Source: Klebsiella sp. BIGb0407 (GTDB lineage: Bacteria > Pseudomonadota > Gammaproteobacteria > Enterobacterales > Enterobacteriaceae). Taken from it: 64,000 nt of DNA. Positions 1-64,000 of this stretch are shown piece by piece. The position numbers and the translations under genes are program-made. The notes under the pieces were generated by a model. It ran no database searches, was not told where the DNA came from, and saw only the letters and a list, made by a program, of their open reading frames with translations. Every line of letters begins with the position of its first letter. Position 1 is the first letter of the stretch. Location of the stretch: the NCBI RefSeq assembly GCF_024807845.1, contig NZ_JANUEQ010000013.1, forward strand, positions 1 through 64,000. The letters are read 5' to 3'.

Positions 1-82
1 ATGCCGAACTCAGAAGTGAAACGCCGTAGCGCCGATGGTAGTGTGGGGTCTCCCCATGCGAGAGTAGGGAACTGCCAGGCAT
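1..82 (+). rRNA. rrf: 5S ribosomal RNA, 3' part
   Basis: The first 82 bases match the 3' two thirds of enteric 5S rRNA as I know it, from the CCGAACTCAGAAGTG segment through GTAGTGTGGGGTCTCC to the closing CTGCCAGGCAT. The 5' third lies outside the window, so the gene is partial only because of the window edge. It is the distal gene of an rRNA operon read rightwards and is followed directly by a rho-independent terminator. No tRNA follows it. Confidence 0.97.
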
Positions 83-94
83 CAAATAAGCAAG

Positions 95-121
95 AGCCCA
101 GTCGAAAGACTGGGCTTTTTT
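95..121 (+). terminator. rRNA operon terminator
   Basis: A perfect 9-bp stem (AGCCCAGTC / GACTGGGCT) with a GAAA loop is followed by a run of T. It starts 12 bases after the 5S end. This is the standard form of an enteric rrn terminator. Confidence 0.95.
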
Positions 122-275
122 GCGTCTGTAATCGGGAAAACACTCATACGTCCGCAGGATTTTGCGCTGAGACAAGGCGGCAAGGGAGGTTATGAAGGAG
201 CCTACTTCAGTATGTGACTGAACTAACCGAGTGCGGCCAACGCGGTATCAGGGGAAAGCTAAAAGGCTACAAACA

Positions 276-301
276 AAACCCCAGTCTGACGACTGGGGTT
301 T
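276..301. terminator. Bidirectional terminator between rrn and the small gene
   Basis: An 11-bp perfect stem (AAACCCCAGTC / GACTGGGGTTT) closes a TGAC loop. Read on the minus strand it is followed by TTTTGTTTG, so it serves the leftward gene ending at 345. On the plus strand it could be a second rrn terminator. Confidence 0.85.
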
Positions 302-344
302 CCATGCTTTGCTGTTATAAGTCTTCCCGGCAAGGGAGCAATAA

Positions 345-590
345 TTATTTACGCCAGTAACCCTTTGAAAATACGTCCTGCTGTAGTTCATGAATAACGA
401 TACGTACTTTCTCATTATCATGGAATCCATCGACTACAGAGTGGGTTACATCGCCGTAATGGGTAATAATCAGGTGGCTTTCTGGATAGATTTCTTTAAC
501 CCTGGCTCTCAGTTCAGAGGCATAGGCGTCATATTGTTGTTCAGAAAGTTTTGTAATATCGGTGTCAGCAAGATTGATTGTAATATCCAT
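345..590 (-). CDS. Small protein of unknown function, faintly DinI-like
   Basis: This encodes an 81-residue acidic, soluble protein without a signal peptide or membrane segment. A GAGGAA ribosome site lies about 7 bases before the ATG, and a terminator follows the stop, so the gene looks real. The pattern is a short beta strand, a helix containing SELRARVKEIYPES, two strands, a second helix and a terminal aromatic (GYW). That order recalls DinI-family DNA-damage proteins, but the similarity is by eye and weak. No LexA box was found upstream. Function unknown. Confidence 0.6.
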   Translation of the reverse strand: MDITINLADTDITKLSEQQYDAYASELRARVKEIYPESHLIITHYGDVTHSVVDGFHDNEKVRIVIHELQQDVFSKGYWRK

Positions 591-962
591 ACACTGTTCC
601 TCTGGCTAAACGCCTTTTCCAAAAAGGCGATAAATAAAAATCTGCGAGAATAGATAGTGGGTTTATACGTCGAAAAGGCGTACAGAATTCCATTCAGGCG
701 TAAGGTACCCATCTGATTATAGGCGTATTTTCAGTACAGGAAGAGCGATCTTGTGTGATATGTGAGAAATAAATTCGCCGTTCGCTGAGAGGATCAATCG
801 GTCTGCAAGGCTGGTCAGGGGGGCTGGATGAGAAGATTCTCTATTGAGTTAAGGCATTATAATAGACTGAGTCAGTGCTGTTTTACGGCTGGCAGAATGT
901 AGTGGGTCAGTAATCCACTACATTCAAACAAATAACAGTATTCTTTCTATCAATTAACAGTA
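591..962. other. Intergenic stretch without a gene; hairpin at its right end
   Basis: No convincing coding frame. A hairpin at 895-925 (GAATGTAGTGG, 9-nt loop, CCACTACATTC) lies downstream of nanC. It has no T-run on the minus strand, so it may stabilise the nanMC transcript end rather than terminate it by itself. Confidence 0.5.
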
Positions 963-1655
963 TTAGAAATTATATTGTAACCCGACTCTATAACGAGTCT
1001 GTCTATCGCTACTATTTTTATTTACGCCAACGTTACCTACTTCTATATATGGGCTAAAAGACTTATTGAGTTTCCATAAGAAAGCTACGTTGTGCTCATA
1101 GTTTGTTTTCTTATTATTAAATTTAATTTGATCGCTATCCATCCAGGTGAAATTATAATCTATTTTTAGCAGATTGTTAGAATAGCCAAAAAAAGTATCA
1201 AAGCGATTTGTTTTTTCATCATCAACATTGTTCGCTGTTTTTCTGGCATAATCATAGCGATAACGCTCTGCAATATAGATACCAGAATCAAAGTTATATT
1301 GCATTCTTAAATAAGGCTTATAGATAGAGGTATCTGTACCACTTTCAAAAATAAATCCAGGCTGTAACACAATATTAGTAGTTAATTTATAATTATAGTT
1401 AATACCCAGCTCGATGGCATTAGTCACAACATCACTAAGAAACTTATCTTGTTCACCATTTACTCCACCAGATTTAACGCTGGCATCAACATAGAAACCT
1501 ACACCGCCGGGTAATGTCTCAATAACTGCAATTCGGTCCTTATTTATTCTTGTCGAGTCCGCATACTCATGGCGAAAATCAAGTGTTGCAGCCTGTAGTG
1601 ATGTTGTACAGGCAATAAGAGATCCTATACATAATAATGTATTATATTTTTTCAT
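963..1655 (-). CDS. nanC: Sialic-acid outer-membrane channel, NanC/KdgM family
   Basis: A 230-residue outer-membrane beta-barrel monomer of the KdgM family, which includes E. coli NanC, the porin for N-acetylneuraminate. Residues 1-22 are a signal peptide ending LQAA, followed by mature ATLDFRHEY, a KdgM-type start. The chain has alternating amphipathic strands and ends in the C-terminal QYNF typical of OMPs. The ATG at 1655 is chosen because the longer frame would start with TTG and break the signal peptide; an AAGG site precedes it. It follows nanM by 38 bp, as part of a leftward nanM-nanC unit. NanC rather than an oligogalacturonate porin is inferred from the neighbours. Confidence 0.88.
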   Translation of the reverse strand: MKKYNTLLCIGSLIACTTSLQAATLDFRHEYADSTRINKDRIAVIETLPGGVGFYVDASVKSGGVNGEQDKFLSDVVTNAIELGINYNYKLTTNIVLQPGFIFESGTDTSIYKPYLRMQYNFDSGIYIAERYRYDYARKTANNVDDEKTNRFDTFFGYSNNLLKIDYNFTWMDSDQIKFNNKKTNYEHNVAFLWKLNKSFSPYIEVGNVGVNKNSSDRQTRYRVGLQYNF

Positions 1656-1693
1656 TTCCAGATACCTTGCCAATTAAATGATTTAAATAAGTT

Positions 1694-2839
1694 TTATTCT
1701 GTCGTTAATTTACCATCGACCATTTTAATGGTCGTCACCGATGATATCGGTTTGCCTTGATTATTTTCCCCGCCCAAAAGGTAAATATCATTGCCATAGT
1801 TAATGGAGACCCCATAGCCGGCAGGTTGTGCCATTTTCCCCAGATATTTCCACTGACCCTCTTGTAAACCATAGACTTCATCATGCCAGGTCTTTTTAAG
1901 TCCTTCATGGGAGTAATATTTATGATTCAGATAGTTTTCCTTTGCACCCGGGAAGTTAGCACCACCAGCTACCAGCAGCACACCGTTACTGACCCCAGAA
2001 AATGCACCAGCTAAACCTTCCTGGTATCTATCGCCAGGCAAAGGAGGAAGAGCATCGCTTGAGATCCATCTTATCTTAGCGTTTTCCAGTACCGCATAAT
2101 GAACGCTATCGGTACGTAGCCCGGGTTTGATTTCACCATTGATCAGGATTATTTGATTGTCTTTATTAACTAATGATGATCCCGCTGTAGCATTGAATGG
2201 AAGTTCTCCTGGACTACCCCATTTATTCTCTTTAGCATTATAAATAAGAACCGTCTTGTTGAAGCGATAGTCTTCTGCTGGCTTATCAAAATATTGCTTA
2301 ATAATTGTGTTTTTAGCCTTTTCATTGTCTTTATTATTCTCTATATCAAGCAAGTACTTATCAAAGATATCTTTATTCACACCGCCGATGATTAAGGCTG
2401 TATTACTATTAATATTAGTGCCAGTATGTCCAGTCAGGCCTACAGGTGCTTCAGTATTAACACGTTCCCAGCTATCTTTTTGCGGTGAATATTTATAGAC
2501 ATCACGTAATACTCTGAGTGTAGTTGAATTATTTTCTTTACCCACACCACCAAAAACAAAAAGATTACCATCGAGCATCATTGAAATAGGTTGATCACGA
2601 GATACACCCGGGAAATCTTTTATTTTTTTCCATGTCTTATCATTTTTTTTAAGGTCAAGCTTATACCATGCTGAACCAGCACTTCCCAGTCCAATATAAA
2701 TTACTCCATTATCATCTATAGTACCTGTACCATTTTTTATAGGGACAGGGATTTCAGGTAAACTCTCTGCTTGAGCAGATGTGATGAAACAAGCCGAAAT
2801 AAGAAAAGTTACTAAGCACATAGTTTTATTGAGCATCAT
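1694..2839 (-). CDS. nanM: N-acetylneuraminate epimerase (mutarotase)
   Basis: A periplasmic Kelch-repeat enzyme that converts alpha-Neu5Ac, released by sialidases, to the beta anomer for faster uptake. About 381 residues. Residues 1-24 form a signal peptide ending SAQA, followed by SLPEIPVPIKNGTG, nearly the E. coli mature start. Kelch blades are visible as repeated hydrophobic-GG motifs (VFGGVG, IIGGVN, LVAGGAN, YLLGGEN). The segments ENYLNHKYYSHEGLKK and GEIKPGLRTDSV match the family core. The start at 2839 (tandem ATG ATG, AGGA upstream) is preferred over 2902, which would place the signal peptide internally. Divergent from nanE and probably co-regulated with it. Confidence 0.93.
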   Translation of the reverse strand: MMLNKTMCLVTFLISACFITSAQAESLPEIPVPIKNGTGTIDDNGVIYIGLGSAGSAWYKLDLKKNDKTWKKIKDFPGVSRDQPISMMLDGNLFVFGGVGKENNSTTLRVLRDVYKYSPQKDSWERVNTEAPVGLTGHTGTNINSNTALIIGGVNKDIFDKYLLDIENNKDNEKAKNTIIKQYFDKPAEDYRFNKTVLIYNAKENKWGSPGELPFNATAGSSLVNKDNQIILINGEIKPGLRTDSVHYAVLENAKIRWISSDALPPLPGDRYQEGLAGAFSGVSNGVLLVAGGANFPGAKENYLNHKYYSHEGLKKTWHDEVYGLQEGQWKYLGKMAQPAGYGVSINYGNDIYLLGGENNQGKPISSVTTIKMVDGKLTTE

Positions 2840-3076
2840 AAAATTTAATCCTGTGACAGACATAAAACACCGATGGAGTAATGCTCCGTAGTTAGTGATC
2901 ATTTGGTGTTTAATTCAACTCAATTTATTTCAAAATGTGATAGATAACAAAAATTAGTCAGATTAAAAAGAATCTGTTCCATCAGGTATCATCAGCTGCA
3001 GGTCTCCTGGTTGACCCTGTTCACAGTTTTTTCTTTTATCCCTTGATGTAGCATTGCTCCGAGGTGTATTATTTTT

Positions 3077-3091
3077 TGGAGTTTAGCTTCA
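3077..3091. promoter_or_regulatory. Candidate sialate-regulator operator upstream of nanE/nanM
   Basis: TGGAGTTTAGCTTCA, an imperfect palindrome of form TGGAGT-N3-RYTYCA. The same form occurs upstream of nanT (7996-8010) and of the aldolase gene (8277-8291). It ends 25 bp before the nanE start, where a repressor would block transcription. Assignment to the RpiR-type protein encoded at 5481 is inferred. Confidence 0.5.
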
Positions 3092-3116
3092 TTTGACAAG
3101 GGAAAGGTAAAGCAGA

Positions 3117-3797
3117 ATGTCACTCATAACCCAGCTTGAACAAAATGCATGTGATAACGGGGCATTAATCGTATCCTGCCAGCCCATTCCTGAAAGCCCG
3201 ATGGATAGGCCAGAAATTATTGCAGCAATGGCTCAGGCGGCTGTTTCTGCGGGTGCTATTGGTATCCGTATCGAAGGTATCGAAAATCTAAAGGTAGTTC
3301 GCCCGCTCATTCAGGTACCTATTATCGGTATCGTTAAACGCGAACTTGCTGATTCAGCTGTACGGATTACACCTTACCTGGAAGATATTGACGATTTGGC
3401 CAGTGCCGGAGCTGATATCATTGCCTTTGATGCTACATTCCGGCCTCGTCCAGTCGAGATAGTCCCTTTACTGGAACGTATTCGACACCATGGATTACTT
3501 GCGATGGCTGACTGTGCAACTGTTGAAGAGGGGCTTTCTTGTCAACGCCAGGGTGTCGAATTTATTGGCACCACGCTTTCGGGATATACCGGGCCTGTTA
3601 CGCCAACCGATCCAGATTTGGATATGGTATTAGCGCTCAGCAAGGCTGGTTGTCGTGTAATTGCTGAAGGACGTTATAATTCTCCTTCATTGGCGGCAAG
3701 TGCAATGGATCATGGGGCATGGGCGGTAACGGTCGGTTCAGCGATAACGCGTATCGAACATATTTGCCATTGGTTTAGCGACGCAGTGAAACGTTAA
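3117..3797 (+). CDS. nanE: N-acetylmannosamine-6-phosphate 2-epimerase
   Basis: Cytoplasmic (beta/alpha)8 enzyme that turns ManNAc-6-P into GlcNAc-6-P, joining sialic-acid catabolism to the amino-sugar pathway. At 226 residues it is close to the usual 229. The family segments [34 protein letters not shown] and [12 protein letters not shown] are present, and [18 protein letters not shown] closes the barrel at the C terminus. An AAGGTAAAG site precedes the ATG. nanK begins 12 bases after the stop, so the two are translationally close. First gene of the rightward nanE-nanK-nanQ-regulator group. Confidence 0.95.
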
Positions 3798-3809
3798 TTG
3801 GAGTGTCCT

Positions 3810-4682
3810 GTGAAAACACTGGCTATTGATATCGGTGGTACCAAGCTTGCGGCTGCGCTTATAGATGAAAACCATGAAATAACACAACGCAGAGAAATAC
3901 CTACGCCAGGCAGCACTACCCCCGCCGATCTTGAGTATGCTCTGTCTTTCCTGGTTAAACCCTATAAGCATCTTGCCACCCGTGTTGCGGTAGCTTCGAC
4001 GGGTATTATTGATAAGGGTATTCTGACGGCGTTGAATCCGGATAATCTGGGGGGACTGAATGCTTTTCCACTTCAGTCAATAATAGAAGCGCTCACCGGA
4101 TTGCCTTGTAGCTTATTGAATGATGCACAAGCAGCGGCTTGGGCTGAATATTCCCGGCTATCAACAGATATCCAGAATATGGTGTTCATAACAATATCTA
4201 CCGGTGTCGGTGGCGGTGTTGTTATTAATGGGAAATTATTAACCGGGTCCCATGCTTTTGCCGGCCATCTTGGCCATTGTCAGGCTGATCCCCTGGGGCC
4301 GCTTTGTGGCTGTGGGCGAACTGGGTGCGTTGAAGCTATTGCCTCTGGTCGAGCCATTGCTGCTGCCGCCAGGCAGGATCTTCTGGGTAAAGACGCCAGA
4401 GCTATTTTTCTCGCGGCACAATCTGGCCATCAGCATGCACAGCAACTTGTGACTCGTTCCGCCCAGGCTATCTGTCAGTTAATCGCTAACCTTAAAGCAC
4501 TCCTGGATATTGAATGTGTCGTACTGGGCGGGAGTATTGGCCTGGCACTAAATTATCGCGAGCAAGTTGAGATGCTATTAACTCAATTACCACCTGCTTT
4601 TCATGTTCCTATTATCTCGGCTCATTTTCAGCATGATGCCGGTTTGATGGGCGCAGCATTATGGCTGAGCGATGAAGATTAA
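3810..4682 (+). CDS. nanK: N-acetylmannosamine kinase (ROK family)
   Basis: Phosphorylates ManNAc from the aldolase to ManNAc-6-P using ATP. About 290 residues. The N-terminal phosphate-binding loop [13 protein letters not shown] is followed by the ROK zinc site GHLGH...[15 protein letters not shown] near residues 150-180 and the second glycine motif [10 protein letters not shown]. The GTG at 3810 is chosen over the in-frame TTG at 3798: it has GGAG 7 bases upstream and gives a protein aligned with E. coli NanK from its first residues. It sits directly behind nanE, its partner enzyme. Confidence 0.95.
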
Positions 4683-4823
4683 ATCACTAAAATAGTATTT
4701 TATGATTAATTTATTTGTCTTCGACAGCGAAATAATAAAATAGGGCGTAATGGCTGCTCTTTTTATTATTAACTCTGGATATTTATTTCTCATCCATATG
4801 ACAGAAATATAAATATTGTATAA

Positions 4824-5309
<486 letters not shown>

Positions 5310-5357
5310 CTATCTCATCATTAGTACTATTCAAAACGAGACTATACTTCTCGCAAT

Positions 5358-5403
5358 GCGGTGTAAGCTCTTCCCCTCTTGCTTACATCGCGCTTTTTTT
5401 CTC
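5358..5403 (+). terminator. Terminator after nanQ
   Basis: Stem GCGGTGTAAGC / GCTTACATCGC with one G-T pair, followed by a T-run of more than seven. It separates nanE-K-Q from the regulator gene, which therefore probably has its own promoter. Confidence 0.88.
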
Positions 5404-5480
5404 ACCCTAAACCGGGTAGGCTATGGACTATTCGGTATCGCCTATTTTTAACGTCAGAATGACTTATTATCAGGAGATCT

Positions 5481-6359
5481 ATGCCTCCTCAATCCCCACG
5501 TCTTAAACCCGGAAAAATACTTGATACGCTTGGCGCGATGCAAAATAGCCTGACGCGCGCCGCTCAGCGTATCTCCCAATATATTCTGACGTCTCCTCGC
5601 CATGCGACTCAGCTATCAATTGCTGAATTATCGCGTGAGACACAAGCAGGGGAAGCAACGATTATTCGTTTTTGTCGAACGCTAGGATATAAGGGATTCC
5701 ATGAGTTTAAAATGGATCTTGCCATTGAGCTTGCGACGGCAGAACCCAATAATAGTAGCCCTATGCTGGATGCTGAAATCAGCACCTCGGACGACGCCCA
5801 TACTATTGGTTTAAAACTACAAAATACGATTAATAACGTACTGTCTGAAACGCTCAACTTACTGGATATGGTGCAAGTGGGTAAAGTGGTTGATGCCTTA
5901 CGTGCCAGCAACTCGGTGTATATTTTTGGCGTCGGGTCGTCAGGAATAACGGCCGAAGATATGAAACATAAATTGATGCGTATAGGTTTACGGGTTGATG
6001 CTGTGACTAATAATCACTTTATGTATATGCAGGCAGCATTATTAAAAGCAGGCGATGTCGCTATCGCTATCAGCCACTCAGGTGAGTCGCAAGAAACTGT
6101 GCATACATTAAAACTGGCCAGGCAGGGCGGCGCGACAACTGTCGCACTCACTCATAATCTTGGCTCGCCGCTCAGCGAAGTTGCAGATTTTTGTCTGATC
6201 AACGGTAATCGGCAGGGAATGTTGCAGGGGGATTCTATCGGAACCAAAACTGCGCAACTTTTTGTGCTCGACTTGCTGTACACCTTATTAGTTCAGGCTG
6301 CGCCAGAACAGGCGCGGGAGAGTAAGTTACGCACTATGTCGGCGCTTAACTTATCCTGA
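5481..6359 (+). CDS. RpiR/MurR-family transcriptional regulator, probable sialate regulator
   Basis: A 292-residue regulator. The N-terminal helix-turn-helix (about 20-85) contains the family signature IAELSRETQAGEATIIRF. The C-terminal SIS sugar-phosphate-binding domain (about 125-265) contains YIFGVGSSG and AISHSGESQ. Members sense phosphorylated sugars; here ManNAc-6-P or GlcNAc-6-P is plausible. In E. coli the nan operons use a GntR-type NanR, so this is a different regulator family, as in Vibrio, where an RpiR-type NanR controls nan genes. AGGAGA precedes the ATG. Control of the flanking nan genes is inferred from position. Confidence 0.88.
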   Translation: MPPQSPRLKPGKILDTLGAMQNSLTRAAQRISQYILTSPRHATQLSIAELSRETQAGEATIIRFCRTLGYKGFHEFKMDLAIELATAEPNNSSPMLDAEISTSDDAHTIGLKLQNTINNVLSETLNLLDMVQVGKVVDALRASNSVYIFGVGSSGITAEDMKHKLMRIGLRVDAVTNNHFMYMQAALLKAGDVAIAISHSGESQETVHTLKLARQGGATTVALTHNLGSPLSEVADFCLINGNRQGMLQGDSIGTKTAQLFVLDLLYTLLVQAAPEQARESKLRTMSALNLS

Positions 6360-6373
6360 CAGGATAAACAAAG

Positions 6374-6400
6374 ATAACCCGGGTCTGGCCCGGGTTATTT
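6374..6400. terminator. Bidirectional terminator between regulator and nanT
   Basis: Perfect 10-bp stem ATAACCCGGG / CCCGGGTTAT, 5-nt loop, between convergent genes and flanked by T-rich or A-rich tracts. Confidence 0.85.
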
Positions 6401-6422
6401 GTAAACCAAACCTTCATGTTTA

Positions 6423-7910
6423 CTACTTACTGTCTACGGCGGTATTTACCTGATTGCCTTTAGTGATTGCTCCGCTAAAAGGTTTACCATCAATAGCATC
6501 ATGTGTGCGGAGCGCTTCCGGACGGATCCAGCGTTGTACGCGTGATGGCATATCCAGACCAATGAGCAGGATAACAACGAAGGTCAGTCCGAAGGATAGT
6601 GAGCCAAGTGCTGTGCCAAGATCCAGACGTTGGGCTACCAGCGCTCCAAGTATTGGTGCAATCGCTCCGCCTAATGCGCCGACGTTATAGGTAAAGCCCA
6701 GGCCCGCCGCGCGCTGATCGGTATCGAAGTATCCACCAATCAATTTAGGTAATATCCCCGCAATACCTTGACCAAGAACTTGTTGGAAGAACAACAGTCC
6801 GCCCAGCAACCACAGATTTTCACCACCGATTGCAAATACTGGAATAATCAAGAATTGTGATGCTAGCAGGCTGTAGACATAAGCCTTACGCGTTCCTACC
6901 CAGTCACCTAAGAAACCGCCAACAATACAGCCGACCGCAGCGCCAAAGCCGCTAAAGGAGAGCACACGAGCAACTTCAGTTGGATCATATCCCAAGTCTG
7001 TTTTTAAATAGGTCGGGAGCAGCGCCTGGATTGGCCAGGAGTAGAGAAAAGCAAAGAGCACGATAATCATCAGCATCACGCCAGTAGGCCAGCGGTTTCC
7101 GGTACTTTGCACCATATAGCTAATAAAGATAGCTGCGCATATTAATCCCAGAATCGTGATGATTAAAGGGTTACTCACTCCGCCAGCAAAGCAGAACCAC
7201 AATGCTGCCGCAGCAATTGCTGTTGTAGCTATGTTGATAGTTGCTTTTTTGCCATGATAAAGAATATCTACCATGGTGCGAACTGGGGTTTTCTCTGCCT
7301 GGCGTTTCTTCCAGTCTTCGGCTTCGGGAATATTTTTCCGTAACCAAAGTGCAAAAACGATAGGTAAAATACCGATGAAAAATAGCGAACGCCAGCCCCA
7401 GACAGGGACAACAACACTGTATACCTGAGCTGCGACAACCGCACCGACCGAAAAGCCTGAGATCAAAAAGCCACTTGCTTTATTACGTAAATGTTTAGGC
7501 CAACTTTCAATAACATAGGTGGCGCTGGAACCATATTCTCCCGCCATACCTATACCGATAACCAAGCGCGCGATAAACAGCGCGGTATAGCCCGGTGCCA
7601 GACCACAGGCGAGCGTACCCAATGAGAAGAGAACAATACTGGTAATCATTGCCAGGCGACGACCATATTTGTCTGCCATCGCGCCGATCATTAATCCGCC
7701 AAACCAGCGTGAGATAAAAGCGGCTGAAATTAACGTTGCTGCTTCTACCGTTGTTAAACCAAATTCGACCTTAATATCAGTCAATACCAAAGCAATAAGA
7801 ACAAAGTCGAATCCATCCAGTAAATAACCAATCCATGCTGCGGAAAATGCACGCCATTGTGATTTATTTATACTTTTATACCAGACAGTACTGTTTTTTA
7901 TGGTACTCAT
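6423..7910 (-). CDS. nanT: Sialic-acid:H+ symporter (MFS)
   Basis: Inner-membrane major-facilitator transporter for Neu5Ac. At 495 residues it matches E. coli NanT (496) almost end to end, including [18 protein letters not shown] in the first helix, [20 protein letters not shown] (loop 2-3 signature), [20 protein letters not shown] and the C-terminal [19 protein letters not shown]. Like NanT it has about 14 membrane segments, with two extra central helices. The start has AGGAGAG upstream. It faces the regulator gene and shares a 422-bp control region with the aldolase gene. Confidence 0.96.
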
Positions 7911-7995
7911 CCTGCTCTCCTGTAACGAGCAATGTGTGTAACGAGATAGAAGGTGGATAATCTTTCCGATGAAAACTACATCCTGAAATTATTTT

Positions 7996-8010
7996 TGGAG
8001 TCAAACTCCA
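7996..8010. promoter_or_regulatory. Candidate sialate-regulator operator upstream of nanT
   Basis: TGGAGTCAAACTCCA, a perfect 6-bp inverted repeat around CAA, 86 bp upstream of the nanT start. It is the best-conserved of three copies and defines the motif. Confidence 0.55.
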
Positions 8011-8061
8011 CTGAAACATATATTGAATAACTAAAACTCCGCAAGAGCGTATTAGATTATT

Positions 8062-8077
8062 TGTGAACATGGTCAAA
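8062..8077. promoter_or_regulatory. CRP-like site in the nanT-aldolase interval
   Basis: TGTGAACATGGTCAAA matches TGTGA-N6-TCACA at 8 of 10 core positions. It is placed between divergent catabolic genes, as expected for catabolite control. Confidence 0.4.
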
Positions 8078-8276
8078 AATGATGAAAAGTTTTCACAAAC
8101 AGAGACTTCTAATCATCATTGCATTCAATTGCTTACAGATGGGTCTTTAAAAATATATAAAACATACGGTTATCTTATGCTTATAGCTTCGTTAATGTGG
8201 TTTTCCTCACACTTTACCGAATTGCTTTTTGAACGGGCAGAGGCGGAGTTGCAACCGGTGATAAATGGTTCTAGTA

Positions 8277-8291
8277 TGGAGTGTAATTTCA
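8277..8291. promoter_or_regulatory. Candidate sialate-regulator operator upstream of the aldolase gene
   Basis: TGGAGTGTAATTTCA, third copy of TGGAGT-N3-RYTYCA, ending 41 bp before the aldolase start. ATTCCA just beyond it (8291 on) gives an alternative longer palindrome. Confidence 0.45.
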
Positions 8292-8332
8292 TTCCATTTT
8301 AAATTTAGAAGTAAAGCACCGAAGAGGCTGAT

Positions 8333-9223
8333 ATGGAAAAACTGACAGGTTTGATTGCTGCACCACATACTCCTTTTAACGCTGATAGCAGCGTTAACTA
8401 TCCTGTGATTGATCAGATTGCTGAGCATCTTGTGGCTCAAAAAGTAACGGGTGTTTACGTTTGCGGAACCACCGGAGAGGGTATCCATTGCTCTGTTGAA
8501 GAGCGTAAAAAAATTGCTGAGCGCTGGGTAAAAGCAAGTCAGGGAAAACTGAGTATCACGCTACATACCGGAGCGCTGAGTATTGCTGATTCCCTTGAGT
8601 TGAGCCGACATGCAGAGACGCTGGATATTTTTGCCACCTCAGTGATTGGGCCATGCTTCTTTAAGCCCGGTAATGTTGAAGACCTGGTTGAATATTGCCG
8701 AATTAACGCTGAGGCTGCACCTTCAAAAGGCTTTTATTACTACCACTCAGGTATGTCGGGTTTAAGCATCGATATGGAACAATTTCTGTTGCTGGCAGGT
8801 GAGCGTATTCCAAACCTGACAGGTATGAAATTTAACTCCAGTGACATGTATGAATATCAGCGCTGTTTACGTGTTAATAACGGCCAGTTTGATATTCCAT
8901 TCGGTGTCGATGAGTTCTTACCTGCCGGGCTAGCATGTGGTGCAACAGGCGCTGTTGGTAGTACCTACAACTATGCGGCACCGTTATACCATCGCCTGAT
9001 AGATAGCTTTAATCGTGGCGATATGAAGGACGTCGCGGCTTGTATGGATAAAGTCATAGCGATTATCCGCGTACTGGTGCAATACGGTGGTGTTGCGGCC
9101 GGGAAAGTCGCCATGCAGTTACATGGTATCGATGCAGGAGATCCTCGTCGTCCATTACGCCCGATGACTAGCGAGCAGAAAAAAGCAGCGATTGAGGCAT
9201 TTATGGCGGCTGATTTTATATAA
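8333..9223 (+). CDS. nanA: N-acetylneuraminate lyase, resembling the animal-type enzyme
   Basis: Class I aldolase that splits Neu5Ac into ManNAc and pyruvate. At 296 residues it has GTTGE at 45-49 (carboxylate-binding loop), FYYYH at 134-138 with the catalytic tyrosine, and the Schiff-base lysine K166 in GMKF. By eye it is closer to vertebrate NPL than to E. coli NanA: shared segments include FYYYH, GVDE, CGATGAVGSTYNY and the C-terminal LRPMTSE region, where E. coli has a different text. The GAGG site is 7 bases before the ATG. It has its own control region with an operator-like repeat and a terminator, so it is monocistronic. Confidence 0.92.
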   Translation: MEKLTGLIAAPHTPFNADSSVNYPVIDQIAEHLVAQKVTGVYVCGTTGEGIHCSVEERKKIAERWVKASQGKLSITLHTGALSIADSLELSRHAETLDIFATSVIGPCFFKPGNVEDLVEYCRINAEAAPSKGFYYYHSGMSGLSIDMEQFLLLAGERIPNLTGMKFNSSDMYEYQRCLRVNNGQFDIPFGVDEFLPAGLACGATGAVGSTYNYAAPLYHRLIDSFNRGDMKDVAACMDKVIAIIRVLVQYGGVAAGKVAMQLHGIDAGDPRRPLRPMTSEQKKAAIEAFMAADFI

Positions 9224-9251
9224 TTTTCTTGCATATAACTATTCTCCATTA

Positions 9252-9282
9252 CGGGATTTTACTGCGGTAAAATCCCGCTTTT
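9252..9282 (+). terminator. Terminator after the aldolase gene
   Basis: Perfect 11-bp stem CGGGATTTTAC / GTAAAATCCCG, TGCG loop, then CTTTT. It starts 29 bp past the stop codon. Confidence 0.92.
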
Positions 9283-9404
9283 AAGTCGATTATATTTAAA
9301 ACTAATAAACTCTTTAGGGCGTTTTTCTGTACGGCCTTTATGAATTAATAAGTGAGTGTTGCAAATAATAAATTTAAATAATAATAGTCACTAAGGAACC
9401 GCCA

Positions 9405-10706
9405 ATGTTAATAAAATTATTCCCCTGGTATCGAGAAATAACACCCCCTCAAAAAAAAGCACTATTTTCTGCATGGCTAGGTTATGTTTTTGATGGTTTC
9501 GACTTTATGCTGATCTTTTATATTATGCACTTAATTAAAGTTGATCTCGGTCTCAATAATATGGAAGGTGCGTTTCTCGCGACTGCGGCATTTATTGGTC
9601 GGCCATTCGGTGGTGCAGTATTTGGCCTGCTGGCTGATAAATTTGGTCGCAAGCCGCTAATGATGTGGTCGATAGTTGTCTATTCAGTAGGTACAGGGCT
9701 AAGCGGCATGGCGATGGGCGCTTATACTCTGGTAGCATGTCGGTTTATTGTCGGAATGGGAATGGCGGGTGAATATGCCTGCGCTTCAACTTATGCGGTT
9801 GAAAGCTGGCCAAAACATTTGAAAGCGAAAGCCAGCGCCTTTCTGGTCAGTGGGTTTGGTATCGGTAATATTCTTGCTGCCTATTTTATGCCAGCCTTCG
9901 CCGAACACTACGGCTGGCGTAATGCCTTCTTTGTCGGACTTCTCCCCGTTCTGTTAGTCTTTTATATTCGTTCAAAATCCCCCGAGTCCAGAGAGTGGGA
10001 AGAAGCTCAGAAGCAAAAACAGGGTAAGCCGGTACAAGGCTCCTGGCAGGTTTTTTCCTCTGCGATAAAAGGGCTATTTAACGGCGCTCAGCTACCGTTG
10101 ACTGGTGTTGTTTTTCTTATCTTGTTTGCTATTTTTGGTGCTAACTGGCCGATTTTTGGATTGCTTCCCGGCTATCTCGTGGAGGCCAATTTTGATACCA
10201 AAGTTGTTTCTAACCTCATGACTGCAGCCGCTCTGGGTACGGTTATAGGTAATATCTGCTGGGGGCTGCTGGCCGATAAAATTGGCCTGAAAAAAACATT
10301 CTCGATAGGGTTACTGGCTTCCTTTATTTTTATTTTCCCACTGTTTCATATTCCTCAGGATAACTATTTCTTACTGGGTACCTGCTTGTTTGGGCTCATG
10401 GCTACCAATGTTGGCGTCGGTGGGCTGGTGCCTAAATTATTATATGACTACTTTCCACTTGAAGTACGCGGATTAGGCGTCGGGTTAATCTACAATCTGG
10501 CGGCAACATCCGGAACATTTAATTCAATGGCTGCAACCTATATTGGTGTTTATTTCGGATTAGGTTCTGCATTAACTTTCGTTGTAGCGTTCTGGACAGC
10601 AACAATTTTAATTATTCTTGGTTTTTCTATTCCGGATATATTAAAAGCCCGTCGGGAACGAATTTATCTTAGTAAAGCTAAAAAAATATCTGTTGAAGAA
10701 GCCTAA
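9405..10706 (+). CDS. nanX: 2,7-anhydro-Neu5Ac transporter NanX (YjhB-like MFS)
   Basis: Inner-membrane major-facilitator protein of 433 residues with about 12 helices. It matches E. coli YjhB/NanX closely: PPQKKALFSAWLGYVFDGFDF at the first helix, GRPFGGAVFGLLADKFGRKP in loop 2-3, MAGEYACASTYAVESWPKHL and LVPKLLYDYFP. In E. coli NanX imports 2,7-anhydro-Neu5Ac, the product of intramolecular trans-sialidases. It is related to NanT but lacks NanT's two extra central helices. TAAGGA lies before the ATG. The oxidoreductase nanY follows 32 bp downstream, in one operon. Confidence 0.92.
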   Translation: MLIKLFPWYREITPPQKKALFSAWLGYVFDGFDFMLIFYIMHLIKVDLGLNNMEGAFLATAAFIGRPFGGAVFGLLADKFGRKPLMMWSIVVYSVGTGLSGMAMGAYTLVACRFIVGMGMAGEYACASTYAVESWPKHLKAKASAFLVSGFGIGNILAAYFMPAFAEHYGWRNAFFVGLLPVLLVFYIRSKSPESREWEEAQKQKQGKPVQGSWQVFSSAIKGLFNGAQLPLTGVVFLILFAIFGANWPIFGLLPGYLVEANFDTKVVSNLMTAAALGTVIGNICWGLLADKIGLKKTFSIGLLASFIFIFPLFHIPQDNYFLLGTCLFGLMATNVGVGGLVPKLLYDYFPLEVRGLGVGLIYNLAATSGTFNSMAATYIGVYFGLGSALTFVVAFWTATILIILGFSIPDILKARRERIYLSKAKKISVEEA

Positions 10707-10738
10707 GCTTAACGAATTAAATACCGAGGGTATAATAA

Positions 10739-11842
10739 ATGACAAGATATGGTGTAGTCGGTACAGGGTATTTTGGTGCCGATCTGGCCCGGATAATGAG
10801 TCAGGTTAAAAATGCAAAAGTCACTGCCGTATATGATCCTGAAAATGCGGCAGCGATAGCCGAAGAACTTAATTGTGTTGCCACCGCAACTATGGAAGAG
10901 CTTTGCTCTCGTGAAGACGTTGATTGTGTCATTGTTGCTTCACCCAATAATCAGCATAAAGAGCCGGTGCTGGCAGCGGCTAAAAATGGCAAACATGTCT
11001 TTTGTGAAAAGCCGATTGCTCTTAACTATCACGATTGCAAAGAGATGGTTGATGCCTGTAAAAGTGCGGGTGTCACCTTTATGGCAGGCCATGTGATGAA
11101 TTTCTTTAACGGTGTTCGGCATGCCAAAGAGTTAATAAAAAAAGGCGTTATCGGCGATATTCTGACTATTGATACTAAGCGTAATGGGTGGGAGGAAGCA
11201 CAGGCAACGATTTCATGGAAAAAGATCCGTGCTAAATCGGGCGGTCATTTGTATCACCATATTCATGAATTAGATTGCGTACTGTTTTTAATGGATGAAG
11301 TCCCTGAGACTGTCTCTATGTCGGCGGGGAATGTTGCGCACAATAGCGAAGGTTTTGGTGATGAAGATGACGTTATTTTTATTACCTGTGAATTTCACAG
11401 CGGCCGCTTTGCTACGTTGCAATGGGGGTCAGCTTTCCATTACCCGGAACATTACGTCTTGATTCAGGGAACGAAAGGTGCGATTCGTATTGATATGCAA
11501 GATACTGCGGGAACCCTGTATCTTGAAGGTAAAAAGACGCCTTTCCTGGTCCATCAAACCCAGGAAGAGGACGACGATCGCCGAGCCTCGAATCAATCTA
11601 ACGAAATGGATGGTGCTATCGCTTATGGTAAACCCGGTAAACGCACGCCAATGTGGCTGTTTTCTATTATGCAGCTGGAAATGCAGTATCTGCACAACAT
11701 CATCAATGGTATGGAGCCCGATGAAGAGTTCGTCAAACTCTTAACTGGAGAAGCCGCCACTGCCGTTATTGCGACGGCAGATGCTGCAACGCGTTCAGCA
11801 AATGAAGGTAGCAAAGTGAAGGTTACCGATATTACGGGTTAA
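10739..11842 (+). CDS. nanY: 2,7-anhydro-Neu5Ac oxidoreductase NanY (YjhC-like)
   Basis: NAD-dependent enzyme of the Gfo/Idh/MocA family that converts 2,7-anhydro-Neu5Ac to Neu5Ac through an oxidised intermediate. 367 residues. The Rossmann motif GVVGTGYFGADLAR lies at 5-18, EKP at 90-92 carries the family lysine, and HHIHELDC at 173-180 supplies the active-site histidines. Long blocks match E. coli YjhC, including HVFCEKPIAL, GVTFMAGHVMNFFNGV and QEEDDDRR. Its product feeds the nearby aldolase, so the pair adds a second substrate to this locus. Confidence 0.93.
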   Translation: MTRYGVVGTGYFGADLARIMSQVKNAKVTAVYDPENAAAIAEELNCVATATMEELCSREDVDCVIVASPNNQHKEPVLAAAKNGKHVFCEKPIALNYHDCKEMVDACKSAGVTFMAGHVMNFFNGVRHAKELIKKGVIGDILTIDTKRNGWEEAQATISWKKIRAKSGGHLYHHIHELDCVLFLMDEVPETVSMSAGNVAHNSEGFGDEDDVIFITCEFHSGRFATLQWGSAFHYPEHYVLIQGTKGAIRIDMQDTAGTLYLEGKKTPFLVHQTQEEDDDRRASNQSNEMDGAIAYGKPGKRTPMWLFSIMQLEMQYLHNIINGMEPDEEFVKLLTGEAATAVIATADAATRSANEGSKVKVTDITG

Positions 11843-12075
11843 GATTATTTATCAATAATGCTTCTGTTATATCGCCTGCGGCTCTCTGCCGTGGGCGGTT
11901 AACCTTTATCACTTACCGCTGGTACAGATTGTCATTCCGGTTAGATTGCTTTGCCGCCTCCTTGTATTCACAATAATACCGCTTTCGACCCTATTGCGTG
12001 GATGCGCTTTTAGCTGCAAAGTTAAACGCTATCTTAGTTAATTTTTGGCCGTCGATTTTTTAAGGTTTATATACT

Positions 12076-13041
12076 GTGATCACCGTAAGTTTAACCAGCC
12101 AACTGATCCACCAAATTTCTTTATCACTTCCCCTGTTTATACTCATTGGTGCAGGTTACGGACTAGGACGTTTTTCAGGCTGGCCGATAAGCGTGAATGA
12201 AGGGCTTAACCGCTTATGTTTTAACGTTGTTATACCCTGCATGCTATTTACCGTAATGAGCGGATTTTACAAAACACCACCGGTTAACTTCGGGCTGCTG
12301 GTTGCCTATTTTGGTGGGTGTTTTATCGTCTATGCTATAGGACGAGTCGTTGCGAGACGTTTTTTTAATATCGACCCTGTCTCCTCCTCAGTCTTTGCTC
12401 TGGGCGGAATATTTTCCAACAATGTTATGTTAGGTATACCTATTGCCACGTTACTACTGGGACCGCAGGCATTACCTTCTATTGCACTGGTACTGATTTT
12501 TAACAGTTTGATTCTATGGACGCTGGTGACGGCATCGGTAGAGTGGGCGCGTAGCGGGCATTTTTCTCTACAGGGCGTATTGAAAACCCTTATCAGCGTT
12601 TTTAAAAATCCCATCATCATCGGCATTATTTCAGGCATGCTCTGGAGCCTGCTGCATCGGCCATTACCTTATGTTATCGAGGAGCCCATGAGCATGGTTG
12701 CAGGCATGGCGGTACCACTTTCTCTTATTTCATTGGGTATGAGTTTATCACGCTACAACATTCGTGATGGGCTACGGGAAAGTTATGCGATTTGCCTGTT
12801 AAAACTGGTCGTACAGCCGCTGGTTATCGCTATTATTGCCCTTGCCATCGGCCTGCCTGCTGCTGAAGCCAAGGTTGTGGTTCTGTTAGGATCTATGGCT
12901 ATCGGGATTAATGTATATCTGATGGCGCAGAAGTTTGGCGTTATGCAGGGAGCGACGGCAACCAGTACCCTGTTTACTACCGCGCTCTCAGCCCTGACTA
13001 CGCCATTATTAATGATGCTGATGACGCAGTTTTATCCCTGA
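12076..13041 (+). CDS. AEC-family (auxin efflux carrier-like) transporter
   Basis: Inner-membrane protein of 321 residues with about ten hydrophobic segments in the AEC arrangement. LFILIGAGYGLGR opens the first helix, GGIFSNNVMLGIPIATLLLG forms the conserved Asn/Pro crossing in helices 4-5, and PLSLISLGMSLS with GSMAIGINVYLMAQKFG marks the second half. Bacterial members (YfdV, MleP types) carry organic anions such as malate or oxalate. Start is GTG with TAAGG 11 bases upstream. A 233-bp gap separates it from nanY. A role in exporting pyruvate or acetate from sialate breakdown is speculation; the substrate is unknown. Confidence 0.82.
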   Translation: MITVSLTSQLIHQISLSLPLFILIGAGYGLGRFSGWPISVNEGLNRLCFNVVIPCMLFTVMSGFYKTPPVNFGLLVAYFGGCFIVYAIGRVVARRFFNIDPVSSSVFALGGIFSNNVMLGIPIATLLLGPQALPSIALVLIFNSLILWTLVTASVEWARSGHFSLQGVLKTLISVFKNPIIIGIISGMLWSLLHRPLPYVIEEPMSMVAGMAVPLSLISLGMSLSRYNIRDGLRESYAICLLKLVVQPLVIAIIALAIGLPAAEAKVVVLLGSMAIGINVYLMAQKFGVMQGATATSTLFTTALSALTTPLLMMLMTQFYP

Positions 13042-13044
13042 GTG

Positions 13045-13072
13045 AGAGGGGGATTGAGTACCTCAACCCTCT
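13045..13072. terminator. Hairpin between convergent AEC and scrR genes
   Basis: AGAGGG...TTGAG / CTCAA...CCCTCT with a 3-nt bulge, filling the 40-bp gap between two stop codons. Probably a shared terminator, although T-runs are poor. Confidence 0.5.
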
Positions 13073-13081
13073 ACTGACAGG

Positions 13082-14080
13082 TTAAGTGCTTTTTCCAATC
13101 ACCAGTTCATAAGGGATATAGGTTTTATGTGGCATCAATGTGTCGGCAGAGGAATTATCCAGCTGGCGGAACAATAGTTCAGAAGCAATAATTCCGGACT
13201 GTTTATAATCGTAGGCCAGAGTTGTTAGCTTCGGATTATAAAACTGCGCTAAGGTTCCGCCGCCGACACCGCAGATACTGATATCTTCAGGAACGCGTAA
13301 ACCGATTGAGAATAAATAGCTCATCGCCCCGATAGCCATTTTGTCACTGGCAGCAAAGATGGCATCAGGCATGACCGTATTATTTTCCATAATCTGACGA
13401 CAGGCGACAAAACCACTTTGATGGGTAAAGTCACCTTTGGCGAATAACCCCGGGTCAGGCGTCAGGTTTTGTTCTTTTAGTGCATCGCAGTAGCCTTTAT
13501 GTCGCAGAACGCCTACTGAAATATCCCATTCATCGACACCAATAAAAGCAATACGTTGTTTGCCCGTCGCCAGAAGGTGCTGAGCCATTTCTTTAGTGGC
13601 ATGGTACTCATCAAACAATACACAGGGAATATCTTCAGGAGATTCCTGGCCGATGATGACGACGGGAATGCCGAGTTTTCTAAATTTTTTCTGATGTTCA
13701 GCCGTTAATAATGTGGCGATAAAAATAATACCGTCGACCTGTTTTTCTTTAAACACATCGAGAAAGGCTAACTCTTTTTTCACCTGATGATCGGTATTAC
13801 CTAGCAGCAAGCTATAACCTTTAGCGCTGAAAAACTGATCAATACCCGAGACGTTTTCCCCGGAAGAGGTGGCATTAATCTTCGGTAAAATCACCCCAAT
13901 GGTATGACTCTTTTTTGAGTGAAGCGCTTTGGCAAATGCATTGGGCCTGTAGCCGGTTTCTTCCAGCACTTTAAGAATACGTGTTTTGACTTCATCTTTG
14001 ACGTATCCCGAGGAGTTAATCACTCGGGATACGCTGGAAGGAGAGGTATTCGCTAGCTTTGAAATCTCTTTAATATTCAC
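13082..14080 (-). CDS. scrR: LacI-family repressor of the sucrose operon
   Basis: 332 residues. The N-terminal LacI headpiece contains NIKEISKLANTSPSSVSRVI, and a hinge helix follows near 50-60 (RPNAFAKALHSK). The C-terminal periplasmic-binding-protein-like domain contains VIIGQESPEDIPCV, DEYHATKEMAQHLL and AAGL-type sugar contacts. It begins 9 bp after scrB ends, as the last gene of scrA-scrB-scrR, so the repressor is probably autoregulated. Two palindromes in front of scrA are its likely operators. A sucrose-type specificity (ScrR/CscR) is inferred from the operon. Confidence 0.9.
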   Translation of the reverse strand: MNIKEISKLANTSPSSVSRVINSSGYVKDEVKTRILKVLEETGYRPNAFAKALHSKKSHTIGVILPKINATSSGENVSGIDQFFSAKGYSLLLGNTDHQVKKELAFLDVFKEKQVDGIIFIATLLTAEHQKKFRKLGIPVVIIGQESPEDIPCVLFDEYHATKEMAQHLLATGKQRIAFIGVDEWDISVGVLRHKGYCDALKEQNLTPDPGLFAKGDFTHQSGFVACRQIMENNTVMPDAIFAASDKMAIGAMSYLFSIGLRVPEDISICGVGGGTLAQFYNPKLTTLAYDYKQSGIIASELLFRQLDNSSADTLMPHKTYIPYELVIGKST

Positions 14081-14089
14081 TGACGTCTC

Positions 14090-15562
14090 TTATTGAATGA
14101 TACCGTCCTGTTTTAAGCTGAAAAAGTCCAGAGACCTTAAATGACAGGATGTATCACTTTCAAAATAAATACCGGTTGACGCTGCATCCGGGAACAGGCG
14201 GCTACTGAAGACCTCTGCCCCCTGGTTGATAAAGATTTCCAGCGACGACTTATCCATATAGATAACGAGTTCCAGGGATTCAAGACTTTCTACCTGGCAC
14301 TGACGTACGCCACCTTCACCTGACCCAGCATGGTTTCTGTCTAATGTAATGATTTTCTGCTGCGGATCAATCTGCAGCAAGATATATTGGTCTCGCCCAT
14401 TACTGCGTAATTTTAACGACAGACAGGATTGTAAGTTAATGAATTCTGTCCGCAACTCATAACAGTCACCTGCTACGCCATCAAGCGTTAATTCTCCTTC
14501 AAAAATCAGCTCCTGATGAGCGATATGTGACTGACGCAGCGCGGCTAACTCAGCCACCGGGGTCTGAAACAGCTTATTACCCCGTATCCTTAACTCACGT
14601 GGCAGAGTCATCTGATGTATCCAGCCATAGTCGACGGTAGGCTGGTCATTTTTTTCAGGCAGTCCCATCCAGGCAAGCATAATTCGTCTTCCCTGTTCGT
14701 CCTCAAAGCTTTGCGGAGCATAGAATTCAAAGCCCCGGTCTAACTCTTCAAAGTGTTGGGTAGAGAACTGTACATCCTCGGTACTAAGAGAACCGATTAG
14801 ATATCCGGACTGATAGATATTCTGGTACTTCATTCCCTCAGGCTCTAAACCCTGTGGGGATGCGAGCATGACCCAACGCTGATTTAAAGAAAAAAGATCA
14901 GGACACTCCCACATATAACCGAAGTCATCAAATGGCGGGATCCCGCCGCCTGCAATCGGGCCTAAGCATTGCCATTCGATTAAATTATCTGAGCGATAGA
15001 GTAACACCCGACCCTGTAGTGCTTCTGTTTGTGCACCTAGTACCGCGTACCAGACAGACTCCGATTTCCAGATTTTAGGATCACGAAAATGTGCGGTATA
15101 ACCCGCAGGTTGTCCGTCAATAATAATGCCGACTTTTTCAAAATCGATGCCATTCTTACTTCTGGCTAAACACTGGCTGCTTGCCCGGTATTGCTGTTCT
15201 GGCCCGTATTTTAAATTCCCGGTATAGAACAAATAGAGTTCATCATTATGGATAAAAGCACTACCTGAATAGCAGCCATTGGCATCATAGCTGGCATCGG
15301 GTGCCAGAGCCGGGGGGACTTCTCGCCATTGTACTAAATCATCACTGATATAGTGGCCCCAATACTTTTGACTGTGATCGCAGGCAAAGGGGTTCCACTG
15401 GTAAAAAAAATGGTACTGGCCGTTAAATTGAATCAACCCATTTGGGTCATTTAACAATCCGGCTTTAGGTGAAATATGGTAAGCGGGTCTGAATGGGTCG
15501 CCAGAATCAACGGAATATTTGTCTATTACCTGCTGTGCATTTTCCAACCATTCATTTGCCAT
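14090..15562 (-). CDS. scrB: Sucrose-6-phosphate hydrolase (GH32)
   Basis: Cytoplasmic glycoside hydrolase family 32 enzyme that splits sucrose-6-phosphate into glucose-6-P and fructose. 490 residues. The nucleophile motif LLNDPNGL is at 36-43 (Asp39), the transition-state stabiliser FRDPKIW at 159-165, and the acid/base motif WECPDLF at 218-224 (Glu219). A C-terminal beta-sandwich follows from about 345. No signal peptide, consistent with an intracellular phosphorylated substrate supplied by the upstream PTS permease. Length is near the family norm (460-490). Confidence 0.94.
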   Translation of the reverse strand: MANEWLENAQQVIDKYSVDSGDPFRPAYHISPKAGLLNDPNGLIQFNGQYHFFYQWNPFACDHSQKYWGHYISDDLVQWREVPPALAPDASYDANGCYSGSAFIHNDELYLFYTGNLKYGPEQQYRASSQCLARSKNGIDFEKVGIIIDGQPAGYTAHFRDPKIWKSESVWYAVLGAQTEALQGRVLLYRSDNLIEWQCLGPIAGGGIPPFDDFGYMWECPDLFSLNQRWVMLASPQGLEPEGMKYQNIYQSGYLIGSLSTEDVQFSTQHFEELDRGFEFYAPQSFEDEQGRRIMLAWMGLPEKNDQPTVDYGWIHQMTLPRELRIRGNKLFQTPVAELAALRQSHIAHQELIFEGELTLDGVAGDCYELRTEFINLQSCLSLKLRSNGRDQYILLQIDPQQKIITLDRNHAGSGEGGVRQCQVESLESLELVIYMDKSSLEIFINQGAEVFSSRLFPDAASTGIYFESDTSCHLRSLDFFSLKQDGIIQ

Positions 15563-15586
15563 GATTTTATTACCTGATTTTATTTT

Positions 15587-15615
15587 CTGACAGAATATTA
15601 AAAATATTCTGTCAG
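15587..15615. repeat. Perfect stem-loop between scrA and scrB
   Basis: CTGACAGAATATT / AATATTCTGTCAG, 13 perfect pairs around an AAA loop, 24 bp upstream of scrB. There is no T-run on the operon strand. It is likely an mRNA stability or processing element that sets the scrA:scrB ratio, not a terminator. Confidence 0.7.
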
Positions 15616-15662
15616 TTATGAATAAGTGATTACAGATTAACTCATTAATTTAAATGAATTAT

Positions 15663-17009
15663 TTACGCCTGCTGTTGGGGTTTGACCAGTAATTTAGTAC
15701 AGAGCATACCGACCAGCATGGCGATGGCTATCATCAGAAGATACAGCCCCATGTTATGGCCTAAATAGGCTGGAATAGCGGGCAGGAAAGTCACACCCAT
15801 TACTGGTGGAGCGATATGCATCAGCATGGCGAACACGCCAGCAACAGCCCCGCCAATCATGCCGGAAAGAAAGACTCTTGAATTGGTTAAGGTGACACCA
15901 AATAACAGTGGCTCTGTAATACCAAAGAAACAAGGTACGATGGATGAGAGTTTCAGCGCTTTCTCTTTTTTATCTTTTATTGATAAGGTAAAAGCGATAG
16001 CGGCTCCAGCTTGCCCGGCCATTGATGCGGTGATTAAGGCATTAAGTGGGTTGATGCCACCATTAGCTAATAAATTCAGTTCAACCACCATCAATGAGTG
16101 ATGTAGCCCGGTTACGGTTAAGGCCTGTTGGGTTGCACCTAATATCCCGCCGCCAATCCCATACGGAAGATTAATAATAAAGTTGGCTGAGTTCATTACG
16201 CCATGTTCAACCATGGTAAAGATTGGGCCAATAATAAATAAAGCAGCGGCGGCACCAATGATAAGGGTTAAAAATGGGGTAAAGACCAAATCAACGACCG
16301 TTGGCATCCAGCGGCGGATCCAACGTTCAACGCTTGCGCCAAAAATACCAACAATCAAGGCGGGAATAATGGTGCCCTGATATCCTTGAATATGGAAGAT
16401 ACCGATTTTAAGTGCTTCTACGCCGCCGCTTGCCACCTGCCAGGCATTGGGCAGCATTGGGGCTACGAGCATCAGACCCAGCACCATTCCCACCACCGGA
16501 GTACCACCAAATCTTTTAAATGCTGACCAGACCACCAGGGCAGGCAAGAATATAAAGACGGTATCGGTGACGACTTGAGTCAGCACTAAAACATCGGGCG
16601 ATAACTCAAGACCCATTTGCTCTGCAAATCCGCGGACGCCCATAAAGAGCCCGGTGGCGACCAGAACAGGGATTAAAGGAATAAAGACATCGGCTAAAGC
16701 ACGAATGATTTTTTGAAACCAATTCATATTTTTATAAGCCGACTCTTTAACAGATTCTTTTGATCCGGGAAGATCTTTGGTCATCAAATCATAGATCGTA
16801 TCAACAAAACCGGTACCTAAGATTATCTGGTGCTGGCCGGACTGATAGAAGTATCCCTTTACTTTTTCTATACTTTTTATCGTATCAGCAGAGACTAAAT
16901 CGTTGTTTTTTACCACAATACGTAACCGGGTCGCGCAGTGTTCAAGCGCAACAATATTGTCTTTACCGCCAATGGCAGTAAGGATCTCTTGCGTTATTTT
17001 TTCATTCAT
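15663..17009 (-). CDS. scrA: PTS sucrose-specific EIIBC permease
   Basis: Phosphorylates and imports sucrose as sucrose-6-P. 448 residues. The EIIB domain (1-85) carries the phosphocysteine Cys25 in ALEHCATRLR. A linker leads to the glucose-superfamily EIIC domain (about 105-440) with around ten membrane segments, including GITEPLLFGV, a conserved EIIC sugar-site motif. There is no EIIA domain, so the protein must use a separate EIIA, probably glucose EIIA (Crr), as known for enteric ScrA. First gene of the leftward operon; ATG at 17009 begins 18 bp from the nearer operator. Confidence 0.94.
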   Translation of the reverse strand: MNEKITQEILTAIGGKDNIVALEHCATRLRIVVKNNDLVSADTIKSIEKVKGYFYQSGQHQIILGTGFVDTIYDLMTKDLPGSKESVKESAYKNMNWFQKIIRALADVFIPLIPVLVATGLFMGVRGFAEQMGLELSPDVLVLTQVVTDTVFIFLPALVVWSAFKRFGGTPVVGMVLGLMLVAPMLPNAWQVASGGVEALKIGIFHIQGYQGTIIPALIVGIFGASVERWIRRWMPTVVDLVFTPFLTLIIGAAAALFIIGPIFTMVEHGVMNSANFIINLPYGIGGGILGATQQALTVTGLHHSLMVVELNLLANGGINPLNALITASMAGQAGAAIAFTLSIKDKKEKALKLSSIVPCFFGITEPLLFGVTLTNSRVFLSGMIGGAVAGVFAMLMHIAPPVMGVTFLPAIPAYLGHNMGLYLLMIAIAMLVGMLCTKLLVKPQQQA

Positions 17010-17026
17010 TTGTGGCGTACCTCAAT

Positions 17027-17046
17027 ATGTGAAAAGCTTTTCACAT
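17027..17046. promoter_or_regulatory. scr operator 1
   Basis: ATGTGAAAAGCTTTTCACAT, a 20-bp perfect palindrome centred on GC, the LacI-family operator form. It lies 18 bp upstream of the scrA start. Confidence 0.85.
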
Positions 17047-17052
17047 ACCATA

Positions 17053-17072
17053 GTATGAAAAGCTTTTCACAT
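17053..17072. promoter_or_regulatory. scr operator 2
   Basis: GTATGAAAAGCTTTTCACAT; the core TGAAAAGCTTTTCA is perfect. Its centre lies 26 bp from that of operator 1, which would put two repressors at a half-turn offset on the helix. Confidence 0.82.
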
Positions 17073-17314
17073 GGTAAGAAAAGATCGTAAAACTGAGAGA
17101 ACCATCGCAGTTTTAATTGCTTCAGAACAATGAGGGTAGTGTGAACGACAGCGAGGGTCGTGACTGGAGGACTGTGTTTAATTGTCTTGAGTACGATTCT
17201 AATCAATAATATTGCTACTTTATCTGGGATATTCCTCAGTTCGAAGTAATATTAAAACAGTTTAACTTCCGATACTCTTTGTTACACGAGTCATATCACT
17301 TTAAGGTAATTGAA

Positions 17315-17419
17315 ATGAAAAAATCTCCCCGTCGCCATCTCCGCCTACTGGTTATCATTATGCTGGTCGCTATGCTGGCAGTCATGATCGAGCAGATGGC
17401 ATTTGCTGCCACCTTATAG
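17315..17419 (+). CDS. Putative 34-residue membrane or leader peptide
   Basis: A short frame encoding a basic start (MKKSPRRHLR), a hydrophobic helix (about 11-28) and a short tail ending AFAATL. TAAGG lies about 9 bases before the ATG. The composition resembles the many single-helix small membrane proteins of enterics, or a cleaved signal peptide with no mature part (AFA-A). No homologue recognised. No neighbour on the same strand within 650 bp. Confidence 0.45.
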   Translation: MKKSPRRHLRLLVIIMLVAMLAVMIEQMAFAATL

Positions 17420-18077
17420 CGGTGTAATAATAAATAGCTGTATTGCAGGGTAAGTTCGGATCAGTCAAAGGAGCTGGCTGATAGCATTTCAATTATGAGA
17501 AAATACGCCGTTATATTCTATGCAGGACTGACACGCTGTATTTTATAATCTACGTCTAGTTTATTACATGTACCAAGGTAAAATTAATAATATTTTCTGC
17601 GGATAGCGTTAGCTGTGTGGCATGTTATAGTTATTCAAGTTTTATGATAATAGCAATTGTTCTGTGTTGTTTAACTCCATCATAATTATTATCTCTACTT
17701 CATATTAATTATTGCTATATCATGATTATAAAATGGATATAGCTTTATAATCATCCAGTCATGATCATTTCGGCGATCATAAATAAATCATCGCTAATCA
17801 TTTAACTTGTTATAAATCATTTACTTAACTAGTTTTCGCTACAATGATAAACATCTTATTCCAAAGGTGCTGACAGCGTGTCTTTTCTATTGGTTTCTTG
17901 CTTTTAATAATTGAGATAAATATTTTAGATGCTCCTGGTGAGTTATTTTACGCGTAATGTTACATGTTTTGTGATGTTCTTCACGAGTATTTATTATGGG
18001 CTGTGAAAATGATTTTTTACAGGATAGGATTGCCGAACGTTTGATAGTGAACTATTGAATCTCTGGTGGTGGTAAGT
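17420..18077. other. AT-rich control region upstream of the TRAP genes
   Basis: No convincing gene. It contains two inverted repeats suited to a dimeric regulator: TGATTATAAA-N11-TTTATAATCA (17723-17753) and ATGATC-N8-GATCAT (17761-17780). No regulator gene adjoins the TRAP operon, so any binding protein must be encoded elsewhere. Confidence 0.45.
17970..17985. promoter_or_regulatory. CRP-binding site upstream of TRAP operon
   Basis: TGTGATGTTCTTCACG matches TGTGA-N6-TCACA at 9 of 10 core bases. It lies about 270 bp before the first TRAP gene. Confidence 0.6.
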
Positions 18078-18212
18078 ATGTTATATGTTCTTAAAATAAA
18101 TAAAGGGTCTCTGCCAGAGCGTATTTTGTTGGTTTTTATATTTGGAGTTTATTCCCTGTTAGCATTCTATTATGCAGGAAGAAAAAGTAATGAATCTGTG
18201 GTTCAGATATAA
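18078..18212 (+). CDS. Possible 44-residue single-helix membrane protein
   Basis: An ATG frame with a basic N-terminal segment (about 6-15), one hydrophobic helix (about 17-33, LLVFIFGVYSLLAFYYAG) and a polar tail. GGTGGTAAG precedes the start. It ends 39 bp before the TRAP receptor gene and could be cotranscribed with it. No homologue recognised; it may be chance. Confidence 0.3.
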   Translation: MLYVLKINKGSLPERILLVFIFGVYSLLAFYYAGRKSNESVVQI

Positions 18213-18251
18213 AAATTGTATCTGACTTATTTAATAAATACGGGGTTATCT

Positions 18252-19286
18252 ATGTCATTAATGAACTATAAAAATATCAACAAGTGGGTTCTGGCGGGCG
18301 GTCTGGCATTAAGTACAATGATGACGGCCATGACGGTATCTGCCAATGACGTTAAGACCGCCCGTCTGGGACACTCCTTCACCGACACGCATCCACGCGG
18401 TATCGCCATGCAACGTTTTGTCGATACGGTGAAAGAAAAAAGTAACGGCGAGATTAAGATCGATATCTTCAGCTCCGGCACCCTCGGGTCTGAACAGCAG
18501 ATGCTTCAGGCAATCCAGAGTGACACCCAGCAATTCTATATGGGCGCTTTATCGCCGTTAGCCGGACGGCAGAAAGAGCTGCAAATCTTTGATTTCCCGT
18601 TCCTGTTCCAGAGCGATGCGGAAGCCGCTCAAGTCCTGGATGGCCCGGTCGGGCAGAAAATGCTCGAAAGCCTCTACAGCATGCGTATGTACCCCCTGAC
18701 CTGGAGTGGCGGCGCTTTCCGTGACCTGGCCAATAACAAGCATCCGGTGAACTCACTGGAAGATATGAAAGGCCTGAAAATCCGCGTGATGCCCACCAAA
18801 GTGGCTATCGACAGCTTCCAGGCAATGGGCATTAACCCGGTGCCGCTGGCTTACTCGGAAGTGTTTACCGCCCTGGAGACCGGCGTTCTTGACGGACACG
18901 AGCACCCGGTGGTGGATATGTACCAGAACAAAGTCTACGAAGTGGAAAATAACCTCACCACCACTAACCACGTCTATACCCCGGTTGCGCTGGTGGTCTC
19001 CAAAAAATGGTTCGACTCCCTTAGCCCGGAACAGCAGGCGATAGTCAGAGAAGCCGCAGAAGAGACGCGGACCTTCCAGCGTGAGCAGGAGATAAGCCAG
19101 GTGGATAACGCCCTGACGGAACTGGCCAAACACGGCATGAAAATCAGCACCTTATCCCCTGAAGAAATGGAAAAAATCCGCGCCGTGGTACAGCCGGTAT
19201 TCGACAAGCACACCAAAATCATCGGCGCTGAGTTTGTGGAAAACTTCGTTGCCGAAAGAGACAAGGTTCGCCAGTCCTTAAAGTAA
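18252..19286 (+). CDS. TRAP transporter substrate-binding protein (DctP family)
   Basis: Periplasmic receptor of a tripartite ATP-independent transporter. About 344 residues with a signal peptide ending VSA-N near residue 30. DctP features are LGHSFTDTHPRGIAMQRFVD, the conserved carboxylate-binding Arg in LKIRVMPTKVAIDSFQAMG, and LDGHEHP in place of the usual DGQENP. The ATG at 18252 has GGGG 6 bases upstream and gives a normal signal peptide. It heads P-Q-M. The likely substrate is an organic acid such as a sugar acid or dicarboxylate. No catabolic gene adjoins it to say which. Confidence 0.9.
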   Translation: MSLMNYKNINKWVLAGGLALSTMMTAMTVSANDVKTARLGHSFTDTHPRGIAMQRFVDTVKEKSNGEIKIDIFSSGTLGSEQQMLQAIQSDTQQFYMGALSPLAGRQKELQIFDFPFLFQSDAEAAQVLDGPVGQKMLESLYSMRMYPLTWSGGAFRDLANNKHPVNSLEDMKGLKIRVMPTKVAIDSFQAMGINPVPLAYSEVFTALETGVLDGHEHPVVDMYQNKVYEVENNLTTTNHVYTPVALVVSKKWFDSLSPEQQAIVREAAEETRTFQREQEISQVDNALTELAKHGMKISTLSPEEMEKIRAVVQPVFDKHTKIIGAEFVENFVAERDKVRQSLK

Positions 19287-19371
19287 AAGTCTGAGTAATT
19301 CTGCCCTGAGACGTCAGCAGATAGCGGCGTCTCAGGGATGGGTGTGACGGAATAATAGTCCCGGAGAGAGT

Positions 19372-19875
19372 ATGCAGTGGCTGATTAATCTTTTCTTTAA
19401 AGCACTGGAAGCGGTCATGGTGCTGTGCATGGTCTGCATGATGGTGATGGTATTTGGTAACGTGATTATGCGTTACGGTTTTCATTCCGGTTTTCCGATT
19501 TCAGACGAACTCTCCCGGTTTTGCTTTTTCTGGGTGATTTTCCTCGGCGCCATTGTCGCCTCCCGCAACCAGAAGCATCTGAGCGTGGATACCGTCCAGG
19601 TCCTGCTGCCGAAAAGCTCAAGAAAAGTCTGCTGGGGTGTCAGCCAGCTGCTGGTCTTTATCTGCTGCGCGCTGATGTTTTATGGCTTCTGGATGCAGCA
19701 CGATATTTTTGCCGACGACCCCGCGCCCGTCAGTGAGATCCCGCTGCTGATGGTCTACGGCGTGATTTATCTCTCCTCCGCCAGCATGGGCATTATCTGC
19801 CTGAACAATATAGTACGCCTGCTAATGGGCCGCGTTGATGAGGCTGAATACTCCATGGCCGTATGCAATAAATAG
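19372..19875 (+). CDS. TRAP transporter small membrane subunit (DctQ family)
   Basis: 167-residue inner-membrane protein with four hydrophobic helices (about 12-35, 48-66, 88-107, 125-147). The conserved DctQ loop FPISDELSRFCFFWVIFLGA lies after helix 1. It pairs with the large subunit to receive substrate from the binding protein. It begins 85 bp after the receptor gene and 70 bp before the large-subunit gene. Separate Q and M genes differ from the fused QM of sialic-acid TRAP systems. Confidence 0.9.
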   Translation: MQWLINLFFKALEAVMVLCMVCMMVMVFGNVIMRYGFHSGFPISDELSRFCFFWVIFLGAIVASRNQKHLSVDTVQVLLPKSSRKVCWGVSQLLVFICCALMFYGFWMQHDIFADDPAPVSEIPLLMVYGVIYLSSASMGIICLNNIVRLLMGRVDEAEYSMAVCNK

Positions 19876-19945
19876 CCTCTGACGATAGCGTACCGCTATC
19901 TGTCTGATTACCCGACTGCTTCCTTATCTTTTAGCAGGAAAAACT

Positions 19946-21238
19946 ATGATTATCGGATTATTTGTCATTACATTGCTGGGGACTCTGGCGCTCGGGGTTC
20001 CGGTGGCTTTTGCCCTGTTGCTCAGCGGCGTGGTCCTGATGCTGGCGCAGGGGATGTTTGACCCGCAGATTATCATCCAGACCATTATTCCGGGAGCCGA
20101 TAACTTTGCGCTGCTGGCGATTCCCTTCTTCCTGCTGGCCGGTGAGTTTATGCTGGCAGGCGGGATCTCAAAACGTATTGTTAACCTCGCCGTTGCCTGG
20201 GTCGGGCATATTCCCGGCGGGCTGGGTTATGTGGTGGTCTTTGCCGCGCTGATTATGGCCAGTCTCTCTGGTTCAGCGGTGGCCGATACCGCGGCGCTGG
20301 CCGCGATGCTGTTACCGATGATGAAAGCCGGAGGCTATGACCCGGCACGATCTGCCGGACTAATAGGTGCCGGGGGCGTAATTGCCCCGGTACTGCCGCC
20401 TTCAATAGGGCTTATCCTGTTCGGGATTATTGGAAACGTCTCTATCACTAAGCTGTTTATGGCCGGGATTGTGCCGGGCCTGCTGATGGCGCTTTCCCTG
20501 GTTGTCACCTGGAATATCCTGATGCGTAAGTCCGGCAAAGAGGGCACCTTAAAGGTCTACCCTAAAATGCCGATGCGTGAGCGCCTGAAAGAGACGGCCC
20601 GTAGCGGCTGGGCATTGATGCTGCCAGTGATTATTATTGTCGGCCTGCGGATGGGGATATTTACCCCGACCGAGGCGGCGGTGGTGGCATCCGTTTATTC
20701 CCTGTTTGTCGGCTGCTTTATCTACCGTGAAATCAAACTCCGCAATTTCTATAAGCTGGTTGCCAATGCTGCCAATATGACGGCGGTGATCATGCTGATG
20801 GTGGCGGCGGCCATGCTGTCGGCTTATATGATAACCGTAGCCAATATTCCGGCGGCCTTTGCCCAGATGCTGTTACCGCTGAGCGACAGCCCGACGCTGA
20901 TGCTGCTGGTGATGATGGGCATTATTATTCTTATCGGCATGTTTATGGATTTTACCCCGACCATTCTGATCCTGACTCCGGTATTACTGCCGGTGGTGAT
21001 TCAGGCGGGGATTGACCCGGTCTACTTCGGTATTCTCTTTATTATGAATAACGCGATTGGCTTACTCACACCGCCAGCGGGGAATGTGCTCAATGTGGTG
21101 CGAGGAGTCGCGCAGCTGCCGATGAATCAGGCCATTATGGGCGTCTGGCCGTTTGTGCTGGCGCAGTTTATCGTGCTGTTCCTGCTGGTGCTGTTCCCGC
21201 AACTGGTGATGGTGCCGCTTGGCTGGTTAACTTCTTAG
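19946..21238 (+). CDS. TRAP transporter large membrane subunit (DctM family)
   Basis: 430-residue sodium-driven permease with about 12 hydrophobic segments. Family motifs are PFFLLAGEFMLAGGISKRIV, SGSAVADTAALAAMLLPMMK, IGAGGVIAPVLPPSIGLILFG (Na+/substrate loop) and NAIGLLTPPAGNVLNV in the second repeat. The three TRAP genes are visibly GC-richer than both flanks, with many CTG and GCC codons, which suggests a different history from the AT-rich neighbours or high expression. Confidence 0.92.
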   Translation: MIIGLFVITLLGTLALGVPVAFALLLSGVVLMLAQGMFDPQIIIQTIIPGADNFALLAIPFFLLAGEFMLAGGISKRIVNLAVAWVGHIPGGLGYVVVFAALIMASLSGSAVADTAALAAMLLPMMKAGGYDPARSAGLIGAGGVIAPVLPPSIGLILFGIIGNVSITKLFMAGIVPGLLMALSLVVTWNILMRKSGKEGTLKVYPKMPMRERLKETARSGWALMLPVIIIVGLRMGIFTPTEAAVVASVYSLFVGCFIYREIKLRNFYKLVANAANMTAVIMLMVAAAMLSAYMITVANIPAAFAQMLLPLSDSPTLMLLVMMGIIILIGMFMDFTPTILILTPVLLPVVIQAGIDPVYFGILFIMNNAIGLLTPPAGNVLNVVRGVAQLPMNQAIMGVWPFVLAQFIVLFLLVLFPQLVMVPLGWLTS

Positions 21239-21294
21239 ATACCTGTTCAGGTTATATCAGCAGATGTTAGTGTGTACTTACAACCTTTCAGATT

Positions 21295-21334
21295 AGCCAG
21301 ATGCCCACAAATAGTGGGCATCTGGCTTTATTTA
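21295..21334 (+). terminator. Terminator of the TRAP operon
   Basis: Perfect 14-bp stem AGCCAGATGCCCAC / GTGGGCATCTGGCT, AAATA loop, then TTTATTTA. Confidence 0.92.
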
Positions 21335-21398
21335 CGCTGGTTTCAGAGGCGTTTAATGGGTTATTAAGTGTGTGCCCACTAACTAAATCCTGGCAAAC

Positions 21399-22217
21399 TT
21401 ACCAGCCAGGCACAGCGCCACCGTTAAAAATGGTTTCTGCCGCTTTTGCCACTTCAGGTGACTGATAAGATGCGAGGAATTCTTTTACATTCTCGGCGTC
21501 TTTATTGTTTTCACGGGCGACCAGGATATTCACATAAGGTGAGTTTTTATCTTCTATAAAAATGCTGTCTTTCACCGGTGACAGGCCCGTTTGTTGGATA
21601 TAGGTAGTGCTGATAATGGCAACATCCACTTTTGGGTCATCCAGTACGCGAGGTAACTGTGCGCCTTCCAGTTCCATAATTTTGAGATTATGCGGGTTTT
21701 CAATGATATCCAGGCTGGTGGGTAACAGACCTTTCCCTTCTTTCAGGGTAATCAGTTTTTCTTTCTGTAATAACAGCAGAGCACGACCAAGATTGGTCGG
21801 GTCATTAGGAATAGCTACGGTTGCACCGTCGGTGATTTGACTGGCTTGATTAAACTTTTTCGAGTAGCCAGCCATTGGAAATACGAAGGTATTACCTACT
21901 GTGACCAGCTTATAATTATGGGCTTTATTATCCTGCTCAAGGAAAGGACGGTGCTGGAAGACGTTAGCATCAAGCTCTCCCTGGTTTGTGGCATCGTTAG
22001 GCAGTAATGAGCCACTGAAACCGACCAGTTCAACTTCAAGGCCATACTTCTCTTTAGCCACTTTTTTGGCAACTTCAGCCACATCTTGTTCAGCGCCATT
22101 AATCACGCCGACCTTGATATGTTTACTATCGCTGGCTTGCTGATCACAGCCAGCCAGGATCATGCCCGCTAATACGACCATCGCTATTTTTCTCAGGGGA
22201 GTCGCCACCAGTTTCAT
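21399..22217 (-). CDS. metQ: Methionine-binding lipoprotein MetQ (distal copy)
   Basis: NlpA-family lipoprotein of an L/D-methionine ABC importer. About 272 residues. The start at 22217 gives a lipoprotein signal with LAGC lipobox (Cys24); the longer frame from 22328 would bury it. Features: VGVINGAEQDVAEVAKK, ELDANVFQHRPFLEQDN, VAIPNDPTNLGRALLLLQ and YVNILVARENNKD. This copy is nearer to E. coli MetQ than the copy upstream. It is separated from that copy by a 188-bp gap with a terminator-like hairpin, so it may be expressed at a lower level or separately. Confidence 0.9.
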   Translation of the reverse strand: MKLVATPLRKIAMVVLAGMILAGCDQQASDSKHIKVGVINGAEQDVAEVAKKVAKEKYGLEVELVGFSGSLLPNDATNQGELDANVFQHRPFLEQDNKAHNYKLVTVGNTFVFPMAGYSKKFNQASQITDGATVAIPNDPTNLGRALLLLQKEKLITLKEGKGLLPTSLDIIENPHNLKIMELEGAQLPRVLDDPKVDVAIISTTYIQQTGLSPVKDSIFIEDKNSPYVNILVARENNKDAENVKEFLASYQSPEVAKAAETIFNGGAVPGW

Positions 22218-22310
22218 TTTTTTCCTTAATCCAGAGTCCCAAAGTGTATAAAAATGACTATAGCAGGATGATGTGGAGGGACTATGAACAAAAAGGTTAT
22301 CATTAATAAT

Positions 22311-22374
22311 AAAAAAGAATATACCCACAATACTTCAATAAACCCTGAAGGTACTCGAAGCATTATGGGTATAT
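22311..22374 (-). terminator. Terminator-like hairpin between the two metQ genes
   Basis: ATATACCCATAATGCTTC pairs with GAAGTATTGTGGGTATAT (16 of 18) across a 20-nt loop. On the minus strand it is followed by TCTTTTTT. This would stop or weaken transcription from metN-metI-metQ into the last gene. Confidence 0.75.
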
Positions 22375-22405
22375 ATCATTTTTATCAATTTAGTCTGGTA
22401 CTGGC

Positions 22406-23230
22406 TTAAGGAACGGGAACTGCCTCACCTTTGTAAGAATCTAAAATAAACTGTTTTGCTTCCGGGCTTTTTAAGGCGGTCATTAGCAGGGCAATACGTG
22501 GGTCATCTTTATTATCTTCACGAACTGTCACTATGTTAGCAAACTTGCTGTTTGCTGCCGGTTCGGAGTAAATAACGTCTTTACTTAAGTCCAGGCCCGC
22601 ATTAATCGCAAAGTGTCCGTCAATAGAGGCCACATCAGGCTCGCCATTTTTATAGATCTGCGGCATTAACGGTGCATCATAGTTGAATAAAAACTGTATA
22701 TGGCGTGGGTTCTCGACAATATCGTCAACGGTCGCATCATCCGGATCGATACCGCTGCGTAACTTAATCAAGCCTTCATCTTGAAACAGCTTCAGAATAT
22801 GACCATGCTGAGCAATGTTATTGCTACTCATCATTTTTGCGCCGTCAGGCAAGTCTTGCAGGCTTTTATATTTCTGAGAATAGAAGCGATAAGGATGCAT
22901 ATGCACAGCACCCGCAGAAACGAATTTCCAGTCCGGATGGTCGGCCAGGGTTTTATTTAAATAAGGCACGTGCTGGAAGAAGTTTGCATCCAGCTCTTTG
23001 TCAGCGAGCGCCTGGTTAGGAATAATATAATCGTTCAATACGCGGATATCTAAATCTACGCCTTGTTTCTCCAGTTGCGGTTTAACGAATTCCAGAATCT
23101 CAGCATGGGGCGTTGAAGATGCACCAATCACAAATTTACTGCTTTTTTTGCTTTCGTCCGGACCACAGGCGGTGAGCGCTAAACTCACCAAAGTCAGAAC
23201 GCCCAGACGCTTGAATGTTGAAATTAACAT
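22406..23230 (-). CDS. MetQ/NlpA-family binding lipoprotein (proximal copy)
   Basis: 274 residues with a lipobox LTAC (Cys22). NlpA-family motifs are VIGASSTPHAEILEFVKPQL, DYIIPNQALADKELDANFFQHVPYL and NIVTVREDNKDDPRI. It directly follows metI in the operon (44-bp gap) and probably serves the same ATPase and permease. It differs markedly from the distal copy, so the two may bind different ligands, for example L- and D-methionine, methionine sulfoxide or a dipeptide. Ligand not determinable here. Confidence 0.87.
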   Translation of the reverse strand: MLISTFKRLGVLTLVSLALTACGPDESKKSSKFVIGASSTPHAEILEFVKPQLEKQGVDLDIRVLNDYIIPNQALADKELDANFFQHVPYLNKTLADHPDWKFVSAGAVHMHPYRFYSQKYKSLQDLPDGAKMMSSNNIAQHGHILKLFQDEGLIKLRSGIDPDDATVDDIVENPRHIQFLFNYDAPLMPQIYKNGEPDVASIDGHFAINAGLDLSKDVIYSEPAANSKFANIVTVREDNKDDPRIALLMTALKSPEAKQFILDSYKGEAVPVP

Positions 23231-23274
23231 ATTATTTTTCCTGTTGTTATTGGTATATATTTATTGCCGTGTGA

Positions 23275-23961
23275 CTAACGCTTATCAATCCAGCGAACCA
23301 GTTGATCCCCTGTGACTTGAATACATAACACCAGCGCTAAAATAACGAGGGTGGCCGCCCATACCACGTCCATATGGCTGCGCTGAAAACCTTCCATATA
23401 AGCTAAATTGCCAAGACCTCCTGCGCCAATAGCACCGGCAACGGCCGTTCCCCCGACTAATGAAATCAGCGTGACGGTTAAACCTGAAATAAGAGCAGGG
23501 GAGGATTCCGGGATCAGGACATTAAAAATGAGTCTGTATGTTCCGGCCCCCATGGCACGACTGGCTTCAATCACACCCTTATCAACTTCACGCAAAGCCA
23601 GTTCAACTAAGCGGGCATAAAATGCACTGGCAGAAATGACCAGTGCAGGTAAGGCGGCATTGACCCCGAGAATAGTGCCGACTAACCACTTAGTGACCGG
23701 GAATAACAGAATAATTAAAATGATAAAGGGTACAGCGCGGAAAATGTTGACTGTGAAAGATAATGCTCTGTAAACATTAAGGTTTTCTTTTTCCCCGTCC
23801 TTGGCTGTGAGGAATAAAAAGACGCCAATCAGAATGCCCAGAATGCAAGATAAGGCCCCCGAAGCAAAGGTCATATACAGAGTGTTAACTGTCTCAATAC
23901 CTAAAGTTTTTAGTTTCAAATAAGGCAGATAATGATTAACCCAGACCTGAATTTCATCCAT
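23275..23961 (-). CDS. metI: Methionine ABC transporter permease
   Basis: 228 residues, about five or six membrane helices. The BPD_transp_1 core contains the EAA loop EASRAMGAGTYRLIFNVLIPESSPALISG near 133-162, with AVAGAIGAGGLGNLAY after it, matching MetI. It begins 2 bp after metN ends, so translation is coupled. Works as a dimer with two MetN subunits. Confidence 0.92.
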   Translation of the reverse strand: MDEIQVWVNHYLPYLKLKTLGIETVNTLYMTFASGALSCILGILIGVFLFLTAKDGEKENLNVYRALSFTVNIFRAVPFIILIILLFPVTKWLVGTILGVNAALPALVISASAFYARLVELALREVDKGVIEASRAMGAGTYRLIFNVLIPESSPALISGLTVTLISLVGGTAVAGAIGAGGLGNLAYMEGFQRSHMDVVWAATLVILALVLCIQVTGDQLVRWIDKR

Positions 23962-23963
23962 GT

Positions 23964-24962
23964 TTAAACAACCTCCACAACAACATTTTTTTCATTGGTA
24001 AGATAGTCGATAGCCTCGACAAGCAGCGTCTGATTTTCCGGGAACTGTAAATAGATAAAACCATTTCCCTGACTAAAGGCACCTTTGACTAACCTGATGG
24101 GTTGGTTAAACTTCGTTATCAGATCATAGAATAAATAGCCGCTGAGGCTTTCATTATCTAAAATAATGCGCAAAATAGGGCCGAGTGCTAATAGCTCCTG
24201 CAAATCATCCAGACTGGCTGAATCAATATTACTTTGTGCCAGAAACTGACGAGTAATGGCATGTTGTGGATGATGAAACACCGAGGTTACCAGGCCCTCT
24301 TCAACAATCTTTCCTTTATCAATAACCGCTACTTTATTGCAGATACTTTTTACTACCTGCATTTCATGGGTAATAAGCACTATAGTAATGTTGAGTTCAC
24401 GATTAATACGTGCCAGTAATTCAAGTATATTCTGGGTTGTTTTAGGATCTAAAGCGGATGTTGCTTCATCACACAGTAAAACATCGGGATTATTTGCCAG
24501 AGCACGCGCAATACCCACTCGCTGTTTCTGACCACCGCTTAACATTGACGGGTATTCATCGGCCTTATCGGTTAAGCCCACCAGCTCCATCAACTCGACA
24601 ACTCGCTGCTGGCGTTCCTTTTTATTGAACCCTGATATCTGCAACGGAAATTCAATATTCTCACGTACGGTTTTCGACCAGAGCAAATTAAAGTGCTGAA
24701 AAATCATGCCAATAGATTGACGTATTTTGAGTATAGACTTTTCATCACTGTGAGTAATATTGTGTTCGCCAACAATCACTTCTCCGCTGGTGGTATTCTC
24801 CAGCTTATTTAATAGACGGATCAGGCTACTTTTCCCGGCTCCGCTATAGCCAATAATGCCGAAAATATCACCGGCAGAAATATTAAGATTGATATTATCA
24901 ACGGCAATTGTTTGTTTTTTATTTCGCTGATATATCTTGCTGACATTTTTAAGCGTAATCAT
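23964..24962 (-). CDS. metN: Methionine ABC transporter ATP-binding protein
   Basis: 332 residues. Walker A GYSGAGKS is at 38-45, the signature LSGGQKQR at 141-148, and Walker B VLLCDEATSALD at 161-172. A C-terminal NIL/ACT-like regulatory domain (about 255-332) binds methionine and inhibits transport in E. coli MetNI. First gene of the leftward operon, preceded by tandem MetJ boxes at 25015-25030. Confidence 0.94.
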   Translation of the reverse strand: MITLKNVSKIYQRNKKQTIAVDNINLNISAGDIFGIIGYSGAGKSSLIRLLNKLENTTSGEVIVGEHNITHSDEKSILKIRQSIGMIFQHFNLLWSKTVRENIEFPLQISGFNKKERQQRVVELMELVGLTDKADEYPSMLSGGQKQRVGIARALANNPDVLLCDEATSALDPKTTQNILELLARINRELNITIVLITHEMQVVKSICNKVAVIDKGKIVEEGLVTSVFHHPQHAITRQFLAQSNIDSASLDDLQELLALGPILRIILDNESLSGYLFYDLITKFNQPIRLVKGAFSQGNGFIYLQFPENQTLLVEAIDYLTNEKNVVVEVV

Positions 24963-25014
24963 AATTCTTCGTTACCTTTAAGAGACAAAACATCACATCT
25001 TCACTTGGCTTGAT

Positions 25015-25030
25015 GGACGTCTGGATGTCT
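25015..25030. promoter_or_regulatory. Tandem MetJ boxes upstream of metN
   Basis: GGACGTCT followed directly by GGATGTCT; the MetJ consensus is AGACGTCT in tandem 8-bp units (7/8 and 6/8 matches). Located 53 bp before metN. This supports methionine as the transported substrate and S-adenosylmethionine-MetJ repression. Confidence 0.85.
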
Positions 25031-25371
25031 AAACTAAAGGCGGTTGGGATAAGTGTCAAACAAAATGTTAAGAATAATTTTCACTTTACGTTATCAAAAT
25101 AAATATAACCCGGTTTCGAGTGTGCGTTTTTTCATCATATAATAATCAGCGTTATAAATAATAATAAAAGCTTGATAACATCTGGCATTTATAATGTCAA
25201 AGTCTGGCTTCTATTTAATTTAACTATCGTTATGAGAATAAATCACATCAGAATGATGGCAAGTTAACGTGACGGTTTTATAAGTTAATTAAATTTATTT
25301 AATATTTGTGTTTAGAAATAAAAATACAGTTTGTTATTACTGATTAAATAGAGATGGCCATCATGACACTA

Positions 25372-25432
25372 CTGGCTCCGTTTCTGCTATGAGGATTGAT
25401 AAGAACAGAAGATAGCGGTGAAACGGAGCCAG
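25372..25432. terminator. Long hairpin after the pyrophosphatase gene
   Basis: CTGGCTCCGTTTC / GAAACGGAGCCAG (13 pairs), with an inner GCTAT / ATAGC, begins 4 bp past the stop codon of the leftward operon. No clear T-run; probably the 3' end structure of the transcript. Confidence 0.6.
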
Positions 25433-25436
25433 ATCT

Positions 25437-25970
25437 TTAATTCACTGCCAGTAATTTTTCTTGCTGACGACAAAATGCCATTCTTGCTTCTGCCAGTAAG
25501 ATTGCTGCTGCCTGGGCAGATCTAAAACCATTCAACACCACAGTTTTACGCCCTGCTGGTAGCAACTTATAGCTTTGATAGAAGGCTTCAATACGCTGTA
25601 ACTCAGCTGGGGCCAGATGTTCAATATCGTATATCGGGCTATAAAATGGGTCGACAGCATGGGTCGGCACTGTGATTAATTTATCATCTTGTACTCCACC
25701 GTCAGTCATCGCCAGATAGCCAATAATTCTTACGTCAATCAGGCTACCGGGAAATAAGGGCTCGCGTGTTATCACTAATGCATCCAGCGGATCGTTATCT
25801 GCAGCCAGGGTATTGATTAGCGATCCGTAATTAGCGGGATAACAGACAGGCATAGATTGAAAATATTTTACTTTGATCTCGCCGGTCTCCGTAATGTCGT
25901 AGCGAATAATACTACCTGCCGGGATCTCGATGCGCAAAGTGGCACAATCAGTATCAATTTCTGGTTTCAT
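25437..25970 (-). CDS. Divergent family I inorganic pyrophosphatase
   Basis: 177 residues, the size of E. coli Ppa. The metal-binding signature DNDPLD is at 58-63, with YPANYG before it and MTDGGVQDDKLITVP after it, so the Asp cluster is intact. By eye two phosphate-binding basic residues of Ppa are changed: Lys29 is Arg (IIRYDI) and Arg43 is Tyr (KYFQSM). It is the last gene of an ABC-transporter operon, 9 bp after the ATPase gene, and is unlikely to be the housekeeping enzyme. It may hydrolyse pyrophosphate, or a related phosphoanhydride, produced from the imported compound. That role is inferred. Confidence 0.88.
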   Translation of the reverse strand: MKPEIDTDCATLRIEIPAGSIIRYDITETGEIKVKYFQSMPVCYPANYGSLINTLAADNDPLDALVITREPLFPGSLIDVRIIGYLAMTDGGVQDDKLITVPTHAVDPFYSPIYDIEHLAPAELQRIEAFYQSYKLLPAGRKTVVLNGFRSAQAAAILLAEARMAFCRQQEKLLAVN

Positions 25971-25979
25971 AGTGGGCTC

Positions 25980-27074
25980 TCATGAACGGGCTGTTTCAAG
26001 ATCAAAAATCAGACAATCTTCACCCTGAATGACTAGCGATAGGGGGCTGTCACCTGGCAGTGAACTGGGGTGAATAATGGAAAAAGGTATTTCATTTTCG
26101 GCTGCGGTGACATCCAAACGCCAGTGACGTCCTTCAAACAGCGAACTGACCACTCTGGCTGCCAGACCTTGAGCTGCAGTAGCCTCGTGGCGTATGGAAC
26201 CCGGCGTAAACAATAACCGTATCTTTTGGCCGGGCCGGGCGTATTGTACTTTGCCAACCCGTGCGCGGAAATGTCGCTCACCGATAGCAACCTGAGCATA
26301 CTGACTATCAATCCGGCTAATAAGACGTGCTTCCAGTTGACTATCAAATCCAGCCAGAGAGGCTATCCATGGAGACTGTGGACTCTTAAATAATGTTGCC
26401 GGGCTGGCGATTTGTTCAATCTTTCCAGCGCGCATAACCACAATCCTATCGGCAAAAGCGCAGGCTTCCAGTGGGTCATGAGTGACATAGACCACGGTCT
26501 TTTTCAGTCGTGAAAATAACTGGGAAAACTCTTTACGCATCTGCGCGCGTAGCTGTACATCAAGGTTAGACAATGGCTCATCAAACAACAGTAATTGGGG
26601 ATCGGTAGCCAGCGCGCGCGCAATGGCAACGCGCTGTGCCTGACCACCAGAAAGTTGTGCCGGGCGACGGTTAGCGTACTGACTGATTTGCATCAACGCC
26701 AGCATTTCAGCAACACGCGCATCACGCTGCACAGCAGGCCAGCGATTCAGACCATAACCGACGATTTCACGTACCGTCATATGTGGCCAGAGTGCGTAAT
26801 CCTGAAAGACCATATTGAGTCGTCGTTGCTCAGGGGGGAGCCCACGGGGACCATCAGTCATGAGCTGCCGATCGATAGTAATAGTACCGGATTGCGGTGT
26901 ATCAAGGCCGGCGATTAAGCGTAATAAACTGGACTTTCCAGAACCGGAGGGGCCGACAATACAGTACACCTGTCCGGCTGCCAGATTCAGGCTCAAGTCC
27001 TGAATAATAGTCTGCCCTTGAATCTGCCAGTGTAAGTTCTGGCAACTGAGCATGGGGGGTAAGGCCTGTGTCAT
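25980..27074 (-). CDS. ABC transporter ATP-binding protein, AfuC/FbpC/PhnT type
   Basis: 364 residues. Walker A GPSGSGKSS is at 41-49, LSGGQAQR at 141-148 and Walker [13 protein letters not shown] at 161-172. A TOBE-like C-terminal domain follows from about 290. The subfamily includes importers of ferric ion, phosphonates, hexose phosphates and polyamines; substrate class cannot be set from the ATPase. It lies 20 bp after the permease gene. Confidence 0.88.
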   Translation of the reverse strand: MTQALPPMLSCQNLHWQIQGQTIIQDLSLNLAAGQVYCIVGPSGSGKSSLLRLIAGLDTPQSGTITIDRQLMTDGPRGLPPEQRRLNMVFQDYALWPHMTVREIVGYGLNRWPAVQRDARVAEMLALMQISQYANRRPAQLSGGQAQRVAIARALATDPQLLLFDEPLSNLDVQLRAQMRKEFSQLFSRLKKTVVYVTHDPLEACAFADRIVVMRAGKIEQIASPATLFKSPQSPWIASLAGFDSQLEARLISRIDSQYAQVAIGERHFRARVGKVQYARPGQKIRLLFTPGSIRHEATAAQGLAARVVSSLFEGRHWRLDVTAAENEIPFSIIHPSSLPGDSPLSLVIQGEDCLIFDLETARS

Positions 27075-27094
27075 GTAAAAACCTTATGGCAAAA

Positions 27095-28840
27095 TTAATC
27101 AGCTTGTCGGTTACTTAGTAATGCGCGGAAGTAATAGCGCAGCGCACTATTGCAGAGCAGGATTATCAAGGTAGTCACGCTGCCAGCAATAAATACAGCA
27201 GCAGTCGAATAACCATAATTTCCTTCTTCAAAAGCTCTGCTAATGAGTGTTGGCAGTACACGAAAGCGTGGTGGTTGCAAAATGGCGTTGATAGCCAAGT
27301 CAAATACGCTGCTACCAAAACTGGTTAGGGTTGCAGAGATCACCGCGGTCAGAATCAAAGGAAAAATAATGGTGCGCAGGCGACGCATTAACCCGGCTCC
27401 TTGCAACATCGCAGCCTGTAGCTGACTGGCAGGGATCTGAGCTAACGCTCCGAGTAAAATACGCACGGCTACCGGAATAGCCGCAGCAGAGGTTGCCACG
27501 ACCAGGATTATCGGACTGCCATAGATATTCACATGCAACTGGGTTGCAAAAGGGGAATTCCAGACGAAAATAAAGCCAATGCCCAGAATCACTCCCGGTA
27601 TTGCCATCGACAGAGTGCAGACGATTTCAATCACTTTATTAAAACGTGATTGGGTAAAACTGAGCATATAAGCTGCAAAAAATGCTATTACCGAACTGAT
27701 ACCTGCGGCAATGGCAGCAATACTCAATGAATGACCCAGGGCATCAAAGAAGACCGCGTCCTGATACAGAAACTGGCGATAGTGATCAAAACTGAGATTG
27801 CTTAAATGCAGCCCGGACCAGATGTTATCCATAAAAGACACCATCAAACTGGTTACCAGTGGAATGGCTAATGAGAAAAGCAAAATAATGCCAATCACCA
27901 GGCTACATAACCAAGGATAGCGACTGGTTCGCAGATTTTCCGGACGAGAGCGGCTAGTCAAAAACCGGGCATTATTACGGCGTAATAACCAGAAGTAGAG
28001 GCTCAACGCGAGAAATAAAATAAACGCCAGGTAACAGGCCAGAATACCTGCCAGATCAAAGCGGATCGGGCTAAAATTGATCGCCGCATATAAGGTATAA
28101 GGCAGAGTCGGAAAACGGTAACTGGTTGCCAGGGCTGAAGGCAGACCAAAGTCACCGAGTGTATCTACGAATACCAGTAAAAATCCGGACAATAGTGCGG
28201 GAAGCAATAGCGGTAAGCGTAAAGTAAATAACGTCCGTGTTGCTGAGGAGCCTGCCAGACGTCCCGCATAAATAAGATCTTTCATACTCCATTGGAGTGC
28301 CGCGGAAATCGAAAGATAAGCCAGTGGAAAGTTTTTAAAGCTCATTATCAATACCAGTCCCCAGGGACTGAAAATAATATCGGCGGCTGCATTGCTATCA
28401 AATAACTGATAAAAAAATCCATTCCGGCTGGCAAATAAAATCCATCCCTGAGAAATAACAAAGGAGGGGAGGATCAAAATAAGCCACACGCAGGGCTCTA
28501 TCAGCGAATTCCCAGGAAAACGATACTGATGACGGAGCAGTGCCAGGATACAACCAATAACACTCCCTATCAGTGCGCTACCGCTAGCCAGAAAAAGACT
28601 ATTTTTTAACGATGCGAGCCACAGCGGGCGTTCAAACAGTGACCATAGAGTGGCAGGTTGCTGATTATCAACATTGTTGGGTAAAAAACCCTGCACAATC
28701 ACCGCTGCCATCGGCAGAATAATCAGCACGGTTACCACCAGAACAATGATGAGTCCGAGGATACTTTCGGTAGTAAAGCGCCGTAAGCGTAGACTCTGCC
28801 GCCCTAAGGACGGCAGGGGAGTAGAAGACAAACTCGCCAT
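27095..28840 (-). CDS. ABC transporter permease, duplicated two-domain type
   Basis: 581 residues, about 12 membrane helices in two homologous BPD_transp_1 halves. The first EAA loop (AGRLAGSSATRTLFTLRLPLLLPAL) is near 195-220 and the second (QAAMLQGAGLMRRLRTIIFPLILTAV) near 470-495. A single protein supplying both permease halves is typical of FbpB/AfuB and of some 2-aminoethylphosphonate systems. Thirty bp separate it from the binding-protein gene. Confidence 0.88.
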   Translation of the reverse strand: MASLSSTPLPSLGRQSLRLRRFTTESILGLIIVLVVTVLIILPMAAVIVQGFLPNNVDNQQPATLWSLFERPLWLASLKNSLFLASGSALIGSVIGCILALLRHQYRFPGNSLIEPCVWLILILPSFVISQGWILFASRNGFFYQLFDSNAAADIIFSPWGLVLIMSFKNFPLAYLSISAALQWSMKDLIYAGRLAGSSATRTLFTLRLPLLLPALLSGFLLVFVDTLGDFGLPSALATSYRFPTLPYTLYAAINFSPIRFDLAGILACYLAFILFLALSLYFWLLRRNNARFLTSRSRPENLRTSRYPWLCSLVIGIILLFSLAIPLVTSLMVSFMDNIWSGLHLSNLSFDHYRQFLYQDAVFFDALGHSLSIAAIAAGISSVIAFFAAYMLSFTQSRFNKVIEIVCTLSMAIPGVILGIGFIFVWNSPFATQLHVNIYGSPIILVVATSAAAIPVAVRILLGALAQIPASQLQAAMLQGAGLMRRLRTIIFPLILTAVISATLTSFGSSVFDLAINAILQPPRFRVLPTLISRAFEEGNYGYSTAAVFIAGSVTTLIILLCNSALRYYFRALLSNRQAD

Positions 28841-28870
28841 AATTATCTCAATCTGACTTGGGTAAATGGC

Positions 28871-29866
28871 TTATCGTGCAGATTGATCTGAGAACCAGGT
28901 TTTAATCTGGTTTTCATCTGCAGAAGCACTGGCTACCGGAGTGATGTTGTAGCGGCTATTACTGGCCGGTCCTTTAGCATGCTCTGTGACGTGAACTACG
29001 GTAGGTTTAAACAGACCATCGGCTCCACCGTTATCAATCAGGTACTGCTGAGTGGCGGGTTCCAGCATCCAGTTAATAAAGGTTTTGGCATCACTGCCAT
29101 GAGCCGTTCTGGCCTGGATACCGACTGCCCGCACAGTGGCTGGAGTACCCGCCTCTGGCCAGATAATTTGCATCTCCGGTTGTTTCTGCTTCAGCGTATA
29201 GGCATTTTGTGAAGTAAGAAGTGCAGCAGAAAGCTGGCCTGATTGTAAGGCTCTGGCGACCGGTGCATTGGTTCTCAGTACTTGTAGCTGGTTATCAAAT
29301 AGCGTACTGAAAAACTTTTTAGCCGGCTCAGTTCCCCACTGATGGAACAGACCTGCAACACAGGGATAGGCGGGGGCAGCAATTGCCGGATCGGCCATAC
29401 CCACTTTACCTTTCAAAGCAGGATCAAGCAGATCCTGATAGCCTTCTAGAGTGACCCCTGCATCCGGGCGCTGAACAATGACACAGGCAGATGAAATACC
29501 GACCGGATAAAAAGCCCGATTTTCTGGAAGGAGTTTTTTGGCTTCATCGGTCAGCTGAGTTTCATTCTTGACCCGAACATCTTTCAGGAGTTGCTGATTT
29601 TTATCTAAATTAAACAGCGCATAATCACCGTCATAAAGAATAATGTCCCATTGAGGATTTGATTGTTCAGCGGCAATACGGGCCAATAACTCTCCGCCAG
29701 ACATTTTGACAACATCGAGCTTTATACCGGTATCTTTTTCAAATTTTTGACCAATGACCTTTTCAAAATCATTGGTATAGAGCACGAGATTATCTGCAGC
29801 TATTACCTTAAAAGTACTCGTGCTCAACAGCGTGGTGAATAATATACAGGAAAGCTTCTTATTCAT
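28871..29866 (-). CDS. Periplasmic binding protein, AfuA/FbpA/PhnS-like
   Basis: 331 residues with a signal peptide (about 1-23, ending VIAA). The mature start DNLVLYTNDFEKVIGQKFEKDTG is the usual opening of the iron/2-AEP/phosphosugar-binding group, with DIILYDGDYALFN and LQSGQLSAALLTSQNAY later. I do not see the paired C-terminal tyrosines that bind ferric iron in FbpA, so iron is less likely. Haemophilus AfuA in this group binds hexose phosphates. The pyrophosphatase in the operon points to a phosphorus-containing ligand. First gene of the operon; divergent from a LysR gene. Confidence 0.85.
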   Translation of the reverse strand: MNKKLSCILFTTLLSTSTFKVIAADNLVLYTNDFEKVIGQKFEKDTGIKLDVVKMSGGELLARIAAEQSNPQWDIILYDGDYALFNLDKNQQLLKDVRVKNETQLTDEAKKLLPENRAFYPVGISSACVIVQRPDAGVTLEGYQDLLDPALKGKVGMADPAIAAPAYPCVAGLFHQWGTEPAKKFFSTLFDNQLQVLRTNAPVARALQSGQLSAALLTSQNAYTLKQKQPEMQIIWPEAGTPATVRAVGIQARTAHGSDAKTFINWMLEPATQQYLIDNGGADGLFKPTVVHVTEHAKGPASNSRYNITPVASASADENQIKTWFSDQSAR

Positions 29867-30073
29867 TTATCTGGCCTTAAATTAATGGGAAAGTTGTTGT
29901 CAAAAAATTATTATTGACTTAATGGATACGGCGAGTATTGCTGAAACAATTAATTGCAACAAGCAACCTGTAGTGGAAAGACTTATGAAAATTTTTCTTA
30001 TTGATTGTAAGATAAATGTCATATTTATTTGCTAAGGTCGCAAGGAACATTACGCTAAATAAGCGTTATTATT

Positions 30074-30988
30074 ATGCTGGTTAAATTAAAAAATAACTCC
30101 CTTGCTAATATTACAGCCTTTATTTATTCGGTTAAGTATCAAAATTTCAGTGAGGCGGGGCGTCAGCTGGGCATGTCAGCATCGGCTATCAGCAAAAGCG
30201 TCGCACTGCTCGAAAAAAACCTCAATACACGCTTAATCCGCCGTACCACAAGAGCCTTACAACTGACAGATTCAGGCCATCAGGTATATGAAGGCTATCT
30301 GAAAGTGTTGAATCTTCTGGATGATATTGAGTCCAGAGCAACAGAGTCTGCCGAACAACTGAGCGGTAATATCTGTCTTCATTTACCCCGTGTTTATGGC
30401 GGGCGTTCTGTTATTCCACAATTAGGGAGTTTCTCTCGCCGTTATCCGGACGTTAATTTTGATATTCGACTCAGTGATAAACAGTGTAATTTAATCAGTG
30501 ATGGCGTTGATCTGGCCGTACAGATTGGTCAGATTGCTGACAGTAGTATGATTGCTCGAAAAATAGATACTGAACAATATATTACTTGCGCATCTGAAGA
30601 TTATATTCAGCAGTATGGCGAGCCAGTACATCCGGATGAATTGCATCATCATCAGTGCCTTATTTATCGCTCACAAATCAGTGGTCGTTTAAACAAATGG
30701 CGCTATCGAGTTAACCATACTCTGAATGAGTATTTGCCCCCAACGCGATTTTATATCGATGAGGGTATGGGGCTGGTGCGTGCTGCCGACAGCGGAATGG
30801 GTATCATCCAGTTACCTTACAATATGGTTGCCCGCTCTCTGGGGGCCGGACGTCTCACTGAGATACTTACCGATTATCGACCTGATAAAACGGATATCTG
30901 GTTAATGTATGCTGAAAGTCGCATGTTACAACCCCAGGTAAGAGCATTAATTGATCACTTATTATCCGTAAACGATACGGTGTTGTAA
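30074..30988 (+). CDS. LysR-family transcriptional regulator
   Basis: 304 residues. The N-terminal winged helix-turn-helix (about 10-65) contains FSEAGRQLGMSASAISKSVALLEKNLNTRLIRRTTR, and a LysR substrate domain follows from about 95. The sequence is of the CrgA/DsdC-like LysR subgroup. It is divergent from the transporter-pyrophosphatase operon across a 207-bp gap and is its likely regulator; the inducer is unknown. Confidence 0.88.
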   Translation: MLVKLKNNSLANITAFIYSVKYQNFSEAGRQLGMSASAISKSVALLEKNLNTRLIRRTTRALQLTDSGHQVYEGYLKVLNLLDDIESRATESAEQLSGNICLHLPRVYGGRSVIPQLGSFSRRYPDVNFDIRLSDKQCNLISDGVDLAVQIGQIADSSMIARKIDTEQYITCASEDYIQQYGEPVHPDELHHHQCLIYRSQISGRLNKWRYRVNHTLNEYLPPTRFYIDEGMGLVRAADSGMGIIQLPYNMVARSLGAGRLTEILTDYRPDKTDIWLMYAESRMLQPQVRALIDHLLSVNDTVL

Positions 30989-31187
30989 TTCTGGTTGAGA
31001 AAATAATCTGGATAATTTCAGGCATCCCATTTTCTTTAGCTATTTTTAGTTTTTTAATTAAAAAAACCAGGATATATGATATTGACGAAATGTTTTGTGT
31101 TTGTTGTACTATTTTAGTCGTCGCTTACAAAACATGACGATTTATTCATCTAATTATTAACAACGAAAATTAATGCCGAGAGCGATA

Positions 31188-31637
31188 ATGAAAAAAATAA
31201 CACGCCTGTCAGGGGTGGTAATAAGCTTACTTATGTCTATCGCAGTACATGCAGAACCCACAAAAAAAGAAGCGCCTGAACACAGTATTCCAGTGATAAA
31301 ACTGATTAATACCGCAGATAATCACTCTGCTTTTATCCGCGGCTCAATCCCGTCTTTAGCGAAGCTTTCCTCTGACAATCTCTATTTTAGTAACACCTTT
31401 GAAGAGTGGCAGAAGGGCGTTCATCCTGCACCTAAAAAGCAGTATGTTGTTACTATGAAAGGAAAACTTAAGTTCAAAGTGAGTGACGGCTCTACCTTTA
31501 TCATCGAGCCTGGTACCGTACTACTTGCCGATGATACCCAAGGTGAAGGCCATAGCTGGGACATCATCGAAGGTAAAGAGTGGGTACGTGTTTATATCCC
31601 GGTTGGCGATCACGATCACTTCGTTGCCGACAAATAA
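31188..31637 (+). CDS. Secreted cupin-domain protein
   Basis: 149 residues with a signal peptide (1-22, ending VHA). The rest is a small single-domain cupin: a first motif near VHPAPKKQYVVTMKGKLKFKV and a second near IIEPGTVLLADDTQGEGHSWDI, whose His could bind a metal. The ATG at 31188 is chosen because the signal peptide starts there and GAGAG lies 7 bases upstream; the frame opens earlier at 31173. Flanked by unrelated genes and followed by its own terminator. Function unknown. Confidence 0.75.
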   Translation: MKKITRLSGVVISLLMSIAVHAEPTKKEAPEHSIPVIKLINTADNHSAFIRGSIPSLAKLSSDNLYFSNTFEEWQKGVHPAPKKQYVVTMKGKLKFKVSDGSTFIIEPGTVLLADDTQGEGHSWDIIEGKEWVRVYIPVGDHDHFVADK

Positions 31638-31663
31638 CGATTATTTGAACCGTCATAATATTG

Positions 31664-31701
31664 TAACCCGGAACTGTGCTAAAAGTGACCGGGTTATTTT
31701 T
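31664..31701 (+). terminator. Terminator after the cupin gene
   Basis: TAACCCGG / CCGGGTTA with an inner ACT/AGT pair, followed by TTTTT. Confidence 0.85.
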
Positions 31702-31895
31702 AATGGCTTACCGATCATAATGATATTTATCCGTAGCCATAATTATCTATAAAAATAGCATTATTACGCTAAAGATAACTGCATGAGTGCCGATATTTAG
31801 TTTGATAGCGCTCAATAATAAAACCTACTGCTATCTACTCTCTTTATTACCTCCCTTCATCATCTTGATATTATTTTTTCGTTCCAGAGGGATTC

Positions 31896-33581
31896 ATGAA
31901 CAAATTGAAAAGTATGCGACTTAGCACAATGCTTGCGGCCGGGTTTGCAGTGGTGATAGCCATTGGTTTTATTGTGGCTTTATTTGCCAGGATGCAGTTA
32001 ACCACTGTGGCAAACAATATGGATTATGCGGTCAATACTCGGCTGGTCAATCTACAGCTGATCATCAAGATCAAGGACAATATTACTGATAATGCCCAGG
32101 ATATTCGTGATCTTGCCTTATACACTACTCAGCCGCATAGCGATGATGAATACCGGACGTATATCAAAGAGAAAAATCTGATCCTTGAACAGCGGATCAT
32201 CGACAATAATGCGTTGTTACAGCAGCTGGATAAAGCGTTAAAACTCAAGCTATCACGTGAATTTATGGATCGTCTGAATGAGGTGCGTCCGCCTTATTCT
32301 GAGTCCGTACGTAAAGCGATGAAAGCCAGTACTACCGGTGACTATTATGAAACCCGCAGAATTGTCGCAGATGAAGTTATCGGGCCGCAGCAGCAGGTGC
32401 TTGATGCTCTGACGACTATGAGTAACTCCCATGCTGGAATTACGGTTGATCTCTCCCGTCACTATATCAGTGATACTGAAAAGGCCGGGAATTTGTTGCT
32501 GCTGATGACGATTATCAGTGCTTTGATTGGGTTATTGATTGCCTGGAGTATTGGTCGGGCAGTGAAAAAACAGCTGGGTGGTGAGCCCGTCTATGCCGTG
32601 CAGGTGGCTAAACAGGTGGCTGAAGGCGATCTTGAGAAAGTCGTCACTTTACAGAAGGGTGATAACAGTAGCTTACTGGCGACGATGGACGGTATGCGTG
32701 AACGCCTGCAGCAGATGGTGCGTCAGGTTAGGGATAGCAGTGATTCTATTTCAATTGGGTCCCGTGAAATTGCAGCCGGAAGCGCAGACCTAAGCCAGCG
32801 TACTGAAGAACAAGCCGCGAGTTTGCAAGAGACCGCAGCCTCCATGGAACAAATGAGTCAGACTATTCGTCAGAATACCGATACCGTGCGCTCAGCTAAT
32901 CGCCTGGCTCAGGCAACCAGTGAAAAAGCGACACAAAGTGGTAAAGCCGTGCATGAGTTAGTACTCACTATGCAGGATATTAACAGCAGCTCACAGAAAA
33001 TTGGCGATATCATCAGTGTGATTGACGGTATTGCGTTCCAGACCAATATTCTGGCATTGAACGCAGCCGTAGAATCGGCTCGTGCCGGTGAAGCGGGCCG
33101 TGGTTTTGCTGTGGTTGCCGGTGAAGTTCGTTCCCTGGCACAACGTTCGGCCTCTGCTGCGAATGAAATTAAAGGCTTGATCGGTGAGAGCCTGCGCACC
33201 GTGAGTCAGGGTTCTGAGAAAGTCAGCTCGGTGGGTGAGACAATTAATGACCTGGTTGAACAGGCGCATAAAGTCTCTAGCCTGATTTCTGAAATTGGTG
33301 TGACGACCGAAGAACAGGGGCAGGGAATCAGCCAGATTAATGATGCCATTGTACAGCTGGATGCCGTTACTCAGCAGAACGCTGCATTGGTTGAAGAGTC
33401 CGCCAGCGCGGCTGAAAGCCTGAGTGACCAGGCGGCTAAACTGGTCTCGCTGATGAGTGTTTTCCGTATCGGCTTGTCACACACGACCGCTTCAGTGACT
33501 CCCCCTCAGACCCGGAAATTCGTTATAGCCAGCAAAAAAGAATCAGTGAAAACTGACGCTGGTGACTGGGAAAGTTTCTAA
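31896..33581 (+). CDS. Methyl-accepting chemotaxis protein
   Basis: 561 residues. TM1 is at about 10-30, a periplasmic four-helix ligand domain (4HB/TarH type) at 32-190, and TM2 near 195-215. HAMP follows, then a signalling coiled coil with the invariant hairpin tip [40 protein letters not shown] in the 380s-420s. The extreme C terminus DWESF resembles the NWETF tether for CheR/CheB found in major receptors, so this is probably an abundant type. The attractant is unknown. AGAGGG precedes the ATG. Flanked on both sides by terminators, so it is monocistronic. Confidence 0.93.
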
Positions 33582-33618
33582 TCGCGATTGCCCTGACACA
33601 CTGAATTGATACATCAGG

Positions 33619-33649
33619 TTAAGGGTCGGGATAAAATCCCGACCCTTAA
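33619..33649 (+). terminator. Terminator after the chemoreceptor gene
   Basis: Perfect 14-bp stem TTAAGGGTCGGGAT / ATCCCGACCCTTAA with an AAA loop. Confidence 0.85.
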
Positions 33650-33698
33650 ATCACAGAGGATATTCTGAGAAAGACTTGCATCCTTACATCTCACATAT

Positions 33699-33717
33699 GA
33701 AAATGATAACCATTCAC
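33699..33717. promoter_or_regulatory. Fur box upstream of fepB
   Basis: GAAAATGATAACCATTCAC matches the 19-bp Fur consensus GATAATGATAATCATTATC at 15 positions. It ends 20 bp before the fepB start, consistent with iron repression. Confidence 0.8.
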
Positions 33718-33737
33718 ATTTAAAGTGTAAGCCTGCC

Positions 33738-34757
33738 ATGATGAGAAATAGCGCCACCCGTTCCTGGATTATTTTTCTGTGTAGTTTTTTGTTGATTGGT
33801 CATGCATTTGCAGTAGAAGAGGAGGGCTGGCCGCGTGAGTTTAAAGACAGCCGCGGAACGCATATCCTGACTCAACCCCCGCAGCGTATAGTCTCAACCA
33901 GTATTACGCTTACCGGTTCATTACTGGCTATTGATGCCCCAATCATCGCCAGTGGTACCACCACAGCCAATAACCAGACCTCTGATGCCCAGGGTTTCTT
34001 TCGTCAGTGGGGTGAGATAGCCCGTGAACGTGGGGTCGCTAAACTGGGTCGTGGTGAGATAAGCGTTGAGAATATCGCGATGCTGAAACCAGACCTCATT
34101 CTGGTGAGTGCTTCCGGGGGTGACTCTGCACTGGCTTTTTATGAACAGTTGTCGGGTCTGGCACCGGTGATTGTGGTCAGTTATGACGATAAAAGCTGGC
34201 AACAAATGCTCAGATTGCTCAGTAGAATAACCGGTCACGAGGAGCAAGCTGAACAGCGCATTAGTGATTTCGACACCGCTTTTACACAAATGAAACAGCA
34301 ACTCACTCTTGCCTGGCAACCTGTCAATGCTATGGTCTGGGATATTATGACGCAGTCGGCGAGTGTCTGGACGGCGGAATCAGCCCAGGGTAAGTTTCTG
34401 ATTGATGCAGGTATTGAGCTGGCTCCCTTGCCGGAGAATGTACTGCCACGTGCAACGCCGGGTAAACGACATGATATCGTACTGCTGGAGGGCGAGAATT
34501 TGGTTACCGGCCTCAATGGCCAGTCTCTGCTGCTGTTTGCTGCCGATGAGAACGATAAAAAATCACTGCTTACCAGTCCGCTGCTGGGCCATCTGCCTGC
34601 TATCCAGGCAAAACATGTCTATGTGATGGGGCCAGAAACCTTCCGGCTGGACTACTATAGTGCGATGGGGCTGATTAAACGTCTCAATGAACTGTTTGGT
34701 TCATCACAACAGCCTGCTATGGAAGCTAAGACTCCAGCAACGACATCAACACCCTGA
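33738..34757 (+). CDS. fepB: Ferric-enterobactin periplasmic binding protein
   Basis: 339 residues (E. coli FepB 318). Signal peptide about 1-26 ending AFA. Long blocks match FepB: PREFKDSRGTHIL, PQRIVSTSITLTGSLLAIDAPIIASG, LVSASGGDSALAFYEQLSGLAPVIVVSYDDKSWQ, WTAESAQGKFL and FRLDYYSAMGLI. It delivers ferric enterobactin or related catecholates to FepDGC, none of which are in the window. The ribosome site is weak. A Fur box lies in front; fes lies convergently behind. Confidence 0.93.
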   Translation: MMRNSATRSWIIFLCSFLLIGHAFAVEEEGWPREFKDSRGTHILTQPPQRIVSTSITLTGSLLAIDAPIIASGTTTANNQTSDAQGFFRQWGEIARERGVAKLGRGEISVENIAMLKPDLILVSASGGDSALAFYEQLSGLAPVIVVSYDDKSWQQMLRLLSRITGHEEQAEQRISDFDTAFTQMKQQLTLAWQPVNAMVWDIMTQSASVWTAESAQGKFLIDAGIELAPLPENVLPRATPGKRHDIVLLEGENLVTGLNGQSLLLFAADENDKKSLLTSPLLGHLPAIQAKHVYVMGPETFRLDYYSAMGLIKRLNELFGSSQQPAMEAKTPATTSTP

Positions 34758-34764
34758 TACTTCT

Positions 34765-34787
34765 GCCCGGATCTGATCTATCCGGGC
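34765..34787. terminator. Shared terminator between fepB and fes
   Basis: GCCCGGAT / ATCCGGGC stem, 7-nt loop, in the 40-bp gap between convergent stop codons. Confidence 0.75.
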
Positions 34788-34797
34788 ACTGTTGCTT

Positions 34798-36084
34798 TTA
34801 GCGTTCAGTCAATAACCAGCGCACACCATCCACTAACCCACCGCGCCAGCACAGGACATCATGCCCGCCCTGATAGCTGCGATAATTGACCTGATGTCCG
34901 ACAGCCAGCAGCTCCTGATTCATTTGCTGGTTTACAAAATGGATATCTTCTTCAAACAGGCCTGCTTCCTGGAAAATGCGCAGCGGAGCGGCTTCAGAAC
35001 ACAATGCCACTTGCTGAGTCAGGAAACCGGGCTCATGCTCTTCTCGTTGCTCATAATGGGTCATAAATTTCATATTAGGCCACCAGAAAGAGCCGGACTG
35101 TGTCAGTACGCAACCGAAGCGTTGCGGCCAGTGAAGCCCGGCATACAAAGAGGCGAGCCCGCCATAGCTTTGCCCTGCGACGATAGTCCTGACAGGGGAG
35201 TCAGTAAACAGAGTGTGACTTTGCGCCAGCGGCAGCAGTTCTTCCTGAACGGCCAGCCAGAAGTCGGCATTACAAGGAAGTTCTCGGGAGCGTGTTTCAT
35301 CGTCGATGGCATCTATCATCAGCCAGACTGCGGCAGGGAGTTCGCCCCGACGAGATTGTTCTTCCAGCATCGGCAGCAGAGACATATTTTTTACCCAGTT
35401 TTGCCCGTCCAGTAGAATCACGAGCGGCAATATTTGCCCTTCGCTACCCGCAGGCTGCCAGAGCCAGGTTCGCCGACGATTACCGAGGCGCGGGCTTTGC
35501 CACTCCAGAAGGTAATCATTATCGTCAATTGATCGACAGGTTCCGCTATCAACCTGATGCCAGGCCTGCTGGCTGAGGGCTGCCGGTAAATGAATTGCGG
35601 ATAAGCGCATACCTCGCGAATTACCATGTGGCCTGTTTGGGTTCAGAGGATCGGCAATGGTTGCCGGAAACAATGAACACCACCATTCACGCTGTTGCCT
35701 GCGTTGTTGTTCGGGAGCTGCCTCAGAAGGCGTAGGGAGCTGGGATTTATTGACCGGGATCAGACTGTAACTGCCGCGCCAGTCATCACTGATATCGACC
35801 GTTGCCGTCCAGATATTGGTTCCCGGCAGCCGCTCGAGGCTGGCTGGAGAAAAACTGTGATGGTCTGTGACACCATTAATATCCAGATAGACGCGCTCAA
35901 TGGGAGAGGTCAGCTCGTTTCCCTGCTCATCACGCCACAAAAAAGTCAGTTTTAGTCGCCCGTCATCAGGCAGTTTCTCCGCCACTGGTGTACCTGTGAC
36001 AGCCACCTTTTGCCACCAGCTCTCACTTCCTGCTGCGCTTTCTGCGAGCCATGCACTGACCGTTCCATCCGGCTGTAACACCAT
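34798..36084 (-). CDS. fes: Enterochelin (ferric enterobactin) esterase
   Basis: Cytoplasmic serine esterase that cleaves the trilactone of ferric enterobactin to release iron. 428 residues. An N-terminal immunoglobulin-like domain with FLWRDEQG and VYLDINGVTDHH precedes the alpha/beta-hydrolase domain. The latter contains LVILLDGQNW, the nucleophile elbow GQSYGG near residue 308 and the C-terminal catalytic His in YQGGHDVLCWR. It lacks a signal peptide, as expected. It faces fepB and diverges from the receptor gene. Confidence 0.94.
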   Translation of the reverse strand: MVLQPDGTVSAWLAESAAGSESWWQKVAVTGTPVAEKLPDDGRLKLTFLWRDEQGNELTSPIERVYLDINGVTDHHSFSPASLERLPGTNIWTATVDISDDWRGSYSLIPVNKSQLPTPSEAAPEQQRRQQREWWCSLFPATIADPLNPNRPHGNSRGMRLSAIHLPAALSQQAWHQVDSGTCRSIDDNDYLLEWQSPRLGNRRRTWLWQPAGSEGQILPLVILLDGQNWVKNMSLLPMLEEQSRRGELPAAVWLMIDAIDDETRSRELPCNADFWLAVQEELLPLAQSHTLFTDSPVRTIVAGQSYGGLASLYAGLHWPQRFGCVLTQSGSFWWPNMKFMTHYEQREEHEPGFLTQQVALCSEAAPLRIFQEAGLFEEDIHFVNQQMNQELLAVGHQVNYRSYQGGHDVLCWRGGLVDGVRWLLTER

Positions 36085-36165
36085 CCTCTTCCCCTTTCTG
36101 CGTAAGTCGCACTGATATTTGACGCTGCCAAAGTATCAATAATTCCGCAATAGTGTAAACGCAAA

Positions 36166-36180
36166 TGAGATTGATAGTAA
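36166..36180. promoter_or_regulatory. Weak Fur-like site between fes and the receptor gene
   Basis: TGAGATTGATAGTAA fits the 7-1-7 form TGATAAT-N-ATTATCA at only 9 of 14 bases. Position between two divergent iron genes makes it plausible. Confidence 0.3.
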
Positions 36181-36319
36181 TTTACATTTACATTACGATA
36201 CTTTACTTTTCGGCAAGGGTGATTTTGATGCAGGCCAGAACGGAGCGGTTTTTCCGCTATATCCGGCAAAAAAGAAGCCCAAAAAATTCATTCTTTTAAT
36301 AAAAAAACCAGAGACATTG

Positions 36320-38521
36320 ATGATGACCACCAATAACAAACACTATGTGGTAAGCGCCAGCCGGTTCTCCCGTAAAAAAATCTCCGTCATATTGACGACG
36401 TTACTCGGTACGGCTTTACCTTTGCACGCAGCGGTACAGCAGGAAGATACGTTAGTCGTTACTGCGACTACCGCCCCGGAATCGCCTTCTTTACCCCTAA
36501 AAGGGATTGTTGCTAAAAGTAGCGATGCGGCAACAAAAACGGCGACCCCTCTGTTACTGACACCACAAAGTGTTTCTGTGGTCACACGTGCTCAGATGGA
36601 AGCGCAGGGCGTAGCATCTGTCTCTGATGCGCTGAGTTATACCAGCGGTGCTTTTACTAATTATCGCGGTTCTTCTAACCGTAACGATGAAGTGGTGGTT
36701 CGTGGTTTCCGTTATGCACCGAAGTTTCTTGATGGTCTGAGTTATGGGTTGAGTGGCCAGGGTGGCGCGAGTGGTCAGATAGATCCCTGGATGCTTGAGC
36801 GTGTGGAATTAGTCCATGGCCCGGCATCCGTGTTATATGGACAGGTTAACCCTGGTGGTCTGATTAATATGACCAGCAAGCGCCCGACAGTGGAACCTAT
36901 CCATAAAGTGCAGGCCCGTGCGGGTAATCAGCATTTGGGTGAAGTGGCTTTTGATTTTGGCGGGACATTGAGTGATGACAACTCATTGCTCTATCGTCTG
37001 AACGGTATTGCCAGTACTCAGCATCAATTTGTTAAAAACTACAAAGAAGAACGTTTTGCGATTGCCCCGGCGTTGACCTGGCTACCCAATAGCGATACCA
37101 GCTTTACCTTATTAGCCCATTACCAGAATGACCCTAAAGCGGGCTTCCGCAACTTCCTGCCGGATGTGGGAACGGTTAAGCCAACGGATGAAGGGCAGTA
37201 TATCCCTTATGATATGGATGTCAGTGATCCTGGATATAATTTGTCGAAGCGCGAACAGACTTCAGTAGGCTATCTGTTTGAGCATAATTTTAATGAAAAT
37301 ATCACCCTGGCGCAGAACCTGCGTTACTCGACCATCAATACCCGAAATAAATATATGGTCTACACCTGGAGCAATCCAGAAATCTCACAGACCAATATTT
37401 CCCGCCGTGCCCAGCGTGAAGACGGCCATGGTAATGAACTCGCTTTCGATAACCACCTGAATGCTAAATTCGATACCGGGCAGTTATCCCATAACGTGAT
37501 TATCGGTCTGGACTATAAATGGAGTGATACCACGTCTGAACTGTGGCGCGTGGGTGGCGATAAATATAACTTCGACTGGGCTAATCCGGTTTACGGCATA
37601 CCGGTTGATGAAAGTGAGATGACAAAGACTATCGACAGTCGGAAAAAGCTCGACCAGTTAGGTCTTTATTTACAGGATCAGCTGGAATGGCAAAACTGGA
37701 ACCTATTGATGTCAGGGCGACATGACTGGAGCGAAGTGCGTTCCTTCGATCGCACTAACGGTTCCCAGCAGAAACAAAATGACGGCAAGTTCACCGGCCG
37801 TGCTGCGTTGCTGTATGCATTTGATGTCGGCCTGTCCCCTTACATCAGCTACAGTACCTCGTTTGAACCTAATCTCGACAGAGGGGCTCCGGGTACAGCC
37901 GCCTTTAAACCGACGACCGGTGAACAAACGGAAGTCGGGGTAAAATATCAGCCGGTGGGAAGTGATACTCTGCTGAGCCTGTCGCTCTTTGATATTACGC
38001 AAAGGAATATTACGTCCTACAATAATGGTCTGGGTTATAACGAGCAGATCGGTAAAATCCGCTCTAAAGGATTTGAGAGCGAAGTGCACTCTCAACTGAC
38101 GCCTGAAATTGCGGTGATAGCCAATTACACGCTGACAGATCAGGTGATTAAAGAGAGTAATAAGGCGAATGAGGTAGGCAAAGCGATGGGGGCGGTTCCG
38201 CGCCATATGGCTTCGTTGTGGAGTACCTATACTTTCCTGAATAGTCCTTTACAGAGCCTCACCTTTGGTGGCGGCGTCCGTTATACCGGTAGCAGCTACG
38301 GCGATAATACCGAAACCACCCGGGTCCCCGCTTATACATTATATGACCTGATGACCCGCTATGATCTTGGGGAAGCGATTCCTACTCTGAAGGGTACAAC
38401 GGTACAGTTTAATGTCAGTAACCTGACAAATAAGCACTATGTTGCCTCCTGTAGTAACAGCGCAGCGTGCTTCTACGGCTCTGGCCGCAGTATGTTCGCA
38501 ACGGTGAGTTATAGCTGGTAG
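36320..38521 (+). CDS. TonB-dependent siderophore receptor, FhuA-like
   Basis: Outer-membrane gated barrel of about 733 residues. A signal peptide ends near LHAA, followed by a TonB box DTLVVTA (about 43-49), then the plug domain (about 60-185) with [54 protein letters not shown]. The C-terminal 22-strand barrel ends SYSW. The plug block and the end ([11 protein letters not shown]...CFYGSGR) match FhuA/FoxA/FcuA-type hydroxamate receptors rather than FepA. Two in-frame ATGs (36320, 36323) follow AGAG; the first is used here. Substrate is probably a hydroxamate such as ferrichrome. Confidence 0.9.
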
Positions 38522-38542
38522 TTTTAGGTTGAGCTAATACAA

Positions 38543-38577
38543 AACGGCACCTGACTCAGTTAAAGTCAGGTGCCGTT
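38543..38577. terminator. Shared terminator of receptor and bgl operon
   Basis: Perfect 14-bp stem AACGGCACCTGACT / AGTCAGGTGCCGTT between convergent genes. Read leftwards it is followed by TTGTATT. Confidence 0.85.
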
Positions 38578-38613
38578 CAGATTAACCCCTAATTTTAGAT
38601 GCCGCTAATGGCA

Positions 38614-40317
<1,704 letters not shown>

Positions 40318-40346
40318 TCAGCCAGAGAGGCTGAAGGCTGGTGGTG

Positions 40347-40664
40347 TTATTTTGACGCGAGCATTTCTTTTCTTAAGGCAATAATCTCTTTTGCCAGATC
40401 CTGACACAGCATGGCTGTCATCAGATGATCCTGGGCATGAACAAGGATCAGATTGACGGTGACTTTTCCGCAACCTTCATCCTGCCCGATTAATGCTGTC
40501 TGAATTTTATGGGCTTCCCGGCAGGCCAGTTCTGATGATTCCATCAGCTGGTCTGCTTCATCCCATGATTTGTTACGTGCTGCGGATATCGCTTCCATGG
40601 CATCAGAACGGGCTTGTCCGGCATAGATAAGCAGTTCCATAACAGTACTTTCATCGGCAAACAT
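40347..40664 (-). CDS. PTS lactose/cellobiose EIIA component
   Basis: 105 residues, a three-helix bundle of the lactose/cellobiose EIIA family. The phosphohistidine is in the C-terminal helix segment LILVHAQDHLMTAML; the earlier LLIYAGQARSDAMEAISAA is the conserved N-terminal helix. Passes phosphate from HPr to the separate EIIB. Lies 20 bp after the EIIC gene. Confidence 0.93.
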   Translation of the reverse strand: MFADESTVMELLIYAGQARSDAMEAISAARNKSWDEADQLMESSELACREAHKIQTALIGQDEGCGKVTVNLILVHAQDHLMTAMLCQDLAKEIIALRKEMLASK

Positions 40665-40684
40665 GGTTCTTCTCCGTAATAGTA

Positions 40685-42007
40685 TTATTTCGTAGCCTCG
40701 GCGGTAAGGACCTTATTAGAGGCAATAACAAAGGGTAAATAAATTAATGTTGATACCGCCAGACACAAGAGGCCTACACACAGCGCGAGCCAGTTTCCTC
40801 CTGTACCAAAGAAGGCAATTAATGGCCCGGGCGTGGTCCAGGGGACGGCATAAGCAATTGGCGGAATAATTTCCATGGTGACAAAGAAATAACCGATTAA
40901 GCTGTTAACAAATGGCACGGTAATAAATGGCACGACCATAATCGGGTTTAATACAATCGGCAGGCCAAAAATAACCGGCTCATTAATATTAAACAGTCCC
41001 GGAATAAAGGCCATTTTGGCGATATCACGATAATCAGTACGACGTGAAGCAATGAAAATAGCCAGCAACAGGCCCAGCGTCATGCCTGAACCACCGTAGT
41101 TGGCAAAGGCATCATTGATGCTACCCCAGGTAATAGGGTAAGGCGCTCCCCAGGTAGTTCCGTTAGTTGCCGCGAAGGAGAGGTTTTCCAGATTGGCTTC
41201 AGAGAAAATGGTTTCGCGGATAGCGGCAACCGTATTCGGGCCGTGAATACCCAGTACCCAGAGGAAGTTGGCTACGACACCGAGGATCAGAACCGCAACG
41301 ATGTTAGTGCCCATATCTTTCAGCGGTGCCTGGATCAGGGTATAGATCAGCTCATTCAGGCCATTAGGTGAGATTTTCGTCAGCAGATAGTTCAGGACTG
41401 AGAAGAAAACCATGACAAAGAAAATAGGGATCAAAACTTTAAATGACCGGGCAACCGCCGGGGGAACGGCATCGGGCATTGTGATGGTAATTTTCGGGTT
41501 ACGAGACAGGCGACAAAATATTTCGCTGGTCAGCATCGCAACAATAATGGCAACAAACAATCCTTGTGGGCCCAGGTATTGAGTCGTCAAATAAGCCTGA
41601 CTGTCCACCATATGATAGGGGGTATAGACCACAAAGAAGGCGCCGATTGCCGTTAATCCACATAACAAATCATCTTGCTGATAACTGATCGCGATATTAC
41701 GTGCGACCAGAAACGCAATCATAATCGACATGATATTAACGGAACCATTCATGACCGGCGAAAAAACGTTTTGTGCTTCAGCTAAGTTAGGGAATATCGT
41801 TCCCAGATGTAGCAGTGAAGCAATAAACCCATCCGGTGACAGAATGGCAAAGTTAATTAATACGATCAGTGAGCTTGCCATGACGATAGGGAATGACAAG
41901 ATAAATGCATCACGAATAGCCGAAACGTGTATCTGAGAATTTAATTTAATCGCGATAGGGACAAGAATTCTTTCCATGCCGCGTTCAAAGGCATCCATTA
42001 AACTCAT
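40685..42007 (-). CDS. PTS lactose/cellobiose EIIC permease
   Basis: 440 residues, about ten hydrophobic segments. The family motif NINEPVIFGLPIVLNPIMVVPF near 335-357 forms the sugar site, and GIHGPNTV near 255 is also typical. The start ERGMERILVPIAIKLNSQIHVSAIRDAF is the usual ChbC/CelB opening. Takes up a beta-linked disaccharide or aryl glucoside. It is unusual that 229 bp separate it from the EIIB gene upstream. Confidence 0.93.
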   Translation of the reverse strand: MSLMDAFERGMERILVPIAIKLNSQIHVSAIRDAFILSFPIVMASSLIVLINFAILSPDGFIASLLHLGTIFPNLAEAQNVFSPVMNGSVNIMSIMIAFLVARNIAISYQQDDLLCGLTAIGAFFVVYTPYHMVDSQAYLTTQYLGPQGLFVAIIVAMLTSEIFCRLSRNPKITITMPDAVPPAVARSFKVLIPIFFVMVFFSVLNYLLTKISPNGLNELIYTLIQAPLKDMGTNIVAVLILGVVANFLWVLGIHGPNTVAAIRETIFSEANLENLSFAATNGTTWGAPYPITWGSINDAFANYGGSGMTLGLLLAIFIASRRTDYRDIAKMAFIPGLFNINEPVIFGLPIVLNPIMVVPFITVPFVNSLIGYFFVTMEIIPPIAYAVPWTTPGPLIAFFGTGGNWLALCVGLLCLAVSTLIYLPFVIASNKVLTAEATK

Positions 42008-42155
42008 GATGAGCCCTTTATAGTTAATATACTCTTCACACCAAAAAATGCCTGAATAAAACTTATGTTTTATTCCTGCAAATGTTCAGCGATTAGGAGT
42101 ATGAAATTGTTATTGGATACGTGTTATTTATAAAGCAGTTTAATATCATAGCCGT

Positions 42156-42192
42156 GGCAAGTTATTTTCATTAATAAATGAAAAAACTTACC
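42156..42192 (-). other. Hairpin between EIIB and EIIC genes
   Basis: GGTAAGTTTTTTCAT pairs imperfectly with ATGAAAATAACTTGCC 44 bp after the EIIB stop. No T-run follows. It may adjust the relative amount of EIIB or mark a processing site. Confidence 0.45.
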
Positions 42193-42236
42193 CGAGTATA
42201 AAAATAGAATTTATGCAGTTATGAGCCACATGAAGA

Positions 42237-42551
42237 CTAGTGGTTTTCAATCAAATTCAAGGCTGTTTCTAATACCGCTTTTCCATCCATCTGGCCGTAC
42301 TGTTTCATATCGATAACGGCGACGGGAATTTTCCCTTGGGTAATATCTTCAATTTCTTTTTTCTGGAAACGAACCTGAGGTCCTAACAGTACAACATCGG
42401 CCTCATTTTTCTTGATTTTATCCTTAGCTTCAGAGATAGCGAGAGCATTAATATTGACTTCAACTTGGCTTGCACCAGCATGTTCCTGCATACGTTTTAC
42501 CAGCATACTGGTTGACATGCCTGCTGCACAGACTAAGAGTATATTCTTCAT
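42237..42551 (-). CDS. PTS lactose/cellobiose EIIB component
   Basis: 104 residues. The phosphocysteine loop LLVCAAGMSTSMLVKRMQ is at 4-21 (Cys8), followed by a Rossmann-like fold with DVVLLGPQVRFQ and IPVAVIDMKQYGQMDG, as in ChbB/CelA. First gene of the leftward operon, with the GntR gene divergent across a 197-bp gap. Confidence 0.93.
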   Translation of the reverse strand: MKNILLVCAAGMSTSMLVKRMQEHAGASQVEVNINALAISEAKDKIKKNEADVVLLGPQVRFQKKEIEDITQGKIPVAVIDMKQYGQMDGKAVLETALNLIENH

Positions 42552-42619
42552 AGTGATCTTCTCGATAGATGTTGCTGTTCAGGTTGAGAAACAAGTTAAT
42601 GAATATCAATCTGAACATC

Positions 42620-42635
42620 TGCCATTTTGATCACA
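42620..42635. promoter_or_regulatory. Weak CRP-like site between EIIB and gntR genes
   Basis: TGCCATTTTGATCACA has one perfect half-site (TCACA) and a poor other half. It lies about 70 bp before the EIIB start. Confidence 0.3.
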
Positions 42636-42748
42636 GTTAGTAAGGGCTGAGTGGTTTAAAAACAGAGATAAAAATGAACATATGCTACATTTAGTAGTGG
42701 GATTTGATTGTAAATAACTGATTTAAAATTAAAAAAAGAGGTTCAAAA

Positions 42749-43468
42749 GTGGTTTACAAAGATGTCATTATCTTACTAAAAAGTAAAATAGCCAGCCCGA
42801 CCTACAATATTGGCGATATGCTTCCGACCGAAAAGGAGCTGGCAGAACTCTATAATGTCTCGCGTAATACCCTGCGAAAAGCACTGAAAGTACTGGAAGA
42901 TGAAGAGTTTATTGAACGGCGGCATGGTTCAGGTACTTATATCAGAAATAAGCATTTTCAGACCTCCGTGACCCATATGGACAGCTTTACTGAAATTGCT
43001 AAAAAAGAAGGAAAAAAGGCCAACAGTCAGGTCTTAAGGTTTGAACTTCAAACTGCTTCAGAGGATATTGCCGGTCGTTTACGTCTGGCTGTGGGAGATC
43101 CTGTTTATTATTCTAAACGATTACGCTTTATCGATAATATTCCGATGCAGCTGGAAGAAACCTGGATGTCGGTGAATCAGTTCCCTGATTTGACGATTAA
43201 CCATATGAAACAATCGAAGTTCTCGTACATTGAGAAAGAGTGTGGGATTCAGATAATCGGCTGCTATGAGTCGTTCCAGCCGGTACACCCGACGCATGAA
43301 ATTGCCAAAATGCTCAATATTAGTACCCGCGATCCGATTATAAAAATGGAAACGCAGTCGATCGATGAGAGTAATAACCCCGTTGATTACTCTATTCTTT
43401 ACAATAACTCCTTCGAATTCCAGGTTAAATATTTCTTATCGCGCAAGATGTTAACTCATATTCCCTGA
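42749..43468 (+). CDS. GntR-family regulator (HutC subfamily) of the beta-glucoside genes
   Basis: 239 residues. The GntR winged helix (1-70) contains GDMLPTEKELAELYNVSRNTLRKALKVLEDEEFIERRHGSGTYI. A UTRA effector domain follows (about 90-235) with YYSKRLRFIDNIPMQLEETWM. GTG start with AGAGGTT upstream. It is divergent from the PTS operon and upstream of the kinase-glucosidase genes. HutC/UTRA regulators usually sense the phosphorylated sugar; control of both sides is inferred. Confidence 0.9.
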   Translation: MVYKDVIILLKSKIASPTYNIGDMLPTEKELAELYNVSRNTLRKALKVLEDEEFIERRHGSGTYIRNKHFQTSVTHMDSFTEIAKKEGKKANSQVLRFELQTASEDIAGRLRLAVGDPVYYSKRLRFIDNIPMQLEETWMSVNQFPDLTINHMKQSKFSYIEKECGIQIIGCYESFQPVHPTHEIAKMLNISTRDPIIKMETQSIDESNNPVDYSILYNNSFEFQVKYFLSRKMLTHIP

Positions 43469-43853
43469 CAGAGAATTTTCTTTTTTCATCAGCAATGAAT
43501 TGTGCTGCCGGGAGACTGGATTGTGAATACTGATCACAGTTCCCGGTTAAAAAATGGTTCAATAAAAATCAAATAACTGCACCTCTTACCCAGAGAGAGT
43601 GGAAACTATCACCTTTCTGTGACCTGAGTAATTGTAAAACAGGTTCAAAAGTTGTTCATTTCGTTAACTCTCCTTACCTTGCTTATTAGCCGGGTGATTC
43701 ATTAGTATTTTCCTAAACCTGACGCCAGATAATTAAGCTAAAACCTATCAAGCTTTATTTACTGGTTAATAACACCAGCATGTCATCGTTTTTCCCTCTC
43801 TCAAGAGGAAGGGAACATCATCAATTGAATGTCTGGTAGACAGAGGTCATCGC
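43469..43853. promoter_or_regulatory. Control region of the kinase-glucosidase operon
   Basis: 385 bp without a gene. It contains a stem CCGGGA...TCCCGG with an inner TGTGA/TCACA (43509-43547), a TGTGA half-site near 43619, and AGGTTCAAAAGT at 43641-43652. The same 12-mer occurs at 42739-42750, overlapping the start of the GntR gene. Confidence 0.4.
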
Positions 43854-46192
<2,339 letters not shown>

Positions 46193-46206
46193 TCGACGGC
46201 GTTATC

Positions 46207-46239
46207 TCCTGCTTCTGGCTGAGAAAGCCAGAAGCAGGA
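46207..46239 (+). terminator. Hairpin after the GH1 gene
   Basis: Perfect 14-bp stem TCCTGCTTCTGGCT / AGCCAGAAGCAGGA, GAGAA loop, followed by A-rich rather than T-rich sequence. Confidence 0.7.
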
Positions 46240-46343
46240 AACACAAAAACATAAAGGATTGAGTCAGTTGCCTGATGACCAGGCTTAGCGGATAATCGTT
46301 TGCAGGTAAGCCCATATTAGAATATGCAGACGGAACTCCCATC

Positions 46344-47231
46344 GTGATCGATTTTCATCACTATATTACACAAGCAAAATACTACGACGAAACCCTGACC
46401 GATAGCGCGATTATCACTGAAGATAATATTGCTGGTCTCAGTTACTCCCTCTATTTGCAGCATGATGAGCCGGACCATGTAGTCACTATTTATCATGGCG
46501 GTGGCGTCAATCGTGCCGCTGGCTATCCCATTCTGGCCCAACAACTGAGTACGATCCCGGGCGTCGCTGTCTGCCTGGTTGATATTCGTAGCCATGGAGA
46601 ATCAACGGGAGAACGTGGGAAAGTTGAGAGCCCTGAGCGCATCTGGGAAGATGTTGATACCCTGTCAGGTGAAATTAATCGCCGCTTTCCACAGGCACGT
46701 AAACATTTACTTGGCCATTCCAGCGGCGCTGGCATGCTGCTGAACTATCTTACCCGCTATCCGTTCAAACAGCATGCCGATAGCCTGATTATGCTGGCTC
46801 CTGAACTTGGCCCCTTTGCCAGAATAGCTCCCGCTACGACTATTACCCAAAGCTTTGCCAAAGTGCGCAAGTGGCCATTTATCATTAATGCTATCAGCGG
46901 GGGATTATTGTTTGGGCAGTTCCCGGCCATCAAACTTAATTTCCCGGCCTCAGTACTGGCGACGACGCCAGGTCTTGTCAGTAAGTACAGCGTTAATATG
47001 GCGAATGCCCTGACTCCGCGTAACCCGGACAAGCAGCTGACTGAACTGCCGCTACCAACGCTCTTCCTGGCGGCTGGTCGCGATGAACTCTTTAGCGCTC
47101 AGTCATTAGCTGATTTTGCCAGCCGGTATGGCAATGCCCGGCTTCAGTTCAGATTGCTTGAAAATAGTACACACCTGGACTGCATATTTAGTGCTTATCG
47201 GGATGTGGGGCAGTATTTAACAGAATATTAA
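46344..47231 (+). CDS. Alpha/beta hydrolase, serine aminopeptidase S33/lysophospholipase-like
   Basis: 295 residues, no signal peptide. TIYHGGGVNRAAG near 48-60 gives the oxyanion region, the nucleophile elbow GHSSG is at 124-128 (Ser126), an acid Asp lies in LAAGRDELFS near 250, and a catalytic His in ENSTHLDCIF near 277. The family includes monoacylglycerol lipases and esterases. GTG start; the spacing to a weak GGA site is adequate. It lies 151 bp behind the GH1 gene and its hairpin, so cotranscription is uncertain. Substrate unknown. Confidence 0.8.
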   Translation: MIDFHHYITQAKYYDETLTDSAIITEDNIAGLSYSLYLQHDEPDHVVTIYHGGGVNRAAGYPILAQQLSTIPGVAVCLVDIRSHGESTGERGKVESPERIWEDVDTLSGEINRRFPQARKHLLGHSSGAGMLLNYLTRYPFKQHADSLIMLAPELGPFARIAPATTITQSFAKVRKWPFIINAISGGLLFGQFPAIKLNFPASVLATTPGLVSKYSVNMANALTPRNPDKQLTELPLPTLFLAAGRDELFSAQSLADFASRYGNARLQFRLLENSTHLDCIFSAYRDVGQYLTEY

Positions 47232-47431
47232 CGGAAGGGCGGCTGTCAGGTAAAGAAATATGGCAGCCAGTAAGTATAGCACTGTTCCGATGAAGCAGAA
47301 AAAAGTAATACCTGATATTTTAAATAATGGGAGGTAGAGATGATAAATGGAATGATCTCTTTGATTTCTTACTTAATATCTGGCCATATTATTGGATTAT
47401 TTATTACAGGGTCAATTTTAAGGATAAGAAT

Positions 47432-47731
47432 ATGGCAGCAGTAATTGATAAAGCACTAGACTTCATTGGCGGTATGGATACCTCAGCAACAGAACCACAT
47501 TCAATGGATGAAAGCACGATTAAAGGAATGCTTAAGTATTTGAAAGAATTGGGAGTGTCCACTGATGTCACTGATATTACTGCACGCGGTAATCAGGATG
47601 GGTGGAATACCGGCTTTACCAGTAAAATCGTCGAATGGGCCGACAGGGTTGATTCCGGCGAACATATTGTTATCAAAAACCCAGAGTATTTTTCTTCCTA
47701 TATGCGGGAGCAACTCAGAGAGTTGGTGTGA
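47432..47731 (+). CDS. yoaC: YoaC-like DUF1889 family protein
   Basis: 99 residues, small soluble helical protein. The text AVIDKALDFIGGMDTSA, MDESTIKGMLKYLKELGV and IKNPEYFSSYMREQLRELV match E. coli YoaC closely. The ATG at 47432 is chosen because AAGGA lies 8 bases upstream and homology begins there; the frame is open further left from 47327. Function unknown in the family. Confidence 0.88.
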   Translation: MAAVIDKALDFIGGMDTSATEPHSMDESTIKGMLKYLKELGVSTDVTDITARGNQDGWNTGFTSKIVEWADRVDSGEHIVIKNPEYFSSYMREQLRELV

Positions 47732-47762
47732 GTAACAAACCCCTTAACTGACTGACCTGACC

Positions 47763-47797
47763 GGACGCTTTACCTTATACCAGGTGGCGTCCATTTT
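47763..47797. terminator. Terminator between yoaC and the transthyretin-like gene
   Basis: GGACGC...ACCT / AGGT...GCGTCC stem followed by ATTTTATATTT; it sits between convergent genes. Confidence 0.8.
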
Positions 47798-47810
47798 ATA
47801 TTTAAATAAT

Positions 47811-48236
47811 TTAGCTTCCGCGATAAGTTGAATATCCGTACTGACTCAGCAATAGAGGTACGTGATAGTGCTCACCCGATTTTTTCACATTAATAATTAC
47901 CGGGACATCAGTAAAGAAAGTATCTTGTTTTTGCGCGGCATAATAAGCGCCTGTTTCAAAGGTTACGCGATAATTTCCTGGTTCAATATCTTTTCCTTCC
48001 GGATACAGACCCGCAATACGGCCATTATCATTAGTGACAGCCGAATTTAAACGGACCCACTTATCCCCCTCTTTTTTATCCAGTAATACGGTGACCCCTT
48101 CTGAGGGAATACCCGTTTGTAGATTAAGAACATGAACGCTCAGTGGGTTTTTAACCATGGGAGTTGTTGCTGCAAGTGCAAGTCCTGATGCAGTTATTAG
48201 TGTTAATGCCAGCGAAGATTTCAATATATTATTCAT
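47811..48236 (-). CDS. hiuH: Periplasmic 5-hydroxyisourate hydrolase (transthyretin-like)
   Basis: 141 residues. A signal peptide (1-22, ending GLALA) precedes a transthyretin-like fold. Family features are LSVHVLNLQTGIPSEGVTVLL, DNGRIAG, ETGAYYAAQ, HYHVPLLLSQYGYSTYRGS; the C-terminal YRGS and the active-site His and Arg of HIU hydrolases are all present. It hydrolyses 5-hydroxyisourate in urate breakdown. The signal peptide resembles the periplasmic form known from Salmonella and E. coli (HiuH/YedX). No other urate gene adjoins. Confidence 0.92.
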   Translation of the reverse strand: MNNILKSSLALTLITASGLALAATTPMVKNPLSVHVLNLQTGIPSEGVTVLLDKKEGDKWVRLNSAVTNDNGRIAGLYPEGKDIEPGNYRVTFETGAYYAAQKQDTFFTDVPVIINVKKSGEHYHVPLLLSQYGYSTYRGS

Positions 48237-48366
48237 GTTAACTCCAGTGAGAGGTGATAAAGACTAATATACCTCTAAAATTAGTCCCGACAGCCTTTGG
48301 ATGTCAACGGCAGAAAGTTAAACTTTTGTTTAATATTATCCATAGCTACAAGGGTGTATATATTGG

Positions 48367-49020
48367 TTATATTTTATATATCGTAGGTATAATCTGCCAC
48401 AGAATAACACCCGAGAAAAAGATTAAAATAGCACCCGCAGCACGCTCAAACAGATAAATACGCCGTTTTAAATGATACTGAATCGCAGGCAGACCAATCG
48501 ATGATACCACCAGGAGATTCCAGATAAACACCACGCTTACCATCCATAGCCCACAGATACTTTGCTGTAATACCGTGACATTAGCGCCCAGCAGACTGGT
48601 CATGAGCGCCAGATAAAACAGCGCATTCTTGGGATTCAACAGGGATGATGCCAGCCCCAGTAAAAACTGTGCCGGAACAGAAGGGCGCTGCACTGTAACA
48701 GCATTAAGCACAATGCCTTCAGGCTGACTACGACAGAGCCGGGAACCAATCCATAACAGATAGGCTGCCCCAGCCAGTTCAATGGCGATAAATAAATGGG
48801 GCATCTCACGTAGCTCACTCCAGCCGATTATCGCCAGCAGAATATAGAGCGCATTACCGGTCGCAATACCCGCCACAATCCCGATACTGCCCGCAACCCG
48901 GTAGCGAATCGCATATCCGGTTAATAAGAAAAAATCGGGGCCGGGACTTAAAAGTGCAACAAAATGGGATATCACCAGCAGTGGAAAGGCAGCAGGAAAC
49001 AAGCTTTGCCATAGATCCAT
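48367..49020 (-). CDS. LysE/RhtB-family amino-acid exporter
   Basis: 217 residues, about six membrane helices. VALLSPGPDFFLLTGYAIRY with the conserved PGPD is near 22-42, ATGNALYILLAIIG near 53-66, and SLLNPKNALFYLALM near 130-144. The arrangement is that of RhtB/LysE threonine, homoserine or lysine exporters. It follows an AraC regulator on the same strand by 53 bp. Substrate unknown. Confidence 0.88.
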   Translation of the reverse strand: MDLWQSLFPAAFPLLVISHFVALLSPGPDFFLLTGYAIRYRVAGSIGIVAGIATGNALYILLAIIGWSELREMPHLFIAIELAGAAYLLWIGSRLCRSQPEGIVLNAVTVQRPSVPAQFLLGLASSLLNPKNALFYLALMTSLLGANVTVLQQSICGLWMVSVVFIWNLLVVSSIGLPAIQYHLKRRIYLFERAAGAILIFFSGVILWQIIPTIYKI

Positions 49021-49073
49021 GATAAAAAACCTCAGTTAATCGTTTCTGAGGCCACTGTATGGCAGACGCAGTA

Positions 49074-49925
49074 CTAATTATTGTCCATTATTGATTTACT
49101 CAGGGCATATTGTCTGGGCGTAGCGGCGGTATAACGAACAAAGGTTTTGTGGAAATGGCTCTGATCGGCAAACCCGCTATCATTCCCGGCATCAATGATA
49201 TTTCTGCCCTCACGTAACAGAGATTTGGCATATTCAATGCGAGTGATATTTAAAAAACTTCCCGGCGTGAGCCCGGTATCCTGTTTAAAGGTTCTGATCA
49301 GCGTCTCTTTACACAGGGATATTTCCTGAGCCAGAGTGTCAAGCGTTGGTGGTGACTCCGGGCAGGCGAGAATACGTTGCTGCAATACCTGGCTTGAAGA
49401 ACGCAGCGGCGGAGCGATGGCCGGTTGTATCCCCGGAAGATCACGCACAAACCTGGTTATTGCCGCGGTAATATCGCTGATATTATTGCGCTGTATCGCA
49501 CAGACAATATTCAGATACTGCTGGAAAAGAGCGGCATCCTGAATCACCGGCTGGGTACTGAGCAGGGGCTGTAAACCATATCCGAGTGCTGCCTGGCACC
49601 ATTCAACATCAAGATAGAGCATATGATAGCTACGCGCTCTCGAGCCCACAGGATTACAACTGTGTGGTGCGCCAGCATTAATAACCACAATATCCCCAAC
49701 CTGCAACTGACAGACAATTCCGTCAATCACGCAGCATGTTCCACCTTCAATAATCGCCCCCAGAGAGAGCTGTGCATGCTGGTGAAGCTTATAGGCACAA
49801 GTACTTGCCCAAGTTGAACGTAACTCCACCCAGGAAAGCTCTGAACACCGCCAGAAAGACTGATTAATATCGCGTACCTGGGACACTATAGCTCTCCGCC
49901 AGCCTGATGCCATCTTACCAGTCAT
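49074..49925 (-). CDS. AraC-family transcriptional regulator
   Basis: 283 residues. An N-terminal cupin-like sensing domain (about 35-130, with HQHAQLSLGAIIEGG and GDIVVINAGAPHSCNP) is joined to a C-terminal double helix-turn-helix (about 185-280, LAQEISLCKETLIRTFKQDTGLTPGSFLNITRIEYAKSLL...GFADQSHFHKTFVRYTAATPRQY). It is the YbfI/RhaS-like class often linked with LysE exporters; it probably activates the exporter directly downstream. Confidence 0.88.
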   Translation of the reverse strand: MTGKMASGWRRAIVSQVRDINQSFWRCSELSWVELRSTWASTCAYKLHQHAQLSLGAIIEGGTCCVIDGIVCQLQVGDIVVINAGAPHSCNPVGSRARSYHMLYLDVEWCQAALGYGLQPLLSTQPVIQDAALFQQYLNIVCAIQRNNISDITAAITRFVRDLPGIQPAIAPPLRSSSQVLQQRILACPESPPTLDTLAQEISLCKETLIRTFKQDTGLTPGSFLNITRIEYAKSLLREGRNIIDAGNDSGFADQSHFHKTFVRYTAATPRQYALSKSIMDNN

Positions 49926-50005
49926 AAAGCATACAGGTTTAGTGCTAGGGCTGCGACGTTAATACTTGTTATGGCTTCCTGAATAATTTTGGTTTTTAGC
50001 CATTT

Positions 50006-50077
50006 TTAGGCATACCTTTTTCTAAGGCGCTGATTTTCGTTTTCCAGCTTTTTCAGACGTGCAACGCGATTTTTTCA
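50006..50077 (-). pseudogene. IS3-family orfA remnant
   Basis: The minus strand reads RVARLKKLENENQRLRKRYA followed by a stop, the leucine-zipper tail that ends many IS3-family OrfA proteins. Only about 24 codons remain; the helix-turn-helix part and the downstream orfB are missing here. Decayed transposon fragment. Confidence 0.5.
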
Positions 50078-50216
50078 TAGAATTCTCATCAGTTCAGATT
50101 ACGAGAAAATTATATTTATAAACACACCAGTTTTTAGGGCGAGTGGACATGAAGTATTGTAAAAATTCTATTCGAATACAAGTAAATGACTGTGATCTGA
50201 AACCGTAAACGCAGGT

Positions 50217-50306
50217 ATGTGGGTTAGCATTCCGATACAATCCGGGCAACCCTACAAAGTGAAGGCCACAAAGCAGCAGGCAAAGACATATTTGATAAAG
50301 AAGTAA
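50217..50306 (+). pseudogene. Short unidentified coding remnant
   Basis: An ATG frame of 29 residues (MWVSIPIQSGQPYKVKATKQ...), open upstream to a stop at 50193. The composition looks protein-like, but there is no ribosome site and no recognised family. Probably a fragment of a gene lost when the colicin/IS patch formed. Confidence 0.25.
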
Positions 50307-50394
50307 AATGCGGCTAAAATTATTTTTGACTTAAAACTCTTATTAATTTAAATTTTTTATTATTCTCAATGAAATACTTAAGGATGAAATCATT

Positions 50395-50678
50395 GTGACG
50401 GCATATAAAAAAATTTTTCCATATGTATAATTTTCTATATTCTTGTTTATTTAATTTCCAGTATTTATATTGGAATGAACTTGACGGAAGGGGCCGTTTT
50501 TATTATTTATTGTTTGGTGAGTAGTGTTTTTTTTCCATTTGTTGTTAACTGGATGGAGCAAGTTTGTCATAAAACAAAAGAATTGACATACTGGAATAAT
50601 GGAGTATTTACTTTGTGTCTTGTTCTTTCAGTTCCTTTAGGTTTTTTTTTATTCTTGAAAAATTTAACAAAGAAATGA
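50395..50678 (+). pseudogene. Colicin E1-type immunity protein gene, apparently frameshifted
   Basis: The longest ATG frame (50475-50678, 67 residues) holds two membrane helices and ends FTLCLVLSVPLGFFLFLKN, resembling the end of the E1 immunity protein (CLVLAIPFGLLG...). That family is about 95-115 residues with three helices. The missing first helix is present upstream in the same frame from 50409 but lacks a start. A GTG at 50395 with AAGGA reads MTAYKK and joins that frame only after a -1 shift in the A7 run at 50407-50413. A restored protein would be about 93 residues. It converges on the colicin gene, the usual arrangement for pore-forming colicins. Confidence 0.7.
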
Positions 50679-51360
50679 TAACTAATCATTTCTTTTATTA
50701 GTAATCATTAAATGCTAAGGATCAAATTGTTCATGTCTTTTAGCATATCATCGCTTATTAGAGCAGATGTAGTCGCCATTATAAAAGAGAAGCCAATTAT
50801 TCCGACTGGGGATACAGCTATACTGCTAAATGCAACTACAGCGATAAAGGCTGCTATTTTCCCTACGGCTATTTTTTCTCCACCAATAATGGCATCCTCC
50901 CACTCACCGGTTCGCAACCCTTTTACTATTCCTGCTAAAAATTGTCCCCATAGTAACGATTCCCCGATGATGCCGAACATCTTTCCGAATTTTTTTAGTT
51001 GAGCTGCCATCATCTGTTTATCAATAGATTCCAGCGCTTTTGCTATTGCGACTCTGTCAGTAATACTAAATTTTTTATTCAAAATATTCTTATACTTGTC
51101 GAATGCTGCAATAGCTTCAGTGGCGCTACGTATTTTTTTACTTTTAGATTCAATGGGTAATGATTTCGCTTTTTCTGAGAAGCGGTCGCCGAATTTATCC
51201 GCCAATGACTTATAAAAATCAGAAGCTATACTGATAGGATTCGTTGGGAACGAACTGAACAGGTCCTGAGCATTTTTTTCCGCCTGAGATTTTCTTTGAG
51301 GATCGTTTTTGCTGAAGTCTAGCTCGGGGTATAGGTCTCCTGGTTTTTTATTTTGCTCTT

Positions 51361-51378
51361 TTGCTATATTGCTATATT
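51361..51378. repeat. 8-bp tandem duplication inactivating the colicin gene
   Basis: TGCTATAT occurs twice in direct tandem (51362-51369, 51370-51377). The TAG that ends the middle frame lies inside it. With one copy the minus strand reads GTT AAT ATA GCA AAA GAG CAA, joining the two frames. Confidence 0.9.
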
Positions 51379-52298
51379 AACTTTTAGAATTTCAGGCTTA
51401 GTATAAGGCCGATCTTTTATTTTAACTGTTGATATTACATTACCATAATTATTCAGTGTTACAGAATAGACAAATCCGTCTACGGTTATATCGATAGAAC
51501 TACTATTAGTGGCCAAATTTTTCCATGATGTTACTGTTGTATCAACTGTACTTTTTATTTGTGGGTTAATTAGATTATCAGTAACCAGTTTTAACATTTT
51601 TTCTGCTTCAGTGACTTTTTTCACGTTATCAGTATGGTTATTAGTTGCTACGTTAAGAGACCTTTCTGCTGCGGCATATTCATCTTTTTTTCCCTTCAAC
51701 TGTTTGTCAAGTTTACTCTGAACATTTGTCCATCCAGAAAAACCTCGGGGTTTACTGTCAGCACGTATCTGAGCTTCCTTTACCTCGCCAGATAAACGAG
51801 TAACAACAGCACGCTTACTTTGAATATCTGCATTCACCTTCGACAGTTCAGACTTCGCTATGGTGAGATTTTGCTTAGCAATCTCAATGGTTCGAGTTTC
51901 ATTACTGAGAGTAGCCAACCGTTTTGTTTCTTCTTGTGCTAATTTTAACTGACGTTCGGTTTCATTCAGCTTGCATTGTTCCTCCTCAAATGATTTTTTT
52001 GCTGCTTCAGCTTCATCACGAACTTGTTTTTCTGCACGTGCTTGTCCCTGCCACCGGGCAAATGCCTCCAAATCTCTATTATTTTGATGAGCAAGGGCAG
52101 TAACATCAGGATGTTTAACTGTAACTATACTTTTCAATTAATTAGTTAAATCATCCCTTTTTGTTTTCTCCCTCTTCATTTGCGCCGCGAACTCTTCTGT
52201 TCTGGCACGTTGAACATTTAGTGAGTTTTCTAATTGTTTAATAGACTTGTTTATGGTTGCACGATAAGCAGCGTAGCTTAGATCTAATTTACCTCCAT

Positions 52299-52388
52299 CT
52301 GAACCAGACACTGCCCCTGAACCAGGCGCTGTCCCTGAACCAGACGCTGTCCCTGAACCAGATGCTCCCCCTGAACTAGTAGAGTTAT
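52299..52388 (-). repeat. 18-bp tandem repeat encoding the colicin Gly/Ser linker
   Basis: Five units of period 18 starting CTGAACCAG or CTGAACTAG at 52299, 52317, 52335, 52353 and 52371. They encode hexapeptides of the form ASGSGT / APGSGA in the disordered translocation domain. Confidence 0.85.
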
Positions 52389-52537
52389 CTCCCCCAAGAC
52401 GATTTCCTGTCGGAGTTTTACAGGTAATAACAATAACTATCTGACCATCATGAGTATAAGGCGTACCATTTTTATAGTATGCAATTGAACTTGTCATATA
52501 TTATTTTCCTTTTCTTGGAATGATTAACTAAATAATA

Positions 52538-52553
52538 CTGTGTATATAAATAT
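52538..52553. promoter_or_regulatory. Degenerate LexA box upstream of the colicin gene
   Basis: CTGTGTATATAAATAT, preceded by TA, has the left CTGT and the AT-rich centre of the SOS box, but its right half ATAT replaces ACAG. It starts 41 bp before the colicin ATG, where LexA sites normally lie. Confidence 0.45.
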
Positions 52554-52922
52554 TTTTTGATGTGTAAAAATTACATTATTTTAATTTCATAGTAAATTTT
52601 TCAATTGTTCTTAATACATGACCCATGTTATTAGGTAATATTTAAAAGCAATGCTAAAGCTGAGGTTTTTTTTCTGATAGTGAAGCGGGTATGTCATATA
52701 TTTACTAGTGAAATTAGTCGATTTTAGGTTTCTAATGGTACATAAAGAATGTTTTAAGTAAATAAGGAATTAGATGCAATAATGAATAATGTAATATATT
52801 CATATTACACTCTAAATAAATGCGCTACCTTTACTGAGTACAATAGTGTTGCAAATTTCTGAACGTGTTTACTTGGCTAATAAAATTTTTTGTAACTCAA
52901 TTATGGATGTTTTTAAAGTTTT
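52554..52922. other. AT-rich stretch without a gene
   Basis: About 370 bp of very AT-rich sequence between the colicin promoter and the IS end. No coding frame, hairpin or recognisable repeat found. Confidence 0.5.
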
Positions 52923-53290
52923 CTATTTGACCTCCTCCCAATATCCGTACCATGCTAAGTCAGAGATCCGGACTTTTTGATGACTTCGGACAAATTCCAC
53001 CGGAGTCAGGTTATTTAACGATGAATGCGGGCGAAAATGATTATATTCCTGCCGCCAGTGTTCAATTTTCTCTAGAGCATCTTCCAAAGACAGGAACCAG
53101 TGCACATTCAGACATTCATCCCTCAAGCTACCATTAAATGACTCGATAAAGGCATTATCCGTAGGCTTTCCAGGGCGGGAGAAGTCCATAGTCACTCCGT
53201 TTTCATTGGCCCAACGGTCTATCGATTTCGAGATAAATTCGCCGCCGTTGTTTGTCTGCAGCTTTTGCGGGAACCGGTAGTGTATTGCAA
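52923..53290 (-). pseudogene. IS3-family transposase OrfB, C-terminal fragment
   Basis: About 115 codons of a DDE integrase-type transposase: PQKLQTNNGGEFISKSID, FSRPGKPTDNAFIESFNGSLRDECLNVHWF and EYNHFRPHSSLNNLTPVEF, ending EEVK. The catalytic second Asp appears as Asn (TNNGGEF for TDNGGEF). The IS end is probably the TGACCTCCTCCC at 52928 onwards. The first third and orfA are missing. The left part of the open frame (53290 to 53408) reads antisense through an unrelated transporter fragment, so the exact junction near 53255-53290 is uncertain. Confidence 0.8.
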
Positions 53291-53401
53291 GGCGCATTAA
53301 CGATGGTTGGTGCAGCGCTAGTGTTATGGTTTTTCGCCAGTGGACATACTGGGACAGCATTAGTGCTCTTATCAGCCTTATTAATATTTTCATTGGGATA
53401 G
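53258..53401 (+). pseudogene. C-terminal remnant of an MFS transporter
   Basis: The plus strand reads AAFAGTGSVLQGALTMVGAALV, then a helix rich in Leu/Ala ending LIFSLG and a stop at 53399. This looks like the last two helices of a drug-type MFS permease (Bcr/CmlA style). The rest of the gene is replaced by the IS fragment on its left. It indicates insertion followed by deletion. Confidence 0.6.
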
Positions 53402-53571
53402 CGCTCATGCAATTCCTGGCATCAAGGGTGCATCAGTAATCATCTTTAGATTGATGACGGAAAGAGGAAGGTATGAATTTAGGTATTACGTATTAATGTC
53501 CGGTGACTCGAAATAACTACCTCAGGTTCACTATATTAATCCTCATGCAGGTATTTTACCTGCAACCCAAA

Positions 53572-53597
53572 CAAAAAAAGGTGCGCCAAAGCGCACC
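53572..53597 (-). terminator. Terminator after malM
   Basis: Minus strand: GGTGCGC, 4-nt loop, GCGCACC, then seven T. It lies 33 bp past the malM stop. Confidence 0.92.
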
Positions 53598-53629
53598 AGT
53601 CATCGAGCCATATTTGGCAGTCCAGGGAA

Positions 53630-54547
53630 TTAACCCTTGCCTTTAACACTACCAATAAAGGTTTCCCGGGCCGTGGTGGAGCCCAGATTTTCTGCTTCAT
53701 TTAACAATTTAAGCGCTTTATCGACGTCGCCTGCTTTCACGGCATCTTTAATCGCTTTGTTAAAGTAGTTTTCGGTTTCACTCAGAACCGGTGCTGCCGG
53801 TTTGGCTGGAGTCGGTGCCTGTGCCGAGTTGGCGGCGGGTTGAGCCGTATTACCGACAACGACAGGCGCTGTGGCGGGTGCTGGCTGTGTCAGACCAATC
53901 ATAATATTGCCCATGGTCTGTTCTGCGACGACTTTAATTTTTAAGTCACCGGTTGGCATATGTTTAGCAACGGGATCGGGAATATTTGGTACTGCGTTGC
54001 CTACACCCATGGCATAAGCCTTGGCTGGAGCCAGTAGGGTGGTGCTTTTTGCTAACTCATCGCGGGTGGTATAGACCAGCAGATAAATTTGTTTCTGACC
54101 CAGAGCCGGAGTCAGTTTCATCACCCCTTGCAGTCGGTCGCTTACCATAATGCCCGCTTTCTCATAGGTGAAATAGCTGGCCGGATAATAGGCCGCCGGG
54201 CGCATCTGTTCATCTAACACCAGCACGCTTGGGGCAAAGAGTTGGTTATCAGACACCAGGCTACTGAGCGTAATTTCCAGTGAACCGCGATCGGCGGGCA
54301 GGGCAAAGGCGGCAACAGCGCCGTCAACGTTCCCCTGCGAGATCTGCGGGCTGTGGGCGGTGAGTTTAACGTCCTGTGTCACAGGCGGGACTAATGGCTG
54401 CCAGGGGAGCTGTTGCAGTGTGGTGGTATTAATGGTTGGTGCAATAGAGACATTTGCCGGGGAGATGGTCGATGCGGCTTGTACCGCTAAAGGAGCACTC
54501 GCTCCCATCGCCAGTACCAGACAAAGAGTCAGAAGATTTTTTTTCAT
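53630..54547 (-). CDS. malM: Maltose operon periplasmic protein MalM
   Basis: 305 residues (E. coli 306). Signal peptide 1-24 ending VQAA. Characteristic text: LQQLPWQPLVPPVTQDVKL, ADRGSLEITLSSLV, LVLDEQMRPAAYYPASYFTYE, and an Ala/Pro-rich linker near 220-255 before a helical C terminus. Role unclear in E. coli; last gene of malK-lamB-malM, as in E. coli. Confidence 0.95.
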   Translation of the reverse strand: MKKNLLTLCLVLAMGASAPLAVQAASTISPANVSIAPTINTTTLQQLPWQPLVPPVTQDVKLTAHSPQISQGNVDGAVAAFALPADRGSLEITLSSLVSDNQLFAPSVLVLDEQMRPAAYYPASYFTYEKAGIMVSDRLQGVMKLTPALGQKQIYLLVYTTRDELAKSTTLLAPAKAYAMGVGNAVPNIPDPVAKHMPTGDLKIKVVAEQTMGNIMIGLTQPAPATAPVVVGNTAQPAANSAQAPTPAKPAAPVLSETENYFNKAIKDAVKAGDVDKALKLLNEAENLGSTTARETFIGSVKGKG

Positions 54548-54634
54548 TATTTTACCCTCATATATAGAGCGTCGGCGCTAACGTTACCCAGGCAAGGTTG
54601 GCAAAGTGAGCAAATCCGTCGTCATCAAAAGAGA

Positions 54635-54658
54635 GCAGCCGTTCTAAAGAACGGCTGC
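54635..54658 (-). terminator. Hairpin between lamB and malM
   Basis: GCAGCCGTTCT / AGAACGGCTGC with a 2-nt loop, then TCTCTTTT on the minus strand, 10 bp after the lamB stop. It would reduce malM relative to lamB. Confidence 0.85.
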
Positions 54659-54668
54659 ATCACTGCTA

Positions 54669-55961
<1,293 letters not shown>

Positions 55962-56026
55962 TCATCTCCTGTTATATTTGCCTGTCGGCATTTGTGCCTA
56001 ACATTGTTCGTAAGCAGGACGTCTGA

Positions 56027-57136
56027 CTAGACGCCCAGCTCCTGGTACAGCCGCTTACAGGCCGAACCATCTTCACGGAACAGATGGCAGCGGTGCGGCG
56101 GCAGCCCGATAGAAAATGTTGCACCTTCCTCTACCAGCACCACGTCATTCTGGCGATAAACCAGGTTCTGACGTATTGCCAGAATTTGAATATGAATTTG
56201 AGTTTCATTACCCAGTTGCTCAACGACTTGAATTACGCCTTCCAGCGTGACTTCAGAGGCATTGCTTGGCAGCAAATGCTCAGGGCGGATACCTAATGAC
56301 ATATTGGCCCCGACCTGAACCTCAGTCCCTTCCACTGGCAGCCAGACCAGCTGGCGGTTAGGCAGCTCAACCTGGACCTGACGTGGTTCAGCTGCGGTCA
56401 CTTTAACCGGTAAGAAATTCATTTTTGGCGAACCGATAAAGCCCGCAACAAAGCGATTGGCAGGGTAGTGATACAGCTCTAACGGCTTACCTACCTGTGC
56501 AATATTGCCGGCATCCAGGACGACAATTTTGTCAGCCAGGGTCATGGCTTCGACCTGATCGTGGGTGACGTAAATCATGGTCCGCTGCAGACGTTTATGA
56601 AGCCGCGAGATCTCAATGCGCATCTGGACTCTTAGCGCGGCATCAAGGTTAGAAAGCGGTTCATCAAGTAAGAACACATCGGGTTCTGCGACCAGGGTAC
56701 GACCAATCGCAACACGCTGGCGCTGACCACCGGATAACGCTTTTGGTCTTCTGTCCAGCAGGTGAGCTAATTGCAGTACCTCAGCAACTTGATTCACTTT
56801 CTGGTTAATTTCGGCTTTCTTCACACCGGCCAGTTTCAGACCGAAAGACATGTTTTCTGCTACAGACAAGTGGGGATAAAGTGCGTATGACTGAAACACC
56901 ATGCCGATACCGCGTTCAGACGGAGGCACTTCATTCATGCGTTTACCACCAATCAACAACTCACCGGAGGTGATGTCCTCAAGACCGGCAATCATGCGCA
57001 ATAGCGTTGATTTTCCGCACCCTGATGGCCCAACAAACACCACAAATTCACCGTCATCGATTTCCAGATTGATATCTTTGGAAATCACAGCCTCGCCAAA
57101 GGCCTTATAAACGCCACTCAGCGTTACATTAGCCAT
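56027..57136 (-). CDS. malK: Maltose ABC transporter ATP-binding protein
   Basis: 369 residues. Walker [10 protein letters not shown] is at about 36-44, signature LSGGQRQR near 134 and Walker [17 protein letters not shown] near 154. A C-terminal regulatory domain (from about 240) is the one that binds MalT and glucose EIIA in E. coli. Start AVSNVTLSG-like text ([13 protein letters not shown]) agrees with E. coli MalK. Divergent from malE across a 725-bp control region. Confidence 0.97.
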
Positions 57137-57861
57137 CTGTTACTCCTTCGCTTTCGCAAACAACTTTCATGTGAACCAGACCTCAGTCAATGGCGGAAGA
57201 AGATTCCGATATGATCCATCGATAACTTCCAGCCGCTGATGACACTCTTGCGGCGCGTCGTACCGCCATGCTTTCGCAAGGTTGCCCCGGACGACGTCGC
57301 GACCTGAGTATAGAGCGACATGCGGGTTAATGCTTCAGCGTCCTGACTGGCTGTAATAATTAACGGAACAACATTTTCTTTGGTGGTGGTGTTTCAATGA
57401 GGGTGATAGTGCGGGATTGACGGCAGGGGGTAATCATCCGAGACGAGGTATTTCATGGGGGGAGGAGATGGGAGGATGAAAGGACAGCCTTTATGGGGGA
57501 GCGTTCAACGGTAAGTGGAAATACGTGATCTGCCACGCAAATTTAGACCTCCATTGTTGTGCCTTACACCACAGAATCGGCCACAGTGTTAACTGGATCA
57601 CAATAACTCTCAGGGGGGCGTAGAGAGGGGGGGGATGATGGGAAGCCCTGTCTGACTCAATATGATGGCGTAATGTTTATGCTGTGTAATAAATTGCACT
57701 ATAGTCAATATGATAAATTCTTGTAGCTCAATCTATTGCAACGCTGCCACGCCCTTACTGAGTGACTCATAGCCGCACCGGTCTGAAAAACAGACAGCAT
57801 ATTAATAGCTAATGATTCACGAAAAGTCGGTACCCACATAATTGGATAAAAGGATTGAATT
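57137..57861. promoter_or_regulatory. malK-malE divergent control region
   Basis: Long bidirectional promoter, larger than the E. coli one. MalT-box-like sequences (core GGGGATGA / GGAGGA) appear as GGGGATGATG at 57631-57640, GGGAGGATGA at 57470-57479, GGGGGAGGAG near 57457-57466, and a reverse copy around 57431-57439. Clusters of MalT boxes flanking CRP sites are the known arrangement. Their exact register is not set here. Confidence 0.65.
57587..57602. promoter_or_regulatory. CRP site in the mal control region
   Basis: TGTTAACTGGATCACA matches TGTGA-N6-TCACA at 9 of 10 core bases and lies between the MalT-box clusters. Confidence 0.7.
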
Positions 57862-59076
57862 ATGACTTGCAGCTTCAAAAAATCCGGCATTGGTAAAACC
57901 GCACGTGTTTTAGCGCTTTCAGCACTCACTTCGCTCGTGCTCTCCTCCTCTGCGTTTGCCAAAATTGAAGAAGGTAAACTGGTTATCTGGATCAATGGCG
58001 ATAAAGGCTATAACGGGCTGGCTGAAGTCGGTAAGAAATTTGAGCAAGATACGGGCATCAAAGTCACTATTGAGCACCCGGATAAACTGGAAGAAAAATA
58101 CCCACAGGTAGCCGCTACGGGTGATGGCCCGGACATTATATTTTGGGCGCATGACCGCTTTGGCGGTTACGCTGAATCAGGCTTACTGGCAGAAATTAAT
58201 CCTTCAAAAGCCTTCCAGGAAAAACTGTTCCCCTTCACTTGGGACGCGGTTCGCTTTAATGGCAAGCTGATCGGTTATCCGATTGCAGTTGAAGCCTTAT
58301 CGCTGATTTATAACAAAGACCTCATCAAAGAAGCGCCAAAAACATGGGAAGAAATTCCGGCACTCGATAAAACTCTGCAGGCTAAGGGTAAGAGCGCCAT
58401 CATGTGGAACTTACAAGAACCCTACTTCACCTGGCCACTTATCGCCGCTGATGGTGGTTATGCCTTTAAATATGAAAACGGCGTTTATGATGTGAAAAAC
58501 GTTGGTGTAAATAATGCTGGCGCGAAAGCGGGTCTGCAATTCCTGGTCGACCTGGTGAAAAACAAACAAATCAGCGCAGATACCGATTATTCCATTGCTG
58601 AAGCGGCCTTTAATAAAGGGGATACCGCGATGACCATTAATGGCCCTTGGGCATGGGGCAACCTGGATAAAAGTAAAATCAATTATGGCGTAACTGTGCT
58701 GCCAACCTTCCATGGCCAGCACTCTAAACCTTTCGTTGGCGTACTGACTGCCGGTATTAATGCTGCCAGCCCGAACAAAGAACTGGCGACCGAGTTCCTG
58801 GAAAACTACCTGTTAACCGATCAAGGCCTGGCGGACGTCAATAAAGACAAACCACTGGGTGCCGTTGCTCTGATTTCCTATCAGGAGCAACTGGCAAAAG
58901 ACCCACGTATTGCGGCTACTATGGAAAACGCCAAATACGGCGAAATCATGCCGAATATCCCACAAATGGCTGCCTTCTGGTATGCCACCCGCAGTGCGGT
59001 GTTAAACGCAATCAGCGGTCGTCAAACGGTTGATGCCGCGCTGGACGATGCTGCTGCGCGTATTATCAAAGAGTAA
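57862..59076 (+). CDS. malE: Maltose/maltodextrin-binding protein
   Basis: 404 residues. Signal peptide about 1-33, ending SSAFA, then mature [20 protein letters not shown] as in enteric MalE. Ligand-contact segments such as [37 protein letters not shown] and [12 protein letters not shown] are conserved. AAGGA sits 9 bases before the ATG. The N terminus is somewhat longer than in E. coli (396). First gene of malEFG. Confidence 0.97.
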
Positions 59077-59087
59077 AACTCTGGCCT

Positions 59088-59111
59088 CGGGGTACGGTTT
59101 GCCGTATCCCG
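59088..59111 (+). other. Hairpin between malE and malF
   Basis: CGGGGTACGG / CCGTATCCCG with a 4-nt loop, 11 bp after the malE stop and without a T-run. In E. coli, palindromic elements in this gap protect malE mRNA and explain its excess over malF. A similar role is likely here, though the sequence is not an obvious REP. Confidence 0.65.
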
Positions 59112-59238
59112 ACAGGACTTGCTTAACCCAACGCGACATGTAGCAGTCTGATCAAGGCAAGACGCAGGGATGATATAAGTAAAGAGAGCAGCTAATGCAG
59201 CTGTAATTTCAAGTACAAAGAGTAGCGAAGGGACCATT

Positions 59239-60816
59239 ATGCAGTTATCCCACTCCGAGTTTCAAAGCCGTAAAAAGAAAATAGCCTGGTGGCAGAGTGA
59301 CACGCTTAAATGGCTAGTTATCGGCGCATTAAGCTTATTCACCTGCTATTTGATCATGTTGATGTATGCTCAGGGTGAATACCTTTTTGCTATAGTGACA
59401 CTCATTCTGGTGAGTCTGGGGCTGTATGTTTTTGCTAATCGTCGTGCCTATGCATGGCGTTATGTCTATCCCGGTATAGCAGGGATGGGGCTATTTGTAC
59501 TGTTCCCCTTGATTTGTACTATTGCCATTGCCTTTACCAACTACAGCAGTACCAACCAGTTAACCTTTGAGCGTGCACAGTCCGTGTTAATGGACCGTCA
59601 GTTCCAGACCGGGCAGACTTTCAGCTTTGGTCTTTATCCTGATGTTGACCAATGGCGTTTACAGCTCACATCACCCGATAACAACACCGTCTTTATTTCC
59701 GACCCTTTCAATTTAAATGAAGGGGGCGAACAACAATTAACGCTAGCACCAGCCACTGAAGAACAAACCGGTGAGCGTGCCTCCCTGAGAGTGATTACTC
59801 AGAATCGCCAGGCCCTGAATGGACTGGTCGCCATTCTGCCTAATGGCAGTGAATTACGTATGAGTTCATTGCGCCAGTTTGCTGAAGCCAGCCCGCTGTA
59901 TACCCTGGCTGAAGAGGGTCAGGATTTGGTCAATAATCAGACGCACGTCGTCTATCGACCGAATATGGATAGCGGCTTCTATCAGGCGATAAATGCCCAG
60001 GGACAATGGGAAAATGAGAAGCTCAGCCCGGGGTTTACTATCACCATCGGCTGGAAAAACTTCATGCGGGTACTGCAAGATGAAGGTATTCAGAAACCCT
60101 TTATCTCTATCTTTATCTGGACCGTTGTTTTCTCAGTATTGAGTGTTATTTTCACCGTTGCTGTCGGCATGGTATTAGCCTGCCTGGTGCAGTGGGAGGC
60201 GCTGAAAGGCAAAGCTATCTACCGCGTACTGCTGATCCTGCCTTATGCGGTACCTGCTTTTATTTCCATCTTGATATTCAAAGGCTTGTTTAACCAAAGT
60301 TTTGGTGAGATCAACGTGATGCTCAACCAATTATTTGGTATCAAACCTGAATGGTTCAGCGATCCGCTGACCGCCAAGAGCATGGTGTTAATCGTTAATA
60401 CCTGGCTTGGTTACCCCTATATGATGATCCTGTGCATGGGGTTACTGAAAGCGATTCCCGATGATTTATATGAAGCATCAGCGATGGATGGTGCCGGGCC
60501 ATTCCAGAACTTCACCCGTATTACTTTCCCGTTGCTGATTAAACCGCTAATACCCCTGATGATTGCCAGCTTTGCTTTTAACTTTAATAACTTCGTATTG
60601 ATTCAGTTATTAACCAAAGGTGGCCCGGATATGATAGGCACCAGTACGCCTGCGGGTTATACCGATTTACTGGTCAACTACACCTATCGTGTTGCCTTTG
60701 AAGGCGGCGGTGGACAGGACTTTGGGTTAGCCGCTGCTATTGCAACACTGATTTTCATTCTGGTAGGCGCTCTTGCGTTACTGAATTTGAAAGCCAGTAA
60801 AATGAATTTTGACTAA
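59239..60816 (+). CDS. malF: Maltose ABC transporter permease MalF
   Basis: 525 residues, eight membrane helices, with the large periplasmic P2 domain (about 95-275) that contacts MalE. The EAA loop [23 protein letters not shown] is near 415-437, and [29 protein letters not shown] is near 455-485. Good match with E. coli MalF (514). Confidence 0.96.
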
Positions 60817-60829
60817 GGAGGAGATGCAG

Positions 60830-61720
60830 ATGGCCATGGTTCAACCTAAATCTCAGCGCTTGCGTCTATTCGGTACACATCTTTTGATGTGGGTTTTTAT
60901 TGCGATGATTATGTTCCCGCTGCTGATGGTTATTGCCATTTCGCTGCGTCCCGGAAACTTTGCAACCGGAAGTTTGATCCCGGATCAAATTTCCTGGGAA
61001 CACTGGAAACTGGCGCTGGGTTTCAGTGTGACGCATGCTGATGGCACCGTGACTCCTCCGCCATTCCCGGTTCTGCTGTGGCTCTGGAACTCGGTTAAAA
61101 TTGCGGTAATCACGTCGATAGGTATTGTTGCTCTGTCGACCACCTGTGCCTACGCTTTTGCCCGCATGCGTTTCCAGGGAAAAAATACCTTGCTGAAAAG
61201 CATGCTGATTTTCCAGATGTTCCCTGCCGTGCTGTCATTGGTCGCGTTGTATGCCTTGTTTGACCGTATTGGTCAGTACATGCCGTTTATCGGTCTGAAC
61301 ACGCATGGTGGCGTTATCTTTGCATATCTTGGCGGGATTGCTTTGTATGTCTGGACGATTAAAGGCTACTTTGAAACCATCGACAGCTCACTTGAAGAAG
61401 CGGCTGCGTTAGATGGCGCGACGCCATGGCAGGCTTTCCGACTGGTGCTTTTACCTCTATCAGTACCTATTTTAGCGGTCGTCTTTATTCTGTCATTTAT
61501 TGCTGCTATTACTGAAGTCCCAGTCGCATCACTGTTATTACGTGATGTTGAGAGTTACACCCTGGGTGTCGGTATGCAGCAGTATCTTAATCCGCAAAAC
61601 TATTTGTGGGGTGACTTTGCCGCCGCCGCAGTATTGTCCGCCATTCCAATTACCGCAGTCTTCCTGCTGGCACAGCGCTGGTTAGTGGGTGGCTTAACTG
61701 CGGGTGGAGTGAAAGGTTAA
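60830..61720 (+). CDS. malG: Maltose ABC transporter permease MalG
   Basis: 296 residues, six membrane helices; EAA loop [26 protein letters not shown] near 190-215. The ATG at 60830 is chosen because homology starts MAMVQPKSQ and AAGGAGGAGA lies just upstream; an earlier in-frame ATG at 60809 overlaps malF. It lies 13 bp after malF and pairs with it. C-terminal GLTAGGVKG as in E. coli. Confidence 0.96.
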
Positions 61721-61786
61721 CGTGTTTTTGTTTCATCATACCACTGCTTAATTTGTATTATTTTCCTTCTGGTACTGTGTCTTTGA

Positions 61787-61811
61787 GGCGGCCTTCGTGG
61801 CCGCCATTTTT
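61787..61811 (+). terminator. Terminator of malEFG
   Basis: GGCGGCC / GGCCGCC perfect stem with 5-nt loop, then ATTTTT, 66 bp after malG. Confidence 0.92.
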
Positions 61812-61983
61812 ATGGCTGGCAAGCATATTGTGCTGTTTGTTGACTGTGGTGATGTCCACTTCCCGTAATAGCGACAGACCCGATGCCATTAATCATCAGG
61901 CACAGGGCTTTTTCCCGTCGACGACTCACCTGTTTGGCAAAAACGCCTGTGCAGTGATGCGACCTGTATATTGAAAATATGAT

Positions 61984-62736
61984 CTAATAATCTTTATATT
62001 CTTTTACTTTTTCAAATTTACGGACAAATATACGCCAAAAGAAAATGGCGACCTTTCTTCTCTTTTCTTTCTTTTGAAACAGATTGTTTATATAATTCAT
62101 TCTGTTATCGACTAACAAAGATCTTTCCATCTCTAATGATGATGATTCTTTATTTTTATCATTATTACTAACAATATGAGGCATTGTTGCAAAAATCTTA
62201 ACGCCGGTACAAATATGGAAAAATTTAAATCTGTCGGCTTCAAATCTTACAGGTAAAAGGAAATCTACCATTCTCTTTGCCGCTCCAAGAGTAATGATGT
62301 AACCAGTGGTCATCGAGGCTCCGGTAATAGGATAAATGTCAAAATCACCTAAGCTTGTTTTTTTATTTTCAATATAGCTGAAGTCACCCGTTAATAAGAA
62401 CATACCCTCCTTCTTATTGTGTTTTTCGAATTCAGATATAAATTCTAATAACTTATCATTTATAATAGCGTCATCTTCCAGTATTAATGCATAGGGTAGT
62501 TTGTCATTAACTATTTTTTTATATAAATTTATATGACTTAAAGAACAACCTATTTCACCATTTGTCAGGAAATTATTACCATAATCTAAAACATTTTCTC
62601 TCAGGAAATCTTCCGATAATTTACTTCCATCAACCGCATTATACATTTCAAATTTTAAATTTAACTTATTGCATTGTTCTATTATTCTGTTTTTTTTATT
62701 AACTTCACGCTCTAAGTTAATTACAAACACTTTCAT
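61984..62736 (-). CDS. Glycosyltransferase family 25 (LPS galactosyltransferase-like)
   Basis: 250 residues. MKVFVINLEREVNKKNRIIEQC opens the GT25 fold, followed by GEIGCSLSHINLYKKIV and LPYALILEDDAII with the metal-binding EDD near 90. The C-terminal third is basic, as in membrane-associated LPS enzymes. The family (Lex1/LpsA, beta-1,4-galactosyl- or glucosyltransferases) modifies LPS core or O-antigen. The gene is far more AT-rich than malG next to it and lies outside any LPS cluster, which suggests acquisition by transfer. Sugar donor unknown. Confidence 0.88.
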   Translation of the reverse strand: MKVFVINLEREVNKKNRIIEQCNKLNLKFEMYNAVDGSKLSEDFLRENVLDYGNNFLTNGEIGCSLSHINLYKKIVNDKLPYALILEDDAIINDKLLEFISEFEKHNKKEGMFLLTGDFSYIENKKTSLGDFDIYPITGASMTTGYIITLGAAKRMVDFLLPVRFEADRFKFFHICTGVKIFATMPHIVSNNDKNKESSSLEMERSLLVDNRMNYINNLFQKKEKRRKVAIFFWRIFVRKFEKVKEYKDY

Positions 62737-62910
62737 TTTTACTATCCTTGCCGTTCTTTGATATGCTCTCAGAATAATATATCAAAAAAACAATTAAATA
62801 TAAATTAATCTATTTAAAGCATAGGATGATATCTTCAATCAATAGGGTTTTCTGATACTTTACAGGTATTAACGCTTTTCTGTCACCACCAGATAAGAGC
62901 AGTCAATCGG

Positions 62911-62996
62911 CTACGGATCTATAAGGGAGCGGTCGTTAGCCATGACGCAACTTGTGTCCTGCTGAGTCCCTTATCAGCCACTGTAGCCTCAGTCAT
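62911..62996 (-). pseudogene. Third copy of the small secreted-peptide gene, 3' remnant
   Basis: The minus strand reads TQQDTSCVMANDRSLIDP and a stop at 62911. This matches the end of the gene at 63670-63855 (TQQDNRCPLANDRFLIDA). A one-base deletion separates it from the preceding frame (ATG at 62996, ...VADKG). The signal-peptide part is gone, but its promoter block remains at 63027-63100. Confidence 0.7.
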
Positions 62997-63026
62997 ACTC
63001 CAGTTTGATGAAATTTCGCTGATGGC

Positions 63027-63100
63027 GATTGAATAAAATCGGAACTATTCGTTCACCTTGTTCAAAATAATAGGCCTATATAATTCGTGGTTTTATGAAG
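63027..63100 (-). repeat. Promoter repeat, copy A
   Basis: Contains GATTGAATRAAATCGGAACTA and TTGTTCAAAATAATAGG, nearly identical to copy C (63932-64000) over more than 60 bases and to copy B over about 40. Read leftwards it lies in front of the remnant gene at 62911. Confidence 0.85.
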
Positions 63101-63130
63101 AAAATAATCTGCCCTTGAGCTAACCCCAAA

Positions 63131-63158
63131 AACAAAAAAACCTCACTTAAGAGGCTTT
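63131..63158 (-). terminator. Terminator after the DUF1471 gene
   Basis: Minus strand AAGCCTC, 6-nt loop, GAGGTTT then a T-run. It is repeated in near-identical form at 63620-63650. Confidence 0.85.
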
Positions 63159-63235
63159 TCGTTATCGCATCGGCTAAGCGAAATATGACCGTCATCTCTG
63201 ACGGCCTTTCCGGCAGTTCCTTCTGCGACCATTCT

Positions 63236-63445
63236 TTATTTATCCAGCTGGGCGGTCATATGTACCTGGTTGTTAACGATGGCGCTGGTAATTTTATAGT
63301 TGGTGCCTTGCTCGGCGGCTTTGGCAGCAATTTTCGCTTCAGCACCGTCCAGGGTGGATGCAGTGGCGCTGATACTTTGTGCGAAGGCACCCATAGACAT
63401 CAGAGAAAGAGCGGTAACTGCAACAAAAGTTTTGATGGTTTTCAT
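63236..63445 (-). CDS. Small secreted DUF1471 (YhcN/BhsA-like) protein
   Basis: 69 residues. Signal peptide 1-22 (MKTIKTFVAVTALSLMSMGAFA), then a short mature domain with DGAEAKIAAKAAEQGTNYKITSAIVNNQVHMTAQLDK, the DUF1471 core. Enteric DUF1471 proteins (YhcN, BhsA, McbA) are periplasmic or outer-membrane stress and biofilm proteins. The ATG at 63445 has AGGA 8 bases upstream. Its promoter repeat (copy B) and terminator are shared with the neighbouring units. Confidence 0.88.
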   Translation of the reverse strand: MKTIKTFVAVTALSLMSMGAFAQSISATASTLDGAEAKIAAKAAEQGTNYKITSAIVNNQVHMTAQLDK

Positions 63446-63518
63446 GGTCATATTCCTGTGTTTCATTATTCATTAGGAGGCGCTGTTGGCCTGATGTGAT
63501 AATAATATCGAGGATGAT

Positions 63519-63566
63519 GATTGAATGAAATCGGAACTATTTGCTTATCTTGTTCAAAATAATAGA
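63519..63566 (-). repeat. Promoter repeat, copy B
   Basis: GATTGAATGAAATCGGAACTA and TTGTTCAAAATAATAG are shared with copies A and C; the rest of the block has diverged. It precedes the DUF1471 gene. Confidence 0.8.
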
Positions 63567-63619
63567 TCAATGGTGTTGCGGTAATTCGAAAGATGGCGCC
63601 CTGTCTTTGGTTTACCCCA

Positions 63620-63650
63620 AAAACGAAAAAACCTCATTTAAGAGGTTTTG
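63620..63650 (-). terminator. Terminator after the second small-peptide gene
   Basis: AAAACCTC / GAGGTTTT with a 6-nt loop, then TTCGTTTTT on the minus strand; near-copy of the 63131 terminator. Confidence 0.85.
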
Positions 63651-63669
63651 TATTCTCGTGCCAGCTGAG

Positions 63670-63855
63670 TTATGCATCTATAAGGAAACGGTCGTTAGCC
63701 AGTGGGCAACGGTTATCCTGCTGAGTATCCTGGTCCGTCATTTTAGTAGTAGCTGCATTCTGGGTTGATGTGGTGGCGCTGGCACTTTGTGCGAAGGCAC
63801 CCATCGACATCAAAGAAATAGCGGTCACTGCAACAAAGGTTTTGATTGTTTTCAT
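63670..63855 (-). CDS. Small secreted peptide with DUF1471-type signal and a different mature part
   Basis: 61 residues. The first 26 residues (MKTIKTFVAVTAISLMSMGA...) are almost the same as in the gene at 63236, and the DNA of this part and the upstream region is also nearly the same. The mature part (about 38 residues) is unrelated: polar, Gln/Asp/Thr-rich, a single Cys, ending TQQDNRCPLANDRFLIDA. The same ending recurs in the remnant at 62911, so it is a conserved peptide, not a frameshift of DUF1471. ATG at 63855 with AGGA 8 bases upstream. Function unknown. Confidence 0.75.
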   Translation of the reverse strand: MKTIKTFVAVTAISLMSMGAFAQSASATTSTQNAATTKMTDQDTQQDNRCPLANDRFLIDA

Positions 63856-63931
63856 AGCCATGTTCCTGTGTGTCGTTTTTATGAGGAGGCACTGTTGGCG
63901 GCCTGATGTAATAGATAATATCGGACATAAT

Positions 63932-64000
63932 GGTTGAATGAAATTGGAACTATTTGTTCACCTTGTTCAAAATAATAGGCCTATATAATCCGTGGTTTTA
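63932..64000 (-). repeat. Promoter repeat, copy C (runs off the window)
   Basis: TTGAATGAAATTGGAACTA and the block GTTCACCTTGTTCAAAATAA onward match copy A base for base over long stretches. It lies in front of the gene at 63670. The array may continue beyond the window. Confidence 0.85.

What the first reader, a model, noticed from the sequence alone, without database searches (positions are those of the whole stretch)
50708..52497. Chromosomal E1-like colicin broken by a TAA and an exact 8-bp tandem duplication
The three frame segments join into one 593-codon colicin once the TAA at 52138-52140 is read through and one copy of TGCTATAT (51362-51377) is removed. Only two simple lesions separate it from an intact gene, so inactivation is recent and the lineage carried a functional bacteriocin. 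The N-terminal translocation part and coil resemble colicin E1, with a different 18-bp-repeat Gly/Ser linker. An insert after the coil (about residues 320-400 of the restored chain) has no E1 equivalent that I can see.
Basis: partly seen in the sequence, partly recalled or inferred. Interest (0 to 1): 0.7.

Follow-up and report, generated by a model that had tools for sequence, protein, structure and literature searches.

The report
Dead four-part mosaic chromosomal colicin
A bacterial chromosome carries the broken remains of a bacteria-killing protein that was stitched together from parts of several known colicins and appears to have had two different target-docking parts instead of one.

Summary
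A colicin gene lies on the minus strand at 50708-52497, cut by a TAA (52138-52140) and by TGCTATAT twice in tandem (51362-51377), the only exact 8-bp tandem duplication in the 64 kb.

The interpretation needs correcting. It is not simply E1-like but a mosaic: an E1-like N-terminus and TolC box; a coiled-coil tip like the Tsx colicins 10 and K, not E1's BtuB tip; the 'insert', which is one colicin-S4-type receptor module; and a pore domain of the E1/Ib/pyocin S5 group. The last two parts match intact colicins on long contigs of two other genera.

More than the toxin frame is decayed. The LexA box is degenerate, no lysis gene was recognised, and IS3 debris lies on both sides.

One congener lacks the island; another keeps a 47-bp scar there. 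No intact copy of the hybrid was found.

Most likely: a dead, horizontally acquired pore-forming bacteriocin module whose toxin had two receptor-type modules plus TolC/TolA entry. Receptors are inferred from homology. New variant of a known kind; moderate-low interest.

The parts
52141..52497 (-). Toxin frame, first piece: E1-like N-terminus (residues 1-34) and first helix of the TolC-binding hairpin (about 66-119)
   Evidence: 40.6% identity to an E1-type colicin over residues 1-32; phmmer to colicin E1 T domain 6wxh 1.3e-5; helix 72-124 in the model
52299..52376 (-). 18-bp tandem repeat, 4.3 copies, Gly/Ser-rich linker
   Evidence: Tandem Repeats Finder
52138..52140 (-). In-frame TAA, first lesion of the toxin frame
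52078..52110 (-). TolC-box core: hinge proline and the residues aligned to E1 T113, A116, H117, N119, N120, all five identical
   Evidence: alignment to 6wxh; contacts named in PMC9020818 passages
51514..51882 (-). Coiled-coil hairpin with receptor tip at about 51733-51756, of the colicin 10/K (Tsx) type
   Evidence: tip 48.9% to colicin 10 and 49.0% to colicin K, chance-level to E1; plasmid search; helices 134-247 and 256-310 with loop 248-255
51224..51531 (-).
   Evidence: 68.5% to G046, 58.5% to G068, 40.4% to colicin S4 over 52-54 residues; linker 83% to G046; phmmer to 3few 6.5e-10 for the whole sequence, two stretches at 0.012 and 0.0021 each
51362..51377 (-). Exact tandem duplication of TGCTATAT at the frame change, second lesion of the toxin frame
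   Evidence: only such duplication in the window
50708..51223 (-). Pore-forming domain, E1/Ib/pyocin S5 group
   Evidence: PF01024 1.2e-39; pyocin S5 2.5e-38, Ib 4.2e-33, S4 only 5e-6; 70.6% to G046
50395..50678 (+). Antisense immunity gene, apparently frame-broken: AAGGA 50380-50384 and GTG 50395 in one frame, the homologous body (50409-50678) in another, overlapping at an A7/T5 run (50407-50418)
   Evidence: body 50% and 49% identical, gap-free, to residues 9-96 of 96-aa frames beside the G046 and G068 colicins; frames
52538..52553 (-). Degenerate LexA box (2 of 8 consensus positions lost), 41-56 bases before the ATG
   Evidence: G046 has a perfect box at -44; none with at most 1 mismatch here
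52937..53270 (-). Fragment of an ISYpe1-like IS3-family element (3' part of orfB)
   Evidence: 89% DNA identity over 335 bp; rve_3 1.2e-29 for the frame 52923-53408
49970..50059 (-). Small IS3-family orfA-like remnant with a stop
   Evidence: tblastn 43% over 30 residues, E 5.5e-6 on a 500-base stretch
49973..53572 (.). Island absent from congener G002, where the two flanks lie 50 bp apart

Best explanation
A decayed chromosomal colicin module: toxin, antisense immunity gene and remnant SOS-type promoter, flanked by IS3 debris. Before its lesions the toxin was a mosaic pore-forming colicin. Inferred action: the coil tip docks on a Tsx-like receptor and/or the S4-type module docks on an OmpW-like protein; the E1-type hairpin plugs TolC; the N-terminus engages TolA; the pore domain depolarises the inner membrane of competing relatives, while the small (about 96-aa) immunity protein protects the producer. 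Shown here by sequence: the order and ancestry of the parts, the lesions, the empty site and the scar. Inferred: that the immunity gene is broken rather than started from an unusual codon, the receptors, the route of entry, killing, and that all parts once worked together.
For: Pore domain. TolC box with 5 of 5 named contact residues. Tsx-type tip. S4-type module. Gap-free alignment to the intact G046 colicin up to and after the second lesion and codon-structured differences after it. Immunity homology in a split frame. Low G+C of the module, 0.368 against 0.484 and 0.516 next door. Empty site in G002 and scar in G003. Tsx and OmpW families present in 4 of 4 genus genomes.
Against: No intact copy of the hybrid was found, so its function as a whole is untested. 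The part of the own OmpW read has no DHxxE string, the motif reported for S4 binding (PMC5755745 passages), so OmpW as receptor is uncertain. E1's TolC-contacting R129 and R131 are not conserved (read off), and the stretch before the TolC box is 6 residues shorter than in the E1-type colicin. A nuclease-type colicin (G358) has a tip 35% alike, so this tip type may not be exclusive to Tsx. The model gives the receptor module pLDDT mostly under 50. The G046 colicin is not A+T-rich (G+C 0.465), so low G+C is no mark of the family, and G068 shows no good LexA box either.
Confidence: 0.83

Rival explanations
1. A plain E1-type colicin (BtuB receptor, TolC translocator) with a lineage-specific insert.
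For: N-terminus and residues 46-85 of the second piece are closest to E1; the TolC box is equally near E1 and colicin 10.
Against: The tip matches colicins 10 and K, not E1; the insert is an S4-type module; the pore domain is nearer G046 (70.6%) than E1 (36.1%).
Confidence: 0.07
2. The lesions are assembly or sequencing errors and the real gene is intact.
For: Only two lesions in the toxin frame; reads are not available here.
Against: A stop codon and an exact 8-bp duplication would be two separate errors; the immunity frame and LexA box are degraded too; IS debris and a scar in a congener fit decay.
Confidence: 0.05
3. Pieces persist for another use: the first piece or the immunity remnant is expressed, for instance as partial protection.
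For: The first piece keeps its ATG; the immunity body keeps 67 codons from an internal ATG at 50475.
Against: The first piece ends before the TolC box; the internal immunity start would drop about the first 29 residues of the relatives' frames (counted on the alignment); the LexA box is degenerate.
Confidence: 0.05

Closest known systems
Intact colicin of Enterobacter sp. BIGb0383 (L009, same gene as L003/G046, 1.78-Mb contig) and its like in G068 (4.63-Mb contig)
   Same: Receptor module, linker, pore domain and immunity frame: 73.4% and 63.0% over 218-219 residues; antisense immunity frame
   Different: Two receptor modules instead of one; no significant match to the TolC-box or coil pieces; another N-terminus
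Colicin E1
   Same: N-terminus and TolC box
   Different: E1's receptor tip absent here; no S4-type module in the E1-type colicin; pore domain 36%
Colicins 10 and K
   Same: Coiled-coil tip, about 49%
   Different: N-termini differ (imports by the table of PMC9558359: colicin 10 TolC and TonB, K OmpF and Tol); no S4-type module
Colicin S4
   Same: Receptor module, 40% over 52 residues
   Different: S4 has two modules, another T domain, a pore domain 29% alike and a 179-aa PF03857 immunity protein

Membership tests
Pore-forming colicins | C-terminal PF01024 pore domain | tested here: met
   1.2e-39
Pore-forming colicins | Translocation, receptor and pore parts in that order | tested here: met
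   pieces mapped
Pore-forming colicins | Adjacent antisense immunity gene | tested here: met
   homology to two colicin-adjacent 96-aa frames; here the frame appears broken
Pore-forming colicins | LexA-controlled promoter | tested here: not met
   best box has 2 mismatches; read as decay, though G068 also lacks a good box
Pore-forming colicins | Linked lysis gene | tested here: inconclusive
   no short lipobox frame in 49900-52950; simple motif scan only
Pore-forming colicins | Kills sensitive cells | not testable with these tools
   -
Colicin E1 | TolC box | tested here: met
   5 of 5 named TolC-box contact residues; R129 and R131 differ
Colicin E1 | E1 (BtuB) coil tip | tested here: not met
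   tip piece gives only a chance-level E1 hit, E 0.84
Tsx colicins (5, 10, K) | Shared coil tip | tested here: met
   49% over 47-49 residues to 10 and K; plasmid search; colicin 5 itself not compared by name
Tsx colicins (5, 10, K) | Binds Tsx | not testable with these tools
   -
Colicin S4 | S4-type receptor module | tested here: met
   one copy
Colicin S4 | Duplicated receptor module | tested here: not met
   one copy here, two in S4
Colicin S4 | S4-type pore domain | tested here: not met
   29% to S4 against 71% to G046
Colicin S4 | Binds OmpW | not testable with these tools
   indirect sign against: no DHxxE string in the own OmpW part read

The most novel reading that the evidence does not exclude
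The ancestor was a colicin with two different receptor modules in one chain, a Tsx-type coil tip and an S4-type module, on a TolC entry domain: a two-receptor bacteriocin that either widened its targets or needed both to enter.
Probability: 0.35. Interest if true: 0.55.

Novelty: new variant of a known kind. Interest (0 to 1): 0.36.

Why it matters
That colicin parts are shuffled in evolution is known (recalled). A chain that keeps a receptor-type coil and adds a second kind of receptor module would let one test whether colicin receptor use can be stacked. The locus also records one life history of a bacteriocin: arrival on the chromosome, decay of toxin, immunity and probably control together, and near-erasure in a relative.

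Tried and rejected
Searches for an intact hybrid gave none. Second piece as query: 4 of 147 genomes and 4 of 392 matched, each count including the window's own genome. Of the other matches G046 and G068 match only through the receptor module, G358 through the coil (a nuclease-type colicin, by eye), and G136 through a coil in what looks by eye like a membrane-fusion protein. Receptor-module profile: 1 of 394 genomes of the order, the window's own (G046 and G068 gave no row there), and 1 of 1 and 1 of 6 in the genera of G046 and G068, again G046 and G068 themselves. These sets overlap and searches are draws from larger groups. Plasmids: 280 records match the second piece, 0 cover 80% of it, and the 40 listed end at residue 208-209, before the receptor module; 47 records match the receptor-module query. 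Phages: none. IMG/VR: 5 pattern matches, none confirmed. Named genomes: 69 pattern matches, none confirmed; with the profile 1 of 11 confirmed, L009. E. coli genomes: 32 of 5426 with short matches, 0 covering 80%.

The model of the first two pieces has low overall confidence (mean pLDDT 64.6, pTM 0.37); only the helices and the tip loop are used. No fold search was run. Pfam and NCBIfam named neither the receptor module nor the immunity body above a cut-off. The organism could not be named; the named collections say that records of the window's own genome may be left out. A transposon footprint as source of the 8-bp duplication was considered; I have no evidence for it.

Full report
What is there. 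On the minus strand at 50708-52497 lies a colicin gene cut into three frame pieces by a TAA at 52138-52140 and an 8-bp tandem duplication at 51362-51377. It is the only exact 8-bp tandem duplication in the window. The window is part of contig 13 of a 5.59-Mb genome in 22 contigs; malM and lamB lie next to the locus, so the setting looks chromosomal.

Anatomy of the toxin. Each part was compared on its own with 8 references: E1-type, 10, K and S4 colicins, the G046 and G068 relatives, a small-plasmid colicin (L013) and a nuclease colicin (G358). The first 32 residues are 40.6% identical to the E1-type colicin and match none of the other 7. The TolC-box region is 47-49% identical to E1 and colicin 10. 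In the alignment to the E1 T-domain chain 6wxh, the hinge proline and all five residues that the passages of PMC9020818 name as TolC-box contacts (T113, A116, H117, N119, N120) are identical; R129 and R131, also named there, are not, and the stretch before the box is 6 residues shorter than in the E1-type colicin. The coil tip is 49% identical to colicins 10 and K, whereas E1 gives only a chance-level hit (E 0.84). In the table of PMC9558359 (passage), 10 and K share the receptor Tsx although their import routes differ, which makes the shared tip the likely Tsx-binding part; that step is inference. The G358 tip is 35% alike, so the type may be wider than Tsx. A plasmid search with coil and tip found 64 records; of the 30 listed, 15 are annotated colicin K, 2 colicin 10, 6 'colicin-like pore-forming protein', 1 tRNase-domain bacteriocin, and 6 have no annotation.

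The 'insert'. Between coil and pore domain lies one copy of the colicin S4 receptor module: phmmer to 3few gives 6.5e-10 for the whole sequence, from two stretches at 0.012 and 0.0021; identity is 40.4% to S4 and 68.5% to G046. None of the E1, 10 or K references matches this piece. In S4 the module is duplicated and binds OmpW, one copy being enough (PMC5755745 passages). The same paper ties binding to a DHxxE motif in OmpW; the part of this genome's OmpW read has no such string. So the module type is clear and its receptor is not. Tsx and OmpW family proteins occur in 4 of 4 genus genomes.

Pore domain and relatives. The pore domain groups with pyocin S5, Ib, E1 and Ia, and only weakly with N, A, S4 and B. 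The stretch after the second lesion is 73.4% identical, gap-free over 218 residues, to an intact colicin of Enterobacter sp. BIGb0383 on a 1.78-Mb contig and 63.0% to one in G068 on a 4.63-Mb contig. Both relatives carry two S4-type modules and a different N-terminus. The gene here thus joins an E1/10-type front half to the back half of this group. Against the G046 gene, 46, 17 and 117 differences fall on codon positions 1, 2 and 3 of 220 codons, so this frame was under protein-level constraint for most of their separate history.

Decay of the module. The antisense immunity gene aligns gap-free to residues 9-96 of 96-aa frames beside the G046 and G068 colicins (50% and 49%; the G046 frame is taken from an internal ATG of a longer listed frame). 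The only start codon behind a Shine-Dalgarno-like sequence that I saw, a GTG behind AAGGA, is in another frame; the homologous frame begins just after a stop, and the two frames overlap at an A7/T5 run. I read this as a third break of the module; it is inferred, because an unusual start cannot be excluded. The LexA box is degenerate while G046 keeps a perfect one; but G068 shows no box with fewer than 2 mismatches, so a good box is not universal among the relatives. No lysis gene was recognised by a simple lipobox scan.

Place and history. Both sides carry IS3-family debris: 335 bp of an ISYpe1-like orfB end at 89% and a small orfA-like remnant. G+C of the module is 0.368 against 0.484 and 0.516 for the neighbouring genes; the G046 colicin, at 0.465, is not A+T-rich. 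Congener G002 has the two flanks 50 bp apart with no island. G001 lacks the island and also the neighbouring araC- and lysE-type genes. G003 keeps 47 bp that match 49 bp at the immunity gene's 3' end and just behind it (window 50647-50695) at the same place: alignment score 63, best of 300 single-base shuffles 35, and a 43-bp blastn match at 9e-10. An upstream candidate match was not above its shuffles (27 against 30) and is dropped. The scar suggests arrival before the split of G000 and G003 and then near-complete loss in G003; the G003 contigs break in this region, so its full content is not seen.

Literature. Searches (12 of 38 papers listed; 5 of 5; 6 of 6; 12 of 27; 4 of 4; 2 of 2; 1 of 1) showed no paper on such a hybrid as far as titles and abstract starts tell. 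I saw passages only of PMC5755745, PMC9558359, PMC9020818, PMC8324772 and PMC6455109. The primary S4 papers are not held. This is no proof of absence.

Verdict. The corrected picture is a dead mosaic module with a Tsx-type tip and an S4-type receptor module. It is a new variant of a known kind, and whether the two receptor modules ever worked together is open.

Noticed in passing
L009:7380-8822 and L004:847-2286: Intact colicins on long contigs of Enterobacter sp. BIGb0383 and an unnamed genus: two S4-type receptor modules with an E1/Ib/S5-type pore domain and a 96-aa immunity frame that no Pfam or NCBIfam model names above its cut-off.
   Followed up: partly
L014:2242-4487 (Salmonella plasmid CP054717.1): Unannotated S4-type colicin with two receptor modules, in two frames (2242-3432 and 3463-3900), beside an annotated colicin immunity gene, cui.
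   Followed up: no
L025:2536-2582 (G003): 47-bp scar of the immunity gene's 3' end near the araC-type gene in a congener, followed by other genes (acetyltransferase-like and regulator-like frames, by eye).
   Followed up: partly
L013:1874-2998: Small-plasmid colicin-like protein (374 aa) with one of the closest plasmid-borne pore domains (59-60%) and an unrelated-looking N-terminus; listed rows show equally similar pore domains on 5- to 11-kb plasmids of Escherichia, Klebsiella, Salmonella and Morganella.
   Followed up: no
window 17420-18065: No open frame of 45 aa or more was listed here; possibly a further gene remnant.
   Followed up: no
L008 (G358:C2): Coil-bearing nuclease-type colicin whose tip is 35% like the window's; its contig length, 6920, equals that of an Edwardsiella tarda plasmid record listed.
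   Followed up: no
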